In this document: positions 1-64,000 of the stretch, in pieces
How the letters are laid out: every line of letters starts with the position of its first letter
Position numbering within the stretch: position 1 is the first letter of the stretch
NCBI RefSeq assembly: GCF_900115755.1
Contig: NZ_FOXQ01000001.1
Coordinates: 124,001 to 188,000 of the forward strand
Direction of reading: 5' to 3'
Origin: Parafilimonas terrae
Lineage (GTDB): Bacteria; Bacteroidota; Bacteroidia; Chitinophagales; Chitinophagaceae
DNA: 64,000 nt
Made by a program: the position numbers and the translations under genes
The notes under the pieces: model-generated
What the model was told of the DNA's origin: nothing
Database searches by the model: none
Seen by the model: only the letters and a program-made list of their open reading frames with translations

Positions 1-222
1 ATGCCCGCAAAAAATTATGTATTGAAAAGGTTTGCCAACAGCGATCATTACGATTCTGTGCTTATCGGTATCCTGATTTTTACTTACCCGGTTTATTTGT
101 TAATGATTACTTTAATAACTTTTGCTTTTACACAGAGCGCATGGGTTTTTCTTTTACTGCTAATTCTGCCTTTTACCGCATGGAGCTATGTTCAGTTGAA
201 AAAACAAATGGATAAGCAGTAA
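1..222 (+). CDS. C-terminal end of a membrane protein, possibly a PlsC-like acyltransferase (partial)
   Basis: The reading frame is open from the first base, so the visible 73 residues are probably only the end of a longer protein; the ATG at position 1 need not be the true start. Two hydrophobic segments (about residues 21-43 and 46-62) are followed by a short basic tail. A charged stretch with an Asp-His-Tyr-Asp followed by two closing membrane helices resembles the end of Bacteroidota 1-acylglycerol-3-phosphate acyltransferases, but the catalytic HxxxxD part would lie outside the window. The identification is from memory and weak; a small free-standing two-helix membrane protein is the alternative. 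Confidence 0.4.
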   Translation: MPAKNYVLKRFANSDHYDSVLIGILIFTYPVYLLMITLITFAFTQSAWVFLLLLILPFTAWSYVQLKKQMDKQ

Positions 223-371
223 TCCGGGCAATTCATCTTTATTAAACTGAATATGCCATTGCATGCCCCCTTAAATGTTGTGGGAATTTGCAATGCTGAC
301 TGACTGTTTAAATAAATTGAACAGCTTCAGCCGTTTATGAATACTTTTAAGGCCCAAAAATTTATAAGCTC

Positions 372-1013
372 ATGAAATACTTCCTGAAAAATTGCACAGG
401 CATTTTATTGATTATGTTTTTATTCAACCTGCATGTGCATGCACAAAATGGCTGGGTTTCTTTATTTGATGGCAAATCTTTAGACGGCTGGAAAGTGGGT
501 GATAATGCTTCAACATTCAGCGTTGACAGCGGCAGGATAAAAGTGAATGGTAAAACAGCCCATTTATTTTATGAAGGGCCTGTAAACAACCACAACTTTA
601 AAAATTTTGAGTTTAAAGCAGAGGTGATGACGAGGGCGCACTCCAATTCAGGCATTTATTTTCATACACAATTTCAGCAGGGCGGCTGGCCGGCAAAAGG
701 CTATGAAGTGCAGGTAAATAACTCGCACACAGACTGGCGCAGGACAGGGAGCTTATACGGCATTGATGATGTGAAAGAAGTAATAGCGCCTGATGATGTT
801 TGGTTTACAGAATACATAAAAGTGCAGGGCAAGCACATTACAATAAAAATTAATGATAAAACAGTAGTTGATTATACCGAACCTGACAATATTGAAAAAC
901 CGGCAAACGGCATAGGCAGGTTCATTTCAAACGGAACTTTTGCGCTGCAGGGCCACGATCCCGGAAGCACAGTTTACTTTAAAAACATAATGGTAAAGCC
1001 ACTTGCCGATTAA
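372..1013 (+). CDS. Secreted DUF1080 (3-keto-disaccharide hydrolase-like) protein
   Basis: A 213-residue protein with an N-terminal signal peptide ending near residue 25 (VHAQ) and one beta-sandwich domain of the DUF1080 family. Family marks visible are SLFDGKSLDGWK near the start, NSGIYFHTQF in the middle and the late VYFKNIMVKPL strand. The family is a concanavalin-like fold; some members hydrolyse 3-keto-glycosides, and many are secreted by Bacteroidota that degrade sugars. The protein is likely periplasmic or surface-exposed. It stands alone, so the sugar it acts on cannot be read from context. Family assignment is firm; the exact reaction is inferred. Confidence 0.85.
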   Translation: MKYFLKNCTGILLIMFLFNLHVHAQNGWVSLFDGKSLDGWKVGDNASTFSVDSGRIKVNGKTAHLFYEGPVNNHNFKNFEFKAEVMTRAHSNSGIYFHTQFQQGGWPAKGYEVQVNNSHTDWRRTGSLYGIDDVKEVIAPDDVWFTEYIKVQGKHITIKINDKTVVDYTEPDNIEKPANGIGRFISNGTFALQGHDPGSTVYFKNIMVKPLAD

Positions 1014-1139
1014 GTGGTGCATTGCCATTCTTTTATAATTTTACTAAAGCACTACTGAAGATTAATATTTATTTAAGCTGAGGTAGTGCTTTTAATTTTA
1101 TAGAAGTTATTATTTAAAATATTAAAAATAAATTTGCGC

Positions 1140-1730
1140 ATGGCAAGAATAAGAACTGCAAAAGATGTATCACGTAAAGAAGTGATATTAAAAGCTGCGG
1201 CTGCGCTTTTTCATGCAAAAGGATATAAAGCAGCCAGCATGCGCGACCTTGCCGAAATGGTGGGCGTTGAAGCAGCAAGTTTATACAACCATATACGTTC
1301 TAAAACAGAATTGCTGCACGATATATGTTTTAATGTGGCCAACGTTTTTTGGGAGCATTTGAATAAGGTTGAACTCTCCGATGCCAGGCCCATTGAAAAG
1401 CTTGAAACGCTGCTGCGTTTTCACATAAAACAAATGATTGAAAACTTCCAGGAAGTTTATATAAGCGACAGGGAATGGCGTTACCTTATCGACCCTTATC
1501 TTTCAAATTATCAAAACCAGCGCCGCACTTACCGCAAGCGTTTTGCCGCCATTATTGAGCAGGGCATTGAAAACGGTGAGATCAATAAGATAGATGCATC
1601 CACAGCGGTGCTTATAGTTTTGCATGCTGTGAGCGGCATTGAAAGCTGGCACCGCAGTAAAATAAAAGTAAGCGGTGAAGAACTGGAAGAAAACATGATC
1701 ACCATTTTAATAGATGGTTTAAAAAAATAA
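1140..1730 (+). CDS. TetR/AcrR family transcriptional regulator
   Basis: A 196-residue regulator. Residues about 10-56 form the TetR helix-turn-helix (KAAAALFHAKGYKAAS, then LAEMVGVEAASLYNHIRSK); the rest is the ligand-binding all-helical domain. I chose the ATG at 1140; a TTG six bases upstream in frame (1134) is possible. A TAAATTTG box of the Bacteroidota -7 type ends only three bases before the ATG, so the mRNA may have almost no leader. The gene ends 10 bases before the PaaE-like reductase, which it probably controls together with itself. In this phylum such TetR-PaaE pairs often stand with phenylacetate catabolism genes, but those are absent here. Confidence 0.9.
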   Translation: MARIRTAKDVSRKEVILKAAAALFHAKGYKAASMRDLAEMVGVEAASLYNHIRSKTELLHDICFNVANVFWEHLNKVELSDARPIEKLETLLRFHIKQMIENFQEVYISDREWRYLIDPYLSNYQNQRRTYRKRFAAIIEQGIENGEINKIDASTAVLIVLHAVSGIESWHRSKIKVSGEELEENMITILIDGLKK

Positions 1731-1740
1731 CGGGGCATGC

Positions 1741-2811
1741 ATGTCAACACATTTTGAGAAGCTGCTTGTAAAAGAAGTGCGGCGTGAAACAGAAGATTGT
1801 GTTTCGGTTTTACTGGAAATTCCTCAAAACCTGCACGAAAAATTTGCCTACCAGCCCGGCCAGCATATAACACTGCGAACCTTTATTAACAATGAAGAAA
1901 TAAGAAGGTCTTATTCACTTTGCAGTTCGCCTTTGCATAAAGAATGGCGCATTGCTGTGAAAAAAGTTGACGGCGGCATTTTTTCTGAATTTGCCAACAG
2001 CATTTTGAAAGCCGGTGATACCATTGAACTAATGCCGCCAATGGGGCATTTTATTTTACCGGAAACAAACGATGCAAAACACTATGTATGCTTTGCTGCA
2101 GGCAGCGGCATTACACCTGTTCTATCCATTATTAAAACAGGGCTGGCGCAGCAGCCGCATAGCCATTTCACTTTGATTTATGGCAACCGTACAAGGCAAT
2201 CTATTATTTTTAAAGAAGAGGTTGAAGCGCTGAAAAACAGGTTTATGAGCCGTTTCCAGCTTATACATATTTTAAGCCGTGAACATACAGAAGCGCCATT
2301 AAATGAAGGCAGGATTGATATTTCAAAATGTGAACAGATATTCAGCAGTGTTGCTTCCTTAAAAGCAGGTGCCTTTTTTATTTGCGGGCCGGAAGCAATG
2401 ATATTTTCTATAAAAGACTGGCTGCTGTCAAAAGGCATTGATGAAAAGAAAGTTTATTTTGAATTGTTCAATACAACGCCTGTTAATACAACAAAAAAGA
2501 ACCAGCCGGAAAAGTTTGAAGAAGAAAATATAGCACACATTACCATGCAGCTTGATGGCATTAGTTCCGGCTTTGATGTTGCATATAATGGCATGAGTAT
2601 TTTAGATGCTGCATTGCAGCAAGGTACAGATTTGCCCTATTCCTGTAAAGGTGGTGTTTGCACCACCTGCAAGGCAAAATTGGTAAAAGGCGAGGTTGAG
2701 ATGGATGTAAATTATGGCCTCGTGCCGGAAGAAGTGGAACAGGGTTTTATCCTCACCTGCCAAAGCCATCCCCGAACGAAGGAAGTGATAATTGATTTTG
2801 ATGTAAAGTAA
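1741..2811 (+). CDS. paaE: PaaE-type ferredoxin-NAD(P) reductase with C-terminal 2Fe-2S domain
   Basis: A 356-residue flavoprotein with three parts: an FAD-binding barrel (RRSYSLCSS near residue 57-65), an NAD(P)-binding domain (AAGSGITPV near 120 and ICGPEAMI near 214-222), and a plant-type ferredoxin domain whose cluster ligands are Cys302, Cys307, Cys310 and Cys340. This order is that of PaaE, the reductase that passes electrons from NADPH to the ring-1,2-phenylacetyl-CoA epoxidase PaaABC. The gene follows the TetR regulator by 10 bases and is likely co-transcribed. No paaABCD genes are nearby, so it could serve another oxygenase or hydroxylase elsewhere in the genome. The family is clear; the partner is unknown. 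Confidence 0.85.
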   Translation: MSTHFEKLLVKEVRRETEDCVSVLLEIPQNLHEKFAYQPGQHITLRTFINNEEIRRSYSLCSSPLHKEWRIAVKKVDGGIFSEFANSILKAGDTIELMPPMGHFILPETNDAKHYVCFAAGSGITPVLSIIKTGLAQQPHSHFTLIYGNRTRQSIIFKEEVEALKNRFMSRFQLIHILSREHTEAPLNEGRIDISKCEQIFSSVASLKAGAFFICGPEAMIFSIKDWLLSKGIDEKKVYFELFNTTPVNTTKKNQPEKFEEENIAHITMQLDGISSGFDVAYNGMSILDAALQQGTDLPYSCKGGVCTTCKAKLVKGEVEMDVNYGLVPEEVEQGFILTCQSHPRTKEVIIDFDVK

Positions 2812-2906
2812 TGTTATGCTGATGGTGAGTTGTTAGTTTGTGAGTGCTCACGATTAACCTGACTGTATAAAATATCAACCCATTAAATTCGCGTAAAATT
2901 CATCGC

Positions 2907-3347
2907 TTGATTAAATCTATCATTCCGTTTTATATTATTTGCGTTGGTTTATATATTTTATTCAGCCGCAAACCAGATTACCAGGATGGTGAGATAACAA
3001 CAGGCAATATTCATTATATAACCGACAGCACTAATAAAAAAGTCCCAAAAGCTGTATTCAGTATTGGCAAAGATGAATACGTGGTTAATGCCGGTTATGT
3101 TTTCCGTAATTTGAAAGAAGGCCAGGCGGTGCAGGTAATTTATGAAACTTCCGATCCTTCCAAAGCGGCTGTATATAGTTGGTGGGGATACTGGCTGCAA
3201 TGGGATGAATTGCTCGGTTCTATATTAATCCCTGTTGTTTTTTTATTTATAGCAAAAGAAATTACAGCACGCCCAACAGCAGAAGCCTTGTTGGAAGAAA
3301 TGGAAATGCGCAAGCCGAGAAAGAGAAAAAATGATGATGATGTCTGA
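2907..3347 (+). CDS. Two-helix membrane protein, DUF3592-like
   Basis: A 146-residue protein starting at TTG (2907); no ATG fits better because the first membrane helix begins at once. Hydrophobic helices lie at about residues 3-20 and 104-119, with a small beta-rich loop domain between them and a basic, then acidic, tail (RKPRKRKNDDDV). This layout, with a short loop domain on the outer face, is like DUF3592 proteins. No function can be given. It stands alone, convergent with the alpha-2-macroglobulin gene, and a large inverted repeat lies between the two stops. Confidence 0.6.
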   Translation: MIKSIIPFYIICVGLYILFSRKPDYQDGEITTGNIHYITDSTNKKVPKAVFSIGKDEYVVNAGYVFRNLKEGQAVQVIYETSDPSKAAVYSWWGYWLQWDELLGSILIPVVFLFIAKEITARPTAEALLEEMEMRKPRKRKNDDDV

Positions 3348-3403
3348 ACCTGGATTTGGAAAGATTGCTTAAAGCCCGATATTCAATTTCGTTATTTCAG
3401 CAA

Positions 3404-3476
3404 GAATATTCAATAATCAATGTTCAATTTGCACCAGTTTCACAATTGAGCATTGATTATTGTATTGTTGAATATT
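3404..3476. repeat. Near-perfect 25-bp inverted repeat between convergent genes
   Basis: The left arm at 3404-3429 (starting aatattcaataatcaatg) is matched by a reverse-complement arm at 3444-3476 that carries an 8-base insertion (tattgttg) and one mismatch; the loop is about 14 bases. It sits between two convergent stops (3347 and 3523), so a role as a two-way terminator fits, though it is AT-rich and longer than most terminators. It could also be a remnant of a small palindromic repeat family. Confidence 0.6.
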
Positions 3477-3522
3477 GAATATTTTTCTTTGAGTAAACAA
3501 CTTTGCTTACAATTAATACTCA

Positions 3523-6500
3523 TCACTCCACCACTTTCACCCATTTGCCTTTTTCGCCGCCGCTTATGGCATGATCATACATAGCTTCGCAATAAATGCC
3601 CGGCCAGTAATACTTACCAAGATAAGCCGCATTTAACTGCACATAATAAACCTTTGTTTCGTAAGGCTTCAAATCGAAGTAATAATAAACGCGGTCATCG
3701 CGAATGTCCATATAATCACTTGGTGATGATTGAAAACTTCCTTCGCTGTTATACAACCTTGTATTTAATATTTCCCATCCGCCCGGGAATATTTCGCTCA
3801 GCGCAAGATTACTGTATGCATCTCTTTTACCCGGATTGGTAACCACAACCTTCGCAACAAAATCAGTTCCCTGCTTTACAGAATCAATATTAACAGCAGT
3901 ATTATTCATGCTTACAAAGCTCACATTCACTTTTAAAATATCCGGGTTGTTGGTTACGGAAATATTTTCACCACTTATCGGCTTGCCTTCATTAATAACT
4001 CTTACAAACAAAACATTATTGCCCTTGTTTTGCAATTGAATATCAGCTTTTCCGTTCTGCCATTGCAATGTATTTTGAGCAATTACAGATGATGAGTTGA
4101 TATTGATAGTTTGATTACCTGATTTACCATTTGCAATTATTTTTTGACCTGAAGTATTGCTGCCTGCATATTCAGCAATTGCAATTAAGCTGTATGCAGT
4201 TGTTTGTGTGCTGTACCAATAATCCTGCGATAGCTTTGAAGCAACTGTTTTCACCAATTGGTTAGCTTCCGCATTGCGTTTCATCAACACCAATGTTTCC
4301 AACACCATAGCCTGGTCGCGCAGATCGCTGCCATACGTATAACCCGGATTTTTTCTTTCAGGAAATGAAGTGGGCAAACCGCTTATTAATTGCAACGCCA
4401 CCTTTGTTTGACCAACCAACTGATAAGCGGCTGCTAATCTCCACTTACCTTCAGGCGTTAAAAACTTCCATTCCTTTAAACGGTTCATGGCGCCCAATTC
4501 AGGCGAGCCTGCTAATGCTAATAAATATAATCTGTATGATTGCATTAAATCAGTTCCATACCATGGCGCTGAAGTTACATTCCATGCAAGCGCTTTGCTG
4601 CGTTCATATTGCTTCCATTGCTGCAACATACTTTGCGAAATATTATATCCTTTTGATTGCGCAACCAATAAAAAATGGCCTGCATAATTACTGCCCCATT
4701 CATCGCTGCTGCTGCCGTTTGGCCAGTAGCTGAAACCGCCATCACCCTGCTGAAAATTATTATAACGCTGTAAAACCACTTTTATATTCCGGTCAACTTC
4801 TGCCTTTTGTTTATCGCTTAAATCCATTAACTGGTTTAATACCAGTTGAGGAAAAACAGCCGATGTTGTTTGTTCAATGCAGCCATGCGGATACATGATT
4901 AAATAGGTCAATCTTTTTTGCAGGTCCATTGCGGGGATACTTGATATTTCCAGCGTGGCTTTACTGCTTTGCGCATCGCCAATCATTGCCACGGCTGAAT
5001 TCCAGCTTTTACCCGGTTGCAATGTTGTTTCCGTAACCTGTGTTGTATAAGGATTGGGATTTCTTACATCAATCTCGGTTTGATATGCTGATTGTTCGCT
5101 GCCGCTTGCAGCAACAATTTTAATATCGCCGATGCCTGTTGTGTTATTCACCTTAGCGGTAAAATAAGCCTGCTGCTCTCCGGGTTTATCAAAGCTGATT
5201 GTTTGATTGCCGGTTGCTGTTATATAGGGGTTTGACTGAATGCTTAATGAAACATTTTTGATATTGCTGTTCGTTGCAAAAACCGTAACAGGAATTTTCA
5301 CTTCTTCGCCCGGGCCAAGAACTCTCGGCAGCGTTGGCAATATCATCAATGGTTTCTTTACAGTAACATCTTTATCAGCATAACCATACGCATCATCGCC
5401 CGCTGCAATTACCATAGCCCGCACACTGCCCATATAAGAGGGCAAAACAAAACTGTGCGTTTTGCTTCCGCCTTTTAAAGTGAACGGCCCCATAAATTCA
5501 ACAACAGGTTTAAAGCGATTAGCCCGTCTTGTATTGCTCGCAATCTCTGCTTCTGCATCGCCGCCAATGGTAAGTATGCGCTGAATTTGTGAACCAAATG
5601 CACCAATCACATCATCATATAAATCCCAGCTCTTTACACCTAATGCTTCACGTGCATAAAATGCATCATGCGGGTTGGGCGTTTTAAAATGAGTGAGATC
5701 AAGTAAACCATCATCCACCAATGCAATTACGTACGTCATTTTTTTATTGGACGTTTCTGAAACAGTGATGGTATTTTTTACTTCAGGCCGGATAACATCA
5801 GCCATTTTAATAACAGGTTTTAAAATCGTATTCTTATCATCAATCATAATGGGCAGAACGCCATACATTCTTATCGGCAGATCATTCACCGTTTGTGCAT
5901 GCGGTTGAATCAAACTCACATTCACATATACATTCGGGCTGTATGCTGCATCCGCTTTGAAAGAAAATTTTGTTTGCCCCTGTTCTGTATTTACCCAATA
6001 TGTTTTTAAAACTTTGCTGCCGCTTTCAATGCTTATTAATGCACGCCCGCCTTTGCCGGAAGGAATGGTTAAATTCACATCATCGCCCACATTATATTTT
6101 TCTTTATCTGAAGTGAAGGAAAGCATAGCTGCCGCAGACGGATCGCTGCCACCGGCGCGGGTTTGCCAGCTATAATCATCAACAAAAAATGTGCTGCCGG
6201 TTATATGGCCGCTACGCATATCTTTCACTAAAATCAAATAACGGCCCCATTCATCTTCATCCATTTTAATATCGTAAAAGCCTTTGCCATTGGTTAACTG
6301 AACCGTATCTTTTTTAATAAATTTATTGTATTCATTCTGCGTGAAATTGGATAGGTCATCATCTTCATCCCACCACCAGCGCCATTGAATTCTATACAAT
6401 TGAATTTGCACAGAAGAATTGCCCTGTAAAAATTTTCCTTTTGTATCCACATCAACAATATTGAAACGATGTGATTGGCCTGATTGCAAAAAACCCCAGG

Positions 6501-9069
6501 TTTTATCACCTTCAGGCACCTGCACGCCAACATAAGATGAATATGGATTAAAAGACATGGAGAAATTATCAATGCTGAAATTGCCGCCTGGTTCAAACAC
6601 TTTTACCACAAGGTTTGTAAGCAGTTGACCCGGTGCATCATCACCTGCTTCAAATGTTGGATTAACAGCCGCTGTTCCATCAGAGCTTAATGTTCCATCA
6701 TAAATGGTTTTGGATTGTGATGTAAAATTTGATGTTGGATTGTCAAACACATAATTATCCAGCTTGGGAAATTTTGTTTTCTTTTTATATAACTGCGCAT
6801 CAACCCTTGCTTTTAAATTTTGAGCCGTTGCACCGAACAACCATTTTGCAGTAAGTGTACCGTTGATGGTTGTATTTTTTCCAAGTGCAGTTACATTGCC
6901 AAAATCAAGATTGATTTTTAAACGGTTTGGCATTACGGTTTCAATCTTCAGTTTCTTTTCAAATATTGCACCGCCGGCTTTCACCCTGCATATCCAATTT
7001 CCCGTTGGCGCATCCACATCTGTTACTGTTCTGAAAACGTTGAAACCATCAGCAGCATTGGTTTGCACCAGCCTTTTATATAATTGCCCGCGTGGTGATA
7101 TCATTTCCATTTCCAAAGGATAATCATCCGGCAGCGGATTATTTTTATCATTGATGATACAACTCAAAAATAAACTATCGCCGGGCCGCCAAACGCCGCG
7201 TTCACCAAATATGTAACCTTTAATTCCATTCTTTACTTCATCGCCGCCAACATCAAAACGGCTTAGCGGCAAACTGCTGCCATCATCCAATTTTAAATAA
7301 CCTGACTGGCTGCCTTGCTTTGCAATCAATAAATAAGGCTTACGTTTTAATTCAATCATGGCCAAACCATCAGCATCGCTGTTTGCTTTGGCAATAACCT
7401 GCTGCTGGTAATCGAGCACCTGCAGTTCAACACCTTTCATCGGTTCTGTTGAGATAAGGTCATTCACTGCAACAAACAAATTTTTATTGGTTGAATACTT
7501 TGCAGTTAAACCAATATTGCTCGCTAAAATATTTCTTGTGGCAAATTTTTCTTTGCTATAGTAAGAACTGAAACAGGGGTTATTTCTTTGTCGCCAATTA
7601 TAACCATAAGGATAATAATTATCGTAACGGCTCCAGAAATCTTCATTATCATCCAGCGCATATTCGTTGCTTGCATTATAATAACCCCATTCATCATCTT
7701 CATCTTTTTGCAGGCTGTCGCATGTATATAAAGAATAATCGGGGCGAAAGCCAATTGTAACGCGGTAAATAGCGCCAGGCTCTGTGCGTATGAATTTATC
7801 AAGATCAAGAGAAAATGCATTTTTATGATGAAGGTTGAGTGATTTGTCATCATCCAGTCGTACGGTTGCTTCTTTAACCGGGTTGCCCACACGGCGCAAG
7901 TCCTGTTCGCCATTCATGTCGTTTACCTGTAAGAACTGCGCAATGTTGTTTTCATAAATTTTAATAATGGAAACATCAACTGCTTTTAAATTAACGGCTT
8001 CAAACGGCAGCACCAGTTTGCCGGTACTGTTGGGCAGAATATTTCCCTTGCCTTTAATGGTTACATGCGGCAACCGGTTTTCAAAAAATACGTTGGATGA
8101 ATAATTCTTCTGCAGTTTATCGCCACTTATATTTTCAATACCGGGCAAAACATTTACAGTGTGGTTACCATCCAGGTCATCATTTACATACACTTTTACT
8201 TCGCTGCCTAAAATTGTATAAGCGGGATTTTCAACATTGTTAATTGTTATCAAACCATTCAAATCCTGGCCGGCAGAAATAGGATCGCTAAACTGCACCA
8301 ATGCATATTGTTCATCTTCTTCCGAAGCACGCACATTCAATAATTTAAAATCACCAAGAGCAGGTATATCAATTTCCTTATCGCCTTGTTGTTTGCTGTT
8401 AATGGCATCGCCTTTCCATTGCAATAATAGTTTTTGTGCATTGTTTGTGCGCGAAATATCATTAAGCGCAAATTGATGTTCTTTTGCAGATTCATTATGT
8501 TGCCAGGTAACAGGTATTGTCTTACCTGCAATTGAAGCCGTTAACAATTTTTCAATATTGGCCGAAGTTTCCACATCGGCAGTTAAAATTTTTCCCGATA
8601 AGTTCATCGAAGTTTTATTGTTGCTGCGAAGCCCGTATTCATTTACTTCAAATGATGGTTTTACAACCTGCACATTAAATTTAAAATCATCAAACTTCGA
8701 GGGCACTTTTATTACATTACCCAACTTAAAATTCACTTCGTATAACTGGTCGGGAGCGAGATCATTGCCGGGTTTAAATTCTATGGTGCGGGCATCAATC
8801 CAGTAGGCTTTTCCATCAACCGAAGGTGAAAAAGAAAACAGGTTTCCTTTCACTTCTTCATTTAACGTGTGTGTTGTTGATACATCGGAAGCCAGTTGTA
8901 TCCTGATAGCGTTTTTCTTTGAAATAACGCCCGAAGTATAAGCATCAATGTATTGGCTGAAAGCAGGATCAACGTCTATAAGCTTTGGCGTTGTTTTGCA
9001 CGCGGAGAGAACAATCGTTATCCATAAAATAATATAACCAACATTTGTTACCGAAATTATTTTTTTCAT
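3523..9069 (-). CDS. Thioester-containing bacterial alpha-2-macroglobulin lipoprotein
   Basis: A 1848-residue lipoprotein; the signal peptide ends in a lipobox with Cys24 (LSAC). It has the plan of bacterial alpha-2-macroglobulins (E. coli YfhM type): several MG beta-sandwich domains, an extended-macroglobulin domain with GYIFGERGVWRPGD near residue 620, an A2M core, and a thioester domain with CIEQ at Cys1397-Gln1400 (PHGCIEQTTS) followed by alpha/alpha-toroid repeats. Such proteins are anchored in the periplasm and trap proteases: cleavage of the bait region exposes the Cys-Gln thioester, which bonds to the attacker. In proteobacteria the gene usually lies beside pbpC (PBP1C); no pbpC is visible here. 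Length and motif are intact, so the protein is likely active. Confidence 0.93.
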   Translation of the reverse strand: MKKIISVTNVGYIILWITIVLSACKTTPKLIDVDPAFSQYIDAYTSGVISKKNAIRIQLASDVSTTHTLNEEVKGNLFSFSPSVDGKAYWIDARTIEFKPGNDLAPDQLYEVNFKLGNVIKVPSKFDDFKFNVQVVKPSFEVNEYGLRSNNKTSMNLSGKILTADVETSANIEKLLTASIAGKTIPVTWQHNESAKEHQFALNDISRTNNAQKLLLQWKGDAINSKQQGDKEIDIPALGDFKLLNVRASEEDEQYALVQFSDPISAGQDLNGLITINNVENPAYTILGSEVKVYVNDDLDGNHTVNVLPGIENISGDKLQKNYSSNVFFENRLPHVTIKGKGNILPNSTGKLVLPFEAVNLKAVDVSIIKIYENNIAQFLQVNDMNGEQDLRRVGNPVKEATVRLDDDKSLNLHHKNAFSLDLDKFIRTEPGAIYRVTIGFRPDYSLYTCDSLQKDEDDEWGYYNASNEYALDDNEDFWSRYDNYYPYGYNWRQRNNPCFSSYYSKEKFATRNILASNIGLTAKYSTNKNLFVAVNDLISTEPMKGVELQVLDYQQQVIAKANSDADGLAMIELKRKPYLLIAKQGSQSGYLKLDDGSSLPLSRFDVGGDEVKNGIKGYIFGERGVWRPGDSLFLSCIINDKNNPLPDDYPLEMEMISPRGQLYKRLVQTNAADGFNVFRTVTDVDAPTGNWICRVKAGGAIFEKKLKIETVMPNRLKINLDFGNVTALGKNTTINGTLTAKWLFGATAQNLKARVDAQLYKKKTKFPKLDNYVFDNPTSNFTSQSKTIYDGTLSSDGTAAVNPTFEAGDDAPGQLLTNLVVKVFEPGGNFSIDNFSMSFNPYSSYVGVQVPEGDKTWGFLQSGQSHRFNIVDVDTKGKFLQGNSSVQIQLYRIQWRWWWDEDDDLSNFTQNEYNKFIKKDTVQLTNGKGFYDIKMDEDEWGRYLILVKDMRSGHITGSTFFVDDYSWQTRAGGSDPSAAAMLSFTSDKEKYNVGDDVNLTIPSGKGGRALISIESGSKVLKTYWVNTEQGQTKFSFKADAAYSPNVYVNVSLIQPHAQTVNDLPIRMYGVLPIMIDDKNTILKPVIKMADVIRPEVKNTITVSETSNKKMTYVIALVDDGLLDLTHFKTPNPHDAFYAREALGVKSWDLYDDVIGAFGSQIQRILTIGGDAEAEIASNTRRANRFKPVVEFMGPFTLKGGSKTHSFVLPSYMGSVRAMVIAAGDDAYGYADKDVTVKKPLMILPTLPRVLGPGEEVKIPVTVFATNSNIKNVSLSIQSNPYITATGNQTISFDKPGEQQAYFTAKVNNTTGIGDIKIVAASGSEQSAYQTEIDVRNPNPYTTQVTETTLQPGKSWNSAVAMIGDAQSSKATLEISSIPAMDLQKRLTYLIMYPHGCIEQTTSAVFPQLVLNQLMDLSDKQKAEVDRNIKVVLQRYNNFQQGDGGFSYWPNGSSSDEWGSNYAGHFLLVAQSKGYNISQSMLQQWKQYERSKALAWNVTSAPWYGTDLMQSYRLYLLALAGSPELGAMNRLKEWKFLTPEGKWRLAAAYQLVGQTKVALQLISGLPTSFPERKNPGYTYGSDLRDQAMVLETLVLMKRNAEANQLVKTVASKLSQDYWYSTQTTAYSLIAIAEYAGSNTSGQKIIANGKSGNQTININSSSVIAQNTLQWQNGKADIQLQNKGNNVLFVRVINEGKPISGENISVTNNPDILKVNVSFVSMNNTAVNIDSVKQGTDFVAKVVVTNPGKRDAYSNLALSEIFPGGWEILNTRLYNSEGSFQSSPSDYMDIRDDRVYYYFDLKPYETKVYYVQLNAAYLGKYYWPGIYCEAMYDHAISGGEKGKWVKVVE

Positions 9070-9230
9070 ACTGCAGGTTTAAGTAACATGTTATGTGATA
9101 GCTGTAATAACTTAATCTAAATTAAAAGAAGCAGTGTAATAACAAAAAGAAAATGTTTGTTAGCCCTTGCAATGTTTGCACTGAGGGTGCAGGTTATTTT
9201 AAGTAAATTGCGTGTTTAAAGCCTTGGCAA

Positions 9231-9431
9231 ATGAATAACCCAAATAACATTCAGGCAGAAGTAAACCAGGTTAATGAAGATGAGCCTGTATATAATGGGT
9301 TTATAAACAAATCTGAAGGTGAGAAATTGCGGGATGATATGATGCGTTCACCAATTGAAAAACTACAACTCTTTACTAAAATGCTCAAAAGGGAAGCATT
9401 GTTTAAAAAGGCTGTAATCTTAAATAAATAG
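9231..9431 (+). CDS. Small conserved hypothetical protein, companion of the adjacent nucleotidyltransferase-like pseudogene
   Basis: A 66-residue soluble, charged protein with a MRSPIEKLQLFTKMLKREALFKKA helical end split here as MRSPIEKLQLF and TKMLKREALFKKA. From memory, similar short proteins stand directly before a nucleotidyltransferase-like gene in Chitinophagaceae, and here too a start codon for such a gene follows four bases after the stop. The partner is broken, so this gene may be a leftover half of a two-gene unit, perhaps toxin-antitoxin-like. No function can be stated. Confidence 0.55.
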   Translation: MNNPNNIQAEVNQVNEDEPVYNGFINKSEGEKLRDDMMRSPIEKLQLFTKMLKREALFKKAVILNK

Positions 9432-9434
9432 CTG

Positions 9435-9671
9435 ATGGATGTGCTTGACGAGGAACTTTTACGCTTCTGGAAAGCGCTTAATAAAAACAATGTTCTTTAT
9501 ATCATGGTTGATGTGAAGGAAAGGAATTATGACGCCTTCTAAATCAGCGCGAACAGCCATTGCATAACAGTTAACCGCCCTAAAGACCAGGTTGATGTAA
9601 TTTATCTCGAAAAAATCAAAAAGACACTTGAAGAAAAATGCTACCGGCAACAATCCGGAAGACACATCTGA
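9435..9671 (+). pseudogene. Scrambled nucleotidyltransferase-like pseudogene with an inverted internal piece
   Basis: From ATG 9435 the frame reads MDVLDEELLRFWKALNKNNVLYIMV, here given as MDVLDEELLRFW and KALNKNNVLYIMV, then loses sense and stops at TAA 9540. The same frame resumes as NRPKDQVDVIYLEKIKK (from 9573) to TGA 9669. On the opposite strand, 9548 down to 9504 reads ADLEGVIIPFLHINH, which is what I remember lying just before the NRPKDQ segment in intact family members. So the gene appears to have lost its centre (intact relatives are about 150-160 residues; 79 codons remain) and to have had about 60 bases flipped. The family name is recalled, not searched. Confidence 0.5.
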
Positions 9672-9768
9672 ATAATCAACTCCTGCCGCTGAAATACTGA
9701 TAATGCCGCATCTCCATAAGCCTTTCTGCATTTATATTTAAAAATCTATTTTTCAAGAAAAAAATAAA

Positions 9769-10539
9769 ATGAGAACTATTATTTCAGCCTTGTTACTGTT
9801 GGTAATTCCGGCAATAAGCTTTGCCCAGAAAACAGTAAGTGCAGCATCGGTAATTGAAAGCATTAACAATAATCAGCCTGTATTAATAAACGATGCAGAA
9901 ATAACAGGCACGCTTGATTTTACAAGCCTCAATAATAAAAGGCTTGAAAGAAGCAATTCAAACGATAAAACATATATCAGCACGGTTAATGTTCCGGTTA
10001 CTTTCAGCAATTGTAAATTCATGGGCAAAGTGCTGGGCTATTACAATCCTGATAATGGTAAATCTTTTATAAACAACAGCACTGTAAATAATGCCAACTT
10101 TAATGCAGATGTAAATTTTGAAAACTGCAGTTTTGAGGACGATGTTTCTTTTAAATATTCTGTATTCAGTAATAAAATATCTTTTTCGGGCAGCCGGTTT
10201 AATGAAGAAGCTGAATTTAAATACACCAGCTTTAAAAAAGGGCCCGTTTTTAAATCGGTATTATTTAAAGATGAAGCCGTTTTTAAGTATGTTGATTTCC
10301 CTTCAAATTTTGATTTCAGCAATGCCGTTTTTGAAGGTGATGCAGACTTTAAATACGCACAGTTTAAACACTCAGGCAGTTTTGCAGGTGCATCATTTAA
10401 AGACGACACGGATTTTAAATATGCAGCTTTTGTAAGCGCTGTTAATTTAAAAGGCGCAAACTTTTCCGGCTCAAACGATTTTAAATATACTACGCTTGAT
10501 AACCGTCAAACAAATATGCATGAGCTTGTAAATAAGTAA
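9769..10539 (+). CDS. Secreted pentapeptide-like repeat protein with 11-residue Phe repeats
   Basis: A 256-residue protein with a signal peptide ending near residue 20 (SFAQ). After about residue 112 phenylalanines alternate at 5- and 6-residue steps, giving 11-residue units F-x4-F-x5. Every second unit begins FKY, so FKY recurs exactly every 22 residues at 128, 150, 172, 194, 216 and 238. The pattern recalls pentapeptide-repeat right-handed beta-helices but has a longer period than five, so the fold may be a variant solenoid. It is likely periplasmic or exported. A strong terminator follows 25 bases after the stop. The function is not known. Confidence 0.75.
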   Translation: MRTIISALLLLVIPAISFAQKTVSAASVIESINNNQPVLINDAEITGTLDFTSLNNKRLERSNSNDKTYISTVNVPVTFSNCKFMGKVLGYYNPDNGKSFINNSTVNNANFNADVNFENCSFEDDVSFKYSVFSNKISFSGSRFNEEAEFKYTSFKKGPVFKSVLFKDEAVFKYVDFPSNFDFSNAVFEGDADFKYAQFKHSGSFAGASFKDDTDFKYAAFVSAVNLKGANFSGSNDFKYTTLDNRQTNMHELVNK

Positions 10540-10563
10540 TCTTCATTAATTCATTTATAAAAT

Positions 10564-10594
10564 AAAAAGGGTAAGCAAATTGCTTACCCTTTTT
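10564..10594. terminator. Bidirectional intrinsic terminator
   Basis: A 15-bp perfect stem (aaaaagggtaagcaa paired with ttgcttacccttttt) with A and T tracts on either side lies between the convergent stops of the repeat protein (10539) and the M16 peptidase (10616). It can end transcription from both strands. Confidence 0.9.
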
Positions 10595-10615
10595 GTATTC
10601 AATAACAATATAATC

Positions 10616-11998
10616 TTAATTATTTCCTGCTTTAGATTGCTGTTCTTTAATGGAAGTTTCATCGCCTACCATAACAATCGCCATTTTATCTGTTGGCAAA
10701 TATTTCTTCGTAAGATCAGAAACCTGCTGTGGTGTTACGGCATAAATGTTTTTAACACGGTTGGTTAAATAACTGTCGTCAAGGCCATAGATGTCAAGAA
10801 AATTCAACTGGCTTATAATGCCCGTTGGTGTTGAGTTTTGCAACACAAATATTCCTGCGTTATACCGTTGAATGCCACCAAGCTCATCTGCAGATGGCGC
10901 TTCTGTTTGCAGGCGCACAACTTCTTTTTTTATTTCAGTAATAGCATCAATGGTATGTTCGCTGGTTATATCTGCTGCCTCATACCAAACCGCGCCGGAA
11001 GGATGAGATGATATAGAACTGGACGGTGAATATGTATATCCTTTATTCTCCCTGATGTTACTTGTGATTCTTGAAGCAAAAGAACCGCCAAGCAAAGAAT
11101 TCATTATTGTCAATGGCAGATAATCAGGGTTCTTTGGATTGATCACCGGCAAGCCAATGATCACCGTTGTTTGCGGCGCACCCTTGCGGTCAATAACACT
11201 TACACCCGCCGCAGCATTCGGGCTTATAGAAGGGTAAGAAGGTTCCGGACCCGCTTTCCATTTGCTGAAGCTTGCAGTGGCAGCTTTTGCAGTGGCAGCT
11301 TCGTCAAATTTCCCGGCAACATACAGCACAGAGCGCTTTGCACCGAGGTTATCGTTAAAAAACTTCTTAACGTCATCAATGGTATAGCTATCCAGCATTG
11401 TTTCTGTTGGATACAATGTTCCATAAGGCGTATCACCCCACATTACATTAAAGAATTTTTCCTGTGCAATAGACTGCGGTACACTTTTATTTAATGCAAG
11501 CTGGCGTTTTAAATCAGCCCTTAAACGGTCAATTTCACTTGCAGGCAGCAAGGGATTAATAGCAACATCGGCAATCAGCTTTACCAATTCCGGCGCATAT
11601 TCAGATAAGGCAGAACCATAAATTGTAAATTGATCAGAGCCAACGCTCACACCAACCTGGCCACCCATGCCGGCAGCTTTTTTAGCAAGCGCTGTAGCGC
11701 TGAGCGAAGTTGTGCCTTCATTCATTAACCTTCCTAATAAATCTGAAAGCCAAACCTGGTTTGAGGCTTCCTGCACATTACCTGTTTTAATAATAAGGTT
11801 TACATATACTTTTGGCAAAGTGCCATACTCAACCATCGTAGTGCGCATGCCATTGGGTAATGTGTTTTGCTTCTTGGAAGGCAATACAAAATCTTTAGGA
11901 GTGCCACCTTCCGGCGGTGCCTGCTTTTGCGCTTTTGCTGTAAATGCAACGCTGCATAAGAGCGTTGCGGATAACATATATAATGTAATTTTTTTCAT
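10616..11998 (-). CDS. M16 peptidase, non-catalytic subunit type
   Basis: A 460-residue periplasmic protein with a signal peptide (cleavage near AKAQ, residue 24) and two tandem M16 (insulinase-like) domains. The zinc motif HxxEH is missing where it should be; the corresponding stretch reads WLSDLLGRLMNEGTTS. The later substrate-binding features are kept, with GGSFASRI and KGYTYSPSS near residues 300-325. It is therefore the inactive partner of a two-subunit M16B peptidase, in which it shapes the chamber around the substrate. The active partner is encoded directly upstream on the same strand (gap of 34 bases), so the two form an operon. Confidence 0.9.
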   Translation of the reverse strand: MKKITLYMLSATLLCSVAFTAKAQKQAPPEGGTPKDFVLPSKKQNTLPNGMRTTMVEYGTLPKVYVNLIIKTGNVQEASNQVWLSDLLGRLMNEGTTSLSATALAKKAAGMGGQVGVSVGSDQFTIYGSALSEYAPELVKLIADVAINPLLPASEIDRLRADLKRQLALNKSVPQSIAQEKFFNVMWGDTPYGTLYPTETMLDSYTIDDVKKFFNDNLGAKRSVLYVAGKFDEAATAKAATASFSKWKAGPEPSYPSISPNAAAGVSVIDRKGAPQTTVIIGLPVINPKNPDYLPLTIMNSLLGGSFASRITSNIRENKGYTYSPSSSISSHPSGAVWYEAADITSEHTIDAITEIKKEVVRLQTEAPSADELGGIQRYNAGIFVLQNSTPTGIISQLNFLDIYGLDDSYLTNRVKNIYAVTPQQVSDLTKKYLPTDKMAIVMVGDETSIKEQQSKAGNN

Positions 11999-12032
11999 CT
12001 CTTATTTTTTTAAGCTAATGATGGGTTCATGT

Positions 12033-13391
12033 TTATTTACCGGCTTTCGGATCAACAATTAAAATAGTCCTGTTGGTGGAACGCAGGTATTCCTGTGCTG
12101 TTTTCTTTATTAATTCAGGCGTAACTTTTTTAAATTCTTCTTCCAGCGTATTGATGCGGCCCGGATTGTCATCAAACAAAGCGAATGATGCCAGCAGGTC
12201 AACCTTGCCAAGGCCAAACTGCCCGCCCAAAGCATCATATAAATCAGAACGCATTTTAATCAATGCAAGGTTAAGGTCGGCCTGTGTAACTTTTGAAACA
12301 TCGCTTACTGCTTTATCAAACTGCGCAACAATTGAATCTGCATTTACCGTTGAATCATAAATACAATCAGCCATCCAAAACATGGGGCCGTTATAGTTAA
12401 ACATATTCCCGAGATAATTTATGCCACCGCTTATGTTTGAAGTATAACCTTTATCCTGCACGAGGTATTGATACAGCTTGCTGTCTTTACCCTGCAGCAG
12501 TATCTGGTCAATCAATCCCATTGCATAATATTCCGGCGTATTCCTGTCGGGCATTTTATAAGCAACGGCAATAGCAGGTTTACTGGCAAGTTTATCTTCT
12601 TTTACAAAACGTTGTTCCTGTTCCTGCCTTGGTTCGCTTATGTCAGGTTTTGGAGGTAATGTGGCAGATGGAATAGCAGCAAAATACTGGTCTATCCACT
12701 TCTTTGCTTCAGCAGGTTCAAAGTCGCCCACCACAACTATTACAGCATTGTCAGGTGCGTAATATGTTTTAAAAAAGCTTTGAACATCATCAAGGTTAGC
12801 TGAATCAAGGTCTTTCAGGTCGCCATAAAAATTATGTGCATTATACCAGTTTTTGTTGGCATACTGCGGCATATCAAGCCAGGGAAAACCGCCGTAAGGC
12901 TGGTTAAGCACATTCACTTTCACTTCATTCTTCACAACACCCTGCTGATTGGTTAAATTATCCTGCGTAATAGCAAGGCCTCTCATGCGGTCAGCTTCTG
13001 CCCATAAACCGGTTTCAAGTTTATGTGCAGGCAACACTTCAAAATAATTGGTAAAATCAAAACGGGTTGAGCCATTTAGTATGCCACCGTTTTGCTGCAC
13101 CAGTTTTATAAATTCCATCTTGCCAAGATTTTGCGACCCCTGGAACATCATATGCTCAAACAAATGCGCAAACCCTGTACGGTCTTTTGGTTCAATGCGA
13201 AAACCAATGTTATAATAAACGCCAATGTCAACAATGGGCGCTGTTTTATCGGGCGATAAAACAACCTTTAAACCATTTTTCAGTTTATAATATTCAACCG
13301 GCACCTTTAACTGTTGCGCCATTAACCGGGTACACCATGCTGATAACAACAGCACTACCAGCAAAGCTTTAAAATGATAATTTTTTTTCAT
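12033..13391 (-). CDS. M16 zinc metallopeptidase, catalytic subunit type
   Basis: A 452-residue protein with a signal peptide (LMAQ near residue 26) and the inverted zinc motif HLFEH at His76-His80, with Glu79 as catalytic base and Glu156 (VVKNEVKV) as the third zinc ligand at the usual distance. Two M16 domains are present. It degrades peptides inside a closed chamber, in the periplasm. It is the first gene of the two-gene operon with the inactive M16 subunit downstream. Start at ATG 13391 gives a full signal peptide. This pair is common in Bacteroidota. Confidence 0.93.
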   Translation of the reverse strand: MKKNYHFKALLVVLLLSAWCTRLMAQQLKVPVEYYKLKNGLKVVLSPDKTAPIVDIGVYYNIGFRIEPKDRTGFAHLFEHMMFQGSQNLGKMEFIKLVQQNGGILNGSTRFDFTNYFEVLPAHKLETGLWAEADRMRGLAITQDNLTNQQGVVKNEVKVNVLNQPYGGFPWLDMPQYANKNWYNAHNFYGDLKDLDSANLDDVQSFFKTYYAPDNAVIVVVGDFEPAEAKKWIDQYFAAIPSATLPPKPDISEPRQEQEQRFVKEDKLASKPAIAVAYKMPDRNTPEYYAMGLIDQILLQGKDSKLYQYLVQDKGYTSNISGGINYLGNMFNYNGPMFWMADCIYDSTVNADSIVAQFDKAVSDVSKVTQADLNLALIKMRSDLYDALGGQFGLGKVDLLASFALFDDNPGRINTLEEEFKKVTPELIKKTAQEYLRSTNRTILIVDPKAGK

Positions 13392-13508
13392 GAAATGAAT
13401 TTTACAAAGCGCCTAATATAAGCGTTTATACTTATCCGGGAAGTAAATATGGATATTCGGTAAAAGTTTTTGATGTGCAGCAGTGCCTGATAACTTTATC
13501 TTTATGGC

Positions 13509-14135
13509 ATGACAAGTTTATCGCAAATATTTGAACATAAAATTGTAGCCATTTTACGCGGCATGCCACCAGCAGAAATAACAAACATTGCAAATGCTTT
13601 ATATGATGGCGGTATCCGCCTGCTGGAAATTACTTTAAATTCAGATGATGCCTTGCCCGCCATTGAACAGCTGAACCATCAATTCAAAAACAAAATGCTT
13701 ATTGGTGCAGGCACCGTAATTGATGAAACGGATGCAAAAAATGCTATTGCTGCAGGCGCTGCATTTCTTATTTCGCCATCGCTTGATATGCAGGTAATTA
13801 AAGCAGCAAAAGATGCAGGCATCGTAAGTATTCCCGGCGCATTTACGCCAACAGAAATTGTGGCTGCACATAAAAACGGCGCGGATATCATTAAAATATT
13901 TCCCTGCCTTAATGCGGATTATGTGAAGAATATATTAGCGCCGCTTAATTTTATAAAGGTTATGCCAACCGGCGGTATTGATGCATCAAATATTCAAACA
14001 TTTGCAGAAGCCGGCGCCGTGGCTTTTGGTATTGGAAGCGCATTGGTGAGCAGCAAAGCAACAGTTAATAAAACATATCTTGAAACGATAACTACAAAAG
14101 CAAAACAATTGGTTACAGCGTTGCAGGCAATTTAG
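13509..14135 (+). CDS. 2-keto-3-deoxy-6-phosphogluconate / -phosphogalactonate aldolase
   Basis: A 208-residue class I aldolase. The Schiff-base lysine is Lys129 in IIKIFPC, the catalytic glutamate Glu40 in LLEIT, and the early AILRG arginine is Arg17. The enzyme splits the 6-phospho-2-keto-3-deoxy sugar acid into pyruvate and glyceraldehyde 3-phosphate. Sequence alone does not separate Eda (gluconate) from DgoA (galactonate); the downstream KDGal kinase (97 bases away, same strand) favours the galactonate branch. An in-frame choice is clear because the protein begins directly with the first helix. A TATCTTTA box just upstream could be the -7 promoter element. Confidence 0.92.
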   Translation: MTSLSQIFEHKIVAILRGMPPAEITNIANALYDGGIRLLEITLNSDDALPAIEQLNHQFKNKMLIGAGTVIDETDAKNAIAAGAAFLISPSLDMQVIKAAKDAGIVSIPGAFTPTEIVAAHKNGADIIKIFPCLNADYVKNILAPLNFIKVMPTGGIDASNIQTFAEAGAVAFGIGSALVSSKATVNKTYLETITTKAKQLVTALQAI

Positions 14136-14231
14136 CTGCTGTTGCGTCGCAACCCCTTCTGACCGGTGTCAGCCGGGCAGGGCTTGTACAATTGATACAT
14201 TATTCAGCAATAAATCAGGTTCAAAACAAAT

Positions 14232-15179
14232 ATGCAAACCTTCTTAAGCTGCGATTGGGGAACAAGTTCATTCCGGCTGCGTTTAATTGATGCAGCAGCA
14301 AAAACAGTATTGGCTGAAACGCTTACACAGCAAGGCATTTCGGCCACTCATGAGGCGTGGAAGAAGGAACAAAATATCAGCAGGTTTTCATTTTACAGCC
14401 GTTATATAAAAGAACGAATACCGGTGCTGGAACAGCAAATAAATACATCGCTTAATAATGTGCCGCTAATAATTGCCGGCATGGCATCATCTGCCATCGG
14501 CATGAAAGAATTGCCTTACAAAAAAATTCCGTTTGTTATTCAACCACAAAATTTATTGGCTGATGTTATTGAACCAACTCCTTCTTTTCAGCATACAACA
14601 ATATTAATTTCCGGCGCCTGTTCACCAACAGATGTAATGCGCGGCGAAGAAACAATACTCGCAGGCTGCGCTATAAATTCATCATTCAACAAACAATTAT
14701 TCATATTACCGGGCACGCATTCAAAACATGTTTTAACTGGAAATAATATACTTACGGAAATTAAAACCTATATGACCGGCGAGTTGTTTCAACTGCTGTC
14801 AACGAAAAGCATTTTATCAAATTCGGTAGAAAAAGATAATACAGGTATTGAAACTAACGATGCTTTTTTAAAAGGCATACACGATGCTACGGCATCATCT
14901 TTATTAAACAACATTTTTCATGTTCGCATCAACGCATTGTTTAATGCAATGAACAAAAAAGAAAACTATCATTATTTAAGCGGCCTGCTTATAGGCGAAG
15001 AATTAAAACAGGTTTTAAGGGAAGATATTGATGCTGTAACCATTGTTTCTTCTGGGAATTTATTACAATTATATCATACAGCCCTGTCATTTTTAAATAA
15101 AAATTTAAGGGTTTTAACAGAAGATGCTGACAAGGCATTAATAAATGCGCAAACCGTTTTATTTAATCATTATCAATAA
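14232..15179 (+). CDS. dgoK: 2-dehydro-3-deoxygalactonokinase
   Basis: A 315-residue cytosolic kinase of the DgoK family, beginning with the DWGTSSFRLRL phosphate-binding stretch (residues 8-18). Other marks are IAGMASSAIG near 77-86, MRGEET near 136-141 and LPGTHSKHV near 155-163. It phosphorylates 2-keto-3-deoxygalactonate to the 6-phosphate, the step directly before the aldolase encoded upstream. Together these give the last two steps of the DeLey-Doudoroff route for galactose or galactonate. The length is that of the family. Confidence 0.93.
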   Translation: MQTFLSCDWGTSSFRLRLIDAAAKTVLAETLTQQGISATHEAWKKEQNISRFSFYSRYIKERIPVLEQQINTSLNNVPLIIAGMASSAIGMKELPYKKIPFVIQPQNLLADVIEPTPSFQHTTILISGACSPTDVMRGEETILAGCAINSSFNKQLFILPGTHSKHVLTGNNILTEIKTYMTGELFQLLSTKSILSNSVEKDNTGIETNDAFLKGIHDATASSLLNNIFHVRINALFNAMNKKENYHYLSGLLIGEELKQVLREDIDAVTIVSSGNLLQLYHTALSFLNKNLRVLTEDADKALINAQTVLFNHYQ

Positions 15180-15201
15180 ATTTAAAATTGAAATAGCCAT
15201 T

Positions 15202-16242
15202 ATGAAAAGATTTATACCTGCATTGCTGCTATACATATTAATAAGTTCATGCGGTGAAAACACACATCAGTCACCGGCGCAAAAATCAGATACAGCAATT
15301 GGTAAAATTGAAATATATGATGCGGCTGCATTGCAGGCAATTGACAGCAACGCAGCAATTGAAATTATAGCCAAAGGTTATACCTGGAGCGAAGGCCCGG
15401 TTTGGGTGCCAGCCAAACAAATACTGTTATTTTCCGATGTAATTGAGAATAAAATTTACCAATGGAAAGAAGGCGATACAGCCAAATTATATTTAACACC
15501 TTCAGGTTACACAGGTGCTGTAAAACGCATTGGCGGAGAGGATGGTTCCAATGGCTTAACATTAGATAAAAATGGCAACCTGTTGTTATGCCAATCCGGC
15601 AACAGGCAGGTTGTAAAATTAAATTCAGGCTTGGATGCGCCGCAGCCTGAATTTACAGTGCTTGCATCCAGCTATAATGGCAAAAAATTCAACAGCCCGA
15701 ACGATCTTGTTACAGACAGCGATAACAATATTTATTTTACCGACCCGGTTTATGGTTTGCCGCAGCGTGACAAAGATTCAACAAGAGAATTAGATATTGA
15801 AGGCGTGTATAAAATAACGGCTGATGGCAAATTATCGTTATTAATTGATTCTATTAAAAAGCCTAATGGCATTGCATTATCCAACGATGAAAAAACTTTA
15901 TACATTGCCAGCAGTGATGATGAACATCCAAAATGGTATGCTTACGATCTTGATGAAGACGGCAACCTCAAAAACGGTCATATTTTACTGGATGCAACTG
16001 TAATGAAAGCAAACGCAACTGTTAAGCAAGGCGCCGATGGTTTTAAAGTTGATAAGCATGGAAATATTTTTAGCGCCGGGCCGGATGGCATTAATATTAT
16101 TTCCCCCGAAGGAAAATTGATTGGTTTAATTAAAGTGTATAACAGGCCAACTTCCAATTGTGCTTTTAATGAAACAAAAGATATTTTGTTTATAACAGCC
16201 GATGATGTAGTGATAAAGATAAAGCTGCACAACCAGGGATGA
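15202..16242 (+). CDS. SMP-30/gluconolactonase-like lipoprotein
   Basis: A 346-residue protein from the ATG at 15202; the longer frame (from 15145) overlaps dgoK and lacks a signal, while this start gives a lipoprotein signal with Cys17 (LISSC). It is a six-bladed beta-propeller of the SMP-30/gluconolactonase/LRE family: SEGPVWVP near 70, NGLTLDKNGNL, NSPNDLV with FTDP, and KPNGIALS. Such enzymes open sugar lactones with a divalent metal. Lying 22 bases after dgoK, it would make sense as a periplasmic galactono-lactonase feeding the kinase and aldolase. Confidence 0.88.
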   Translation: MKRFIPALLLYILISSCGENTHQSPAQKSDTAIGKIEIYDAAALQAIDSNAAIEIIAKGYTWSEGPVWVPAKQILLFSDVIENKIYQWKEGDTAKLYLTPSGYTGAVKRIGGEDGSNGLTLDKNGNLLLCQSGNRQVVKLNSGLDAPQPEFTVLASSYNGKKFNSPNDLVTDSDNNIYFTDPVYGLPQRDKDSTRELDIEGVYKITADGKLSLLIDSIKKPNGIALSNDEKTLYIASSDDEHPKWYAYDLDEDGNLKNGHILLDATVMKANATVKQGADGFKVDKHGNIFSAGPDGINIISPEGKLIGLIKVYNRPTSNCAFNETKDILFITADDVVIKIKLHNQG

Positions 16243-16355
16243 CAACCTTTGAAAGATTGTTATCCCTCAGTTCACATTCATGCTCTTTTGTCCTTCGGTG
16301 AGACCGCTATTGCAGGCCGGCCGGGCTGTTTACCAAAATCTACAACCAAAATTAT

Positions 16356-18236
16356 ATGATAAAAAAAGCCATTCTTACAACTGTTATTTATTGTCTTGCT
16401 TTATTTCAGCTACATGCACAAATAAGTTTGCCTGTTGCCAGGAATATACAGGCTGCTTTTGATAAAAATACAAGAAATACAAGCGGCCAGCCAGGTGAAA
16501 AATACTGGCAAAACACAGCTTCGTATGATATCAGCATCAATGTTAATCCTGCAACAAGATTAATAAGCGGTACCGTTGATATTGATTATATAAACAACAG
16601 CCCCGACACGCTTAATAAAATTGTATTTAAGCTTTACACTGATTTTTATAAAGCCGGCGCTATGCGCGGTTATCCCGTGGAAGAACAGGATGTAAGCAAG
16701 GGCATGGCTATTGAAAAAATAGCTGTGAACAATCAGCAGTTTGATCCAACAAAAATTGTTATACAAGGCACTAATATGATAGTGCCTGCAACGTTATTGC
16801 CATTGCAAACAATACATTTCAGCATTCAATATTCTTATACGCTTAATAAAACTTCGCATATAAGAACAGGTGAAGTGGAAGAAGGCGCTTATTTTATTGC
16901 CTATAGTTTTCCGCGCATAACCGTGTATGATGATGTGGATGGATGGAACATGAGCCAATACACCGGCACTTATGAATTCTATAACGACTTCTGCAACTTT
17001 AATGCTGCCATCACTGTTCCAAACAGCTTTGCAGTTTGGGCAACAGGCGATCTCATTAATTGCGATGAAGTATATAGCAGTAAAGTTTGCCAGCGCCTGA
17101 AAAGCGCAGAGAACAATAATGAATATATAACCATAATCGACAGCACAGACCTTGCTTCAAAAAGCTTTACAAACAATAATGCAGTAAACACTTTTCGCTT
17201 TAATGCAAAGCATGTTACGGATTTTGTTTTTGCCATAAGCGATCATTATATATGGAAAGCCTCAAGCCTTATTGTGGATTCAGCAACCGGGCGCAGAACA
17301 CGTGTTGATGCAGTATATAACCCATTGCATACAGATTATGCTGATGTTATAAAAGAAGCAAGAAGCACGGTTGAATACATGAGTTTTCGTTTTCCAAAAT
17401 GGCCATATCCCTATAATCATGAAACTATTTTTGACGGCCTTGATAAAATGGAATACCCGATGATGGTGAATGACATTCCGCAACATGGCGCGGTGGAAAG
17501 TTTTTCGCTCACCAGCCATGAAATATTTCATACCATGTTTCCTTTTTATATGGGTATTAATGAAACAAAATACGGATGGATGGATGAAGGCTGGGCCACG
17601 CTTGCAGAATGGCTTTTTACGCCTATGTACCTGCCCGGCAGGGTTGACAGTTTTGCCGTAGCAGATTATGAAGCCGTTGCAGGCAACGAAATAGATTTGC
17701 CCGTAATTACGCCAAGCACACAAATGCAGGGCATTTATTTTGAGCATGAATCGGCGTTTTCCATTAATTCTTATCCAAAACCTGGCTTAGGTTATTTATA
17801 TATAAAAGATATGCTGGGTGATGAAATATTTTTTAAGGCCCTTCATCATTATATAAAAACATGGAATGGCAAACATCCGCTGCCATACGATTTTTTTAAT
17901 TGCATGAATGAAGGAGCAGGCATAAACATGAATTGGTTTTGGAAGATATGGTTCTTTGATAAAGGTTATCCCGACCTTGCCATTGCGGAAGTGAAACCGG
18001 CGAAGAAACAGGTTGTTATATTATCCAAAGGCAATAAACCAACACCTGTTGACCTTACTATTTATTTTGAGAATGGCGCTACCGAAAAAATACATAAAAC
18101 AATAGACGCCTGGAAAAACGGTAATAAAACGGTTATCCTCAGCTATACCAACGCCTCACCCGTTTCCAGGATAGAATTAGGCGATTTTTTTGACGTTGAT
18201 GTTGACAAGAGAAACAATGTATGGTTGAATAAATAG
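16356..18236 (+). CDS. Secreted M1-family zinc metallopeptidase
   Basis: A 626-residue protein with a signal peptide ending near residue 22 (LHAQ). It has an N-terminal beta-sandwich domain, then a gluzincin catalytic domain with HEIFH at His388-His392 and the third zinc ligand Glu411 in WMDEGWA, the HExxH-x18-E spacing of M1 aminopeptidases. A GAMEN-like exopeptidase motif is replaced by KMEYPMM near residue 370. It likely trims peptides in the periplasm or outside the cell. The family call is firm; the specificity is not readable. Confidence 0.9.
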   Translation: MIKKAILTTVIYCLALFQLHAQISLPVARNIQAAFDKNTRNTSGQPGEKYWQNTASYDISINVNPATRLISGTVDIDYINNSPDTLNKIVFKLYTDFYKAGAMRGYPVEEQDVSKGMAIEKIAVNNQQFDPTKIVIQGTNMIVPATLLPLQTIHFSIQYSYTLNKTSHIRTGEVEEGAYFIAYSFPRITVYDDVDGWNMSQYTGTYEFYNDFCNFNAAITVPNSFAVWATGDLINCDEVYSSKVCQRLKSAENNNEYITIIDSTDLASKSFTNNNAVNTFRFNAKHVTDFVFAISDHYIWKASSLIVDSATGRRTRVDAVYNPLHTDYADVIKEARSTVEYMSFRFPKWPYPYNHETIFDGLDKMEYPMMVNDIPQHGAVESFSLTSHEIFHTMFPFYMGINETKYGWMDEGWATLAEWLFTPMYLPGRVDSFAVADYEAVAGNEIDLPVITPSTQMQGIYFEHESAFSINSYPKPGLGYLYIKDMLGDEIFFKALHHYIKTWNGKHPLPYDFFNCMNEGAGINMNWFWKIWFFDKGYPDLAIAEVKPAKKQVVILSKGNKPTPVDLTIYFENGATEKIHKTIDAWKNGNKTVILSYTNASPVSRIELGDFFDVDVDKRNNVWLNK

Positions 18237-18350
18237 AAAACCGGGTTAAGCGGCAAGCTACAGAAGCCTTAACGTTAAATGATGATTGCATTTCGCTTTC
18301 AACAACCTTAAAGCCTTTTAAAAACTTTAATTTTTCTTGACATAAAGGCG

Positions 18351-18358
18351 TAAATTTG
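18351..18358 (+). promoter_or_regulatory. Candidate -7 promoter box of gap
   Basis: TAAATTTG fits the Bacteroidota -7 consensus TAnnTTTG and lies 23 bases before the gap start codon. A matching -33 TTTG at the right distance is not clear, so only the -7 box is proposed. Confidence 0.45.
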
Positions 18359-18381
18359 CGGTCTCAAAAAATAAAAAAGTT

Positions 18382-19395
18382 ATGAGTACAGTTAAAGTTG
18401 CCATAAATGGATTTGGCAGAATTGGCCGTCTGGTTTATCGCCAGATTTACAATATGGATGGAATAGATGTTGTTGCTATCAACGATCTTACAAGCCCGAA
18501 AGTATTGGCTCATTTATTAAAATACGACAGCGCACAAGGTGGTTTTGGAAAAGAAGTGAAGGCTACAGAAAATTCAATTATAGTTGAAGGCGATGAAATA
18601 AAAATATACGCACAAAAAGATCCTTCCCAAATTCCCTGGGGCGAGCATGATGTGGATGTGGTTTTAGAATGTACTGGCTTTTTCGCCGACAAAACAAAAG
18701 CAGAAGCACATTTAAAAGCAGGCGCAAAACGCGTTGTTATCTCCGCTCCGGCCACAGGCGATCTTAAAACCATTGTATTTAATGTAAACCACGATATTCT
18801 TGATGGTTCTGAAACAATAATCAGCTGTGCATCCTGCACCACCAATTGCCTTGCACCAATGGCAAAAGTGCTTGATGATAGTTATGGCATTGTAATGGGC
18901 CTAATGACAACTATACATGCTTATACTAACGATCAGAATACACAAGATGCACCTCATGCAAAAGGCGATTTAAGAAGGGCCAGGGCTGCCGCACAGAATA
19001 TTGTTCCGAACAGCACCGGCGCTGCAAAAGCAATCGGCCTGGTTTTACCTAATTTAAAAGGCAAGCTCGATGGAACTGCACAGCGTGTGCCGGTTTTAAC
19101 AGGATCAGTAACCGAGCTTACAACTATTCTTGGTAAAAAGGTTAGTGCGGAAGAAATTAATGCTGCCATGAAAGCTGCAGCCAATGAAAGCTATGGTTAT
19201 ACCGAAGATGAAATTGTAAGCAGTGATATTGTTGGCATGCATTATGGCTCTTTGTTTGATGCGACCCAAACAAAAGTGTTAACTATTGGTGATCAGCAAC
19301 TGGTAAAAACCGTTAGCTGGTACGATAATGAAATGAGCTATGTAAGTCAGTTAGTACGCACTGTAAAATATTTTGCAGGATTAATTTCAAAATAA
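18382..19395 (+). CDS. gap: Glyceraldehyde-3-phosphate dehydrogenase, type I
   Basis: A 337-residue full-length enzyme. It opens with the NAD-binding NGFGRIGR (residues 9-16); the active-site cysteine is Cys152 in SCASCTTNC, and the substrate loop and the closing SWYDNEMSY are intact. It oxidises glyceraldehyde 3-phosphate to 1,3-bisphosphoglycerate with NAD in glycolysis. A TAAATTTG box at 18351-18358 can be the promoter -7 element, leaving a short leader. A terminator follows 18 bases after the stop, so the gene is a single unit. Confidence 0.97.
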
Positions 19396-19413
19396 ACTGC
19401 AAAAACAAAATAT

Positions 19414-19447
19414 AAAAAGCCATCGTTGTTCTTCGATGGTTTTTTTT
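19414..19447 (+). terminator. Intrinsic terminator of gap
   Basis: A stem ccatcg / cgatgg extended by A:T pairs, with an 8-base loop and a run of eight T on the plus strand, begins 18 bases after the gap stop codon. Confidence 0.85.
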
Positions 19448-19469
19448 ATGCGGTTAAACAAATTTTTGT

Positions 19470-19501
19470 GTTGGGCGATTAATGTTATAAGAATATTTTT
19501 G
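19470..19501 (+). promoter_or_regulatory. Promoter of tRNA-Pro
   Basis: A TTG -33 element (19471-19473) and TATTTTTG -7 element (19494-19501) are separated by 20 bases, matching the Bacteroidota consensus TTTG/TAnnTTTG. The expected start of transcription falls a few bases before the tRNA. Confidence 0.7.
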
Positions 19502-19512
19502 CCGTCCAATTT

Positions 19513-19586
19513 CGGGATGTAGCGCAGCCCGGTAGCGCGCTTCGTTCGGGACGAAGAGGCCGCTGGTTCGAATCCAGTCATCCCGA
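19513..19586 (+). tRNA. tRNA-Pro (anticodon CGG)
   Basis: A 74-nt cloverleaf: acceptor CGGGATG pairs with CATCCCG, the anticodon stem CTTCG/CGAAG holds loop TTCGGGA with anticodon CGG, and the T-arm loop is TTCGAAT. The 3' CCA is not encoded. The last bases of the gene (19575-19586) form the left copy of a 13-bp repeat found again at 42513, showing that a mobile element has inserted here and rebuilt the tRNA end. Confidence 0.95.
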
Positions 19587-19587
19587 C
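19575..19587. repeat. attL: left 13-bp direct repeat in tRNA-Pro 3' end
   Basis: The bases cagtcatcccgac, covering the last 12 bases of tRNA-Pro plus one, recur exactly at 42513-42525 in the same orientation. The integrase gene lies 260 bases to the right. Confidence 0.75.
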
Positions 19588-19611
19588 GAACCATTTTATT
19601 AACTTTTACTT

Positions 19612-19646
19612 AAAGCCCGCAAAATCAATAAGTTGCGGGCTTTGTA
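19612..19646 (+). terminator. Terminator brought in behind tRNA-Pro by the element
   Basis: An 11-bp perfect stem (aaagcccgcaa with ttgcgggcttt) followed by a T-rich stretch lies 25 bases after the tRNA, inside the element. It replaces the chromosomal terminator now found beyond attR at 42528. Confidence 0.8.
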
Positions 19647-19677
19647 ATTTTTACACTTTACCCCATTTTACACCATC

Positions 19678-19720
19678 TCTCATCATTTTACTCATAGGTT
19701 TTATGAGTAAAACAATGAGA
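19678..19720. repeat. Imperfect 18-bp inverted repeat, candidate integrase arm site (left)
   Basis: Arm tctcatcattttactcat (19678-19695) faces atgagtaaaacaatgaga (19703-19720), two mismatches in 18. The right arm, tgagtaaaacaatgaga, recurs in the same orientation near the other end of the element (42434-42450). Such paired end repeats are what a tyrosine recombinase would bind. Confidence 0.6.
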
Positions 19721-19844
19721 CATCTATGCGCTTTCTTAAGCGCTACTTTTGAAGGGTGGACCATCCTTTTTAAGACATTTCACATTGTTTTATCCAGGTA
19801 GTACCGAGGAGTAAGAAAATTTTTAAACCTAAAAATTGTGTTGT

Positions 19845-21101
19845 ATGAAGACTACCCAAACATTTTGCGTGCGTTTTATCGCCATCCGGAAAAAAGGTAA
19901 TGCTGAAAAAGCCTTTATTGTTGCAAGAATTACTATTTCCAAAAAAGTAATGGATATCTCTTTAAAGAAAACAATATCTATTGCCTTATGGGATTCAAAA
20001 AGGGAATGTATTATTTGCAGAACACCCGAAGCCAAACAAATCAATAAGTTTATCGACGATACCCGTTACCGGTTGATGGAATGTTATCAGCAACTATTGT
20101 TGGAACATAAAGTTGTGTCCCCTCATGCCATTAAGGAACTTTATCTCGGCGAAACAAAAGTTGAAAACACTTTGCTCGGATTGATAAAGTATCATAACAC
20201 CAATATGAAGCAGGTGCTCGCCTGGGGCACTTTGAAAAATTATATTACAACCGAAAAATATGTGCGGCTTTTTCTTAAACAGAAATATAAGAATGCAGAC
20301 ATATTTCTTTCATCGCTCAACTATCAATTCATAACAGAATTTGAATTTTTCTTAAGAACCTGCAAGCCATTGGATGCGAGCAATCCATTAACCAATAATG
20401 GTGTCATGAAACACATGGAAAGGTTAAGGAAAATGGTGACGCTTGCTTATAAGATGGAGTGGGTTCCCAAAGACCCTTTTGCGCAGTACAAGCTGAAGTT
20501 TAAAAGAAAAGAGATGTTCTTTCTTACGGCTGAGGAACTTGAAAAATTCGAGCATATTGAACTATCTAAGAAAATTGTTAGCCGCGCCAGGGATTTATTT
20601 GTATTCTGCTGTTATACCGGTCTGTCTTATATAGACCTTGATAAATTGCGCAGTAATAATATATGTATTGGAATTGATGGTGAATATTGGATCAATACCA
20701 AAAGGCAGAAAACAGACATTCCTGTCAACATGCCCTTATTACCAAAGGCCTATTTTATTATTCAAAAATATAAGGATGAACCAAGGGTATTCTATCGCGG
20801 ACGCTTGCTGCCATTTATGTCCAATCAAAGGCTAAACAAATACATCAAAGAAATTGCTCAATTATGTGGTATCAAAAAAGAACTAAGCTTTCATACAGCA
20901 AGGCACACGTTTGCCACCACTGTAACATTAACCAATGGTGTTCCTGTTGAAACTGTTAGCAAGATGCTGGGGCATACCAAACTCAGTACTACACAGGTGT
21001 ATGTTCATATTGTAAAACAAAGAATCAGTGATGATATGAAAATGCTGAGGCAAAAACTTGAAGGCTCTAATCATCCAGCAACAAAAATAATTAGCCGATA
21101 A
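19845..21101 (+). CDS. Tyrosine recombinase / integrase, IntDOT-like
   Basis: A 418-residue site-specific recombinase starting at ATG 19845 (a TTG nine bases upstream is less likely). An N-terminal arm-binding domain is followed by a SAM-like core-binding domain (about 100-200) and a catalytic domain. The catalytic set is H350-x-x-R353, His377 and the nucleophile Tyr386. Where most tyrosine recombinases have the first arginine, this one has Ser261 (TGLSYID), as does IntDOT of the Bacteroides element CTnDOT. It lies next to attL and most likely drives integration at tRNA-Pro and excision. Confidence 0.92.
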   Translation: MKTTQTFCVRFIAIRKKGNAEKAFIVARITISKKVMDISLKKTISIALWDSKRECIICRTPEAKQINKFIDDTRYRLMECYQQLLLEHKVVSPHAIKELYLGETKVENTLLGLIKYHNTNMKQVLAWGTLKNYITTEKYVRLFLKQKYKNADIFLSSLNYQFITEFEFFLRTCKPLDASNPLTNNGVMKHMERLRKMVTLAYKMEWVPKDPFAQYKLKFKRKEMFFLTAEELEKFEHIELSKKIVSRARDLFVFCCYTGLSYIDLDKLRSNNICIGIDGEYWINTKRQKTDIPVNMPLLPKAYFIIQKYKDEPRVFYRGRLLPFMSNQRLNKYIKEIAQLCGIKKELSFHTARHTFATTVTLTNGVPVETVSKMLGHTKLSTTQVYVHIVKQRISDDMKMLRQKLEGSNHPATKIISR

Positions 21102-21113
21102 GGAAGCCAGGAT

Positions 21114-21362
21114 ATGCAAAAACAAAATTTTGTAATAGACAAAATAACAGAAAGCATAGAGGGCGCAGCTAACGGCCATAGTTATGAAACAGAAGTGCTT
21201 TCTGTAACATCAAAAGATTTAAAGACCGTTTTGAAAAAATCTGGCTGGCGGTTTAATTGGAAAACGGAATTTAAATACCTGGATCGCCAGCTTTATAAAT
21301 TGACCATTAAAGGAGACAAAACTATACAGGGGCTTATAATAGGCGAATACTACAAAATTTAA
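21114..21362 (+). pseudogene. Truncated GNAT-like protein gene
   Basis: The 82-residue frame follows the integrase by 12 bases. It reads like the N-terminal half of a roughly 160-residue Bacteroidota protein annotated as a GNAT-domain toxin component (marks: SGWRFNWK, QLYKLTIKGD, TIQGLI), then ends in an unrelated GEYYKI tail. The acetyl-CoA-binding half is missing. I treat it as a 3'-truncated gene, but a short functional protein cannot be excluded. The family recall is from memory. Confidence 0.45.
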
Positions 21363-21393
21363 AATTAGTAATTTTGAAATCTAACTTTATAGT

Positions 21394-21609
21394 ATGGAAC
21401 TACAGTCAGAACCAATATTATTAAGATATGGCGGGGCACACAAATCGTCCTTCGAGATGAGTCAGGATGAATTTCAGGCAGCAGCCATTTCAATCGTCCG
21501 CAGGGCGAAAGAAAAAGCTTTTTCTAAAGGACGACCCATCTATTTTAGCAAGGATGGAAAGGTTTATGCAGAATATGCTGATGGCAATATTGCGGAAGTG
21601 GTCAAGTAA
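21394..21609 (+). CDS. Small protein upstream of zeta-like toxin, probable antitoxin
   Basis: A 71-residue soluble protein with a helical middle (DEFQAAAISIVRRAKEKAF) and a beta-hairpin-like end (GRPIYFSKDGKVYAEYADG). It stops five bases before the zeta-like kinase gene, the usual layout of an antitoxin-toxin pair with translational coupling. It is not recognisably the epsilon antitoxin, so it could be an unrelated partner. Its role is inferred from position only. Confidence 0.55.
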   Translation: MELQSEPILLRYGGAHKSSFEMSQDEFQAAAISIVRRAKEKAFSKGRPIYFSKDGKVYAEYADGNIAEVVK

Positions 21610-21614
21610 GTATC

Positions 21615-22277
21615 ATGCCGATTTTATATGTTATTGCAGGGCCAAACGGGATTGGTAAAACAACTTCCTCATACGATCTTATTCCTTCAAATATCCCAAT
21701 TATCAACTCAGATGAAATTGCAAAGGAAGTAAGAAGCGCCGGGATTATTTTATCTGGTAATACCCAGGAATATAGTAACCGTGAGGCCATCCGGCTTATG
21801 GAAGAGCAGAGAAGGTTAAATAATTCTTTTGCTATTGAAACCAACCTTGCAGATAGCGATACCTGGAAGTTTTTGCTTGAAATACAAAAAACAGGTTATG
21901 AGCTTCATATTTTGTATATGTCCACTGACAATACAGACATTCTAAACCAACGTATAAAAGAGCGGGTTTTGCTTGGCGATCACTTTGTAACACCATCAGT
22001 AGTGGAACAACGTTATATTAACGGACTTAAACTTTTAAATCATTATTTCTCTTATCCTGACAGGCTTCAGTTGATAGATAATTCAAGTAAAGTACAATTG
22101 ATTGCTGATGTCCGTAAAGGAGAAATAATTCACGTTGCTCAGAAATTAGCAGAGTGGGTTACAAAATATTTAGGCGAACATCTTCAACAAAAATCTAATC
22201 AGGATATTAATGTAAAAGACATGAAGAATATTGATGAAGTAAAAAAAGCTTATAGAAAGCTTCGGCATAAACCTTAA
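21615..22277 (+). CDS. Zeta-toxin-like P-loop kinase
   Basis: A 220-residue protein with a Walker A motif GPNGIGKTT at residues 9-17, a DEIAKE stretch after the second strand, the FAIETNLA strand near 75-82 and a basic lid with IKERVLLGDHFV near 115-127. This pattern is that of zeta toxins and related AAA_33 kinases, which phosphorylate UDP-N-acetylglucosamine and block wall synthesis. It is likely the toxin of a module that stabilises the element, paired with the small gene directly upstream. A hairpin terminator follows. Confidence 0.82.
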   Translation: MPILYVIAGPNGIGKTTSSYDLIPSNIPIINSDEIAKEVRSAGIILSGNTQEYSNREAIRLMEEQRRLNNSFAIETNLADSDTWKFLLEIQKTGYELHILYMSTDNTDILNQRIKERVLLGDHFVTPSVVEQRYINGLKLLNHYFSYPDRLQLIDNSSKVQLIADVRKGEIIHVAQKLAEWVTKYLGEHLQQKSNQDINVKDMKNIDEVKKAYRKLRHKP

Positions 22278-22314
22278 GCCATAAGAAAAATAGATTACCC
22301 TTATCAAAGCAAAG

Positions 22315-22368
22315 TTTTTTCCTGTCAACCCCTTTTCGGTTTGTACGAGGGGATTGTCAGGAAAAAAA
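22315..22368 (+). terminator. Long hairpin terminator after the toxin gene
   Basis: The arm ttttttcctgtcaacccc (22315-22332) pairs with ggggattgtcaggaaaaaa (from 22349) with one mismatch and one bulge around a 16-base loop. The arms carry T and A tracts, so it can act in both directions. Confidence 0.7.
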
Positions 22369-22489
22369 CATGAATAAATATTATGTGGAACGATTTTAAA
22401 TTTTCGATGCATAATTAAAATCAAGTATTACTATTTTAGTTTAAGGATTTTTTTCTAAATCCATATTTATATCTTTATTAAAACGAAGT

Positions 22490-23190
22490 GTGATGAAAGA
22501 ACTGATGCGAAAAGGGTTTTCCTTACTGTTATTTGATTTTAGTAAAATAATTGTCTCCGGTCAAATTAATGACGGCAGCACTGCAATTAACTATCCTCTA
22601 AACCGTTGGCTATTGATTTATGATTATTGGTTTAGAAAAGTTCCGTTCCATTTTGGCGCAATTAGTTTTCTCGCTTTGTTAGGTGTTGCACTTATTAATC
22701 CTTATAACTTATCATCAACTGCAGCATTAGTTATTTCGGCGGCTGTGATTTTCCTGTTGCTAATCTTCTTCTTATACCTTCCTTTGTTCGCCGGAACATT
22801 TATCCGGAGTTATATAAAATACAACAGAAAGAAAACGATAGTCGTTGTTATGAGCTTGAAAAATGCAGGAAAGCGCAACTGCCCAATCCAACGCTAGTAT
22901 TAATCTGGTATGTACTGGATAAAACAGCAGGCATTGATTCCTTAAAGAATGATGATGCTTATACGGAGCTGCTGACCCAGCTATATGGTGTTGACCAGCG
23001 CAGTATTAAAAGCGCCATCGATTTGTTTTGGGGTAGTGCACACAGAAGAAATAAACTCCAGGGCCGGGCAAGAACGGAGATTGAAAACAGGTTTTTTGAA
23101 GCTTATCGTTTTTTTGAAAGCCTGCATTTTGAAAAGGCAATTTCAATTTTAAAAGGTTTGGAAATAAAATGCTTTTCGAAAAAGGATTAG
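22490..23190 (+). pseudogene. Frameshifted membrane protein gene
   Basis: The first frame (start 22490) encodes about 112 residues with two membrane helices (about 58-78 and 83-105) up to SYIKYNRKK. The sense then moves to the -1 frame, reading from about 22826 as CYELEKCRKAQLPNP and on without stop to TAG 23188, about 120 further residues ending in FSKKD. The shift falls in an A-rich run (aacagaaagaaaacg). Joined, the two parts make one plausible protein of about 233 residues. I do not recognise the family. A sequencing error or, less likely, recoding could also explain it. Confidence 0.65.
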
Positions 23191-23746
23191 CATAACCGGA
23201 TTGTTTTACCCTGGTATGTTACACATCAGTTTTATAGTAATTAGATCGATTTCTTTATTGGTAAAATTCAAGTTGTAGAAGCACGCGGTGGCCGATAAAA
23301 AAAATGGTCCTTCCGTGGAAACGGACTGACCTCTAACGATTGCTTGCCATATGAAAAAGTTCAAATAATTTAAATCATTTGTTTAGTATTCCGGCTCCTT
23401 TCAGTTGCGTCCAATCAATATTGTTATACTAAACTGATATGAAGTTAATACACCTATTACCGTCATTAAAGCAAAAATCAACACGGTTTTATTATCTCAA
23501 AAGTGTCAGATGGCTATTTAAGTCGTTGATGGCAAGCGGTTTAAAGTGGATTTCTATAATGATCCCCACCGCACCGAAAATACATTTTAATAAGAAGCGC
23601 AAGGTGCTTTAAGGTGGCAAATCAAACCAACAATCTGGCCTTTTCCAACCGATGTGAACTTAAATCGTCAACTACTGTAAGATTATCTATAGTTAGCTTG
23701 ATAAAAGTTTCAGGTTTTTACATTTTGCACTTCTAAACAAAATGTG
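23191..23746. other. Non-coding stretch before the HTH gene
   Basis: About 550 bases without a convincing gene. Short stretches look like decayed coding sequence (for example DGKRFKVDFYNDPHRTEN from about 23527, closed by stops), but no family is recognised. The promoter for the mobilization genes may lie near the right end. Confidence 0.4.
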
Positions 23747-24064
23747 ATGGAAAGAAATGTGCAAAATGAACCGGCTGTAACGCCGATGTTGTTCCCGTAT
23801 GAACCAGCTTATTTCTGGAGGCAAATAAGGGAAATTATTAAGGAAGAGGTTAGTAATGCCAACAAAGCAGCTAAACCTCCGGAATATCAAACGTCTGGCT
23901 TAACATATAAGCCACTCTACAAAACCCAGGAAGTATGCCAGATACTCCAGGTAACTAGGCCAACCATTTATGACTGGATCAGGCATGGGAAATTGAAGCC
24001 CTGCAAGATTAGGTCAAGGGTATATTTCCGGTGGAAAGACCTGCAGGAGTTGTTGCAATTATAA
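23747..24064 (+). CDS. Helix-turn-helix / excisionase-family DNA-binding protein
   Basis: A 105-residue protein (ATG 23747; a GTG just before is possible). Residues about 57-105 form a MerR-like winged helix of the HTH_17/excisionase type: YKTQEVCQILQVTRPTIYDWIRHGKLKP, here split as YKTQEVCQILQV and TRPTIYDWIRHGKLKP, followed by YFRWKDLQELL. In Bacteroidota elements such proteins assist excision or control the mobilization genes that follow. Its position between integrase and mob genes supports that. Confidence 0.82.
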   Translation: MERNVQNEPAVTPMLFPYEPAYFWRQIREIIKEEVSNANKAAKPPEYQTSGLTYKPLYKTQEVCQILQVTRPTIYDWIRHGKLKPCKIRSRVYFRWKDLQELLQL

Positions 24065-24138
24065 CCGGATCATTCTCCCGGTTAACTTTTTCTTTCACTC
24101 GCCCCTTTATTCAATTACAACTATTAAACAAATCAATC

Positions 24139-24510
24139 ATGGCAGAATTTAAAAGAAGAACGCTTTTTCTATCAAGCGGCAAACAGGTAAAACTTTTTGG
24201 TAACAGTGTGGCTATCAGCAAAAGCCTTGAAATTGGTGAAGGCTATGCCCCCAATATTCTTTCCTGTCTTCAGCAGGAAGCTGATGTAACAAAACCTGGC
24301 AGTACTGTAAAACCTTTAAACGAAGGCTCCAAAGAAAAAACTGTTTCAAAACAGGTAGCTATAGTATCCAATCCATTCAGGCTATCAGAAACCGATTTGA
24401 TGGAGATAGCTGATTATAATATCCGGCTTTGGCTTGACCTGAAAGACAGCATCCGTAAACATGGCATCAACAGCCCGCAGCTATTTAACAGCGAAGCGCT
24501 GAGAAGTTGA
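24139..24510 (+). CDS. Hypothetical protein of the mobilization region
   Basis: A 123-residue protein taken from ATG 24139; the longer frame from 24031 overlaps the HTH gene and adds a stretch unlike the rest. It starts with a short basic beta-like region (AEFKRRTLFLSSGKQVKLFG) and ends in a helical part (LSETDLMEIADYNIRLWLDLKD). It lies between the HTH gene and mobC on the same strand. I do not recognise it; similar small proteins are common in this place on Bacteroidota mobilizable elements. Confidence 0.6.
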   Translation: MAEFKRRTLFLSSGKQVKLFGNSVAISKSLEIGEGYAPNILSCLQQEADVTKPGSTVKPLNEGSKEKTVSKQVAIVSNPFRLSETDLMEIADYNIRLWLDLKDSIRKHGINSPQLFNSEALRS

Positions 24511-24698
24511 TTTAATAAAACTACTGAAATGATATAATGAGGTATGCTTACGAATATATTTTGCTGACTGTAAGTTTTGTAAGGCGAGCGGTGTTGTTGT
24601 CCTGCAAAAACCCTTTTGGCCAACCACGCTCGCCTTTTTCTCCCGTTGGTCGCAAAAGGAATTATGGCTGATACGCTTAAGTAAATGTTGATGAAAAA

Positions 24699-25061
24699 AT
24701 GAGGTGTATGGAAAATGTGCCGGTGAAAAAATCAAAAGGCGGAAGGCCTTTGCAATCACTCAAAAAGGATATTAAAATATCTGTACGGTTTAACCGGCAG
24801 GAATATTTTATCCTCAAAGAAAAAGCAAATTCAGCCGGAATAAAACCTTCAGCCTATATCAGGCAGGTTGTTATAAAAGCAAAGATTACTAGCAAAATTT
24901 CGGTTGAAGAGATGCAACTCTTCCGGCAGCTTGCCGGCATGGCCGTCAACATCAACCAGGTAGCCAGGGTTTGCCACAGGGAAGGGCTTTTTGAAGCCAT
25001 GCAATATTTTGAGGTGTACAGAAAGCAGCTTGATGGTGTCATGCAAAAATTAAAACCATGA
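24699..25061 (+). CDS. mobC: MobC-like relaxosome accessory protein
   Basis: A 120-residue basic protein with a ribbon-helix-helix-like start (ISVRFNRQEYFILKEKANSAGIKPSAYIRQ) given here as SVRFNRQEYFILKEKA and GIKPSAYIRQ, and the family's GMAVNINQVARV stretch near residue 85. MobC proteins bind the transfer origin and help the relaxase nick it. The stop overlaps the relaxase start by four bases (ATGA), so the two are translationally coupled. The oriT is expected upstream but is not pinpointed. Confidence 0.87.
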   Translation: MRCMENVPVKKSKGGRPLQSLKKDIKISVRFNRQEYFILKEKANSAGIKPSAYIRQVVIKAKITSKISVEEMQLFRQLAGMAVNINQVARVCHREGLFEAMQYFEVYRKQLDGVMQKLKP

Positions 25062-25996
25062 TCAGCAAGCATCTTACCGCACATTCTTTCTATCATACCT
25101 GCCGGTATATTACCAATAAACCCGGCGCAGAGCTACTCGTAGCAGAAGGTGTAAGGGGTTATGATTTTAAATTGATGACAGAAGATTTTGCCCTGCAGCA
25201 AGCACTACGCCCCGAAAAAAAACTGGCCTGTATGCATGCTATTTTAAGTTTTTATCCGGGAGAAAAACCGGGAGATGAAAAAATGAAAACGATAGCGCTG
25301 GAATATTTAGAGCAGTTAAATATTGTAAATACGCAAGTTGCTATCAGTAAACATACCGACAGGTCACATCTTCACCTGCATATTGTTGCTAACATGGTAA
25401 ACAATGATGGTAAGGCCATCAGCAATAGCTGGATTGGCTTAAGGGGAAAGAAAATTGCGCAGGCGCTTACCATAAAGCACCAGCTTGTTCAGGCCATAGA
25501 AAAGAACCTGAAGCTAACACACCTGGAATCACTCAATGCATATGAAGCAGCACGGTATAAAATTTTTATAACTATTTCAGAACAACTACCTGGATGTAAA
25601 ACGGTGGAAGAACTGGAAAACAAACTCAATAAGCACGGTATTGAAACAATATATAAATACAAAGGCCATACACAGGAGAAACAAGGCATCAGTTTTAAGA
25701 TGGGGGATTATTCCTTTAAGGGGAGCCAGGTTGACCGGAAGTTCTCTTACATATCTCTTACAAAAAAGCTGGGATTACAGCAAAGGTTATCAGAGAAACA
25801 AGCGCTTGCTGAAAAGGTGAACAGGCAGTTAAAACAAAACCACCCGGATATAAAAAAGGAAATAAATAAAAACATGCCAGACGTGTGGAAAGCAGTTCTG
25901 GAACCTGTGAAAGAAGAAAAAGGTCTTCCACAAGAACTCCTGGAAGAACAAAGGCGGAAAAAAAAGAGAAGGCAAAGGCCATCATTTGGTCATTAA
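25058..25996 (+). CDS. mobA: Relaxase / mobilization nuclease (MOBP-type)
   Basis: A 312-residue relaxase. Its N-terminal half holds the metal-binding histidines His104, His106 and His108 (SHLHLHIVAN) and, near the start, HTCRYITN with the candidate nucleophile Tyr in the early part of the protein. The C-terminal part is basic and helical (EQRRKKKRRQR). It would nick the transfer origin and pilot the strand through a helper's conjugation channel. It resembles Bacteroides BmgA-type relaxases. Only this and mobC represent the transfer machinery here. Confidence 0.9.
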   Translation: MISKHLTAHSFYHTCRYITNKPGAELLVAEGVRGYDFKLMTEDFALQQALRPEKKLACMHAILSFYPGEKPGDEKMKTIALEYLEQLNIVNTQVAISKHTDRSHLHLHIVANMVNNDGKAISNSWIGLRGKKIAQALTIKHQLVQAIEKNLKLTHLESLNAYEAARYKIFITISEQLPGCKTVEELENKLNKHGIETIYKYKGHTQEKQGISFKMGDYSFKGSQVDRKFSYISLTKKLGLQQRLSEKQALAEKVNRQLKQNHPDIKKEINKNMPDVWKAVLEPVKEEKGLPQELLEEQRRKKKRRQRPSFGH

Positions 25997-26032
25997 GAAA
26001 CAATATTCAAACAAGTTTTAAAATGTAGCATT

Positions 26033-26638
26033 ATGGAGAGTGAAACAAATTATGGCAGCCATGCTTTTATGGAAGTAGCCATTAATAAAATGGGAAAGCA
26101 GGATAAGCGGATTGAAAACATAGAAGCATTTATAAAAAAGCAAACAGACAATAATGCCGAAATAAAACAATTGGTTGCTACCATCGGATCATTAAAAGAG
26201 AATGTTCATAATGCAGGTTTATCTGAAAAGAAAATGTCAGCGCTTAGCATGCAAATAGATATACTGCTTGATAAACTTAACACAGCCCCTGTTCAGAAAG
26301 TAGAACACCATCACCATCTGCCTAAAATAATTTGGGCTGCAGCCATTTTGATGATCACGCTTTGCACCGTTTGCGCCGGATGGTTTAATACCGGAAAAAA
26401 GTTAAACAGCTTTATTGCTAACGATACCAAATACCGGGCGATAAGGCTTGACACTGCACACAAATCACTTCAGCAATATCTTGATCATATCGATTCTGCC
26501 TATATTAAAAGCCCGGATATGCGAAAGACTGTTATACAGAAAGAGAAAGAATATCAAACCAATTTTTACCGGATACAAAAAGCATTGCGGTTGAAAGAAG
26601 AAGCAAAAAAATTGGAAAGAGATGCTGGGAAAAAATAA
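26033..26638 (+). CDS. Hypothetical membrane protein with coiled coils, mobilization region
   Basis: A 201-residue protein: an N-terminal coiled-coil (about 15-90), a HHHH stretch near 92-95, one membrane helix (about 98-117, IIWAAAILMITLCTVCAGW), and a C-terminal charged helix to the end. It starts 37 bases after the relaxase and is probably in the same unit. Proteins of this shape often close mobilization operons in Bacteroidota elements. Its task is unknown. Confidence 0.65.
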   Translation: MESETNYGSHAFMEVAINKMGKQDKRIENIEAFIKKQTDNNAEIKQLVATIGSLKENVHNAGLSEKKMSALSMQIDILLDKLNTAPVQKVEHHHHLPKIIWAAAILMITLCTVCAGWFNTGKKLNSFIANDTKYRAIRLDTAHKSLQQYLDHIDSAYIKSPDMRKTVIQKEKEYQTNFYRIQKALRLKEEAKKLERDAGKK

Positions 26639-27330
26639 AGAATGAGCTTCTCAGACTTTAAAGTAAATATCTACGTCATCCATTTATTCCTAAAAGTATT
26701 AACTACTATATCAGATATATTCAAGTTAGTAAATCTGATAGTGGTATCAGACGATTTTATGAATGTATGGTACTGGTAATTGCCATATACTAACCTGTTT
26801 GCGGATTTCTCATCATTGATTCAGAGAAGCAACGGCTTTGTAAAAAAATCAGTTTTTGATACATGCATTCAAACGAAGTGCTATCTGAGTATCGAATATG
26901 TGTTTGACAGGAAGTTTTGAGACATGATCTATTAATATCAAATACACAAGGATGACACTCTTATGGAATAATAATTTAAATAATGCTAGCCTCGCCAATG
27001 GTAGCTAATATCTTTTTATAAAAAGGTTTTTGAAATACCTATCAGCATTGTTGCCTACCCAAAAATCTATTTTGCCCCGCCATAAATTGTTTAGAGTTTT
27101 TACTAATGTCTGAAAGGAAAGTATTGGGGATTTATAAAGGAAGATATACAGGATGCCGTTTTAAAATTCCAATAATTTGAGATTTTTTATTTTAACCTCC
27201 ATAATACTATGCAGCATTTATTGCGTTGAATATATAATGGCATCAACATAAGATCAGAATGCAATCTTTGCAACTGCATTTCAATCTTTTATTTGTCTCA
27301 TATATTTATCATCAGCTACTTTTGCAGCCA
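26639..27330. other. Long non-coding stretch between mobilization genes and metal cargo
   Basis: About 690 AT-rich bases with stops in all frames. A small hairpin (ctgata-gtgg-tatcag near 26735-26750) is visible, and nothing else I can name. It separates the transfer module from the resistance module and probably holds the cargo promoter. Confidence 0.5.
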
Positions 27331-27642
27331 ATGAAGTTTTTTGCCTTTATAATGACTGTCGTTTTGCTGACACAAAGCCTTATGCCTTGTGCCGATAAGG
27401 CATGCACAGAAAATAAGGGCAAAACATTAATAGCCCAGGCAGGGCATCAGCAAAAAAATGCAACAGACGAATGCCCCCCACTATGCAGTTGCACTTGCTG
27501 CAGCAGTTTTTCATCAAACCTTTCTTTTGTATCCCATACTTACATACAGGTTTTCAGCATAGTTAATTTTAATGCTGAATATATTTCTCCTGCTATTCAA
27601 AAAATAGCCTTGCCCATCTGGCAGCCGCCACAATTAATATAA
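27331..27642 (+). CDS. Small secreted Cys-rich protein, DUF6660-like
   Basis: A 103-residue protein from ATG 27331; the frame can be read from 27259, but the later start gives a clean signal peptide (MKFFAFIMTVVLLTQSLMPC). The mature part has several Cys (CADKAC; CPPLCSCTCC) and ends IWQPPQLI. Such proteins, which I recall as DUF6660, precede CusA/CzcA genes in Bacteroidota. It is likely a periplasmic metal-binding helper of the RND efflux system that begins 74 bases downstream. The family name is from memory. Confidence 0.7.
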   Translation: MKFFAFIMTVVLLTQSLMPCADKACTENKGKTLIAQAGHQQKNATDECPPLCSCTCCSSFSSNLSFVSHTYIQVFSIVNFNAEYISPAIQKIALPIWQPPQLI

Positions 27643-27716
27643 CCTTTTGCTTTTTGTTATTGCACATTCCCTTCAAGGGCAAAGTGTGCTTATTTATTCA
27701 TCAAGAAGGTTATAAA

Positions 27717-30700
27717 ATGTTTGATAAAATCATTCAGTTCTCCATAAAAAATAAACTGGTTGTTGCCGTATTTACAATAGCGCTTATTATCTGGGGTGTC
27801 TATTCACTGTCAAATTTGCCCATAGATGCAGTGCCGGATATTACAAATAACCAGGTTCAGATTATTACGCAGGCGCCTACACTCGGTGCACAGGAAGTGG
27901 AGCAATATGTAACAGCGCCCATTGAATTATCAATGGCAAATATTCCCAACATCATTGAAAGACGTTCTATTTCCCGTTCAGGAATTTCTGTTATTACACT
28001 TGTTTTTAAAGATGATGTTGATGTGTATTGGGCACGTCAACAGGTGAGCGAACAACTAACAGAAGCAGAAAAAAATATTCCGGAAGGTTTGGGCGAAACA
28101 TCACTCGCTCCCATCACAACAGGTTTGGGCGAAATATATCAGTATGTGATTCATACAAAGCCCGGTTATGAAAAAAAATATTCTGCAACTGATTTAAGAA
28201 CAATACAGGATTGGATTGTACGAACTCAGCTTGCAGGCACAGAAGGTGTGGCTGAAGTAAGCGGGTGGGGCGGTTATGTAAAGCAATATGAAATTGCAGT
28301 TGACAATGAAAAACTCAATGCACAAAACGTCACCATTCCTGAAATATATAAGGCTCTTGAAGATAATAATGCCAACACCGGTGGCTCTTACATTGAACAA
28401 CGCAGCAATGCATATTTCATTCGCGGGTTAGGGCAGGTAAAAAGCTTATCAGACATAGAAAAGATTGTTGTAAAAAATGTCAATAGCGTTCCAATTTTAA
28501 TCAGGGATGTTGCTGCCGTGCAATATGGAAGCGCAACGCGTTATGGGGCGGTAACAAGAAATGGCGAAGGCGAAGTGGTTGCCGGTGTTGTGCTGATGCT
28601 GAAAGGTGAAAACTTCAGTAAGGTAATTGCCCGTGTAAAACAACGCATGGAGCAAATACAAAAGAGCCTGCCTGAAGGTGTAGTGATTGAACCTTTCATT
28701 GACAGGACTGAATTAGTGAACCGCGCCATGAGCACTGTTGAACGTAACTTAATTGAAGGTGCATTGATTGTAATTTTTGTACTTGTGTTATTGCTTGGAA
28801 ACCTTCGTGCAGGTTTGCTCGTTGCCTCAGTTATTCCACTGGCCATGTTGTTTGCTTTTGGAATGATGAACACGTTCGGCGTATCAGGCAATTTAATGAG
28901 TTTAGGCGCTATTGATTTTGGGTTGATCGTTGACGGCGCCGTGATCATTGTTGAAGCGGTGATTCACAGTCTGTATGCAAACAGGAATAAATATGCGGGC
29001 ATTGTAAAACTATCGCAAACACAAATGAATGATGAAGTATATGCAAGCGCCAGCACTATGATGAGCTCTGCTTCATTCGGCCAGTTAATTATTCTTATTG
29101 TTTACCTGCCCTTATTAACCCTCGTTGGCATTGAAGGGAAAATGTTCACGCCAATGGCGAAGACTGTTGCCTTTGCCATTCTTGGTGCATTCATTCTTTC
29201 ACTTACTTATGTGCCTGTCATGAGTACTTGGATGCTGAGTAAAAAAACAACACAGAGGCAAAATATATCAGACAGGATCATTGATTTTCTGCAACGCATA
29301 TACAGGCGCATGCTGCAGGTGCTTTTACAATTTAAAATCATAACCGTAGGCATTGCAATTGCCTTATTTATTATCTGTATTATCCTCTTCAATAATCTTG
29401 GCGGTGAATTTTTACCAACGCTGGAAGAAGGTGACCTGACTGTAGAAATTTCTATGATGCAGGGATCATCCTTATCACAGGTGGTAGAAACATTTGGCAA
29501 AGCTGAAAAGATTATAAAAGAAAAATTTCCTGAAGTAAAACAGGTGGTAACAAGAATCGGAAGCTCTGAAATTCCAACAGACCCGATGCCGATGGAACGC
29601 GGCGATATGATGATTGCAATGCAGCCAAAAGAAAAATGGACAAGCGCATCAACCCGCGAAGCAATGAGTGAACAAATGGAAGAAGCGCTGTCGGTTATTC
29701 CGGGTATCAGCGTTGAGGTTACACAACCCATGCAAATGCGGTTTAATGAGCTGATGACAGGCATAAGGCAGGATGTTGCTATTAAAATTTTTGGTGATGA
29801 TTTGGATGTGCTCACACAGCAGGCTAACAACATTGCAAAGCAAATCGCTAAAGTAAAAGGTGTTGAAACGCCTTACGTTGAAAAGGTAACTGGCCTGCCG
29901 CAAATAACCGTAGAATACAATCGCGATAAGATGGCGCAATATGGTCTTTCTATCAGCGATGTAAATATGATTTTGAAAACGGCGTTCGCCGGAAATGTTG
30001 CCGGTGTTGTATTTGAAGGCGAGAAACGTTTTGATATGGTGGTACGGTTACAGCGGGATGAAAGAGATAATATTGACGAAGTAAACAATCTTTTTATCCC
30101 GTTGCCCTCCGGTAACCGGGTACCGTTAAACCAGGTTGCCGCTATACAATTTAAAGAAGCGCCTGCACAAATTTCAAGGGAAGATGGCAGGCGCAGAATC
30201 TATGTTGGCTTTAATGTGCGTGACCGCGATGTTGAAAGCACGGTAACAGAAATACAGCAATTAATCAATAATAAGATAAAACTGCCTGCAGGCTATTATA
30301 CAACTTATGGGGGGCAATTTCAAAACCTGCAACAAGCGAAACAAAGATTATCGGTTGCTGTACCTGTTGCATTGCTGCTGATACTTTTCTTGTTGTATAT
30401 CACATTCCGTTCAGTAAAATATTCGCTGCTCATTTTTACAGCCGTTCCATTGTCGGCAATCGGCGGTGTGTTTGCATTGCTCATCCGCGGCATGCCTTTC
30501 AGTATTTCAGCAGGTGTGGGTTTCATTGCATTGTTTGGCGTTGCGGTATTAAATGGCATTGTGCTTATCAGCTATTTCAACCAGTTAAAAGAGCAAGGCA
30601 TCACCAATATTTATGAACGCGTATTGGAAGGAACGAAGGTGCGGTTACGCCCCGTTATTATGACGGCTTCTGTTGCATCGCTTGGTTTCTTACCAATGGC

Positions 30701-30866
30701 TTTATCAGCAACCGCCGGTGCGGAAGTACAAAAACCGTTGGCAACGGTTGTTATCGGCGGACTCATTACAGCTACCATGCTTACGCTTTTTGTATTGCCA
30801 TGCTTATACATTTTGTTTTCAGGAAAAGAAAAACCTACTCAACATGCAACAACCACTCATGAATAA
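27717..30866 (+). CDS. czcA: Heavy-metal efflux RND inner-membrane pump (CzcA/CusA family)
   Basis: A 1049-residue pump, the usual length, starting at ATG 27717 (MFDKIIQFSIKNK); the frame extends upstream to a TTG at 27654 but without family-like residues. It has 12 membrane helices and two large periplasmic loops. In helix 4 the proton-relay stretch is DFGLIVDG with Asp400 and Asp406, which is closer to CzcA (divalent cations) than to CusA (monovalent copper or silver). It pumps metal from periplasm or cytosol through the trimeric channel. The downstream genes for the channel and the adaptor complete the tripartite system. Confidence 0.93.
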   Translation: MFDKIIQFSIKNKLVVAVFTIALIIWGVYSLSNLPIDAVPDITNNQVQIITQAPTLGAQEVEQYVTAPIELSMANIPNIIERRSISRSGISVITLVFKDDVDVYWARQQVSEQLTEAEKNIPEGLGETSLAPITTGLGEIYQYVIHTKPGYEKKYSATDLRTIQDWIVRTQLAGTEGVAEVSGWGGYVKQYEIAVDNEKLNAQNVTIPEIYKALEDNNANTGGSYIEQRSNAYFIRGLGQVKSLSDIEKIVVKNVNSVPILIRDVAAVQYGSATRYGAVTRNGEGEVVAGVVLMLKGENFSKVIARVKQRMEQIQKSLPEGVVIEPFIDRTELVNRAMSTVERNLIEGALIVIFVLVLLLGNLRAGLLVASVIPLAMLFAFGMMNTFGVSGNLMSLGAIDFGLIVDGAVIIVEAVIHSLYANRNKYAGIVKLSQTQMNDEVYASASTMMSSASFGQLIILIVYLPLLTLVGIEGKMFTPMAKTVAFAILGAFILSLTYVPVMSTWMLSKKTTQRQNISDRIIDFLQRIYRRMLQVLLQFKIITVGIAIALFIICIILFNNLGGEFLPTLEEGDLTVEISMMQGSSLSQVVETFGKAEKIIKEKFPEVKQVVTRIGSSEIPTDPMPMERGDMMIAMQPKEKWTSASTREAMSEQMEEALSVIPGISVEVTQPMQMRFNELMTGIRQDVAIKIFGDDLDVLTQQANNIAKQIAKVKGVETPYVEKVTGLPQITVEYNRDKMAQYGLSISDVNMILKTAFAGNVAGVVFEGEKRFDMVVRLQRDERDNIDEVNNLFIPLPSGNRVPLNQVAAIQFKEAPAQISREDGRRRIYVGFNVRDRDVESTVTEIQQLINNKIKLPAGYYTTYGGQFQNLQQAKQRLSVAVPVALLLILFLLYITFRSVKYSLLIFTAVPLSAIGGVFALLIRGMPFSISAGVGFIALFGVAVLNGIVLISYFNQLKEQGITNIYERVLEGTKVRLRPVIMTASVASLGFLPMALSATAGAEVQKPLATVVIGGLITATMLTLFVLPCLYILFSGKEKPTQHATTTHE

Positions 30867-32202
30867 ATATATATTTTTTGTTGACCGGCTTCGTACTGCT
30901 ATAAAGCTTTTGTTGTTTCCAATCTCGCTGCTTCGTCACGCAAGATTGCTCCCTGTACGTTCGGTTCGCTATGCAGCATGTATTAGCGTTACAATATTTT
31001 TATCAGCTAACATCAATGCACAAACAAAAAAATTATCGTTACAGGATTGCATCAACATCGCTGTTAGTAATAATCTTTCTGTAAAAACAGTTTTGCTTGA
31101 AATCGAGCAAAATAAAACGTTGGAGAAAACTTCGTTCGATCCGCCAAAGACCAACATTAATCTTACACAAGACCCAACGAGCGGTGGCAATATGGATAAT
31201 GCGTTAGGTATTACACAAAATATTTCATTGCCGGGTGTTTATAAAAATCAAAAAAATGTTTTACAGCAGCAAACCATGCTGGCGGAAAAAAGCAAATCCA
31301 TAACGCAGACAGAAATTGTAAAGAATGTAAAAGAAGCATACTATGATTTATTGTACCTACAGGAAAAAATCAAAGTGCTTAAATATCTGGATAGCATTTA
31401 TAATGATTTTACCAAAAAAGCAGAAGTAAGGCAGAGAACGGGTGAAACATCTAACCTTGAAAAGCTTTCAGCGCAAAGCAAATATCAGGAAATACAGTTG
31501 CAGCAAAAAGAAGCATTGGCAGATAAACAGGTGCGTTTATATAATCTTCAGCAATTATTAAATACGGCCGAAAGTATTGACGTTGCTGAGGACACGTTAA
31601 CGGCAATTGCCTTTGCTAATGCTTTTGATACATCAGTTGTAAGCAATAATCCGATGGTTGATTACTACAAACAAGCGATTAATATTTCCAACGCAAAAAT
31701 TAACCTGGAAAAAGTAAGGCGCTTACCTGAGTTTACTGTTGGTTATAGCCAGCAATTAGTGATCAAGGGTTTTGATCCTGCAAAAATTCACCGTGATTAT
31801 TTCAACGGAACAAGCATTGCCGGTTTCCAGGTAGGTGTAAGCTTTCCTTTGATTGGCCGTGCTTATAAAGAAAGAATTAATGCCGAAAAAATTGGTTTAA
31901 CTGTTGCACAAACGCAGGCAGCCGCTACGCAACAAAAGTTGAAAACGCAATGGCAACAGGCATTACAGGAATATTTAAAATATAAACAATCACTGGATTA
32001 TTACCAATCATCCGGTTTGCAACTGGCAAATGAACAAATGCGTGTTGCACAATTTTCGTTCAGCAAAGGCGAGATTGGTTATGTAGAGTTTATTCAGAAT
32101 TTATCGCTTGCAACACAAACAAAACTCGATTATCTCTCAACAATAAATTTATTTAATGATGCTGTTATTAACCTTCAATACCTGCAGGGAAATAACCAAT
32201 AA
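30859..32202 (+). CDS. czcC: TolC-family outer-membrane channel of the RND system (CzcC-like)
   Basis: A 447-residue channel protein from ATG 30859, which overlaps the pump's stop by eight bases; an ATG at 30844 is also possible. The mature part starts with KLSLQDCINIAVSNN, the usual first helix of outer-membrane efflux proteins, and two OEP domains follow. The signal peptide appears to be RYAACISVTIFLSANINA, but about 30 odd residues rich in Leu and Arg precede it, so the real start or an insertion is uncertain. It forms the outer-membrane duct of the efflux complex. Confidence 0.88.
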   Translation: MNKYIFFVDRLRTAIKLLLFPISLLRHARLLPVRSVRYAACISVTIFLSANINAQTKKLSLQDCINIAVSNNLSVKTVLLEIEQNKTLEKTSFDPPKTNINLTQDPTSGGNMDNALGITQNISLPGVYKNQKNVLQQQTMLAEKSKSITQTEIVKNVKEAYYDLLYLQEKIKVLKYLDSIYNDFTKKAEVRQRTGETSNLEKLSAQSKYQEIQLQQKEALADKQVRLYNLQQLLNTAESIDVAEDTLTAIAFANAFDTSVVSNNPMVDYYKQAINISNAKINLEKVRRLPEFTVGYSQQLVIKGFDPAKIHRDYFNGTSIAGFQVGVSFPLIGRAYKERINAEKIGLTVAQTQAAATQQKLKTQWQQALQEYLKYKQSLDYYQSSGLQLANEQMRVAQFSFSKGEIGYVEFIQNLSLATQTKLDYLSTINLFNDAVINLQYLQGNNQ

Positions 32203-32218
32203 TTATAAATTTTTCAGC

Positions 32219-33427
32219 ATGAAATCAATACAACATACATCGTTTCTTATTGCTTTAATGCTTGCATCCATTTTTATATTGAGTGCATGCAAAAGCAGTA
32301 CGTCAACCGAAATAAAAAAAGAAGATTCAACAACAATTAGTAAAGAAGAACCAGAAGAACATGAAGGTCTTGCATTAACACAACAGCAAATGAATGCAGT
32401 TGGTATTACCATTAGCAACATCGAACAAAAAAATTTGAATGCCGTTGTAAAAGCAAGCGGACAATTAGCAGTACCACCGCAAAACATGGCAGATGTAAAT
32501 GTTTTAATGGGCGGCATCATTAAAAAAATATTTGTGCTCGAAGGTCAGCATATAAAAAAAGGTGCAGCATTAGTTGTAATAGAAAATCCTGAGTTAATAC
32601 AACTGCAGCAAGATTATTTAACTACCATTAATCATTTTAGTTATACACAGGATGAATTGCAACGACAAAAAGATTTGAATGATGCCAATGCTGGTGTTGG
32701 AAAAAATTTACAGCAGGCACAATCAACTTACAATGCAGAAAAATCAAAGATTGCAACACTTGCAAAACAATTGCAGCAATTAGGTATTAATCCAACATCA
32801 GTAGCAAACGGAAACATTGTATCGCAGATAACAATTACTGCACCCATCAGCGGAACGATTGGGCACATAGCTGTAAATACAGGCACGTATGCAGAAACAT
32901 CAAAACCACTGATGGAAATTGTTGACAACTCACAAATTCATTGCGACCTGATTGTGTATGAAAAAGATTTGTTTAAAGTGCATGTTGGCCAAAAAGTAAA
33001 TTTTATGCTCACCAATCAAAACAATGCAGAAATTGAAGGCAGGATTTATGGTATTAATAAATCTTTTGAGGATGAAAGCAAAGGTATTATTGTGCATGCA
33101 ATTATTGAAAACGCATCAAAATATAATCTTATACAAGGCATGTATGTAACGGCTTTGATTGATGTGGGCAGCCAGTTAACACCTGCCGCACCTGTTGATG
33201 CGATTGTTCGTTCAGCCAATAAAGATTACATCTATGCAGTAGATGAAGCAAAGAGTGATTCTGCAGAAACACATTTTAAACAAACAGAAGTAGTAACCGG
33301 TGTAACAGAATTAGGTTATACGCAAATAACTTTATTAGATTCTCTTGCCGCTAATGCAAAGATTGTAACGAAGGGCGCATTTTATATTTTATCTAAAACA
33401 CAGGCAGGCAGTGAGGAACAGGAATAA
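32219..33427 (+). CDS. czcB: RND periplasmic adaptor lipoprotein (CzcB/CusB-like)
   Basis: A 402-residue lipoprotein from ATG 32219, with signal peptide and lipobox Cys24 (LSAC). The order is that of membrane-fusion proteins: beta-barrel start, lipoyl half (MGGIIKKIFVLEGQHIKKGA), helical hairpin (about 120-180), second lipoyl half (TITAPISGTIGHI), barrel and membrane-proximal domain. It joins the pump to the outer-membrane channel. It begins 16 bases after the channel gene. No extra metal-binding N-terminal domain like that of CusF is seen. Confidence 0.9.
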   Translation: MKSIQHTSFLIALMLASIFILSACKSSTSTEIKKEDSTTISKEEPEEHEGLALTQQQMNAVGITISNIEQKNLNAVVKASGQLAVPPQNMADVNVLMGGIIKKIFVLEGQHIKKGAALVVIENPELIQLQQDYLTTINHFSYTQDELQRQKDLNDANAGVGKNLQQAQSTYNAEKSKIATLAKQLQQLGINPTSVANGNIVSQITITAPISGTIGHIAVNTGTYAETSKPLMEIVDNSQIHCDLIVYEKDLFKVHVGQKVNFMLTNQNNAEIEGRIYGINKSFEDESKGIIVHAIIENASKYNLIQGMYVTALIDVGSQLTPAAPVDAIVRSANKDYIYAVDEAKSDSAETHFKQTEVVTGVTELGYTQITLLDSLAANAKIVTKGAFYILSKTQAGSEEQE

Positions 33428-33437
33428 AATATAAATT

Positions 33438-35912
33438 ATGAAAAAGACAAGAATCAATTTAGATATACTATTGCCGGAAGTACCGGGCGAAAGAGATGAA
33501 TGTGTAGTGCGAATTATTAAATCACTTGAATATAAACGCGGCATAGAAAAAGTGCATGTACTTCCGGAAGACGGAAATAAAAAAGTGCAGCTCTGTTTTC
33601 ACTACGACCCTTCCATTATCTCAATAAATAAAGTTGAACAGTTAGCTAAACAGGCGGGTGCAGAAATTACAGAACATTATGGTCATTTATTGATTGAAAC
33701 ATCAGGTGTTAGGCATCCGCGACATGCAAGAATTATAGAAGCACAATTACGAAAACAAAAAGGTGTTCAAAATGTTTCTGTATCTGGTACAGGTTTTATA
33801 GAATTAGAATTTAATAAAGAAAATACATCACAGGAAAAGGTGATTGAACAGGTTAAAAGAATTGGCTTACACATAAATAATGTTGAAGACTTTCATGCAC
33901 ATAAACATGAATCGGTTTCAAAAAATGGGCATACACATGATGAACACGAACATGAAACACAGGCACATGAACACTCACATGGTAGCATGTTTGGTGAAAA
34001 AACAGAATTAATTTTTGCGATTATATGCGGCACTTTTTTAGCACTTGGTTTTGGTTTATCATTCATTGAAAGCTTATCGAAATATATTTCGATAAGTTGC
34101 TACATAGCTGCTTATTTTTTTGGTGGATTTTATACAACAAAAGAAGCTGTTGAAGGCATTAGCAAAGGGGAATTTGAAATAGATTTTTTAATGCTCGTTG
34201 CGGCCATTGGCGCAGCAGCATTAGGCCAGTGGGCAGAAGGCGCTCTGCTGCTTTTCTTATTCAGCCTTGGCCATTCGCTCGAACATTATGCTATGGAAAA
34301 AGCAAAAAAATCAATTGCCGCCCTAACAGAATTAGCACCTAAAACCGCCTTGCTTAAAAACGGTAATGATATAAAGGAAGTAAAGATTGAAGCATTAAAA
34401 CAGGGTGATATAATTGTTGTAAAACCAAATTCAAAAATAGCAGCAGACGGATTTGTTGTAAAAGGAACCAGCAGCGTTAACCAGGCGCCTATTACCGGTG
34501 AAAGTGTGCCGGTTGATAAAATGCCTGTTGAAGATTTGAGTATGGATATTTCAAAAGCCGGTAAGTTAGATGCAAAATATAAAGTGTTTGCCGGCTCAAT
34601 AAACGGCAGCGAAAACCTGGAAATAAAAGTTACAAGGGCTGCGGCAGACAGTACTATTTCAAGGTTGGTGAAAATGGTGAACGAAGCACAAACGCAAAAA
34701 TCACCCACACAAAATTTTACGGATAAGCTGGAGAAATATTATGTGCCTTCGGTGTTGATATTAGTGGTGATCTTTTTATTTGCTTTTATTGTAATTGATG
34801 AGCCATTCAGTGCGAGTTTTTACAGGGCAATGGCAGTGCTCGTTGCAGCAAGCCCCTGCGCCCTGGCCATATCAACGCCAAGCGCTGTATTAAGCGGTGT
34901 GGCAAGGGCTGCAAGGGGCGGCGTATTAATAAAAGGCGGTAAACCATTAGAAGAATTGGGCTCGCTTACTGCAATTGCGTTCGATAAAACAGGAACATTA
35001 ACAGAAGGGAAACCAAAACTCGCAAGCGCATATCCGCTCAATGGGATTAAAGAAGAAGAACTTCTGGAAATAATTATTGCTGTTGAAAAATTAAGCGACC
35101 ATCCTTTAGCAGCAGCTATCGTAAAAGGCGGTGCCGAAAAATTGAAAAAAGATGTACCGGCAGCCTCAAACTTAAATGCATTGCAAGGCAGAGGCGTTAA
35201 GGCTGAGTATAATAATTCAACTATTCATATTGGCAACAAAGAATTGTTTTCAGAAAAAAATAATCAACTGCCGGATGATATAAAAAAACAAGTTGAAGAT
35301 CTGGAGAGCAAAGGCAACACAACAATGGTTGTTCAGCAAAATGAAAAATTCATTGGCATTGTTACACTGATGGATGTTGCAAGGAAAGATGCAAAGGAAA
35401 CATTGGCACAATTGAATAAAGAAGGCATCCGTAAGATGATAATGCTTACCGGCGATAATCAAAAAGTTGCAGAAACTATTGCAAAAGAAATTGGCATTAC
35501 AGATGCATGGGGCAATTTAATGCCCGAACAAAAAGTTGAGGCTATAGAAAAATTAAAAAGCAGTGAGAAGAAAGTTGCCATGGTTGGCGATGGTGTGAAC
35601 GATGCGCCCGCAATGGCAAAAAGTACCGTCGGTATTGCAATGGGTGTAGCCGGAAGCGATGTAGCATTGGAAACTGCAGATATAGCACTGATGGCAGACC
35701 AGCTAAGCAATCTTCCGTTTGCAATTGGTTTAAGTAAAAAAGCAAAAAGCATTATAAAACAAAACCTTGTTATCAGCCTTGGCATGGTTGTAATACTTAT
35801 TCCGCTTACTATTTTGGGCATAGCACATATCGGACCTGCAGTAATAGGGCATGAAGGTTCAACATTGATCGTGGTATTTAATGCACTAAGGTTGCTGGCT
35901 TATAAAAAGTAA
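33438..35912 (+). CDS. P1B-4-type heavy-metal ATPase (Co/Zn/Fe type) with His-rich linker
   Basis: An 824-residue P-type ATPase. The N-terminus has two small ferredoxin-like folds without the CxxC of copper chaperones, then a His-rich linker (about 152-180, HTHDEHEHETQAHEHSHG). The membrane metal motif is SPC at 472-474 and the last helix carries HEGS at 805-808, the pair that defines subgroup P1B-4 (CoaT/CtpD; Co, Fe(II), Ni or Zn export). The phosphorylated residue is Asp516 in DKTGT, and the hinge GDGVND is intact. It starts 10 bases after the adaptor gene, so it is part of the same operon. The metal is inferred from the motifs. Confidence 0.9.
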   Translation: MKKTRINLDILLPEVPGERDECVVRIIKSLEYKRGIEKVHVLPEDGNKKVQLCFHYDPSIISINKVEQLAKQAGAEITEHYGHLLIETSGVRHPRHARIIEAQLRKQKGVQNVSVSGTGFIELEFNKENTSQEKVIEQVKRIGLHINNVEDFHAHKHESVSKNGHTHDEHEHETQAHEHSHGSMFGEKTELIFAIICGTFLALGFGLSFIESLSKYISISCYIAAYFFGGFYTTKEAVEGISKGEFEIDFLMLVAAIGAAALGQWAEGALLLFLFSLGHSLEHYAMEKAKKSIAALTELAPKTALLKNGNDIKEVKIEALKQGDIIVVKPNSKIAADGFVVKGTSSVNQAPITGESVPVDKMPVEDLSMDISKAGKLDAKYKVFAGSINGSENLEIKVTRAAADSTISRLVKMVNEAQTQKSPTQNFTDKLEKYYVPSVLILVVIFLFAFIVIDEPFSASFYRAMAVLVAASPCALAISTPSAVLSGVARAARGGVLIKGGKPLEELGSLTAIAFDKTGTLTEGKPKLASAYPLNGIKEEELLEIIIAVEKLSDHPLAAAIVKGGAEKLKKDVPAASNLNALQGRGVKAEYNNSTIHIGNKELFSEKNNQLPDDIKKQVEDLESKGNTTMVVQQNEKFIGIVTLMDVARKDAKETLAQLNKEGIRKMIMLTGDNQKVAETIAKEIGITDAWGNLMPEQKVEAIEKLKSSEKKVAMVGDGVNDAPAMAKSTVGIAMGVAGSDVALETADIALMADQLSNLPFAIGLSKKAKSIIKQNLVISLGMVVILIPLTILGIAHIGPAVIGHEGSTLIVVFNALRLLAYKK

Positions 35913-35974
35913 AGAATATCCATTTTTCGCAAACAATAAAGTGTATCGAAGCTTTACTGGTGAACCAATCTTAA

Positions 35975-36009
35975 TTTGGCCGGCTTCAATTTTCAATATC
36001 TTACCTTTG
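35975..36009 (+). promoter_or_regulatory. Candidate promoter of the second cargo unit
   Basis: TTTG at 35975-35978 and TACCTTTG at 36002-36009, 23 bases apart, fit the Bacteroidota consensus at the long end of the allowed spacing. The start codon chosen for the next gene lies only six bases further on, so its leader would be very short. Confidence 0.5.
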
Positions 36010-36015
36010 TAATGT

Positions 36016-36384
36016 TTGAAAAAATTTCTTTGCATATTACTCCTTATCATTTATGCAGCAGGTTTTTTACCCGTTGCTTCGCTGGCCGCCAGTGCAACAG
36101 CCAAACCTTCCGTTCATCATAAAATGGCTAAAATATGTGGTGAACAAAACATGCCATGCTGCAGGCATCATTCATCCTCAAAAAAAGATGAAAAAAATGA
36201 CTGTGGGAATAATTGCGGCCGCTGTGCCTGTTATCTTATTTCGGCAAGTGCTGCTGTGGTAATTTCTGCGAAACAGGAATTGAACTGTGATTTGTTTATA
36301 AGCAAAAACGAACATAATCATTTCCCTGAAGCTGCTATAACTCCGGGTTTCTGCTCCATCTGGCGGCCGCCTAAAATAGGCTGA
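36016..36384 (+). CDS. Small secreted Cys/His-rich protein
   Basis: A 122-residue protein starting at TTG 36016 (an ATG at 36012 is in another frame). Its signal peptide ends near residue 25 (SLAASA). The mature chain is rich in His and Cys: HHKMAKICGEQNMPCCRHH and CGNNCGRCAC. It ends IWRPPKIG, like the IWQPPQLI tail of the small protein at 27331, so the two may be distant relatives. It is probably a periplasmic metal buffer or chaperone for the copper oxidase and ATPase encoded downstream. Confidence 0.65.
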   Translation: MKKFLCILLLIIYAAGFLPVASLAASATAKPSVHHKMAKICGEQNMPCCRHHSSSKKDEKNDCGNNCGRCACYLISASAAVVISAKQELNCDLFISKNEHNHFPEAAITPGFCSIWRPPKIG

Positions 36385-36417
36385 TCTTCTATATTAAAGC
36401 TTTCATTTTTTTAACGG

Positions 36418-36489
36418 GTTTACTGCATTAAAAATTTTTGATCATTCGAGAACGGATACCAGATTAACGAATAGTGGTATGCAGTAAAC
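36418..36489. repeat. 11-bp inverted repeat upstream of the multicopper oxidase
   Basis: gtttactgcat (36418-36428) and its exact reverse complement atgcagtaaac (36479-36489) are 50 bases apart in the 183-base gap before the oxidase gene. It may be a regulator's paired operator or a long-loop hairpin; no sensor protein is encoded nearby. Confidence 0.5.
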
Positions 36490-36567
36490 TTTCAGTCATT
36501 TTAAATTATGCGATGTAAAATATGGCACTCCCGTTTGTTTGTATCGCGTAATTAAAGCATATAACAC

Positions 36568-39195
36568 ATGAAATATATAGCCTGTTTAACAGGATTATTA
36601 TTGATGGGATTATACAGTTTTTCCCAGCAGTTTAATCGTGGCGATAACAATAATTATACGTCATTCAACAACTTTGCGGCGCCGGTGGCAAAACCTACAC
36701 TTTTAAATGCCCCGCTGCCGCAGCAAATTGCCAACCACGAAAAAGACATCATAACAAAACAAATGGAAGCGTCCAATTCCGGCATCCATTTCCCTGCGGG
36801 AACGCCTGGCGCTAAAACAGTAAGGTATGATCTTTACATAACAGACAGTACAGTGAATTATACCGGCAAAAAAAGAAAAGGCATTGCTGTTAACGGCAGC
36901 ATTCCTGCGCCAACACTTGTTTTTACAATAGGTGATACGGCGCTAATTTTTGTACACAATAATTCTGATGAGCCTACCGGAGTGCACTGGCATGGCGTGC
37001 AATTGGCCAACCGCATGGATGGCGTGCCTTATCTTACACAACATCCCATTCCGCCGCATAGCGTATATGTATATAAATTTCCCGTGGTACAATCGGGAAC
37101 GTACTGGTACCACAGCCATTTTTCATTACAGGAACAAATAGGTTTATACGGCGCATTGGTTTTTAATAAAAGAACCGAACCCGGCATCCCAACCATTCCT
37201 TTGGTATTGAGCGATTGGAGCGATATGAAACCAGCACAAATAGACCGCAGGCTGCATACGGCCAATGACTGGTTTTCCATAAAAAAACATTCCGTACAAA
37301 GCTATTCAGAAGCTATTGGCGCAGGAAAGCTGGGCGTTAAACTGGGCAATGAATGGAAGCGTATGAATGCCATGGACGTAAGCGACGTGTATTATGAACG
37401 TTTTTTTGCCAACGGCGATACAGCACAATCATTTCCTGCATTTAAAGCCGGCGATAAAGTACGGTTGAGGATAGTTAACGGCGGCGCATCTTCATACTTC
37501 TGGCTGAGTTACAGTGGCGGAAGAATTACCGTAGTGGCAAATGACGGCAACGATGTAATGCCGGTTGATGTGGACAGGTTTATTATAGGCCCATCAGAAA
37601 CGTACGATGTGATAGTTACGGTTCCTGAAAATATGCAATACCAGCTCCTGGCAACTTCGGAAGACAGGGTTGGATATGCTTCGGTGTGGCTGGGCCGCGG
37701 TATGAAAATGCCGGCCGCTAAACTTCCGCGCCTTAAATATTTTGAAGGCATGGGCATGATGAATAAGATGATGAAGATGAACGGGAATATGGAACCGATG
37801 GCAGGTATGGCTTTGCAACAGATGGATATGAACAAGGTGATGTATCCTGAAGTAAAACCGGGCAGCATGCATGAACATGCAAACACCCAAACAGGATACG
37901 CATGTCCCATGCACCCGGAAGTTACAAGCGATAAGCCCGGCAAATGCCCCAAATGCGGAATGGAGCTGGTGAAGAAAGAAAATAACAGTGAAATGAATGA
38001 AATGCACCGGCAGGAAAAAAACATGGATGCACCAGCAAAGTATGAGTGCCCTATGCACCCGGAAGTTACCAGCAACAAGCCCGGCAAATGCCCTAAATGC
38101 GGAATGGCGCTTGAAAAAAAACCCGCAGTGGAAAAAAAGGAGCAGATGGCACATTCAATGGCCGGCATGGATATGCATGATGCTGGCGGTATGGTTACCT
38201 TGAATTATGATATGCTGAAAGCGCCTGAAAAAACCACGCTTCCCGCAGGGCCATGGAAGGAGCTAAAGTTTGAACTTACCGGTAACATGAACCGTTATGT
38301 GTGGACGCTGGATAACAAAACCATTTCGGAAAGCGATAAAATATTGATTAAGCAAGGCGAAAACGTGCGCATTGTTTTATACAATAATTCCATGATGCGG
38401 CACCCGATGCATTTGCATGGGCACGATTTCAGGCTGGTGAACCAGTATGGCGAATATTCACCCCTGAAAAACGTAGTGGATATTTTACCGATGGAAACCG
38501 ACACTCTGGAATTCCGCGCTTCGGAAAGCGGCGACTGGTTTTTTCATTGCCATATCCTTTACCATATGATGAGCGGTATGGGCCGTATATTTAGTTATGA
38601 AAACAGCCCGCCTAATCCTGAAATACACGATCCTGCAATGATGTACAGGATGCTGAAAATGGACGACCGCATGTTTCATTTTACTGCACAGAACGATTTT
38701 GCCAGCAACGGCAATGACGGCTCGCTGCTGTATTCCAATACACGCTGGGGTTTCCAGGGCGAATGGCGGCTGGGTTATAATGATAACCGCGGCTACGAAG
38801 TGGAAACGCATTTTGGAAGATACATCGGTAAAATGCAATGGCTGTTTCCCTATATTGGCATTGACTGGCGCTACCGGAACGGCGCCGCCGGTGAAAAAAA
38901 TATTTTCGGGCAGAAGAATACCAAAGACAACAGGAAAGTTTTTCATGCCGGTATTCAATACACCTTGCCCTTTCTTATTGTGGCCGATGCAAGCATAGAT
39001 TATACGGGCAATGTAAGGATGCAGCTATCCAGGGAAGATATTCCGCTTGCGCCACGGTTGCGGGCATCGTTTATGGTGAATTCAGACAGGGAATACAGCG
39101 TTGGCGGCAGTTATATTCTTACCAAATATCTTTCTGCAAGCACCCATTACGACAGCGATATGGGTTGGGGAGCTGGTGTGACATTTACTTATTAA
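36568..39195 (+). CDS. Multicopper oxidase fused to two heavy-metal-binding motifs and a CopB-like outer-membrane barrel
   Basis: An 875-residue protein. After the signal peptide, a PcoA/CopA-type multicopper oxidase carries copper ligands HWH (140-142), HSH (182-184), HPMHLHGH (612-619) and HCH (660-662). Inserted between its second and third domains, in a Met/His-rich stretch, are two copies of YxCPMHPEVTS-KPGKCPKCGM beginning at Tyr444 and Tyr492. After residue about 690 the chain continues as a beta-barrel of the copper-resistance protein B kind (NTRWGFQGEWRLGYN, DIPLAPRLRASFM) and ends GVTFTY with an aromatic last residue. It should oxidise Cu(I) in the periplasm while tethered to the outer membrane. 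CopA and CopB are separate proteins in the classical systems. Confidence 0.88.
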   Translation: MKYIACLTGLLLMGLYSFSQQFNRGDNNNYTSFNNFAAPVAKPTLLNAPLPQQIANHEKDIITKQMEASNSGIHFPAGTPGAKTVRYDLYITDSTVNYTGKKRKGIAVNGSIPAPTLVFTIGDTALIFVHNNSDEPTGVHWHGVQLANRMDGVPYLTQHPIPPHSVYVYKFPVVQSGTYWYHSHFSLQEQIGLYGALVFNKRTEPGIPTIPLVLSDWSDMKPAQIDRRLHTANDWFSIKKHSVQSYSEAIGAGKLGVKLGNEWKRMNAMDVSDVYYERFFANGDTAQSFPAFKAGDKVRLRIVNGGASSYFWLSYSGGRITVVANDGNDVMPVDVDRFIIGPSETYDVIVTVPENMQYQLLATSEDRVGYASVWLGRGMKMPAAKLPRLKYFEGMGMMNKMMKMNGNMEPMAGMALQQMDMNKVMYPEVKPGSMHEHANTQTGYACPMHPEVTSDKPGKCPKCGMELVKKENNSEMNEMHRQEKNMDAPAKYECPMHPEVTSNKPGKCPKCGMALEKKPAVEKKEQMAHSMAGMDMHDAGGMVTLNYDMLKAPEKTTLPAGPWKELKFELTGNMNRYVWTLDNKTISESDKILIKQGENVRIVLYNNSMMRHPMHLHGHDFRLVNQYGEYSPLKNVVDILPMETDTLEFRASESGDWFFHCHILYHMMSGMGRIFSYENSPPNPEIHDPAMMYRMLKMDDRMFHFTAQNDFASNGNDGSLLYSNTRWGFQGEWRLGYNDNRGYEVETHFGRYIGKMQWLFPYIGIDWRYRNGAAGEKNIFGQKNTKDNRKVFHAGIQYTLPFLIVADASIDYTGNVRMQLSREDIPLAPRLRASFMVNSDREYSVGGSYILTKYLSASTHYDSDMGWGAGVTFTY

Positions 39196-39206
39196 ATTTA
39201 AAAATC

Positions 39207-41756
39207 ATGATGCAACATATTTATAAAATAACCGGCATGCACTGCAATGGCTGCCGGGAAAAAGTTGAATGTGAATTAAACAAAATTGACGGTGTTTCAG
39301 CCAAGGTAACGCTGGATCCGCCACAGGCCATTATTTCAATGGAAAAACATATTCCCACGGGTCAATTACAGCAGGCAGTATCAAAGGCGGGCAATTATAC
39401 TATTGAAATGGACATGCCTGGAAGTATGGTGCATGATCATCACACCGTGCAGTCAGAAAACGGCCATCAAGCAATGTCTGTGCCGCATGAACACAAGCAC
39501 AAAACAGATAATACAGCACAACATGCTTCCGGTGTCTATTATTGCCCCATGCATTGTGAAGGCGATAAAACTTATGATAAGCCCGGCAACTGCCCTGTTT
39601 GTGGCATGAACCTGGTACAGCAGCCATCGCTTCATCAAAAAACAAAATATACCTGCCCGATGCATCCTGAAATCATAAGGGATGAGCCGGGCGCCTGCCC
39701 TATCTGCGGTATGGAACTGATACCTATGGATGGCAATGTGGAAGAAGAGGATAAAACTTACCAGACCCTTTTAAAAAAGTTTAAGATAGCTGTATTGTTC
39801 ACACTGCCGATCTTTCTTATTTCCATGAGCGAAATGATCCCAAATAACCCTTTGTTCAGGCTTATGCCTTTGAAATACTGGAACTGGGTGCAATTCGTGC
39901 TTTCACTGCCCGTAGTATTTTATGCGACCTGGATGTTTTTTGAAAGGGCATGGCGTTCCATCGTTACCTGGAAATTGAATATGTTCACGCTTATTGGAAT
40001 TGGCGCTGGTGTATCGTGGGTGTTTAGTATAATTGCTTTATTGATGCCCGGTATTTTCCCGGATGAATTTAAAACCCATCACGGAACGGTATATGTATAT
40101 TTCGAAGCGGCTGCCGTTATACTTACACTGGTATTATTAGGACAGTTGCTTGAAGCGAGGGCGCATGGCAAAACCAACAGCGCCATCAGGGAATTATTGA
40201 AACTGGCGCCTAATAAAGCTACAATTATTAAAGATGGAAAAGAAGAAAACGTGGATATTGACAGCATTCATGCCGGCGACCTGCTGCGGGTAAAACCCGG
40301 TGAAAAAATACCGGTGGATGGCAGTATCAAGGAAGGAGAAACGGTGATAGACGAATCGATGATCTCAGGAGAACCTGTTCCCGTTGAAAAAAAGGCCGGC
40401 GATAAGGTAAAAGCAGGCACCATTAATGGCAATAAAACATTTGTAATGCTTGCCGAAAAAGTGGGCGCCGATACCGTACTGGCGCAGATCATAGATATGG
40501 TGAACAATGCCAGCCGCTCAAAAGCGCCCATTCAGAAAATGGCGGATAAAATTTCCGGTTATTTTGTACCAATAGTGGTGTTGATTGCGGTAGCCACCTT
40601 CATTGTTTGGGCCGTATGGGGCCCGCAGCCTTCGTATGTATATGGATTTGTAAATGCGGTCGCTGTGCTTATTATTGCCTGTCCCTGTGCGTTGGGCCTT
40701 GCAACACCCATGTCGGTAATGGTTGGTGTAGGCAAAGGCGCCAAATCAGGCGTGCTTATTAAGAATGCTGAAGCGCTGGAAAAAATGAATACGATTGATG
40801 TAGTGGTGATTGATAAAACCGGCACTGTTACCGAAGGCAAACCCTCCGTGGAAAAAATAAACAGTATTAAAAATGGCCTTTCAGAAAATGACCTTTTAAC
40901 AATAATCGTTGCACTTAACAGCAACAGTGAGCACCCGCTGGCACAAGCTATCTTAAACTATGGCAAAGAAAAAAATATACCGGTGCAACAGGTTTTCGGC
41001 TTTGAAGCTGTTACGGGCAAAGGCGTTACCGGTACTGTAAATAACCAGCAGGCAGCCCTCGGCAATAAAAAGCTGATGGAACAGGTAGGCGCAACCATTG
41101 CACCTGAACTGGAGCAGGAAGCAGGCGCTGCACAGCAACAGGGCAAAACCGTTTCTTATATCTCGTTAGGAAAAGAAGCCGTAGGCTTTGTGATGATTTC
41201 CGATAAAATAAAGTCTACCGCTACAGAAGCGGTGCAGCGATTGCATGATGAAGGTTTAAAAGTAATTATGTTTACCGGTGATAATGAAGATACCGCCAAA
41301 GCAGTAAGTGAGGCCATTGACCTCGATGGTTTTAAAGCCCAACTATTGCCAGAAAACAAATTGCAGGAAGTAAAAAAGCTGCAGGATGAGGGCCGAAAGG
41401 TAGCTATGGCTGGTGATGGCATTAACGATGCCCCGGCACTTTCGCAGGCTGACATTGGTATTGCCATGGGCACAGGGACAGATGTAGCTATAGAAAGCGC
41501 TGAAATTACATTGGTTGAAGGAGATATTATAGGTATTGCCAAGGCGCGTTCATTAAGTGATAAAGTAATGGGTAACATAAAACAAAACCTTCTCTTTGCC
41601 CTCGGTTATAACGTGCTTGGCATTCCAATTGCCGCAGGTGTTTTATATCCGTTTTTTGGTTTGTTGCTTTCGCCCATGATAGCGGCACTGGCTATGAGTT
41701 TCAGCTCCGTTTCGGTAATTATCAATTCACTGCGGCTAAAACAAGCAAGCCTATAA
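39207..41756 (+). CDS. copA: Copper-exporting P1B-1 ATPase with HMA and two CPMH/CGM metal motifs
   Basis: An 849-residue ATPase from ATG 39207, 11 bases after the oxidase stop; the frame extends back into the oxidase gene but without family residues. Order: HMA domain with GMHCNGC (Cys13, Cys16), a His-rich spacer, two heavy-metal-binding motifs (YYCPMH from Tyr111; YTCPMHPE from Tyr148), then the transporter. The membrane site is CPC at 492-494 and the phosphorylated Asp536 lies in DKTGT, as in Cu(I) exporters. It moves Cu(I) from cytosol to periplasm, where the oxidase encoded upstream can detoxify it; the two genes form an operon. Confidence 0.94.
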   Translation: MMQHIYKITGMHCNGCREKVECELNKIDGVSAKVTLDPPQAIISMEKHIPTGQLQQAVSKAGNYTIEMDMPGSMVHDHHTVQSENGHQAMSVPHEHKHKTDNTAQHASGVYYCPMHCEGDKTYDKPGNCPVCGMNLVQQPSLHQKTKYTCPMHPEIIRDEPGACPICGMELIPMDGNVEEEDKTYQTLLKKFKIAVLFTLPIFLISMSEMIPNNPLFRLMPLKYWNWVQFVLSLPVVFYATWMFFERAWRSIVTWKLNMFTLIGIGAGVSWVFSIIALLMPGIFPDEFKTHHGTVYVYFEAAAVILTLVLLGQLLEARAHGKTNSAIRELLKLAPNKATIIKDGKEENVDIDSIHAGDLLRVKPGEKIPVDGSIKEGETVIDESMISGEPVPVEKKAGDKVKAGTINGNKTFVMLAEKVGADTVLAQIIDMVNNASRSKAPIQKMADKISGYFVPIVVLIAVATFIVWAVWGPQPSYVYGFVNAVAVLIIACPCALGLATPMSVMVGVGKGAKSGVLIKNAEALEKMNTIDVVVIDKTGTVTEGKPSVEKINSIKNGLSENDLLTIIVALNSNSEHPLAQAILNYGKEKNIPVQQVFGFEAVTGKGVTGTVNNQQAALGNKKLMEQVGATIAPELEQEAGAAQQQGKTVSYISLGKEAVGFVMISDKIKSTATEAVQRLHDEGLKVIMFTGDNEDTAKAVSEAIDLDGFKAQLLPENKLQEVKKLQDEGRKVAMAGDGINDAPALSQADIGIAMGTGTDVAIESAEITLVEGDIIGIAKARSLSDKVMGNIKQNLLFALGYNVLGIPIAAGVLYPFFGLLLSPMIAALAMSFSSVSVIINSLRLKQASL

Positions 41757-41802
41757 ATTATGTATAGACAGAACGATTAATTGCGGCGCAGAAATTAATA
41801 GA

Positions 41803-42207
41803 ATGGAACATTATTTTGAGTTGCTCGTCACTATAAATGAAGAAGAGAGACAGTTTAAAGAAAGGCTGGCAACATTTGGGCTATGTGTATAATTCTATAT
41901 TATCGTAGATGGGTATGAACTTATTTTTGAAAAAAATGACGAGCAGCAATACCCGATATTATCTGAAGAAGGTGCTAAAGGCAATCAATCTTTATTTAAT
42001 ACTGACAGACAAAAATGGAATTCTTTAAATGAGTTGTTTTATGAGAAATCCATTTTTGTTCACATGGGAGGAGGCTAAGAAAAAACACAGGAATATACTA
42101 CTATAAAAAGCGGAGACATCTGGTATAAGAAGGCTGAAGTTTATTCAGTTATCGTCGGCAAGTTTTACAACCAGGGATTGCATTTGTTAGGAAACGTTTA
42201 TCTATAA
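41803..42207 (+). pseudogene. Decayed hypothetical gene with two in-frame TAA codons
   Basis: One reading frame of 134 codons from ATG 41803 is coherent in base usage and residue make-up but is broken by TAA at 41890 and TAA at 42076 before ending at TAA 42205. Readable pieces are FELLVTINEEERQFKERL, YIIVDGYELIFEKND and DIWYKKAEVYSVIVGKFYN. It looks like a small soluble protein. I do not recognise the family. It is the last coding trace in the element. Confidence 0.55.
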
Positions 42208-42512
42208 AATTATCTGCACTTTTGTTTTTTATATTCTGAATAAGACTTGATAAAGTTTTAATAGGTGTAAAGAATTGCGAGATTGAATATATTGTTTATC
42301 GATCTTAGTTTGGGTTTTGTTGTCGCTGCGATTTTCAAAAATGATATAATAATAAAAAATGTTTTATGGGGCATAAAATTTATGCTGAAAAATTAGATTT
42401 TTTAACTTTACCAAACTTTACTCAGTATTATTTTGAGTAAAACAATGAGAGATAGTTCTTCAAAGATTCAGAAAAATTGATTTTGAGAGTTTTGAGAAAT
42501 TAAAAAAACGTT
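42208..42512. other. AT-rich right end of the element
   Basis: About 300 bases without a gene. They contain the repeat tgagtaaaacaatgaga (42434-42450), shared with the left end, and lead directly into attR. Confidence 0.6.
42418..42450. repeat. Candidate integrase arm site (right)
   Basis: tttactca (42417-42424) faces ttgagtaaa, and the 17 bases tgagtaaaacaatgaga at 42434-42450 match 19704-19720 exactly and in the same orientation. A short actttacc is also shared upstream of both copies. Confidence 0.6.
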
Positions 42513-42525
42513 CAGTCATCCCGAC
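42513..42525. repeat. attR: right 13-bp direct repeat
   Basis: cagtcatcccgac repeats the last bases of tRNA-Pro (19575-19587). It sits inside a palindrome, gttcagtc-atccc-gactgaac (42510-42530). Directly after it comes a terminator that would have followed the tRNA before insertion. Confidence 0.72.
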
Positions 42526-42527
42526 TG

Positions 42528-42567
42528 AACGGGACAAAGTGTAGAAATCTACCTTTGTCCCGTTTTT
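42528..42567 (+). terminator. Original terminator of tRNA-Pro, now beyond attR
   Basis: aacgggacaaag-t-gtag pairs with ctacctttgtcccgtt (one bulged base, 16 pairs) and is followed by five T. No plus-strand gene precedes it on this side, which fits a tRNA terminator displaced by the insertion. Confidence 0.75.
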
Positions 42568-42713
42568 ATTTTCCCGCAAGCTCATTCACTTCTATCGCCT
42601 GAAGCAGTACAGGATTTTTTCTTCATCATTAGCCTGCGCTGCAATTTATTTGTAAGTCCAATATTGCTTTAATCGCATCAGGATTTTAATGCTTATGCGG
42701 AAGGTAAATACCA

Positions 42714-43988
42714 TTAGTTTTCCCCGCGCAACAATTTAACGCCAACAGCGCAATCGAGACATTTCTTTTTTGTGCAATAAAAATGCTTTAAATGAAGCAG
42801 CGCCTGGCTGTGCAAAGCATTTTGATTAGTGATACCGTAACTTTTCCATTGCCTTGTAATTGTATTTTGCTCAGGCTCTAATTCCATTAGCCAGTTGAGT
42901 GATTTTTCTTTCCAGGCATTATCATTTTTGTTGATAGCATAAGCAAACATTACGGGTATAATAGTGTTGATGACAATATGATGAATAAGAGCTTTGCCAA
43001 CCGCTTTTTTAATATAAACAGCTTCATCTTTTAAAGTAAAATGGTAATGCCAGAAATCGTTTGCCGTAACATCAAACCACTGAAAAATATCACTAAGCTT
43101 TTTGGCTGATTTTATTTTGGAAAATAAATGGCTTGATTGATGAATGAGCATTGCCAGTTGCGCCAACCTCAATGTTGGAAAATTAGAGGGCCGCATTCTT
43201 AAAAATGCAGGCGTCTTATTTACAGGCTGCAGCTTGTATTTCTTTGCAAGAAAATTATATTCTTTCTGCAATAAAGCCGGATAGGCATCTTCAAAATCAC
43301 CATTCAGCAGACCGGCCTGGCCAAGCAGTAATGCTTCCAGCTGGTGAATTTGATTTTTATGTTTTGCCAGTAAGTTTACAGGTAACGATTTTGCAATTTG
43401 CTCAAACACATCTGCATTCACTTTCATTCCAAAACTGCGGCAAAGACTTATCCAAAAAACTTCTTCCCAGTTATTATTGTTATCGCTGAGCCAATGTGTT
43501 ATTGTATTTGATTTCTGTTGCAACCGTTCCGTCATTAATCTTTCTTTCCATCCCAGCCAGGCCATTTCACTTAAAACGGGTAAAGAAAATGCACATGCAA
43601 TTTCATCGGCACTGTGCATCAAATATTCAAAACGCTGAAGTGTGATTTTTGGAACAAGTGATTGAAGTTCCAATGTAGCAAAAGGTTGATTGCGGGCATC
43701 AAGAATTATTTCATCGTTTAACCATACTACGTGCAAAATAATATTGCTGTAATTCTTATCTGATGAATGATTATGAAGATGCCAGTGCGATGCACAAACA
43801 TGCAGCTCTGCGTTTCCAACCCAGAGTGTATTATCAATCTTTATTTTGGCTTCAGAAAAATCAGGGCCGGCATTCCTGTTTAAATTGCCCGGGTGTATTA
43901 TTTGCAATGATTTTCCATCTGCAGTTTGAAGGTTGGATTGATTAAAGTACCTGAATTGCCAGATGAATTGCAGCAGCCTTTCGTTCAT
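42714..43988 (-). CDS. DUF2851 family protein
   Basis: A 424-residue soluble protein of the DUF2851 family, found in most Bacteroidota. Marks are QFRYFNQSNL near the start, IIHPGNLNRNAGPDFSEAKI given here as HPGNLNRNAGPDF, GNAELHVCASHWHLH and the closing CxxKKCLDCAVG stretch with clustered cysteines. An endonuclease-like fold has been suggested for the N-terminal part, but the function is not established. It lies 64 bases after maf and probably ends the kdsC-ubiA-maf operon. Confidence 0.88.
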   Translation of the reverse strand: MNERLLQFIWQFRYFNQSNLQTADGKSLQIIHPGNLNRNAGPDFSEAKIKIDNTLWVGNAELHVCASHWHLHNHSSDKNYSNIILHVVWLNDEIILDARNQPFATLELQSLVPKITLQRFEYLMHSADEIACAFSLPVLSEMAWLGWKERLMTERLQQKSNTITHWLSDNNNNWEEVFWISLCRSFGMKVNADVFEQIAKSLPVNLLAKHKNQIHQLEALLLGQAGLLNGDFEDAYPALLQKEYNFLAKKYKLQPVNKTPAFLRMRPSNFPTLRLAQLAMLIHQSSHLFSKIKSAKKLSDIFQWFDVTANDFWHYHFTLKDEAVYIKKAVGKALIHHIVINTIIPVMFAYAINKNDNAWKEKSLNWLMELEPEQNTITRQWKSYGITNQNALHSQALLHLKHFYCTKKKCLDCAVGVKLLRGEN

Positions 43989-44052
43989 GGGGTTTACAAT
44001 TGGCTGAACAAGTTACAAAAATCATTATGCAAAAAGCAAATAAACTTTGTAA

Positions 44053-44637
44053 TTATAATGTTGCCGTAAAATGTTTTAATTGCTGCAATACACGGCTTAC
44101 AGGCAGGCCCATTACATTATAAAAATCTCCATTAATGGATTTTATACCGGTAACGCCGATCCATTCCTGTATGGCATACGCGCCGGCTTTATCATAAGGC
44201 TTGTATTTATCAACATAAAAAATTATCTGTTCATCTGTAAGCTTATGAAAAACAACATGCGTAACATCTGCAAAGCTTACTTCTTTATTGTCTCTTAATA
44301 ATACAACGCCTGTAATTACCCGATGTTCATTACCTGAAAGCAAACGCAGCATTTCAATAGCTTCATCACGGCTGGCAGGTTTGTTAATTACTTTATTGTC
44401 TAAAACAACAATGGTATCGGCTGCCAGTATTATAGCATCACTGTTTAGTTTTTGCTGAACAGCTTTGGCTTTATTACGTGCAATAAAAACGGGAATTTCT
44501 TCAACCGGCATATTCGTTGAGAAGCTTTCATCTGCATCGCTTGTTACTGCCTCAAACTTTACTTCGGCCCATTCAAGCAATTGCTTTCTGCGCGGTGATT
44601 GGGAAGCGAGAATAATTTTCGGTTTATTATCAGGCAT
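44053..44637 (-). CDS. maf: Maf-family nucleoside triphosphate pyrophosphatase
   Basis: A 194-residue protein with the Maf signature ASQSPRRKQLLEW at the start, DADESF, the AADTIVVLD strand near 70-78 and KPYDKAGAYAIQ near 145-156. It hydrolyses non-standard or specific nucleoside triphosphates (dTTP, UTP or modified bases), guarding nucleic acids. The start overlaps the end of ubiA by eight bases, showing tight coupling. Length and motifs are normal. Confidence 0.95.
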   Translation of the reverse strand: MPDNKPKIILASQSPRRKQLLEWAEVKFEAVTSDADESFSTNMPVEEIPVFIARNKAKAVQQKLNSDAIILAADTIVVLDNKVINKPASRDEAIEMLRLLSGNEHRVITGVVLLRDNKEVSFADVTHVVFHKLTDEQIIFYVDKYKPYDKAGAYAIQEWIGVTGIKSINGDFYNVMGLPVSRVLQQLKHFTATL

Positions 44638-45565
44638 AAATTTTAAAGAATATCATAGAAAGAATGCCGGTAAACATTACCAGTTTTACCATGGTGCTGA
44701 GCTTATGAAAATCCTGCGGCGTTGATGCTTTAAATAATTTCTGAAATATGTTTATCAACGGCAGTATAATAAGTACGAAAGAGTAAGCAATGGCAAACCA
44801 CCAGCGCAATTGCAGCATGTAAATCATTACCACAATTAATGCCAGCACCAGCACAATGAACCATACAGCGAGATAAATTTTAGCGGCATTAAAGCCCCAG
44901 ACTATGGGCATGGTTTTACATCCATAGCGCATGTCGCCTTCCACATCTTCCATGTCTTTAACAGCTTCGCGGATAAGCGATATGATAAAGGCAAAACCTG
45001 TATATAAAAAAGTAACGCGTATTATTTTATGAATATTTGCATCACCGGGATTAAAAAGGAAAAAACGGGCTTCGCACCAGGTTACCACAAGCACTGTCCA
45101 TGCGGTTAAAACAGATATAATAATATTACCGGAAAGCAGTTTCTTTTTAAGCGAGATTGAGTAAACGAATAACAGTAAAACACATATTAGGTTAGAAAGG
45201 CCGAGCAGGGTTACATGTGTACTGAAATCGAGGTAAAAACCGATAGCAACACCAATAAAACTTAAAACCAGGTGCCAGGCAATGGCTGAACGCCGCTTGA
45301 TTATTTTTTGAATAATGAGCCTTTCGGGTTTATTGATGCGGTCAATATTCAAATCGAAATAATCATTGATAATATAACCGGCGGCTGCTATTAAAACAGA
45401 CGACAGTATTAATAAAAAAAAGTGCAGCGGGTTAAGGCTTGGCCTGCGGCCGGCAGCAGCCAGTAATGGCTGCATTACACAATACATAAATAGCAATTGT
45501 GTAATGGCTATAAATATTAAATTAGGCCATCTTACCAGGCGAAAAAATGCAATTACTTTTTTCAG
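44630..45565 (-). CDS. UbiA-family prenyltransferase (geranylgeranylglycerol-phosphate synthase-like)
   Basis: A multi-helix membrane enzyme with the Asp-rich motif NDYFDLNIDRINKPER, and a second motif DMEDVEGDMRYG. The frame has no ATG in the right place. Reading upstream from the TTG at 45496, family-like residues continue (KKVIAFFRLVRWPNL) to a CTG at 45565, which I take as the likely start; the frame is closed 36 bases further by the kdsC stop codon. The result is about 311 residues with a complete first helix. It transfers a prenyl chain to an acceptor, by family naming to glycerol phosphate or a quinone precursor. The start is uncertain. Confidence 0.8.
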   Translation of the reverse strand: MKKVIAFFRLVRWPNLIFIAITQLLFMYCVMQPLLAAAGRRPSLNPLHFFLLILSSVLIAAAGYIINDYFDLNIDRINKPERLIIQKIIKRRSAIAWHLVLSFIGVAIGFYLDFSTHVTLLGLSNLICVLLLFVYSISLKKKLLSGNIIISVLTAWTVLVVTWCEARFFLFNPGDANIHKIIRVTFLYTGFAFIISLIREAVKDMEDVEGDMRYGCKTMPIVWGFNAAKIYLAVWFIVLVLALIVVMIYMLQLRWWFAIAYSFVLIILPLINIFQKLFKASTPQDFHKLSTMVKLVMFTGILSMIFFKIYA

Positions 45566-45601
45566 GATGAATGCTTTGGCTGCAAAATAAATTAAAAGTA
45601 T

Positions 45602-46117
45602 TTAAGCGGACTGTATGTTAGTGTCGGGCCGCCATTTGCCCTGCAGTTTCATTACTTTTTCAATCACATCGCGCACACAGCCTTCGCCGCCTTTAAAAGA
45701 AGAAACATATTTTGAAATGGTTTTCACCTCGGCTACTGCATCGGCGGGGCAGCAGGCGAGGCCGCAATATTGCATTACATCTATATCAGGAATATCATCG
45801 CCCATGTATAGGATTTCTTCTTTTTTAAGGTTGAAAGCGGCTTCGAGCTCTTTTAATTTTTCCAGTTTATTTTCTACATTCATATACACATCTGATATGC
45901 CAAGGTTTGAAAGCCTGTTATTTACCTGCGGCGATTTTCCGCCTGAAATAATGAATATCTTATAATTTTTCTTCACAGCAAGTTGCAGCGCGTAACCATC
46001 TTTCACATGCATTTTTCTTGCCATAAGCCCGTTTTCCAAAACTAATAAAGTGCCGTCGGTTAAAACTCCGTCAACATCAAATACAAATGCATTAATACTT
46101 TTAAAGATGTTTAGCAT
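45602..46117 (-). CDS. kdsC: HAD-IIIA phosphatase, KDO-8-phosphate phosphatase-like
   Basis: A 171-residue HAD enzyme without cap domain. The nucleophile motif is FDVDGVLTDG with Asp14 and Asp16, followed by the IISGG strand and the metal-binding GDDIPD near 107-112. It matches KdsC, which removes phosphate from 3-deoxy-manno-octulosonate 8-phosphate in lipid A core synthesis. It is the first gene of the minus-strand run and faces a possible small RNA promoter across 85 bases. Confidence 0.88.
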   Translation of the reverse strand: MLNIFKSINAFVFDVDGVLTDGTLLVLENGLMARKMHVKDGYALQLAVKKNYKIFIISGGKSPQVNNRLSNLGISDVYMNVENKLEKLKELEAAFNLKKEEILYMGDDIPDIDVMQYCGLACCPADAVAEVKTISKYVSSFKGGEGCVRDVIEKVMKLQGKWRPDTNIQSA

Positions 46118-46202
46118 TTAAAAAAATTTGTTCAAAGCTATGCCTGCAAATTTTTATAAAAGAAAGCGGGTTAAAGAAAAATAAAAAAAAGTCAAACTAA
46201 CA

Positions 46203-46233
46203 TTTGTTCGGATTATAAAATCTTTATATTTTG
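46203..46233 (+). promoter_or_regulatory. Promoter of a possible small RNA
   Basis: TTTG (46203-46206) is followed 18 bases later by TATATTTTG (46225-46233), close to the Bacteroidota TTTG/TAnnTTTG consensus. No coding frame follows before the terminator at 46281. Confidence 0.5.
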
Positions 46234-46237
46234 CGTT

Positions 46238-46314
46238 TGCTTTTGACGTTTTAAAAGTCAATCGGTTGCTTGCTCATAACAAATCCCATCGGTTCCCCGA
46301 CGGGATTTTTTTAT
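46238..46314 (+). ncRNA. Candidate small non-coding RNA
   Basis: Between a promoter-like pair (46203-46233) and a strong terminator (46281-46314) lie about 45 bases with no start codon and usable frame, so a roughly 75-nt transcript is expected. It contains the small inverted repeat gac-gttttaaaa-gtc. I do not recognise an RNA family. It lies between kdsC (divergent) and tRNA-Val (same strand). Confidence 0.45.
46281..46314 (+). terminator. Intrinsic terminator, plus strand
   Basis: aaatccc-a-tcgg pairs with ccga-c-gggattt around loop ttcc, followed by a run of seven to eight T. No plus-strand gene precedes it, which is why a small RNA is proposed. Confidence 0.85.
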
Positions 46315-46321
46315 TAAAAAA

Positions 46322-46352
46322 TTTGGGTGGAAAAAAACAGCGCCTATCTTTG
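46322..46352 (+). promoter_or_regulatory. Promoter of tRNA-Val
   Basis: TTTG (46322-46325), 19 bases, TATCTTTG (46345-46352): a full match to the Bacteroidota promoter consensus, 20 bases before the tRNA. Confidence 0.85.
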
Positions 46353-46372
46353 CAGCCCTTTAGGGGAATAAA

Positions 46373-46447
46373 GGGAGTTTAGCTCAGCTGGTTTAGAGCA
46401 TCTGCCTTACAAGCAGAGGGTCGGCGGTTCGATCCCGTCAACTCCCA
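46373..46447 (+). tRNA. tRNA-Val (anticodon TAC)
   Basis: A 75-nt cloverleaf: acceptor GGGAGTT with AACTCCC, anticodon stem TCTGC/GCAGA with loop CTTACAA (anticodon TAC), T-loop TTCGATC, D-arm with GCTCAGCTGGTTTAGAGC. CCA is not encoded. A terminator follows at once. Confidence 0.96.
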
Positions 46448-46453
46448 CTAAAG

Positions 46454-46486
46454 AAAAAGGTTCACAGGAAAGTGAGCCTTTTTTAT
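46454..46486 (+). terminator. Terminator of tRNA-Val
   Basis: aaaaaggttcac pairs with gtgagccttttt (one G-T pair) around a six-base loop, with T on the plus strand, seven bases after the tRNA. Confidence 0.85.
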
Positions 46487-46694
46487 TGGGTATTATTAAA
46501 ACAATAGGATAATTAATTGAACCCAACTTATTAGATTTTGTCTCAGTGAAAACAAACACCGGATCAGTTTTAAAAAACAGTGACCACCGGTTTTAATACA
46601 TCAGATATTTTTAGGAGCGATTTAAATATATCGCACAGAGAACACACTGAGCTAACAGGGATATTTATTTTCCTGTGCAAAAAACTTTGGAAGC

Positions 46695-47105
46695 TTAATT
46701 TTTCCATCCAAAATCCACATTCATTTCAATATCGGGATGAATACTTTTAGCAACAGGGCAGGTAAGCGCCGCACGTTCAAGAATTGCCTTTTCTTTATCA
46801 TCTAATGTAAGCGATGCAGGAAAATTAAAACGTACATCAATACCGCCAACACGCCTTGGCTCAGACTTCATATTTTTTTGAATGCTTACTTCAGTTCCTT
46901 CAAGCGAAATATTCATATCCCTTGCTTTAATCCCCATGATGGTAAGCATGCAGCTGCCCAATGAAGTAGCAAGCAAATCGGTAGGTGAAAACCTTTCGCC
47001 TTTACCCTGGTTATCTGTTGGCGCATCCGTTTCAATTATAGTATTACTTTGCAGGTGTTTTGCTTCTGTTCTTAACGAGCCTTTATAAATTATTTCAGAT
47101 GTCAT
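46695..47105 (-). CDS. OsmC-family peroxiredoxin-like protein
   Basis: A 136-residue OsmC/Ohr-like protein with its two active cysteines, Cys52 (SLGSCMLT) and Cys116 (ALTCPVAKS). These proteins reduce organic hydroperoxides in the cytosol with small thiols or lipoyl partners. The family is intact and of normal length. It is divergent from the porin-like gene, with 41 bases between the start codons chosen here, so the two promoters overlap. Confidence 0.93.
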   Translation of the reverse strand: MTSEIIYKGSLRTEAKHLQSNTIIETDAPTDNQGKGERFSPTDLLATSLGSCMLTIMGIKARDMNISLEGTEVSIQKNMKSEPRRVGGIDVRFNFPASLTLDDKEKAILERAALTCPVAKSIHPDIEMNVDFGWKN

Positions 47106-47146
47106 TACACAATATTTATTATAAATTTACGATTATCAATTTACAC

Positions 47147-47968
47147 ATGTACCGCAAGATAATTTTGCTTTCACTCTGCTTTATTGTTACAGGACAAATT
47201 TTTGCGCAGCAACAAGAAAAAAAAGCAGAAAGTGAAAAAGATATTAAAAGACAGGAACGCAGGCAGCATATAGCAGACCTTATTAAACGCGAAGAAGAAG
47301 GTGCATTAATTTATAATAAGCAATCTCTTTTTGGCTTTAAACTGAATACGGATGGATGGACTGCCATATATGAACACGGCAAATACAAAACCATCAATAC
47401 AACCAATACCTGGTTTGTTGAAATAGGTGAACGCAAAAGCCATAAAGAAGAACGAATAACTCCTTCCGATCCATACACAGGTTACCCTGTTGGTAATTCC
47501 TTTATTTATGGCAAGCGCAATGTTTTTTACAATGTAAATATTGGCATTGGTCAGCAAAGGCTTATTGGCGGCAAAGGCACCAAGAATGGCGTGGCTGTTT
47601 CTGCTATTTATGGCGGCGGCTTTTCTGCAGGATTATTAAAGCCCTATTACGTAACGGTGTACAATCCTAATACCGGTGAAACACAGGACGTAAAATACCA
47701 GGGGCCTTCCGATACTGTATTTCTTAACTATCCTATCTCCGGTGCTGGTTTAACCAAAGGTTTTGGCGAAATGAAATTTATGCCGGGCCTTGTGGCCCAC
47801 GCAGGCCTGCGCTTTGATTACGGCCGGTATAATGAATTATTATCTGCACTCGAAATTGGCGTAAGCGCAGAATTTTATACCAAAGACATGCCTATTATGG
47901 TTGATGCCGAAGCAAAGAAATTCTTTTACAATGCCTATATAGCCATTGAATTCGGATTTCGAAAATGA
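47147..47968 (+). CDS. Porin-like outer-membrane protein, function unknown
   Basis: A 273-residue protein from ATG 47147, which gives a clear signal peptide (IILLSLCFIVTGQIFAQ); the frame runs back to 47060 but that part overlaps the OsmC gene. A charged helical start (KKAESEKDIKRQERRQ) is followed by alternating strands (LFGFKLNTDGWTAIY, YNVNIGIGQQRLI, GVAVSAIYGGGFSAG) and it ends in IAIEFGFRK. This looks like an outer-membrane beta-barrel. No family is named with confidence. Confidence 0.65.
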   Translation: MYRKIILLSLCFIVTGQIFAQQQEKKAESEKDIKRQERRQHIADLIKREEEGALIYNKQSLFGFKLNTDGWTAIYEHGKYKTINTTNTWFVEIGERKSHKEERITPSDPYTGYPVGNSFIYGKRNVFYNVNIGIGQQRLIGGKGTKNGVAVSAIYGGGFSAGLLKPYYVTVYNPNTGETQDVKYQGPSDTVFLNYPISGAGLTKGFGEMKFMPGLVAHAGLRFDYGRYNELLSALEIGVSAEFYTKDMPIMVDAEAKKFFYNAYIAIEFGFRK

Positions 47969-47986
47969 AGCAGGTAAGAACGGTGA

Positions 47987-48241
47987 AACGCAAGGTTCTA
48001 CAAAGGTGCCAAGAGATTTTTCATTATTGAGGATGAAGTAAAAACATGCTGCAAAAGCAAAAATTTGAATGAGGTAAAATCCAATTGCATTTCCATAGCT
48101 TCATTTGAATTTTGTACATCGCTCAGCACCGCTCTTTCTTCTGTTCCATTGCCGGAACATTACAAAATAACCGAAATACAGGATAAATGTGACAAGCATA
48201 TTCAACTGACAAAATCATTCATGGAACAGAGAGGTTACTAA
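47987..48241 (+). pseudogene. Open stretch without start, possible gene remnant
   Basis: Eighty-four codons are open from just after TGA 47984 to TAA 48239, reading for instance GAKRFFIIEDEVKTCCKS and LPEHYKITEIQDKCDKHIQ, a soluble, Cys-containing chain. There is no ATG until near the end. It may be the tail of a lost gene. Chance is possible; I do not recognise it. Confidence 0.25.
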
Positions 48242-48274
48242 TCGGATTGGCAAAACAAATAATAAAACAATAGT

Positions 48275-48640
48275 ATGAAAGCTACTGAGGAACATAACAA
48301 CCGGATAGCCAAAATGATTTTTGCATCGGTCTATCCGCACTATGTAAAAAAAGTAGAAACCAAAGGCAGGACAAAAGAAGAACTGCATCAGGTGATTGAA
48401 TGGCTGACCGGCTTTGATGAGAAAAAACTGCAGGCACTTATTGAAGAGAAAGTAACCTTTGAAACTTTCTTTGAACGTGCAGAATTAAACCCCAATGCCC
48501 ATCTTATTACAGGTATGATATGTGGTTACCGGATAGAAGAAATTGAAAATCCACTGACACAAAAGGCAAGATATTTGGATAAGCTGATAGACGAATTGGC
48601 GAAAGGCCGGAAGATGGAAAAGATTTTAAGAACCGCCTGA
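48275..48640 (+). CDS. DUF2200 family protein
   Basis: A 121-residue soluble protein with the DUF2200 pattern: [36 protein letters not shown], and the [22 protein letters not shown] region, split here as [12 protein letters not shown] and GMICGYR. It likely belongs to the YdhR/YjbR-like DUF1801-type small domains of unknown role. It lies 33 bases before the VOC protein gene and may be co-transcribed with it. Confidence 0.85.
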
Positions 48641-48673
48641 AAAAACCTTCTCTGAAACTCAAATGACATAAAG

Positions 48674-49069
48674 ATGGAAGCAAAAGATGCTGCAACACAT
48701 TTTGCACCGGAACTACACATTCCTAAAGGAACGTTCAATGTTGATTTCTACATCAAATTCGGAGCAATAGAACATTTCCGTTTTTGTAACGATGACGGAA
48801 GTATTCACGTTGTGGAACTGGAAATTGCCGGGGCCATTTTCCATTTGCATGAAACAATGACCTGGTTTAATGCACTGGAGCCAATAAGTGCCAAAGGGGT
48901 AACTTCTGTTATCGGATTATTTGTTCCCGATGTGGATAAAGTAATGGAAAAAGCAATGCAGGCCGGAGCAACTGAAATTAAACCTGCACAAGACTATGAT
49001 TACGGATACAGGCAGGGAATGTTTAGAGACCCTTTTGGACATTACTGGCAGATACAGAAAAAGATTTGA
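48674..49069 (+). CDS. VOC-family (glyoxalase/bleomycin-resistance-like) protein
   Basis: A 131-residue protein with two beta-alpha-beta-beta-beta modules. Marks are FYIKFGAIEHFRF, VVELEIAGAIFHLHE with candidate metal ligands Glu and His, VPDVDKVMEKAMQAGATE and the closing MFRDPFGHYWQIQ. It has the shape of PhnB/glyoxalase-like dioxygenase-fold proteins. The substrate cannot be read. Confidence 0.87.
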   Translation: MEAKDAATHFAPELHIPKGTFNVDFYIKFGAIEHFRFCNDDGSIHVVELEIAGAIFHLHETMTWFNALEPISAKGVTSVIGLFVPDVDKVMEKAMQAGATEIKPAQDYDYGYRQGMFRDPFGHYWQIQKKI

Positions 49070-49112
49070 ACAAAGACAGTTTTTACATTACTCAACTTAA
49101 AATCATTATACG

Positions 49113-49664
49113 GTGAGAACGGTAAGATTTGGTATAAATATAAGCCTTGATGGTTATTGCGATCACACAAGTTTTAATCCCGATGAAGCGGTTTTAAATT
49201 ATTTTACGAGTATGATGAATGATGTTGACCTGCTTTTTTTTGGTCGCAACATGCACCAGCTTATGTTTCCTTACTGGCGCGATGTGGCCCGGGATCAGTC
49301 GGGCAGCGCTGCAGAAAATCTCTTTGCCGAACGGATTAGCGCTATTGACAGCGTTGTGGTTTCCCGGTCATTGGAAAGCGTTGAGGGAAATGCACGGATC
49401 GTCCGCAACGACCCCGCTGGAGAGCTCCTGAAATTGAAGCAGCAAGCAGGAAAAACTATTTTGCTGGACAGTGTCAGCCTGTTGCCGGAGATGATTTCCG
49501 CCGGCCTTATCGATGAATTTAACCTGGTTATTCATCCGGGCATCGTGGGTAGTGGCAGGCCTCTGCTGCCTGCAGGGAGCCTTCATGAAAAGCTTAACCT
49601 AAAGCTGGTTGAAACTATAAATTTCAAATCCGGGTGTATGGCGCTTCATTATGTGAAAGGATGA
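49113..49664 (+). CDS. Dihydrofolate reductase / RibD C-terminal family protein
   Basis: A 183-residue protein starting at GTG 49113. It has the RibD_C fold: VRFGINISLDGYCDH at the start, LLFFGRNMHQLMFPYW, VVVSRSLESVEGNARI and HPGIVGSGRPLLPAG for NADPH binding. Members reduce pterin- or flavin-like rings; many are uncharacterised. It follows the VOC gene by 43 bases. Confidence 0.87.
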   Translation: MRTVRFGINISLDGYCDHTSFNPDEAVLNYFTSMMNDVDLLFFGRNMHQLMFPYWRDVARDQSGSAAENLFAERISAIDSVVVSRSLESVEGNARIVRNDPAGELLKLKQQAGKTILLDSVSLLPEMISAGLIDEFNLVIHPGIVGSGRPLLPAGSLHEKLNLKLVETINFKSGCMALHYVKG

Positions 49665-49785
49665 TGACGCAGTAAGTTGCCAGAAACTGTATTTAACACT
49701 GCGCATGTTTTGTATTGCTGCATGCTGCCATACTTAAAAAGGAAATACAGGCAATTGAATGCTTTGCGATATTTATAAGTTCAAT

Positions 49786-51042
49786 TTAATTTGTTTTGCC
49801 AGCAGTTTTGTTATTCAGAACTATCCAACAGGAAAGATTATTACCGGGGCCTTGCAGAAATAATTTATAAAAAGAAGAAGGCATATTTTTTACATTCAAT
49901 ATTGCTTTCTCATCTGCAAGCGGAACAGTTTTTAGCAGCTCAAATTTATCTTCGCCGCCTTCCTTATAGTTGTTGGTTGATGATGCCCATATTTTTACTG
50001 ACCCTTCTTTTACAGATGCTTTCCATTCAACTGTTATTGTATCATCTTTATATTGCGCAGCAGCATTGGTTAATGATAATTCTCCGATAAGCGGCACACC
50101 ATCAAGTTCCCTTGCTGTTTCCAATGGAATCTGCAGGTTCATAAAGCGGGCAATGGTTGGAAAAATATCCACGATTGAAGCCTGGTTATTTTTAAAATAT
50201 CCGTTCAGGTTTTTTGCATTCGTAAATATCCAGCCTGCCCGTTCCCTGTCTGATTGTCCGCCATGATCTTTACCTGTTTCAGCCGTGCGGCCATGATCGG
50301 TTGTTATTATTATAAGCCAGTCTTCATTAAAATTCTTTTCCCTGTATTGAATGGCTTGCCATATCTGTCCAACATAATCATCTGCATAATTAATGGCCTT
50401 ATAAAATTGCGGGCTGTCGCCATATTTATGGCCCATATCATCTGTATATTCCAGGTAAACCCACGAAAGATCGGGCGCATTGGTTTTAATTGTTGAAGCG
50501 GCTGTTGCAGCAACCTTTGCATCTATTTTATGCATGAACTCTCTTTCGGCATCCTGCGGATAGTTAACCGTATCCAGTTCCAAACCATCAAACTTATAAT
50601 CGAAATGTATATTGCCGGTTGCAGCCAATCCATCGCCAACAAGCCGGGTCCGGTTATCGGTCCATGAAGAAAATATACCTGTCTTTTTTTCAGGATAATC
50701 TTCTTTTAATATTCTGAAAATGCTCTTATAATTATAATTAGGATCTTTTATATCGTTGTCCCAAACATTATGTTTATTCACCCATGTTCCGGTTAATATA
50801 CTATTATAGCCTACCGCAGAAATGGTAGGCGTTTGAGAATAACCATTTTTTTCGCCACCAACCATAGCATGTGCATAACCTCCTGCTTTTGCTATTTCAT
50901 TCATGTGTACCGGGTTTAGCTTTTCAATCACATCTGCCGGAATACCGTCAATAATTATATATACCGCTTTTTTTGTTTTGGGTTGAGCGCATAACATGCC
51001 GGTTGCAAACAGGGATAAGCAAAAAGTGATTAAATATTTCAT
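49786..51042 (-). CDS. Secreted alkaline-phosphatase-superfamily phosphodiesterase
   Basis: A 418-residue protein with a signal peptide (cleaved near CAQ, residue 20). It is of the type I phosphodiesterase/nucleotide pyrophosphatase family: first metal ligand Asp32 (YIIIDGI), the nucleophile region TPTISAVGYNSILTGT, then DDMGHKYG and TTDHGRT with the remaining Asp and His ligands. It hydrolyses phosphate esters or diesters in the periplasm. A small beta domain closes the chain. The gene stands alone. Confidence 0.88.
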   Translation of the reverse strand: MKYLITFCLSLFATGMLCAQPKTKKAVYIIIDGIPADVIEKLNPVHMNEIAKAGGYAHAMVGGEKNGYSQTPTISAVGYNSILTGTWVNKHNVWDNDIKDPNYNYKSIFRILKEDYPEKKTGIFSSWTDNRTRLVGDGLAATGNIHFDYKFDGLELDTVNYPQDAEREFMHKIDAKVAATAASTIKTNAPDLSWVYLEYTDDMGHKYGDSPQFYKAINYADDYVGQIWQAIQYREKNFNEDWLIIITTDHGRTAETGKDHGGQSDRERAGWIFTNAKNLNGYFKNNQASIVDIFPTIARFMNLQIPLETARELDGVPLIGELSLTNAAAQYKDDTITVEWKASVKEGSVKIWASSTNNYKEGGEDKFELLKTVPLADEKAILNVKNMPSSFYKLFLQGPGNNLSCWIVLNNKTAGKTN

Positions 51043-51370
51043 TTCAAATTATTATAAAGTTGAATAATAAATACCAGCCGATCGTATGCCAGGAACAAAT
51101 ACTTCATTGCCGGATCAAATTTTCATTTCAGATTATTCAGCAGCAAACTTATTTAGTATCATCATTAAAACAATTATAGCATTTACACTTCACATTTTAA
51201 AATACGCAGCAAGCTGTTTTACCATTGCCGGTTACTGATAAATTATTTATAAAGGGGTTTGTCATTATCAAATGGGGTATTCATCCTGCCTTTGAGAAAA
51301 GTAAAAGGCGCAACCAGAAATATTGCTTAATACCAAATATTATTTCTATTTTGCCATCGACTAAGTTTGC
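51043..51370. other. Divergent intergenic region
   Basis: About 330 AT-rich bases between two divergent genes, with no coding frame, no hairpin of note and no repeat that I could see. A TAAGTTTG box at 51362-51369 abuts the start of the next gene. Confidence 0.5.
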
Positions 51371-51922
51371 TTGAAAAAGATTATTACCATATTACTGATT
51401 GCTATTCATTTTTTTTATGCCTTTGGATACACGCTGTTTTTTTCAGTAATGGAGAGCGCTGCCGACCAGCGCATGATTGCATTATTGGATAACGATAATT
51501 ATGATGAAAGCGACCTGGTATTATTAAAGTTTGCATTGTATGCACCATACATTCAAAGCAGCGGCAGCTACCAGCGTTGCGACGGGCAAATTGAATTAAA
51601 CGGCACTCAATACAACTATGTAAAGCGGATGGTGCGCAATGATACTTTGTACCTGTATTGCATTGCCAACAAACAAAAAACAGACATTAGTAACACTAAG
51701 CATTTATATGCCCAGCAACACAGTGATAATTCAATAGATACAAAAACTGATCAGCCTTCTTTAAAACAGTTCAGCTTTATACAAGAATATAATATTGTAC
51801 CTACTGAAGTTATCTTCAATGCATATAATACTTCGCTAAATAAAACCCGGTCATTTAATAATCTCAATACGCAAAAAGGTTTTATACTTAAAACCATACA
51901 ACCTCCCGACTTGTTTATTTAA
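51371..51922 (+). CDS. Hypothetical protein with N-terminal signal or anchor
   Basis: A 183-residue protein starting at TTG 51371. Residues 3-28 are hydrophobic (KKIITILLIAIHFFYAFGY), then comes SVMESAADQRM and a mixed beta/loop region, ending QPPDLFI. Proteins of this shape accompany TonB-type receptors in Bacteroidota, but none is next to it. A TAAGTTTG promoter-like box touches the TTG, which makes either the start or the box doubtful. The function is unknown. Confidence 0.6.
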   Translation: MKKIITILLIAIHFFYAFGYTLFFSVMESAADQRMIALLDNDNYDESDLVLLKFALYAPYIQSSGSYQRCDGQIELNGTQYNYVKRMVRNDTLYLYCIANKQKTDISNTKHLYAQQHSDNSIDTKTDQPSLKQFSFIQEYNIVPTEVIFNAYNTSLNKTRSFNNLNTQKGFILKTIQPPDLFI

Positions 51923-51999
51923 GCTTTTAAATTGTTTGGGACTATACTGTTTATGAAACGGTTTTGAACAGGAGCCCGTAGCTGCACAATGATATGCAG

Positions 52000-52026
52000 A
52001 TCACGGTAATGCGACGCAACCGTGAT
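52000..52026. repeat. Hairpin upstream of the CMD cluster
   Basis: atcacggt (52000-52007) and accgtgat (52019-52026) pair around an 11-base loop. No T-run follows, so it is not a standard terminator; it lies about 100 bases before the first gene of the cluster and could be an operator or leader structure. Confidence 0.4.
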
Positions 52027-52129
52027 GCCATTTGTTCATAAGCTGGTAACAAAAATCACCCAAACAATTCATTGTTCTGTTATTCACCAGCATGCGCTTA
52101 TTGTGCATCATCAGCTTAAATAATTATCC

Positions 52130-52708
52130 ATGCCATATATTCCATTGGAAGAGCATTTACCCGGCATTACGGGCCTGCTTGAATATGATAAAATTGCTGC
52201 CGCCCCAATACGTGAGCTCACTCAAATTTTACTTCGCGGCGAAAGTACTTTAACCGAATGCGAACGCGAACTGATTGCAACGGTTGTATCAAACGGGAAC
52301 CAATGTAAATTCTGCACAGCGGCACATACGGCTGCTGCGGATATTTTATTGGGCGAAAATGAAACATCGCAAAAAGTAAAAGAGAATATTATTACTGCGC
52401 CTGTAAGCAATAAAATGAAAGCGTTGTTAACAATTGCATCGATGGTTCGCGAAAACGGTAAAGCTGTAACACAGGAAGCGATTAACAAAGCCAAAGCAGA
52501 AGGTGCTACCGACATAGAAATTCACGACACGGTTTTAATTGCAGCATTATTCTGTTTATACAACAGGTATGTTGATGGCCTTGCTACCGTAACACCGGCC
52601 GGGAGTGAATTCTATAAAGGATTAGCGGAGCGTTTAAAAAATCATGGCTATAACCGTTTGCCGCAAGGCTACGATCATTTGAAAAAAAATAAAACGGTCG
52701 CTCCATGA
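52130..52708 (+). CDS. CMD/AhpD-like protein, paralogue A
   Basis: A 192-residue all-helical protein of the carboxymuconolactone decarboxylase (CMD)/AhpD superfamily. The redox-type motif is Cys59-x-x-Cys62-x3-His66 (CKFCTAAH), and the family's second half reads KMKALLTIASMV and EIHDTVLIAALFCLYNRYVDG (split: EIHDTVLIAAL, FCLYNRYVDG). CxxC members are peroxidase or thiol-exchange enzymes. Compared with the three paralogues downstream it lacks the PGIRS-type start (PGITG here). Its stop overlaps the MFS start by four bases. The substrate is unknown. Confidence 0.88.
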   Translation: MPYIPLEEHLPGITGLLEYDKIAAAPIRELTQILLRGESTLTECERELIATVVSNGNQCKFCTAAHTAAADILLGENETSQKVKENIITAPVSNKMKALLTIASMVRENGKAVTQEAINKAKAEGATDIEIHDTVLIAALFCLYNRYVDGLATVTPAGSEFYKGLAERLKNHGYNRLPQGYDHLKKNKTVAP

Positions 52709-53967
52709 AGCAGGTTGAAGTAAATATTGAAGAGCGTATTATAATTACTGAAACTCTATACCAGCCTTCCGCCGCTACGAAACGAAGCCTGGCAATAGCA
52801 TTTATAGTTTGTTATATCAGCATTATGTTTAGTGGCATTTCATCCATGCTCATGTCGGTTTACCTGCCTGTTGCTGTAAAAGATTTATTAGGCAGCATAC
52901 CAGATGAAAGAATGAATTATATAAGTGCTTATATAAATTCGATCTTCATATTCGGCAGTATGTTTGGCGGCTTTGCCTGGGGTTTTGTTTGTGATAAAAT
53001 AGGCCGGTCAAAAGCGGTAGTATTTTCAACGGCATTATATGCATTATTTACGGCGCTCACCGCTTTCTCATCTTCATGGCTTATCGTTGGCGTTTATCGC
53101 TTTATAACCGGCTTTGGCGTTGGCGGTGTAATAGTAACCACCAATATTCTGATAGCCGAAATATGGCCTGAAAAAAAACGTGCTATTGCACTGGGAATAG
53201 TATCCGCTGCCATGCCTGTTGGTTTTATTGTGGCAGGTGCATTAAATAACCTGATACCTGAGTGGCGCAATGCATTTCTTTCAGGTATTATCCCGTTAAT
53301 CACAGCCGTTATAGCCATGTTTATTCTGGCAGAACCTGAAAGCTGGAAGCAGGCAAATCATGCACAGGATAATAAGGCAGGCAAACAAATTTTTTCACGC
53401 GATTACAGAAAAAATCTTATAAGCGGTTCCATCATTTTTGGTGCAATGCTGATTGGATTATGGGCCATTTTTTCATGGGCGCCAACATGGGTGCAAAGCA
53501 TCACGCCTGATAACAACAAAGCAGATGAACTGCGTGGCATAACGATGATGATACTGGCGTTATCCGGTTTAATCGGAAGCATTGTTTCTGGCTGGATAGT
53601 AAACAGGATCGGTATGCGGAAAACAATGATGCTGTGTTTTGCTGCAGGTTTTATAATGACGGCTGTTGTATTTAAACTTAATTCTTCCATAACCACTATA
53701 ACATTGGTTGAAATGGGCATAATGGCTTTCTTCTTTGGAATAAGCCAGGGCGCACTATCGGTTTATATACCTGCACTATTTCCAACGAAAGTAAGGGCAT
53801 CTGCAACAGGATTCTGTTTCAACATAGGCAGGTTATTTACAGCAACTGTTGTTTTCTTCATCGGCGCACTCGTATCATTTCTTGGCGGGTATGGCAATGC
53901 CATTTTTATTTTTTCATTCATTTTCATCATTGGATTGATAACAACAATTTTCTCAAAAGAGAAATAA
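52705..53967 (+). CDS. MFS transporter
   Basis: A 420-residue 12-helix permease of the metabolite:H+ symporter / sugar-porter type. The loop 2-3 signature is GFVCDKIGRSKAV, and a second copy (GWIVNRIGMRKTM) follows helix 8. The first periplasmic-side helix has SGISSMLMSVYLPVAV. Relatives carry aromatic or sugar acids. It is translationally coupled to CMD paralogue A (ATGA overlap), so it probably imports or exports that enzyme's substrate or product. Confidence 0.9.
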   Translation: MKQVEVNIEERIIITETLYQPSAATKRSLAIAFIVCYISIMFSGISSMLMSVYLPVAVKDLLGSIPDERMNYISAYINSIFIFGSMFGGFAWGFVCDKIGRSKAVVFSTALYALFTALTAFSSSWLIVGVYRFITGFGVGGVIVTTNILIAEIWPEKKRAIALGIVSAAMPVGFIVAGALNNLIPEWRNAFLSGIIPLITAVIAMFILAEPESWKQANHAQDNKAGKQIFSRDYRKNLISGSIIFGAMLIGLWAIFSWAPTWVQSITPDNNKADELRGITMMILALSGLIGSIVSGWIVNRIGMRKTMMLCFAAGFIMTAVVFKLNSSITTITLVEMGIMAFFFGISQGALSVYIPALFPTKVRASATGFCFNIGRLFTATVVFFIGALVSFLGGYGNAIFIFSFIFIIGLITTIFSKEK

Positions 53968-54062
53968 AACAGAATACTGCCCGATAAGCAAATACCGGCA
54001 GTTGCTTTTATAAATCAAAAATTGTACATCAAAAATCGTAAATCGTAAATCGTAAATTAATC

Positions 54063-54623
54063 ATGGCATACATAAACGTACCGGAGGGCGTTCCCGGAAT
54101 AAGAAGCCTGGTAATGTTTCGCCCGGAAACCGGCAAGCCATTATATGAGCTGGCACAGATGTTATTAAGAGGCAATTCAACATTAACTGAGGCTGAAAGA
54201 GAGCTGATAGCAGCTTATGTTTCCAAAAGAAATGATACCATGTTTTGCATGATGAGCCATGCCGCCGCATCACGCGCATTATATGGGAATGATAAAAATA
54301 TTGTGGATGATGTATTAAAAGACTTGCAGCAGGCAAACATCAGCAGCAAAATGAAATCGTTATTAAATATTGCAGGCAAAGTGCAAATTCTTGGCAAAGA
54401 AGTAAAGCCTGAAGATATTGAGGCTGCAAGAAAAGAAGGCGCTACTGATAAAGAGATTCATGATACGGTTTTAATCGCTGCGGCATTCAGCATGTTTAAC
54501 AGGTATGTTGATGGCCTTGCCAGCTTTACGCCAACCGATGAAAAAGAATATGAAGCAATGGGAAAACGCATGGCGGAGAAAGGATATGTAGCGCCTCAAC
54601 CAACCAATAATCAAAATCATTAA
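54063..54623 (+). CDS. CMD/AhpD-like protein, paralogue B (first motif Cys replaced)
   Basis: A 186-residue relative of paralogue A with the same blocks: PGIRSL, LTEAERELIAAYVS, KMKSLLNIAGKVQ, GATDKEIHDTVLIAA and MFNRYVDGLA. At the CxxC site it reads Thr59-x-x-Cys62-x3-His66 (TMFCMMSH), so one redox cysteine is lost and no disulfide can form there. It may have a non-redox role or pair with another paralogue. It lies 95 bases after the MFS gene, behind short aaatcgt repeats. Confidence 0.87.
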   Translation: MAYINVPEGVPGIRSLVMFRPETGKPLYELAQMLLRGNSTLTEAERELIAAYVSKRNDTMFCMMSHAAASRALYGNDKNIVDDVLKDLQQANISSKMKSLLNIAGKVQILGKEVKPEDIEAARKEGATDKEIHDTVLIAAAFSMFNRYVDGLASFTPTDEKEYEAMGKRMAEKGYVAPQPTNNQNH

Positions 54624-54658
54624 CCATTCCTGCTTGACGCGCAGGATAAACCTATGCT

Positions 54659-56905
54659 ATGCATTTAAAACGCTTTTTATATAACATATTGCTGGCAGTA
54701 ATATTCATTACATATAACTCGTGCAGCAACACTATTGATTCAAACCACGAAATGCAGGCGTTGCTGGCATCTGTTGCCAGCGCCAATGCTGTTCCTGCAA
54801 ATGATTATGCATCAGATGTTAAGCTGCGGCACATAGATTCTGTGCTTAATACTTCGGACAATGCAAGCCTTACGGCTGTTGCGTTATACAGCAAGGCCTG
54901 TATATCACTTCAGGCAGGCGATGAAAAATCTTCTGAAACAATCCTCAATGATCTGTTGAACAACCAGAATTTTCATGTTAATCAACGGATCGTAAAAAAA
55001 GAACTGGCGCTTACTTATTTGCGTATGGGCGAAAAGAGCAATTGCATGCTGAACCATACCGGCGAATCATGTATTTTTCCTGTAGCAGGCCAAGGCATTC
55101 ATTTCAATAAATACGGTTCTCAAAGGGCTATCGAGCTATATACAGAACTGCTGGATCAAAAACCCGACGACCTCGAAGCAAGGTGGCTGCTCAATATCGC
55201 TTATATGACTACCGGGCAATACCCGCAGGGCGTGCCTTCGGCTTACCTCATTAAAAACCTTGACAAAGACTCTTCGTCAGTACACATAAAACCTTTTACA
55301 GATGCTGCAATTAATATTGGCTTAAACACAAAAAACATGGCCGGCGGTACGCTTGTGGACGACCTGGATAACGATGGATACCTTGACATTGTAACTTCTT
55401 CATGGGACCTGGGTGGCCACATGCATTATTGCCGCAACAACAAAAATGCAAGTTTCAGCGACCTGTCACAATCATCAGGGTTAGAAGGTTTTACCGGTGG
55501 CCTTAACATCATGCAAACAGATTATAATAATGATGGTTTAAAAGACATTTTTGTGTTGCGTGGCGCTTGGAAAGGGCCTTTTGGCCGTGAGCCCAATTCG
55601 CTTTTGCGCAATAATGGCGATGGTACTTTTACTGATGTAACCAAGGAAAGCGGCCTGTTATCTCTTCATCCTACACAAACAGCCACATGGAACGATTTTA
55701 ATAAAGATGGATGGCTTGATGTTTTTATTGGCAATGAATCTTATGATCCGCCTTACGATGATAATGCCTGTGAATTATATATCAATAATAAGAACGGCAC
55801 GTTTACAAATGTGGCCATACAAAGCAAGGTTAACATAAGCGCATTTGTAAAGGGCGTTACCTCCGGCGATTATGATAACGATGGCTGGCCCGACATTTTT
55901 ATTTCAACGCTTAACAACAGGAAAGTGCTGCTGAAAAATGAGGGCATTGTAAACGGCGTTGTGCAGTTTAAAGATGTAACACAACAGGCAGGGTTAACCA
56001 ACTGCACAGCAAAAACGTTTGGCACCTGGTTTTGGGATTATGATAACGATGGCTGGCTTGACTTGTTTGTCGCCAATTATGATTTTTATAATACGGGCGC
56101 CTGGTACGCGGCTGCAGAAGCATTGCATTTGCCCACAGGCAACGCTGCAAAACAATATCTCTATCACAATAATCATGACGGCACATTTACTGATGTAACC
56201 GAAAAAGCAGGCCTTAATAAAATTGCTTTTGCTATGGGTTCTAATTTTGGCGACTTAGATAATGACGGTTACCCGGATATTTATCTCGGCACCGGCAATC
56301 CAAGCTTTGAATCATTAACCTCTAATAAATTATTTAAAAACGTTGATGGAAAAGCCTTTGCAGACGTTACCGTTTCGGCGCGTGTTGGCAACCTGCAAAA
56401 AGGCCATGGCGTTGCATTTGCCGATCTTGATAATGATGGCGATGAAGATATTTTTATTGAAGTGGGCGGTGCTTATACCGGTGATGCTTACCAGAATTCA
56501 TTGTATATAAACCCAGGCCAGAATAATAATAACTGGATAAATATTTCACTTGAAGGTGTTGCTACCAATAAGGTGGCAATAGGCGCCAGGATAAAAGTAA
56601 CATTTAAAGAGAACGGGGTTGAAAGGTCTGTATATCGCGATGTTAATTCGGGTGGAAGCTTTGGCGCCAAACCATTAACTCAACACATTGGTATAGGCCA
56701 GGCCACGTCAATTGAAAGCATTGAAATAAAATGGCCTGTTGGCGATGCAGTACAAGTGTTTAATAATATAAAACCCTGCACAAATATTCATATAAAACAA
56801 GGAGCCACCTCTTATACAACAACAAGGCTTACGAACTGTGACTTTCTTTCGCAGGAAGCTAATTTAATACGATGCGGCGTACCATTAAAACCATCAAACT
56901 TATAA
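54659..56905 (+). CDS. CRTAC1-like lipoprotein with FG-GAP/VCBS repeats and ASPIC/UnbV domain
   Basis: A 748-residue lipoprotein (lipobox Cys22). After an N-terminal helical, TPR-like part (to about 200, with NCMLNHTGESCIFP near 122-135) come seven calcium-type blade motifs of the form DxDNDGxxDI (for example LDNDGYLDI, YDNDGWPDI, LDNDGDEDI) making a beta-propeller, then an ASPIC/UnbV domain (about 620-720). Such proteins are exported and bind calcium or partners; the enzymatic role is not settled. It is set between CMD paralogues B and C with gaps of 35 and 10 bases, so it belongs to the same unit. Confidence 0.9.
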   Translation: MHLKRFLYNILLAVIFITYNSCSNTIDSNHEMQALLASVASANAVPANDYASDVKLRHIDSVLNTSDNASLTAVALYSKACISLQAGDEKSSETILNDLLNNQNFHVNQRIVKKELALTYLRMGEKSNCMLNHTGESCIFPVAGQGIHFNKYGSQRAIELYTELLDQKPDDLEARWLLNIAYMTTGQYPQGVPSAYLIKNLDKDSSSVHIKPFTDAAINIGLNTKNMAGGTLVDDLDNDGYLDIVTSSWDLGGHMHYCRNNKNASFSDLSQSSGLEGFTGGLNIMQTDYNNDGLKDIFVLRGAWKGPFGREPNSLLRNNGDGTFTDVTKESGLLSLHPTQTATWNDFNKDGWLDVFIGNESYDPPYDDNACELYINNKNGTFTNVAIQSKVNISAFVKGVTSGDYDNDGWPDIFISTLNNRKVLLKNEGIVNGVVQFKDVTQQAGLTNCTAKTFGTWFWDYDNDGWLDLFVANYDFYNTGAWYAAAEALHLPTGNAAKQYLYHNNHDGTFTDVTEKAGLNKIAFAMGSNFGDLDNDGYPDIYLGTGNPSFESLTSNKLFKNVDGKAFADVTVSARVGNLQKGHGVAFADLDNDGDEDIFIEVGGAYTGDAYQNSLYINPGQNNNNWINISLEGVATNKVAIGARIKVTFKENGVERSVYRDVNSGGSFGAKPLTQHIGIGQATSIESIEIKWPVGDAVQVFNNIKPCTNIHIKQGATSYTTTRLTNCDFLSQEANLIRCGVPLKPSNL

Positions 56906-56915
56906 AACAATAACT

Positions 56916-57467
56916 ATGGCATTTATCAATTTACAAAACGATTTGCCCGGTATTCGCGGGCCCATGCAATACAGTCCTGAAACAGGTGAGGCATTGAATG
57001 AACTGGCAGAAATTTTATTGCATGATGACAACAATACTTTATCACGCGGTGAACGTGAAATGATCGGCGCTTATGTATCCTCACAAAATGATTGTTTCTA
57101 TTGTCAGAACGTGCATGGTGCATTGGCGCAATATTATTTTGAATGCGACATGCAGCTGATTGATGATATTAAAAAAGACTACGAGTCAACGTCCATCTCA
57201 CCAAAATTAAAAGCATTATTAAGCATTGCGGGCAGCGTACAAAAAGGCGGCAGGCATGTTACACCAGCGCAGATAGAACATGCTAAAAACCTTGGTGCAA
57301 CTGATAAGGAAATACACGATACTGTTTTAATAGCGGCAGCTTTTTGCATGTTCAACCGTTATGTGGATGGATTGAACACATGGGCGCCGCAGGACAGGAA
57401 TGTGTATGTAGAACGGGCCGCAATGCGTGCAAAAGAAGGCTATGCAAATATTGATTTAAATAAATAA
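56916..57467 (+). CDS. CMD/AhpD-like protein, paralogue C
   Basis: A 183-residue member with an intact motif Cys60-x-x-Cys63-x3-His67 (CFYCQNVH). It shares with paralogue D the block KALLSIAGSVQKGGRHVT (residues about 105-122) and with all four GATDKEIHDTVL and FNRYVDGL. It starts 10 bases after the CRTAC1-like gene and ends 11 bases before the MetE-like gene. C and D look like the closest pair of the four. Confidence 0.88.
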   Translation: MAFINLQNDLPGIRGPMQYSPETGEALNELAEILLHDDNNTLSRGEREMIGAYVSSQNDCFYCQNVHGALAQYYFECDMQLIDDIKKDYESTSISPKLKALLSIAGSVQKGGRHVTPAQIEHAKNLGATDKEIHDTVLIAAAFCMFNRYVDGLNTWAPQDRNVYVERAAMRAKEGYANIDLNK

Positions 57468-57478
57468 AAACTACAACT

Positions 57479-58543
57479 ATGAAAATAAGAACATACCCAG
57501 TTGGCAGCGTTCCCCGGCCAAAATATTTAGTGGAGGCTTTAGGCGCATTTGCACAACAACAAATAAATGAAAACGAATTACAGCAACTTTTTGATAAAGC
57601 ATTAAAAGAAACCATACAGCGTTTTGAAGAAACGGGCTCGCCGGTTATAACAGATGGCGAGCAAACAAAACCAAGCTTTGCAACTTATCCAATCAGTGGT
57701 ATAAAAAATCTTTCACCAAATGGCGTGGTAATTCCTTTTGCAGACGGGCATACAAGGCAATTGCCGACCATAACATCAGGCCCGTTTCATTATACAAATT
57801 ATGCAGATGCTTATCTAAAGAAAGCAAAGCAGTTAACAACTTTGCCGGTTAAACAGGCGGTGATTTCTGTATCTGCTATCAGTTTATTATATCCGCAGGA
57901 AGGCATTGAAAATTATTCGCAGGAGCAGTTTATAAATGACCTGGTGAATGAAGCCGAAGCCGATATAAGAAGCTGTTTAAACGCCGGCGCTCATCTTGTA
58001 CAGGTGGATTTTACGGAAGGCAGGCTTGCTTTAAAACTTGATCCTTCAAAAAGTTTATTAAGATTATTCATTGATTTAAACAATAAAGTACTGGCCCGTT
58101 TTTCTGAAGAAGAGAGAAAAAAGATTGGCGTGCATTCCTGCCCGGGCGGCGATCATGATTCCACGCACAGTGCAGATATTAGTTACAATGATTTATTGCC
58201 TTTATTGTTTGAATTGAATGCAGGCAATTTTTTTCTCGAATATGCAGGCGAAAACAATAAAGAGGATGTTTTACAATGCATCAAAGAAAATCTTCGCCCC
58301 AATCAAACCGTATTTATCGGTGTAACAGATGTATTGAACCCACGCATTGAAACACCGGAAGAAATACGCGATGTTATTATTGAAGCATCAGCAAAAATTC
58401 CTTTGCAACGGCTTGGCACAACAGACGATTGCGGCTTCTCTCCTTTTGCCGATGATGTTTCCACTTCAAGAGATACAGCGTTTGCAAAAATTAAAGCGCG
58501 TGTGGAAGGAACGAAACTCGCTGAAGAAAAACTTTTTAAATAA
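57479..58543 (+). CDS. MetE C-domain-like zinc methyltransferase
   Basis: A 354-residue single-domain protein of the cobalamin-independent methionine synthase C-terminal (UROD/MetE-like) fold. Zinc ligands expected from the family are present: His219 and Cys221 (HSCPGG), Glu254 (FFLEYA) and Cys318 (TDDCGFSPF). Full MetE has a second, N-terminal half that is absent here. Stand-alone members activate thiols as methyl or alkyl acceptors, for example in demethylation or epoxide-coenzyme M chemistry. Its place inside the CMD cluster suggests that the pathway handles a methylated or thiol-linked compound; this is inference. Confidence 0.85.
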   Translation: MKIRTYPVGSVPRPKYLVEALGAFAQQQINENELQQLFDKALKETIQRFEETGSPVITDGEQTKPSFATYPISGIKNLSPNGVVIPFADGHTRQLPTITSGPFHYTNYADAYLKKAKQLTTLPVKQAVISVSAISLLYPQEGIENYSQEQFINDLVNEAEADIRSCLNAGAHLVQVDFTEGRLALKLDPSKSLLRLFIDLNNKVLARFSEEERKKIGVHSCPGGDHDSTHSADISYNDLLPLLFELNAGNFFLEYAGENNKEDVLQCIKENLRPNQTVFIGVTDVLNPRIETPEEIRDVIIEASAKIPLQRLGTTDDCGFSPFADDVSTSRDTAFAKIKARVEGTKLAEEKLFK

Positions 58544-58556
58544 GCATTGTAAAAAC

Positions 58557-58585
58557 CGGCCAGACGCTGTTAAAGCGCCTGGCCG
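58557..58585. repeat. Intercistronic hairpin 1 of a related pair
   Basis: cggccagacgct and agcgcctggccg fold into a stem with one mismatch around a short loop, in the 57 bases between the MetE-like and esterase genes. The core ggccagacgct is repeated in the hairpin at 60075. No long T-run follows. Confidence 0.6.
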
Positions 58586-58600
58586 TACAAACTATCTGCA

Positions 58601-60064
58601 ATGAATAAGTATAAAAAATGCTGTCTTTTAATTGCCATCACCATAAGCGTTTTACATGTTTATGGCCAAAAGTTCAGCGTGAGCTTTGCTCCAACGGCCT
58701 CTGATGAAAGTTTTACAGGCAAGGTGCTTTTGTTTCTTTCAAAGGAGTCCAAATCACCAAAAGACCAAATGGTTGGCGTTGAAAGATTTCCCTGTTTTGC
58801 CATCACGGTAAATAACATAAAGCCAGGCAGTAAAATTTTGTTTGATGATAACGCAGTTTCATATCCTGTTAAACTATCGGATATAGAAAGGGGGGAATAT
58901 AACGTACAGGTGGTGTGGGATAAGAATGAAGGCGGGCGCTCAATTGCTGAAAGCCCCGGCAATATATATAACGATGCAATAACTGTGCAGCTCACAAAGA
59001 ATACGGATGCAGTTTTTAATATTACCTGCAATAATGTAGTCAAAGAAAAAAGCTTTGTTGAAACACAATTTGTAAAGGAGCTGAAAGTGCCGTCGGCATT
59101 ACTTTCTGCATCTTACAAAAGACCAACAACTGTTAACGCAGCCATACTGCTGCCCAAAGAATATTATGAGGAGCCCGATCGAAAGTTCCCGGTGTTGTAT
59201 TGGGTTTCAGGCTATGGCGGCGACTATCATAATTATTCCGGCAAAAATGATCCTTCCATGCCGGTAGATACAACGCCATGCATAAGGGTTTATCTTGATG
59301 GTAATTGTTCACTTGGCCATTGCGTGTATGCCAACAGTGATAATAACGGGCCATGGGGCGATGCGCTTACGCAGGAACTTATTCCACAGGTTGAAAAAAC
59401 ATACAGGGTTAATAAAGCAAGGTTGCTGACAGGCCATAGCAGCGGCGGCTGGACAGTTTTATGGTTACAGACGCATTACCCAAAAGTGTTTGATGCATGC
59501 TGGTCAAGTTCACCTGACCCTGTTGATTTCAGGAGTTTTCAGCAGGTGAATTTATATGAAGACAAAAATATTTTTTATTCGAAGGATAGTTCATTAAGAG
59601 CAGCAGGCACTATTGCGGGCCGCTTTCCATGGATCACCATGAAAAACATGTTACAGATGGAACATGTAATATACCGCGGTGAACAGATGCATTCTTTTGA
59701 TGCAGTATTCAGTGTAAAAAATAATGACGGCTCTCCGCGAAGGTTATGCAATGAATCAACCGGTGAAATTGATCCTGTAACAGTTGAGCATTGGAAAAAC
59801 TATGACATCTCATTGTATGTAAGAAATAACTGGCAACAGCTTGAACCTGACCTTAAAGAAAAGATAAGGGTATCTGTGGGCGAGCAGGATAATTTCTTAT
59901 TGAATTATGCCGTGCATTTATTCGACGATGAAATGAAAAAGATCAATGCAGGTTTTGTGTTTGCCTATTATCCCGGCGATCATTTCACCGTATCAACGCC
60001 GGAATATAAAACGGCGGGCTATCAGTTCCTGGAACAGCAATACAATAAACTAAAAGACAAATAA
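58601..60064 (+). CDS. Secreted esterase (esterase D / PF00756-like)
   Basis: A 487-residue protein with a signal peptide (cleaved near VYGQ, residue 23). Residues about 25-150 form a beta-sandwich-like lead domain, followed by an alpha/beta-hydrolase of the putative esterase family. The nucleophile is Ser280 in GHSSGG and the catalytic His461 lies in PGDHFTV. Relatives release acyl or feruloyl groups from carbohydrates, or are peptidase- or siderophore-specific. It is flanked by two related hairpins and lies in the CMD cluster, so an esterified substrate taken up by SusC/D is plausible. Confidence 0.87.
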   Translation: MNKYKKCCLLIAITISVLHVYGQKFSVSFAPTASDESFTGKVLLFLSKESKSPKDQMVGVERFPCFAITVNNIKPGSKILFDDNAVSYPVKLSDIERGEYNVQVVWDKNEGGRSIAESPGNIYNDAITVQLTKNTDAVFNITCNNVVKEKSFVETQFVKELKVPSALLSASYKRPTTVNAAILLPKEYYEEPDRKFPVLYWVSGYGGDYHNYSGKNDPSMPVDTTPCIRVYLDGNCSLGHCVYANSDNNGPWGDALTQELIPQVEKTYRVNKARLLTGHSSGGWTVLWLQTHYPKVFDACWSSSPDPVDFRSFQQVNLYEDKNIFYSKDSSLRAAGTIAGRFPWITMKNMLQMEHVIYRGEQMHSFDAVFSVKNNDGSPRRLCNESTGEIDPVTVEHWKNYDISLYVRNNWQQLEPDLKEKIRVSVGEQDNFLLNYAVHLFDDEMKKINAGFVFAYYPGDHFTVSTPEYKTAGYQFLEQQYNKLKDK

Positions 60065-60074
60065 TATCAAGTTA

Positions 60075-60102
60075 AGGCCAGACGCTTTGAAGCGTCTGGC
60101 CT
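60075..60102. repeat. Intercistronic hairpin 2 of a related pair
   Basis: A perfect 13-bp stem (aggccagacgctt with aagcgtctggcct) and two-base loop lies 11 bases after the esterase stop. It shares ggccagacgct with the hairpin at 58557. It may attenuate transcription or protect the mRNA end. Confidence 0.7.
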
Positions 60103-60147
60103 ATATGCAACACGTCAAAAATCTCTAATCAAAATAAAAACCAAACT

Positions 60148-60708
60148 ATGCCGTACATAGATGTAGATCCCAACCTGCCGGGCATACGAAGCCTTATGGC
60201 TTTCAGCCCGCAAACAGCAGAACCTATGGGAAAGATTGCCAATTTAATGCTGCGTACCAATGAAGGCTTAACCATGGCTGAAAGGGAAATGATTGCCACG
60301 TATGTTTCTTATCTCAACGATTGTTTTTATTGCCAGCAATCGCATGGCGCCATTGTAAGCTGTTATTTGAATGATGATAATAAGCTCATCGATCAAATAA
60401 AAAATGATTATGAACAGGCTGAAATTTCCGGTAAGCTGAAAGCATTATTAAGCATTGCAGGCAGCGTGCAAAAAGGTGGCAGGCATGTAACGGAAGAGCA
60501 GGTTAAAAAAGCAAAAGAAGCAGGCGCAACAGATAAAGACATTCATGACACAGTTTTAATCACTGCTTTGTTCTGCCTGTTTAACCGCTATGTTGACGGG
60601 CTTGCTACCAATACGCCAACAGACCTTTCCACTTATCCGCCAAGAGCAAAACAAATCGCCGAACATGGCTATGGCAATCATATTTTTTCAACACCTCAGC
60701 CTGCATAA
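60148..60708 (+). CDS. CMD/AhpD-like protein, paralogue D
   Basis: A 186-residue member with Cys59-x-x-Cys62-x3-His66 (CFYCQQSH). The start PGIRSLMAFSPQT resembles paralogue B, and the KALLSIAGSVQKGGRHVT block matches paralogue C. It is the last of the four and lies 127 bases before the SusC gene. All four keep EIHDTVLI or DIHDTVLI and the FNRYVDGLA-type helix. Confidence 0.88.
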   Translation: MPYIDVDPNLPGIRSLMAFSPQTAEPMGKIANLMLRTNEGLTMAEREMIATYVSYLNDCFYCQQSHGAIVSCYLNDDNKLIDQIKNDYEQAEISGKLKALLSIAGSVQKGGRHVTEEQVKKAKEAGATDKDIHDTVLITALFCLFNRYVDGLATNTPTDLSTYPPRAKQIAEHGYGNHIFSTPQPA

Positions 60709-60835
60709 AACCAACTAACAATTTTTACAACAAACATCAAAACGCAAAATGAAACCAGGCATGATAATTTTTTCATAACAGAAGATATACATAACGGGGT
60801 TTCATGAGATCATTGAAAAAATAAAAAATATACGA

Positions 60836-63778
60836 ATGAAAAAGAGGCTATTAATTCACGTAATGCTATGTGTGCTGTGCTTTCCGTTGTTATTATCAGC
60901 ACAGGATAATGCGGTGAGCTTAAAGGTGCAGGAAACAAACGGGCAACCTATCGCCGGTGTAACTATTTCAATTGATAAAAAAAGAACGATGGTTACAGAT
61001 GCACAGGGCGCAGTTACCATACCCAATGCAAACAGTTCAATCATCGTGTTTAGCGCAACAGGTTTCAAATCCAAAACAATAAAAGCAGATACCTTAACGC
61101 AATCGACCATCATTCTTGAGCAAGACGTTGCCAACTTAGATGAAGTGATTGTAACCGGTTTATCCACCAATGTAAAAAGAAGAAACCTCGCCAATGCTGT
61201 GGCAACCATTTCTTCAAGAGAGTTAAGCAGCACAGCGCCTGCACAAACATTAGACGGCGCACTGGAAGGTAAAATTCCGGGCGCTTATATTAACGCTAAT
61301 TCAGGCGCACCGGGCGGTGGCATCACGGTTAAACTGCGTGGCGTTACATCGGTATATGGCAATACGCAGCCATTATATGTGGTGGATGGTGTGTTTATTG
61401 ATAACAGCGCTACTTCCGCCGGTTTAAATGCAGTTACATCTGCAGCCAGCGGCGGTGCAGCCACTTCAACACAGGATAACCCGTCAAACCGTATTGCTGA
61501 TATTAACCCGCAGGACATTCAAAATATTGAAATATTAAAAGGCGCTTCTGCTGCTGCTATATATGGTTCAAAAGCTGCTGCCGGCGTTATCATCATCACC
61601 ACAAAAAAAGGCAGGCAGGGAAAAACAGCTATTAATGTATCGCAGGACCTTGGGCTGATAACCGTAAGAAAATTATTAGGTGTAAGAGAATTTACTGCCG
61701 ACCGTGCTGCAAGCTTATCAAGCGACCCCGCTACAAGCGAAGCATTAAAAAAACAATTTACTGATGCGCAGGCCGCAGGCCATATCTATGATTATGAAAA
61801 AGAAATGTATGGCAACACAGGCTTTGCACGCAATACAGAATTAAGCTTGACCGGTGGCGGCGAACAAACATCTTTCTTCTTTTCTGCATCACAAAAAGAT
61901 GAAGGTGGCATTGTAAAGAATACGGGTTATCGCAATACAGGTTTAAGGCTTAATATTGACCATCGTATTTCAGATAATATAAAGATTGGCATAACAACAA
62001 ACTATATCAACTCTTCTGCAGACAGGGGTTTGTTTGGCAATGATAACGTTGGCGCAACCATTGGCGTAGCGCTTTCTTCAACGCCATCGTTTGCAGAGTT
62101 GCATCCTGATGCAAACGGCAATTATCCTGCAAATAATTTTGCAGCTTCCAATCCTTTGCAAACAATTGCATTGATGAAGAACAACGAATCTGTAAACCGT
62201 TTTATAACAGGCCTGAACCTTGAAGCCACGTTGCAAAACAGCGGTAAAAGCACCACAAAATTCATTGCGAGGGGCGGCGTTGATTTCTATAACCTTCAGA
62301 CATCGGCATTATTTCCCGGCACCTTACAATGGCAGGCGGTAAATAAAGGCACATCCATACAGGGCTTTACAAAAAATTTAAGCACGAATTATATTGCTTC
62401 GCTGGTGAACACATTCACGCCTTCTGATAATGTATCATTAACAACATCTGCGGGCTTCACACAGGAAACAGGCGATTACAATAACCTGCTGAATGTGGCA
62501 ACACAGGTGATAGCAGGCCAGAGCAATGTAAGCCAGGCAGGCGCTTTGAATGCAACACAGCTTCGCACCAAATATCTTAACTCGGGCGTTTTTATACAGG
62601 AAGAAGCCAGCATTATTGATGCGGTTACTTTAACGGCCGGTGTGCGTTTCGACAGGAGCAGCAATAACGGCGATGCCGCAAAGTTTTATACTTATCCTAA
62701 AGCAGGCTTATCATGGAACCTTACAAGATCGGGCATTGTTGATGAAGGTTTTTTCAACAATATAAAGCTGCGTGCAGCTTATGGGCAGGCTAATAATGTG
62801 CCCGCTTATGGCAGCAAATTTACAGGCATGGCCATATCGAATATTGCAGGCAATCCCGGTGTAATTGTGAATATACAGCAGGGCGATGCCAACATTAAAC
62901 CAGAACGTCAGAAAGAACTGGAAGCAGGTATTGACTTCAGCGTTTTAAATAACAGGTTAAGTTTTGAATTGACTTATTATAATAAAAGCATCAGCGATTT
63001 TCTTATGCTGCAAAGCCTGCCATCTTCATCAGGCTTTTCAAGCAAATGGCTGAATGCAGGCGACCTGCGCAACCATGGTGTTGAGTTAGGTTTGAATGCC
63101 ATTCCTGTTCAGTCAAAATCTGTAACATGGAATACATCGGTTAATTTCTGGCTCAACAGGTCGAAAGTTATAAGGCTTATTATTCCGCCGATACCGCAGG
63201 GTTCTTTTGGTTATGTGCTGGGCTCATTCCAGGTTGAACAAGGAAAATCCGCCACACAGATCGTTGGTTTAGATGGCGATAACGGGGTTGGTGTTTTAGG
63301 CGACGCAGAGCCAACATTCCAGATGAATACTTATAATGAAGTTACTTTCTTTGGCAGGCTGAGCCTGCGTTTCTTATTGCATTGGAAAAATGGCGGCGAT
63401 AATATTAACCTCACTTCACTGCAAAGCGATTTTGGCGGCACCAGTGCCGATTATGATAAGGTAACAAATAAAATGGGTGTGCCCGATGCTGTTTACCGCA
63501 TTATGCAAATAGGCACAACGGCACGCATATTTGTGGAAGATGCAAGCTACCTGCGTTTGCGTGAAGCGGGTTTGTATTACACGTTCAACGAATTTCATAA
63601 CAGCTTTATCAAAAGCATCAACGTTGGCGTATCATTCAACAATTATTTAACCTTCACAAAATACAGGTCTTACGATCCTGAAGTATCCAACTTCGGAACA
63701 GGGTTCTCTACCGGTGTGGATGTATTGCCTTACCCCGCAAGCAAACGCGCAGCATTTCATATTTCATTCAGCTTTTAA
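60836..63778 (+). CDS. susC: SusC/RagA-family TonB-linked outer-membrane receptor
   Basis: A 980-residue outer-membrane transporter. Order: signal peptide (to about residue 22), a carboxypeptidase-like lead domain (VQETNGQPIAGVTISID, about 28-100), the TonB box and plug (LDEVIVTGLS; PLYVVDGVFID near 180; ASAAAIYGSKAA near 240) and a 22-stranded barrel ending in HISFSF. It takes up an oligomer or large nutrient together with the SusD lipoprotein encoded 17 bases later. The substrate cannot be read. It closes the CMD cluster and may import that pathway's substrate. Confidence 0.95.
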   Translation: MKKRLLIHVMLCVLCFPLLLSAQDNAVSLKVQETNGQPIAGVTISIDKKRTMVTDAQGAVTIPNANSSIIVFSATGFKSKTIKADTLTQSTIILEQDVANLDEVIVTGLSTNVKRRNLANAVATISSRELSSTAPAQTLDGALEGKIPGAYINANSGAPGGGITVKLRGVTSVYGNTQPLYVVDGVFIDNSATSAGLNAVTSAASGGAATSTQDNPSNRIADINPQDIQNIEILKGASAAAIYGSKAAAGVIIITTKKGRQGKTAINVSQDLGLITVRKLLGVREFTADRAASLSSDPATSEALKKQFTDAQAAGHIYDYEKEMYGNTGFARNTELSLTGGGEQTSFFFSASQKDEGGIVKNTGYRNTGLRLNIDHRISDNIKIGITTNYINSSADRGLFGNDNVGATIGVALSSTPSFAELHPDANGNYPANNFAASNPLQTIALMKNNESVNRFITGLNLEATLQNSGKSTTKFIARGGVDFYNLQTSALFPGTLQWQAVNKGTSIQGFTKNLSTNYIASLVNTFTPSDNVSLTTSAGFTQETGDYNNLLNVATQVIAGQSNVSQAGALNATQLRTKYLNSGVFIQEEASIIDAVTLTAGVRFDRSSNNGDAAKFYTYPKAGLSWNLTRSGIVDEGFFNNIKLRAAYGQANNVPAYGSKFTGMAISNIAGNPGVIVNIQQGDANIKPERQKELEAGIDFSVLNNRLSFELTYYNKSISDFLMLQSLPSSSGFSSKWLNAGDLRNHGVELGLNAIPVQSKSVTWNTSVNFWLNRSKVIRLIIPPIPQGSFGYVLGSFQVEQGKSATQIVGLDGDNGVGVLGDAEPTFQMNTYNEVTFFGRLSLRFLLHWKNGGDNINLTSLQSDFGGTSADYDKVTNKMGVPDAVYRIMQIGTTARIFVEDASYLRLREAGLYYTFNEFHNSFIKSINVGVSFNNYLTFTKYRSYDPEVSNFGTGFSTGVDVLPYPASKRAAFHISFSF

Positions 63779-63795
63779 TTCCAACATATACTATC

Positions 63796-64000
63796 ATGAA
63801 AAAATATAATCATATACAAACATTATTTTTTGCAGGAATTATTCTATTCTTTTCTGCCTGCAAAAAAGATTACGGCAATTTAAACGGGCCCACTGTTGAA
63901 GCTTATCAAAACAATGCCACCGCAGCAGAGCTTAATAACCTTGTGAGCGGCATAGAATCGGGCATGCGCAATTCCATTGCTTTTTATTTGGATGATGTGG
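63796..64000 (+). CDS. susD: SusD/RagB-like surface lipoprotein (N-terminal part, cut by window end)
   Basis: The first 68 residues are visible: signal peptide and lipobox Cys22 (FFSACKKD), then helix-forming residues (AELNNLVSGIESGMRN). It follows the SusC gene by 17 bases, the normal order. SusD proteins bind the nutrient on the cell surface and lid the SusC barrel. The rest lies beyond the window. Confidence 0.88.
   Translation, partial: MKKYNHIQTLFFAGIILFFSACKKDYGNLNGPTVEAYQNNATAAELNNLVSGIESGMRNSIAFYLDDV

Follow-up and report, generated by a model that had tools for sequence, protein, structure and literature searches.

We report that the four AhpD-like genes (CMD1 to CMD4) found side by side in the window, that is, the whole 64,000-nucleotide stretch of DNA that was analysed, belong to a cassette which, from its gene content, appears to be a real and undescribed uptake system carried by diverse Bacteroidota; no description of it was found in the open-access literature. 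Comparison of gene neighbourhoods shows a core unit composed of a predicted TonB-type receptor, a related MFS permease and two to four putative AhpD-like proteins, all co-directional, and shows that a predicted DUF3179 protein and a small TM protein often join it. It is reasonably probable that this is a conserved uptake-and-thiol-redox unit, through which a small organic compound would be imported and then undergo cysteine chemistry in the cytosol. The genes of the cluster in the window are the following.

51371..51922, + strand: small membrane-anchored protein of the 'tail' family, with no Pfam or NCBIfam name
52130..52708, + strand: CMD1, AhpD-like, with CKFC...H (PF02627, 43.3 bits; TIGR01926, 87.4 bits)
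52705..53967, + strand: MFS permease (PF07690, 147.5 bits; TIGR00895, 167.1 bits, below the cut-off of 418.55)
54063..54623, + strand: CMD2, AhpD-like, with Thr-Met-Phe-Cys for CxxC (PF02627, 36.1 bits; TIGR01926, 84.4 bits)
54659..56905, + strand: FG-GAP/UnbV_ASPIC protein, accessory (PF13517, 159.5 bits; PF07593, 45.2 bits)
56916..57467, + strand: CMD3, AhpD-like, with CFYC...H (PF02627, 57 bits; TIGR01926, 83.2 bits)
57479..58543, + strand: MetE-like enzyme (Meth_synt_2), accessory (PF01717, 53.6 bits)
58601..60064, + strand: PF00756 esterase, accessory (60.3 bits)
60148..60708, + strand: CMD4, AhpD-like, with CFYC...H (PF02627, 49.5 bits; TIGR01926, 96.6 bits)
60836..63778, + strand: SusC/RagA-type TonB-linked outer-membrane protein (TIGR04056, 494.8 bits, cut-off 368.25)
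63796..64000, + strand: SusD, 5' part in the window (PF07980, 69.8 bits)

Open reading frames were called mechanically, and signal peptides and lipoboxes were assessed by eye. The sequence-only reading had placed here four same-strand CMD/AhpD-like genes of 183-192 residues, together with an ATGA-coupled MFS gene and UnbV/ASPIC, Meth_synt_2, esterase, SusC and SusD genes, and this arrangement was confirmed: the four CMD frames lie on the + strand and match PF02627, and CMD1 and the MFS gene overlap by 4 bases (ATGA). The SusD gene is situated mostly outside the window, the whole gene (L009:13797-15098) extending to window position 65097. Inspection by eye gave a lipoprotein-like N-terminus for the UnbV_ASPIC protein and a signal-peptide-like N-terminus for the esterase, and no signal peptide was seen on the AhpD-like paralogues. 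The TM gene at 51371-51922 was missing from the sequence-only reading; across the 112 loci described below its family directly precedes CMD1 in 51 gene pairs. The Bacteroidota promoter consensus matched four times in the window, where 7.2 matches would be expected, and none of the four lies in the cluster. Anti-phage defence was rejected as a function on the basis of 0 matches to PADLOC models among the six of 11 cluster proteins scanned.

As judged from profile matches, CMD1 to CMD4 are AhpD-like proteins (TIGR01926) and not classical decarboxylases, all four scoring above the curated TIGR01926 cut-off of 81.8 bits and passing Pfam PF02627; TIGR01926-type relatives were also found among the PDB matches of CMD4 (2prr, 2pfx, 6k40, 3c1l, and 2oyo). 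Identity to CMD1 is 45% for CMD2, 40% for CMD3 and 43% for CMD4, and three close paralogues occur elsewhere in the genome, two on contig 22 and one on contig 27, where it adjoins a PAP2 gene. The proposal that these are old paralogues kept side by side held up, with copies from four genomes grouping by copy and not by genome. Of the sequence blocks said to be shared, PGI, ERE[LM]I, IHDTVLI and NRYVDGL are present in all four proteins, whereas CxxCx3H is found only in CMD1, CMD3 and CMD4; the site of CMD2 reads T-M-F-C-x3-H, the first Cys of CxxC being replaced by Thr. The five-residue proton relay Glu-Cys-His/Tyr-Cys-His, given for the peroxidase in the passages of PMC3141380 that deal with it, is complete in CMD3 and CMD4, retains four of five residues in CMD1 (which has Phe) and three of five in CMD2. 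Among the rows labelled CMD1 to CMD4 the relay Glu (332/332), second Cys (331/332) and His (332/332) are kept, and the first Cys is present in every CMD3 (90/90) and CMD4 (44/44) row and missing from 17 of the 108 CMD2 rows. It should be noted that the gamma-CMD proteins compared in those passages of PMC3141380 have no CxxC; since three of the four copies carry this motif and the TIGR01926 cut-off is passed, a gamma-carboxymuconolactone decarboxylase is disfavoured, and with it ring or decarboxylase chemistry. The proteins thus resemble the TIGR01926 subfamily in score and in the conserved relay Glu, second Cys and His, and differ from it in that three or four divergent paralogues lie in an operon-like run with transporters and in the Thr-x-Phe-Cys site of CMD2.

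Across a tree of 363 tips (FastTree) the first-Cys position is a Cys for 322 tips, a Thr for 40 and a Ser for one, with at least five C/T changes. CMD2 keeps 60-87% identity over 42 aligned rows; the repeated changes and this conservation disfavour reading CMD2 as a dying gene. A tie between loss of the third Cys of CMD2 (RCLYG) and loss of the first was not upheld as a rule in the larger set, in which the first/third combinations were C/C 56, C/other 35, T/C 1, T/other 15, and S/other 1.

The epidemiology of the cassette was addressed with 112 non-identical loci picked solely by similarity to CMD2, in which each paralogue was labelled by its best BLAST hit among the proteins of the window genome; beyond the window's own family these labels are approximate. 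Twelve of the 44 rows with G handles were excluded, their CMD ends being identical to those of named rows, and L065 (58% identity) was retained though it lacks the cassette. Because the named scan retained the top 80 out of at least 580 relatives, weaker relatives, which are more often stand-alone, are under-represented; outlying relatives were single genes in six of the nine places examined, and one distant locus carries on one strand an MFS gene, four CMD genes, a TonB receptor gene, and UnbV-like and PAP2-like genes. A co-directional run of at least two CMD genes was found in 105 of the 112 loci and of at least three in 88, and at least two CMD genes together with MFS and an outer-membrane receptor in 79. 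These counts reject a chance collection, which the sequence-only reading had allowed for should relatives of the four genes never share these neighbours; instead they co-occur with MFS and with SusC/D or TonB receptor genes, and it is because diverse Bacteroidota carry the same cassette that the four genes in the window cannot be regarded as brought together by chance. The named carriers include Mucilaginibacter, Pedobacter, Spirosoma, Larkinella, Segetibacter, Ohtaekwangia, Flavobacterium and a Saprospiraceae MAG.

An MFS gene is present in 94 of the 112 runs and a receptor in 80. A stand-alone TonB receptor occurs in 49 loci and SusC with SusD in 32, the two types being found together in only one (Fisher P 7e-9; as for all neighbour statistics given here, the loci are not phylogenetically independent), and this exchange of predicted receptors among loci is consistent with outer-membrane import. 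The 'tail' family is found in 70 and DUF3179 in 45 of the 112 loci. The optional genes are a haloperoxidase-like PAP2 (17/112), MetE-like (16/112), UnbV (7/112) and esterase (4/112), so that of the neighbours claimed originally MFS and receptor recur and the last three belong to a minority of loci. Gene order is also conserved, with the MFS gene immediately preceding CMD2 in 90 cases and CMD2 immediately preceding CMD3 in 77, and a median intergenic gap of 25 bases over 625 neighbour pairs. The same strand as CMD2 is used by MFS (96/98), 'tail' (80/80), stand-alone receptor (49/50), DUF3179 (46/47), PAP2 (29/29) and MetE-like (16/16) genes. The full core, as we define it, is missing from 33 of the 112 loci, in 19 of which the run reaches the end of the fetched piece and in 14 of which it does not. 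These 33 include L131 and L140, from MAGs labelled Bryobacteraceae and Acidobacteria, where CMD pairs are joined to another receptor family, the outer-membrane barrel PF25183, and, in L131, to a different MFS as well. Inspection of the recurrent neighbours by eye recognised no thiol reductant gene, except in four related Mucilaginibacter pieces, which have a gene of thioredoxin-like appearance.

The MFS permease distantly resembles aromatic-acid/H+ symporters and SLC22 organic anion transporters; the latter lead its PDB sequence matches, which include a lactate transporter, and it falls below every NCBIfam cut-off listed, including that of the aromatic acid/H+ symporter TIGR00895. Among the accessory proteins, the UnbV_ASPIC protein passes PF07593 (45.2 against a gathering score of 23.4 bits), and the MetE-like enzyme fails the NCBIfam MetE cut-off (best 83.8 against 406 bits). 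The 16 cassette homologues of the latter carry H, C, E and C at positions which we take to be the MetE zinc ligands in 16, 16, 14 and 15 cases, respectively. VCPO_2nd matches of the PAP2 proteins lie below the Pfam cut-off, and their haloperoxidase identity is thus putative. An AlphaFold2 model of a 'tail' family member (pLDDT 82.5) has a predicted N-terminal helix (2-40) plus strands, and it matched no PDB fold at E<=0.001. In DUF3179 a Cys pair is invariant over 43 aligned proteins, and matches were weak and Rieske-like, with probabilities of at most 0.97 and no hit reaching E<=0.001.

In the uptake and thiol-redox reading that we favour, the TonB-type receptor, whether SusC/SusD or stand-alone, would take a small organic compound through the outer membrane and the MFS permease, presumably working as an importer, would move it into the cytosol, where the AhpD-like paralogues may reduce or otherwise transform it by means of a reactive Cys. 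The paralogues would perhaps form a mixed oligomer with CMD2 as its one-Cys member. The exported accessories (esterase, UnbV protein and haloperoxidase-like PAP2) could prepare the compound outside, and the MetE-like enzyme could act inside on a thiol or methyl group. Our guess for the substrate is an oxidised or aromatic organic anion.

Other readings have to be weighed against this one. That the paralogues detoxify peroxides or hypohalous acids, with the transporters secondary, we regard as unlikely. In its favour, the passages of PMC7950407 on RclX, an AhpD-like CxxC protein of Pseudomonas aeruginosa tied to reactive chlorine species, describe protection against HOCl and HOSCN, and PA0269 is reported in those of PMC3141380 as a weak H2O2 peroxidase. 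The RclX passages present a single-gene operon, in which respect RclX differs from the cassette, and mention no receptor, MFS or paralogues. A PAP2 gene in 17 of the cassette runs, beside the contig 27 paralogue and in the distant one-strand locus would suit oxidant defence, yet PAP2 is absent from 95 of the 112 runs and its VCPO_2nd matches are sub-threshold, the steadiest partners are transporters (MFS and receptor), which detoxification does not need, and the CMD2 rows without the first Cys also speak against it. Lower still do we rate the pathway guessed at in the sequence-only reading, in which SusCD import, a feruloyl-type esterase, MetE-like demethylation and CMD-type ring chemistry would act on esterified methoxylated aromatics. 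Its outer-membrane import fits; neither de-esterification nor demethylation can be central to the chemistry, given how few loci have esterase, MetE-like or UnbV genes. The ferulic acid esterase among the esterase's PDB sequence matches and the distant likeness of the MFS to aromatic-acid symporters favour it, whereas no ring-cleaving dioxygenase was found among the cluster's proteins and the gamma-CMD proteins lack CxxC, as noted above. The combination of a TonB receptor with an MFS also resembles DdvT and its MFS partner DdvK, which serve a small organic acid, but the window MFS lies far below the aromatic-acid symporter cut-off and no known catabolic enzymes of the Ddv pathway were recognised. 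Import of a lignin-derived aromatic by DdvT of Sphingobium SYK-6 (PMC6874591 and PMC8599685) is a precedent. The adjacent SusC/SusD and secreted-looking esterase likewise resemble Sus-type polysaccharide utilization loci, from which the cassette differs in that a stand-alone TonB receptor can take the place of SusCD and MFS is near-constant; no glycoside hydrolase or polysaccharide lyase was present among the eleven cluster proteins scanned.

It is very doubtful that the cassette serves to import a reactive natural product and to disarm or use it, with the Thr-x-Phe-Cys proteins as one-Cys capture enzymes. This possibility arises from the plasmid-collection matches at E<=1e-20, which were 45 Streptomyces records, one Nonomuraea and one Spirosoma. 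In the stretches viewed of 14 Streptomyces records, eight have enediyne-type annotations, three more have the GMC-thioesterase-TIGR03084 genes of the C-1027 cluster and three have neither, and UnbV-family CRTAC1 genes occur in three of the 14. Of the 16 Streptomyces proteins compared, 15 have Thr at the first Cys, and 16 of the 17 matched Streptomyces frames score 44-51% to the best of the window genome's own paralogues, the remaining one 31%. Enediyne-type clusters (e.g., the C-1027 plasmid NZ_CP013739) contain related proteins with Thr-x-Phe/Tyr-Cys as well as UnbV-family CRTAC1 proteins, but they are biosynthetic and have a PKS, and no PKS is present among the window cluster's proteins. Further points against it are the low UnbV similarity (23% over 480 columns), the first Cys kept throughout CMD3 and CMD4, and the CxxC of the Nonomuraea pair. 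Most improbable of all is the broader form, a Bacteroidota-wide capture of a reactive, thiol-sensitive natural product such as an enediyne, polyyne or peroxide via a dedicated receptor and MFS, in which an AhpD-like hetero-oligomer would disarm or exploit the product and the one-Cys Thr-x-Phe-Cys type would be shared with enediyne producers.

With recurring paralogues, a dedicated receptor and a permease, proteins annotated just 'carboxymuconolactone decarboxylase' or 'peroxidase-related' become a testable system, and cultured strains such as Segetibacter koreensis DSM 18137 and Spirosoma panaciterrae DSM 21099 carry the cassette. The link to enediyne-type clusters offers another, independent route into the chemistry. 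The substrate, once found, would give this branch of AhpD a physiological role and would tell if Thr-x-Phe-Cys represents a distinct one-Cys type of catalysis.

The draft assembly of P. terrae (4.99 Mb) holds the window as bases 124001-188000 of its contig 32, and the ORF listing gives the following series there:

51371 to 65097 (window numbering, the end part lying past the window), + strand, eleven-gene series, in order: small membrane-anchored "TM protein", CMD1, MFS, CMD2, UnbV protein, CMD3, MetE-like, esterase, CMD4, SusC, SusD.

Family scans concur with the sequence-only reading in its naming of the genes between and beside the four AhpD-like CMD genes, and all four CMD proteins pass the TIGR01926 profile (peroxidase-related enzyme). 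PGI, ERE[LM]I, IHDTVLI and NRYVDGL are indeed common to the four, as had been claimed, but the CxxC site is not, since its first Cys is Thr in CMD2. Downstream of SusD, on the opposite strand, lies a di-haem cytochrome c peroxidase gene (CCP_MauG; L009:16748-17806, a fetched piece of the host). Three close CMD paralogues are found outside the cluster, one on contig 27 and two on contig 22. Next to the copy on contig 27 are a PAP2 gene, a siderophore/FecA-like TonB receptor (NCBIfam, sub-threshold) and a gene that matches DoxX below threshold; a single strand here (L011:5206-12479) carries TM protein, beta-barrel-like protein, PAP2, one CMD, DoxX-like protein and FecA-like receptor. On contig 22 (L012:7698-8906) two AhpD-like paralogues stand side by side, divergent from a large protein that by eye is of ThuA/cytochrome c type, and a similar pair is present in locus L065.

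CMD2 matches at E<=1e-35 were present in 69 of 394 genomes of the host's family, its own included, and a manual count of the listing gave 42 other genomes with a match of at least 60% identity. All 42, one further family locus at 58% and the best 80 of at least 580 relatives from a named-genome scan with CMD2 were taken; after removal of 12 duplicate gene rows 112 loci were compared, with related genomes counted separately. As these loci were picked by CMD2 only, partner genes were not selected for. The co-directional run around CMD2 contained at least three CMD genes in 88 of the 112 loci (three in 57, four in 29, six in 2), two in 17 and one in 7; the same runs included MFS in 94, TM protein in 70, DUF3179 in 45, PAP2 in 17, MetE-like in 16, UnbV in 7 and esterase in 4. 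At least two CMD genes together with MFS and an outer-membrane receptor occurred in 79/112 loci, so that the chance collection which the sequence-only reading had allowed for is not what is seen. Among the 33 loci without this full core, the run touches the end of the fetched piece in 19 and does not in 14. Of 147 family genomes, 7 (the host's included) carry a relative of the MetE-like protein. At three of the six other places (G007, G127, G043) it sits in a CMD cluster whose neighbours are the same; at the remaining three it has PAP2-like or UnbV genes nearby instead. A trehalase-like protein (by eye) appears in fetched pieces L033, L056, L084, L087 and L090, four of which also have PAP2.

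The receptor itself is exchanged. A stand-alone TonB receptor (TBDR922) was present in 49/112 loci (48 without SusC/SusD) and SusC plus SusD in 32/112 (31 without the stand-alone type), with both types together in one locus; CMD4-labelled genes, the label being that of the best hit, occurred in 29/32 SusCD loci against 8/49 stand-alone-receptor loci. In two loci from MAGs, one labelled Bryobacteraceae and the other Acidobacteria, CMD genes are paired with another barrel, PF25183, and one of these loci also has an MFS nearest to lactate/oxalate carriers. A swap of the outer-membrane importer with the remainder kept would be expected of an uptake system.

Across the phylum, CMD2 matches at E<=1e-58 were found in 13/395 genomes, and nine of these places were newly examined for gene context. 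G576 and G635 are full cassettes, and G663, from another family, has on one strand an MFS, four CMD genes, a TonB receptor, a UnbV-like gene and a PAP2-like gene. The other six hold a single CMD gene without cassette-type MFS or receptor; in one of them the second gene along has a weak UnbV-like match. At its edge the group thus includes lone relatives, and not every member has the cassette. On a Spirosoma plasmid the order is CMD-receptor-MFS-CMD-CMD.

The relay residues follow the description for PA0269 and M. tuberculosis AhpD in excerpts of PMC3141380. Among rows labelled CMD1-4, Glu is conserved in 332/332, the second Cys in 331/332 and His in 332/332; the exception is an extra CMD2-like copy reading S-M-F-V (L126:6102-6686), which may be inactive. 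The first Cys is retained in CMD3 (90/90) and CMD4 (44/44) and replaced by Thr in 8/90 CMD1 and 16/108 CMD2 rows, with one Ser in CMD2. On a tree including actinobacterial relatives this position is Thr in 40 tips, Ser in one and Cys in 322, with at least five C/T changes by parsimony. Because the replacement is nearly always Thr, the alignment suggests that the Thr-x-Phe/Tyr-Cys site is under selection rather than decaying. In TTHA0727 a Ser at the first-Cys place was interpreted as loss of peroxidase activity (PMC3141380, excerpts), and by this precedent the Thr-bearing copies may not be classical peroxidases. In the DUF3179 proteins a Cys pair is invariant in 43 aligned sequences. In the protein modelled (L142:11278-12423; pLDDT 92) this pair, at 154 and 157, lies 16-20 residues past an invariant His-His pair (137, 138), and the model has N-terminal helices and weak Rieske-like fold matches. 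Selenoprotein forms are tabulated for both TIGR01926 and DUF3179 proteins (CxxU; UxxC/T) in the portion of a 2026 review consulted (PMC13188914), which supports redox chemistry in both.

Searching 72,556 plasmid records with CMD2 (E<=1e-20) gave 47 matches, namely 45 Streptomyces, one Nonomuraea and one Spirosoma; a Streptomyces copy as query matched 45 records at E<=1e-30. Gene context was examined in 16 matched records, 14 of them Streptomyces. Enediyne-type annotations (SgcE6, SgcJ/EcaC, KedN5, enediyne biosynthesis protein or chromoprotein) were present in the stretch viewed in eight of the 14. One of the eight is the C-1027 plasmid, on which about 12 kb separate the CMD gene from a type I PKS and a CRTAC1 gene falls within the same stretch. 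In three further records the C-1027 cluster's GMC oxidoreductase, thioesterase and TIGR03084 genes recur, and three had neither kind in the stretch viewed. The name UnbV derives from enediyne clusters, and the UnbV proteins are distantly alike (23% over 480 columns). The Streptomyces proteins share 44-51% identity with the best host paralogue, except one at 31%. Of the 16 placed on the tree, 15 carry Thr in the first-Cys position, as does L160, kept off the tree as near-identical to L166. The TIGR01926-like plasmid proteins L155, L158, L159, L161-L163, L165-L167 and L169-L172 nearly all read Thr-x-Phe/Tyr-Cys. Two records have a CMD gene flanked on one side by a secreted-looking protein, which in one of them matches GDSL below threshold, and on the other by an MFS gene of opposite strand. 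Among the titles listed by our literature search, none was on TIGR01926-like proteins near Streptomyces enediyne-type genes.

The main rival to an uptake system is oxidant defence, for which the RclX precedent, as far as the excerpts of PMC7950407 go, and the PAP2 neighbours speak. The parts are of known kinds (AhpD-like proteins, SusCD, TonB receptor, MFS); what appears to be new is their combination and the paralogue set, and no description of CMD, receptor and MFS together was found in full-text searches of open-access papers. The most probable working is that of an uptake system, for which we infer direction, substrate and chemistry: receptor and MFS would import an organic compound, which the AhpD-like proteins would transform via the second Cys, the relay being made up of Glu, His and either the first Cys or Thr, and DUF3179 may donate electrons at the membrane. 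Exported accessories, varying by locus, would broaden the range of starting material.
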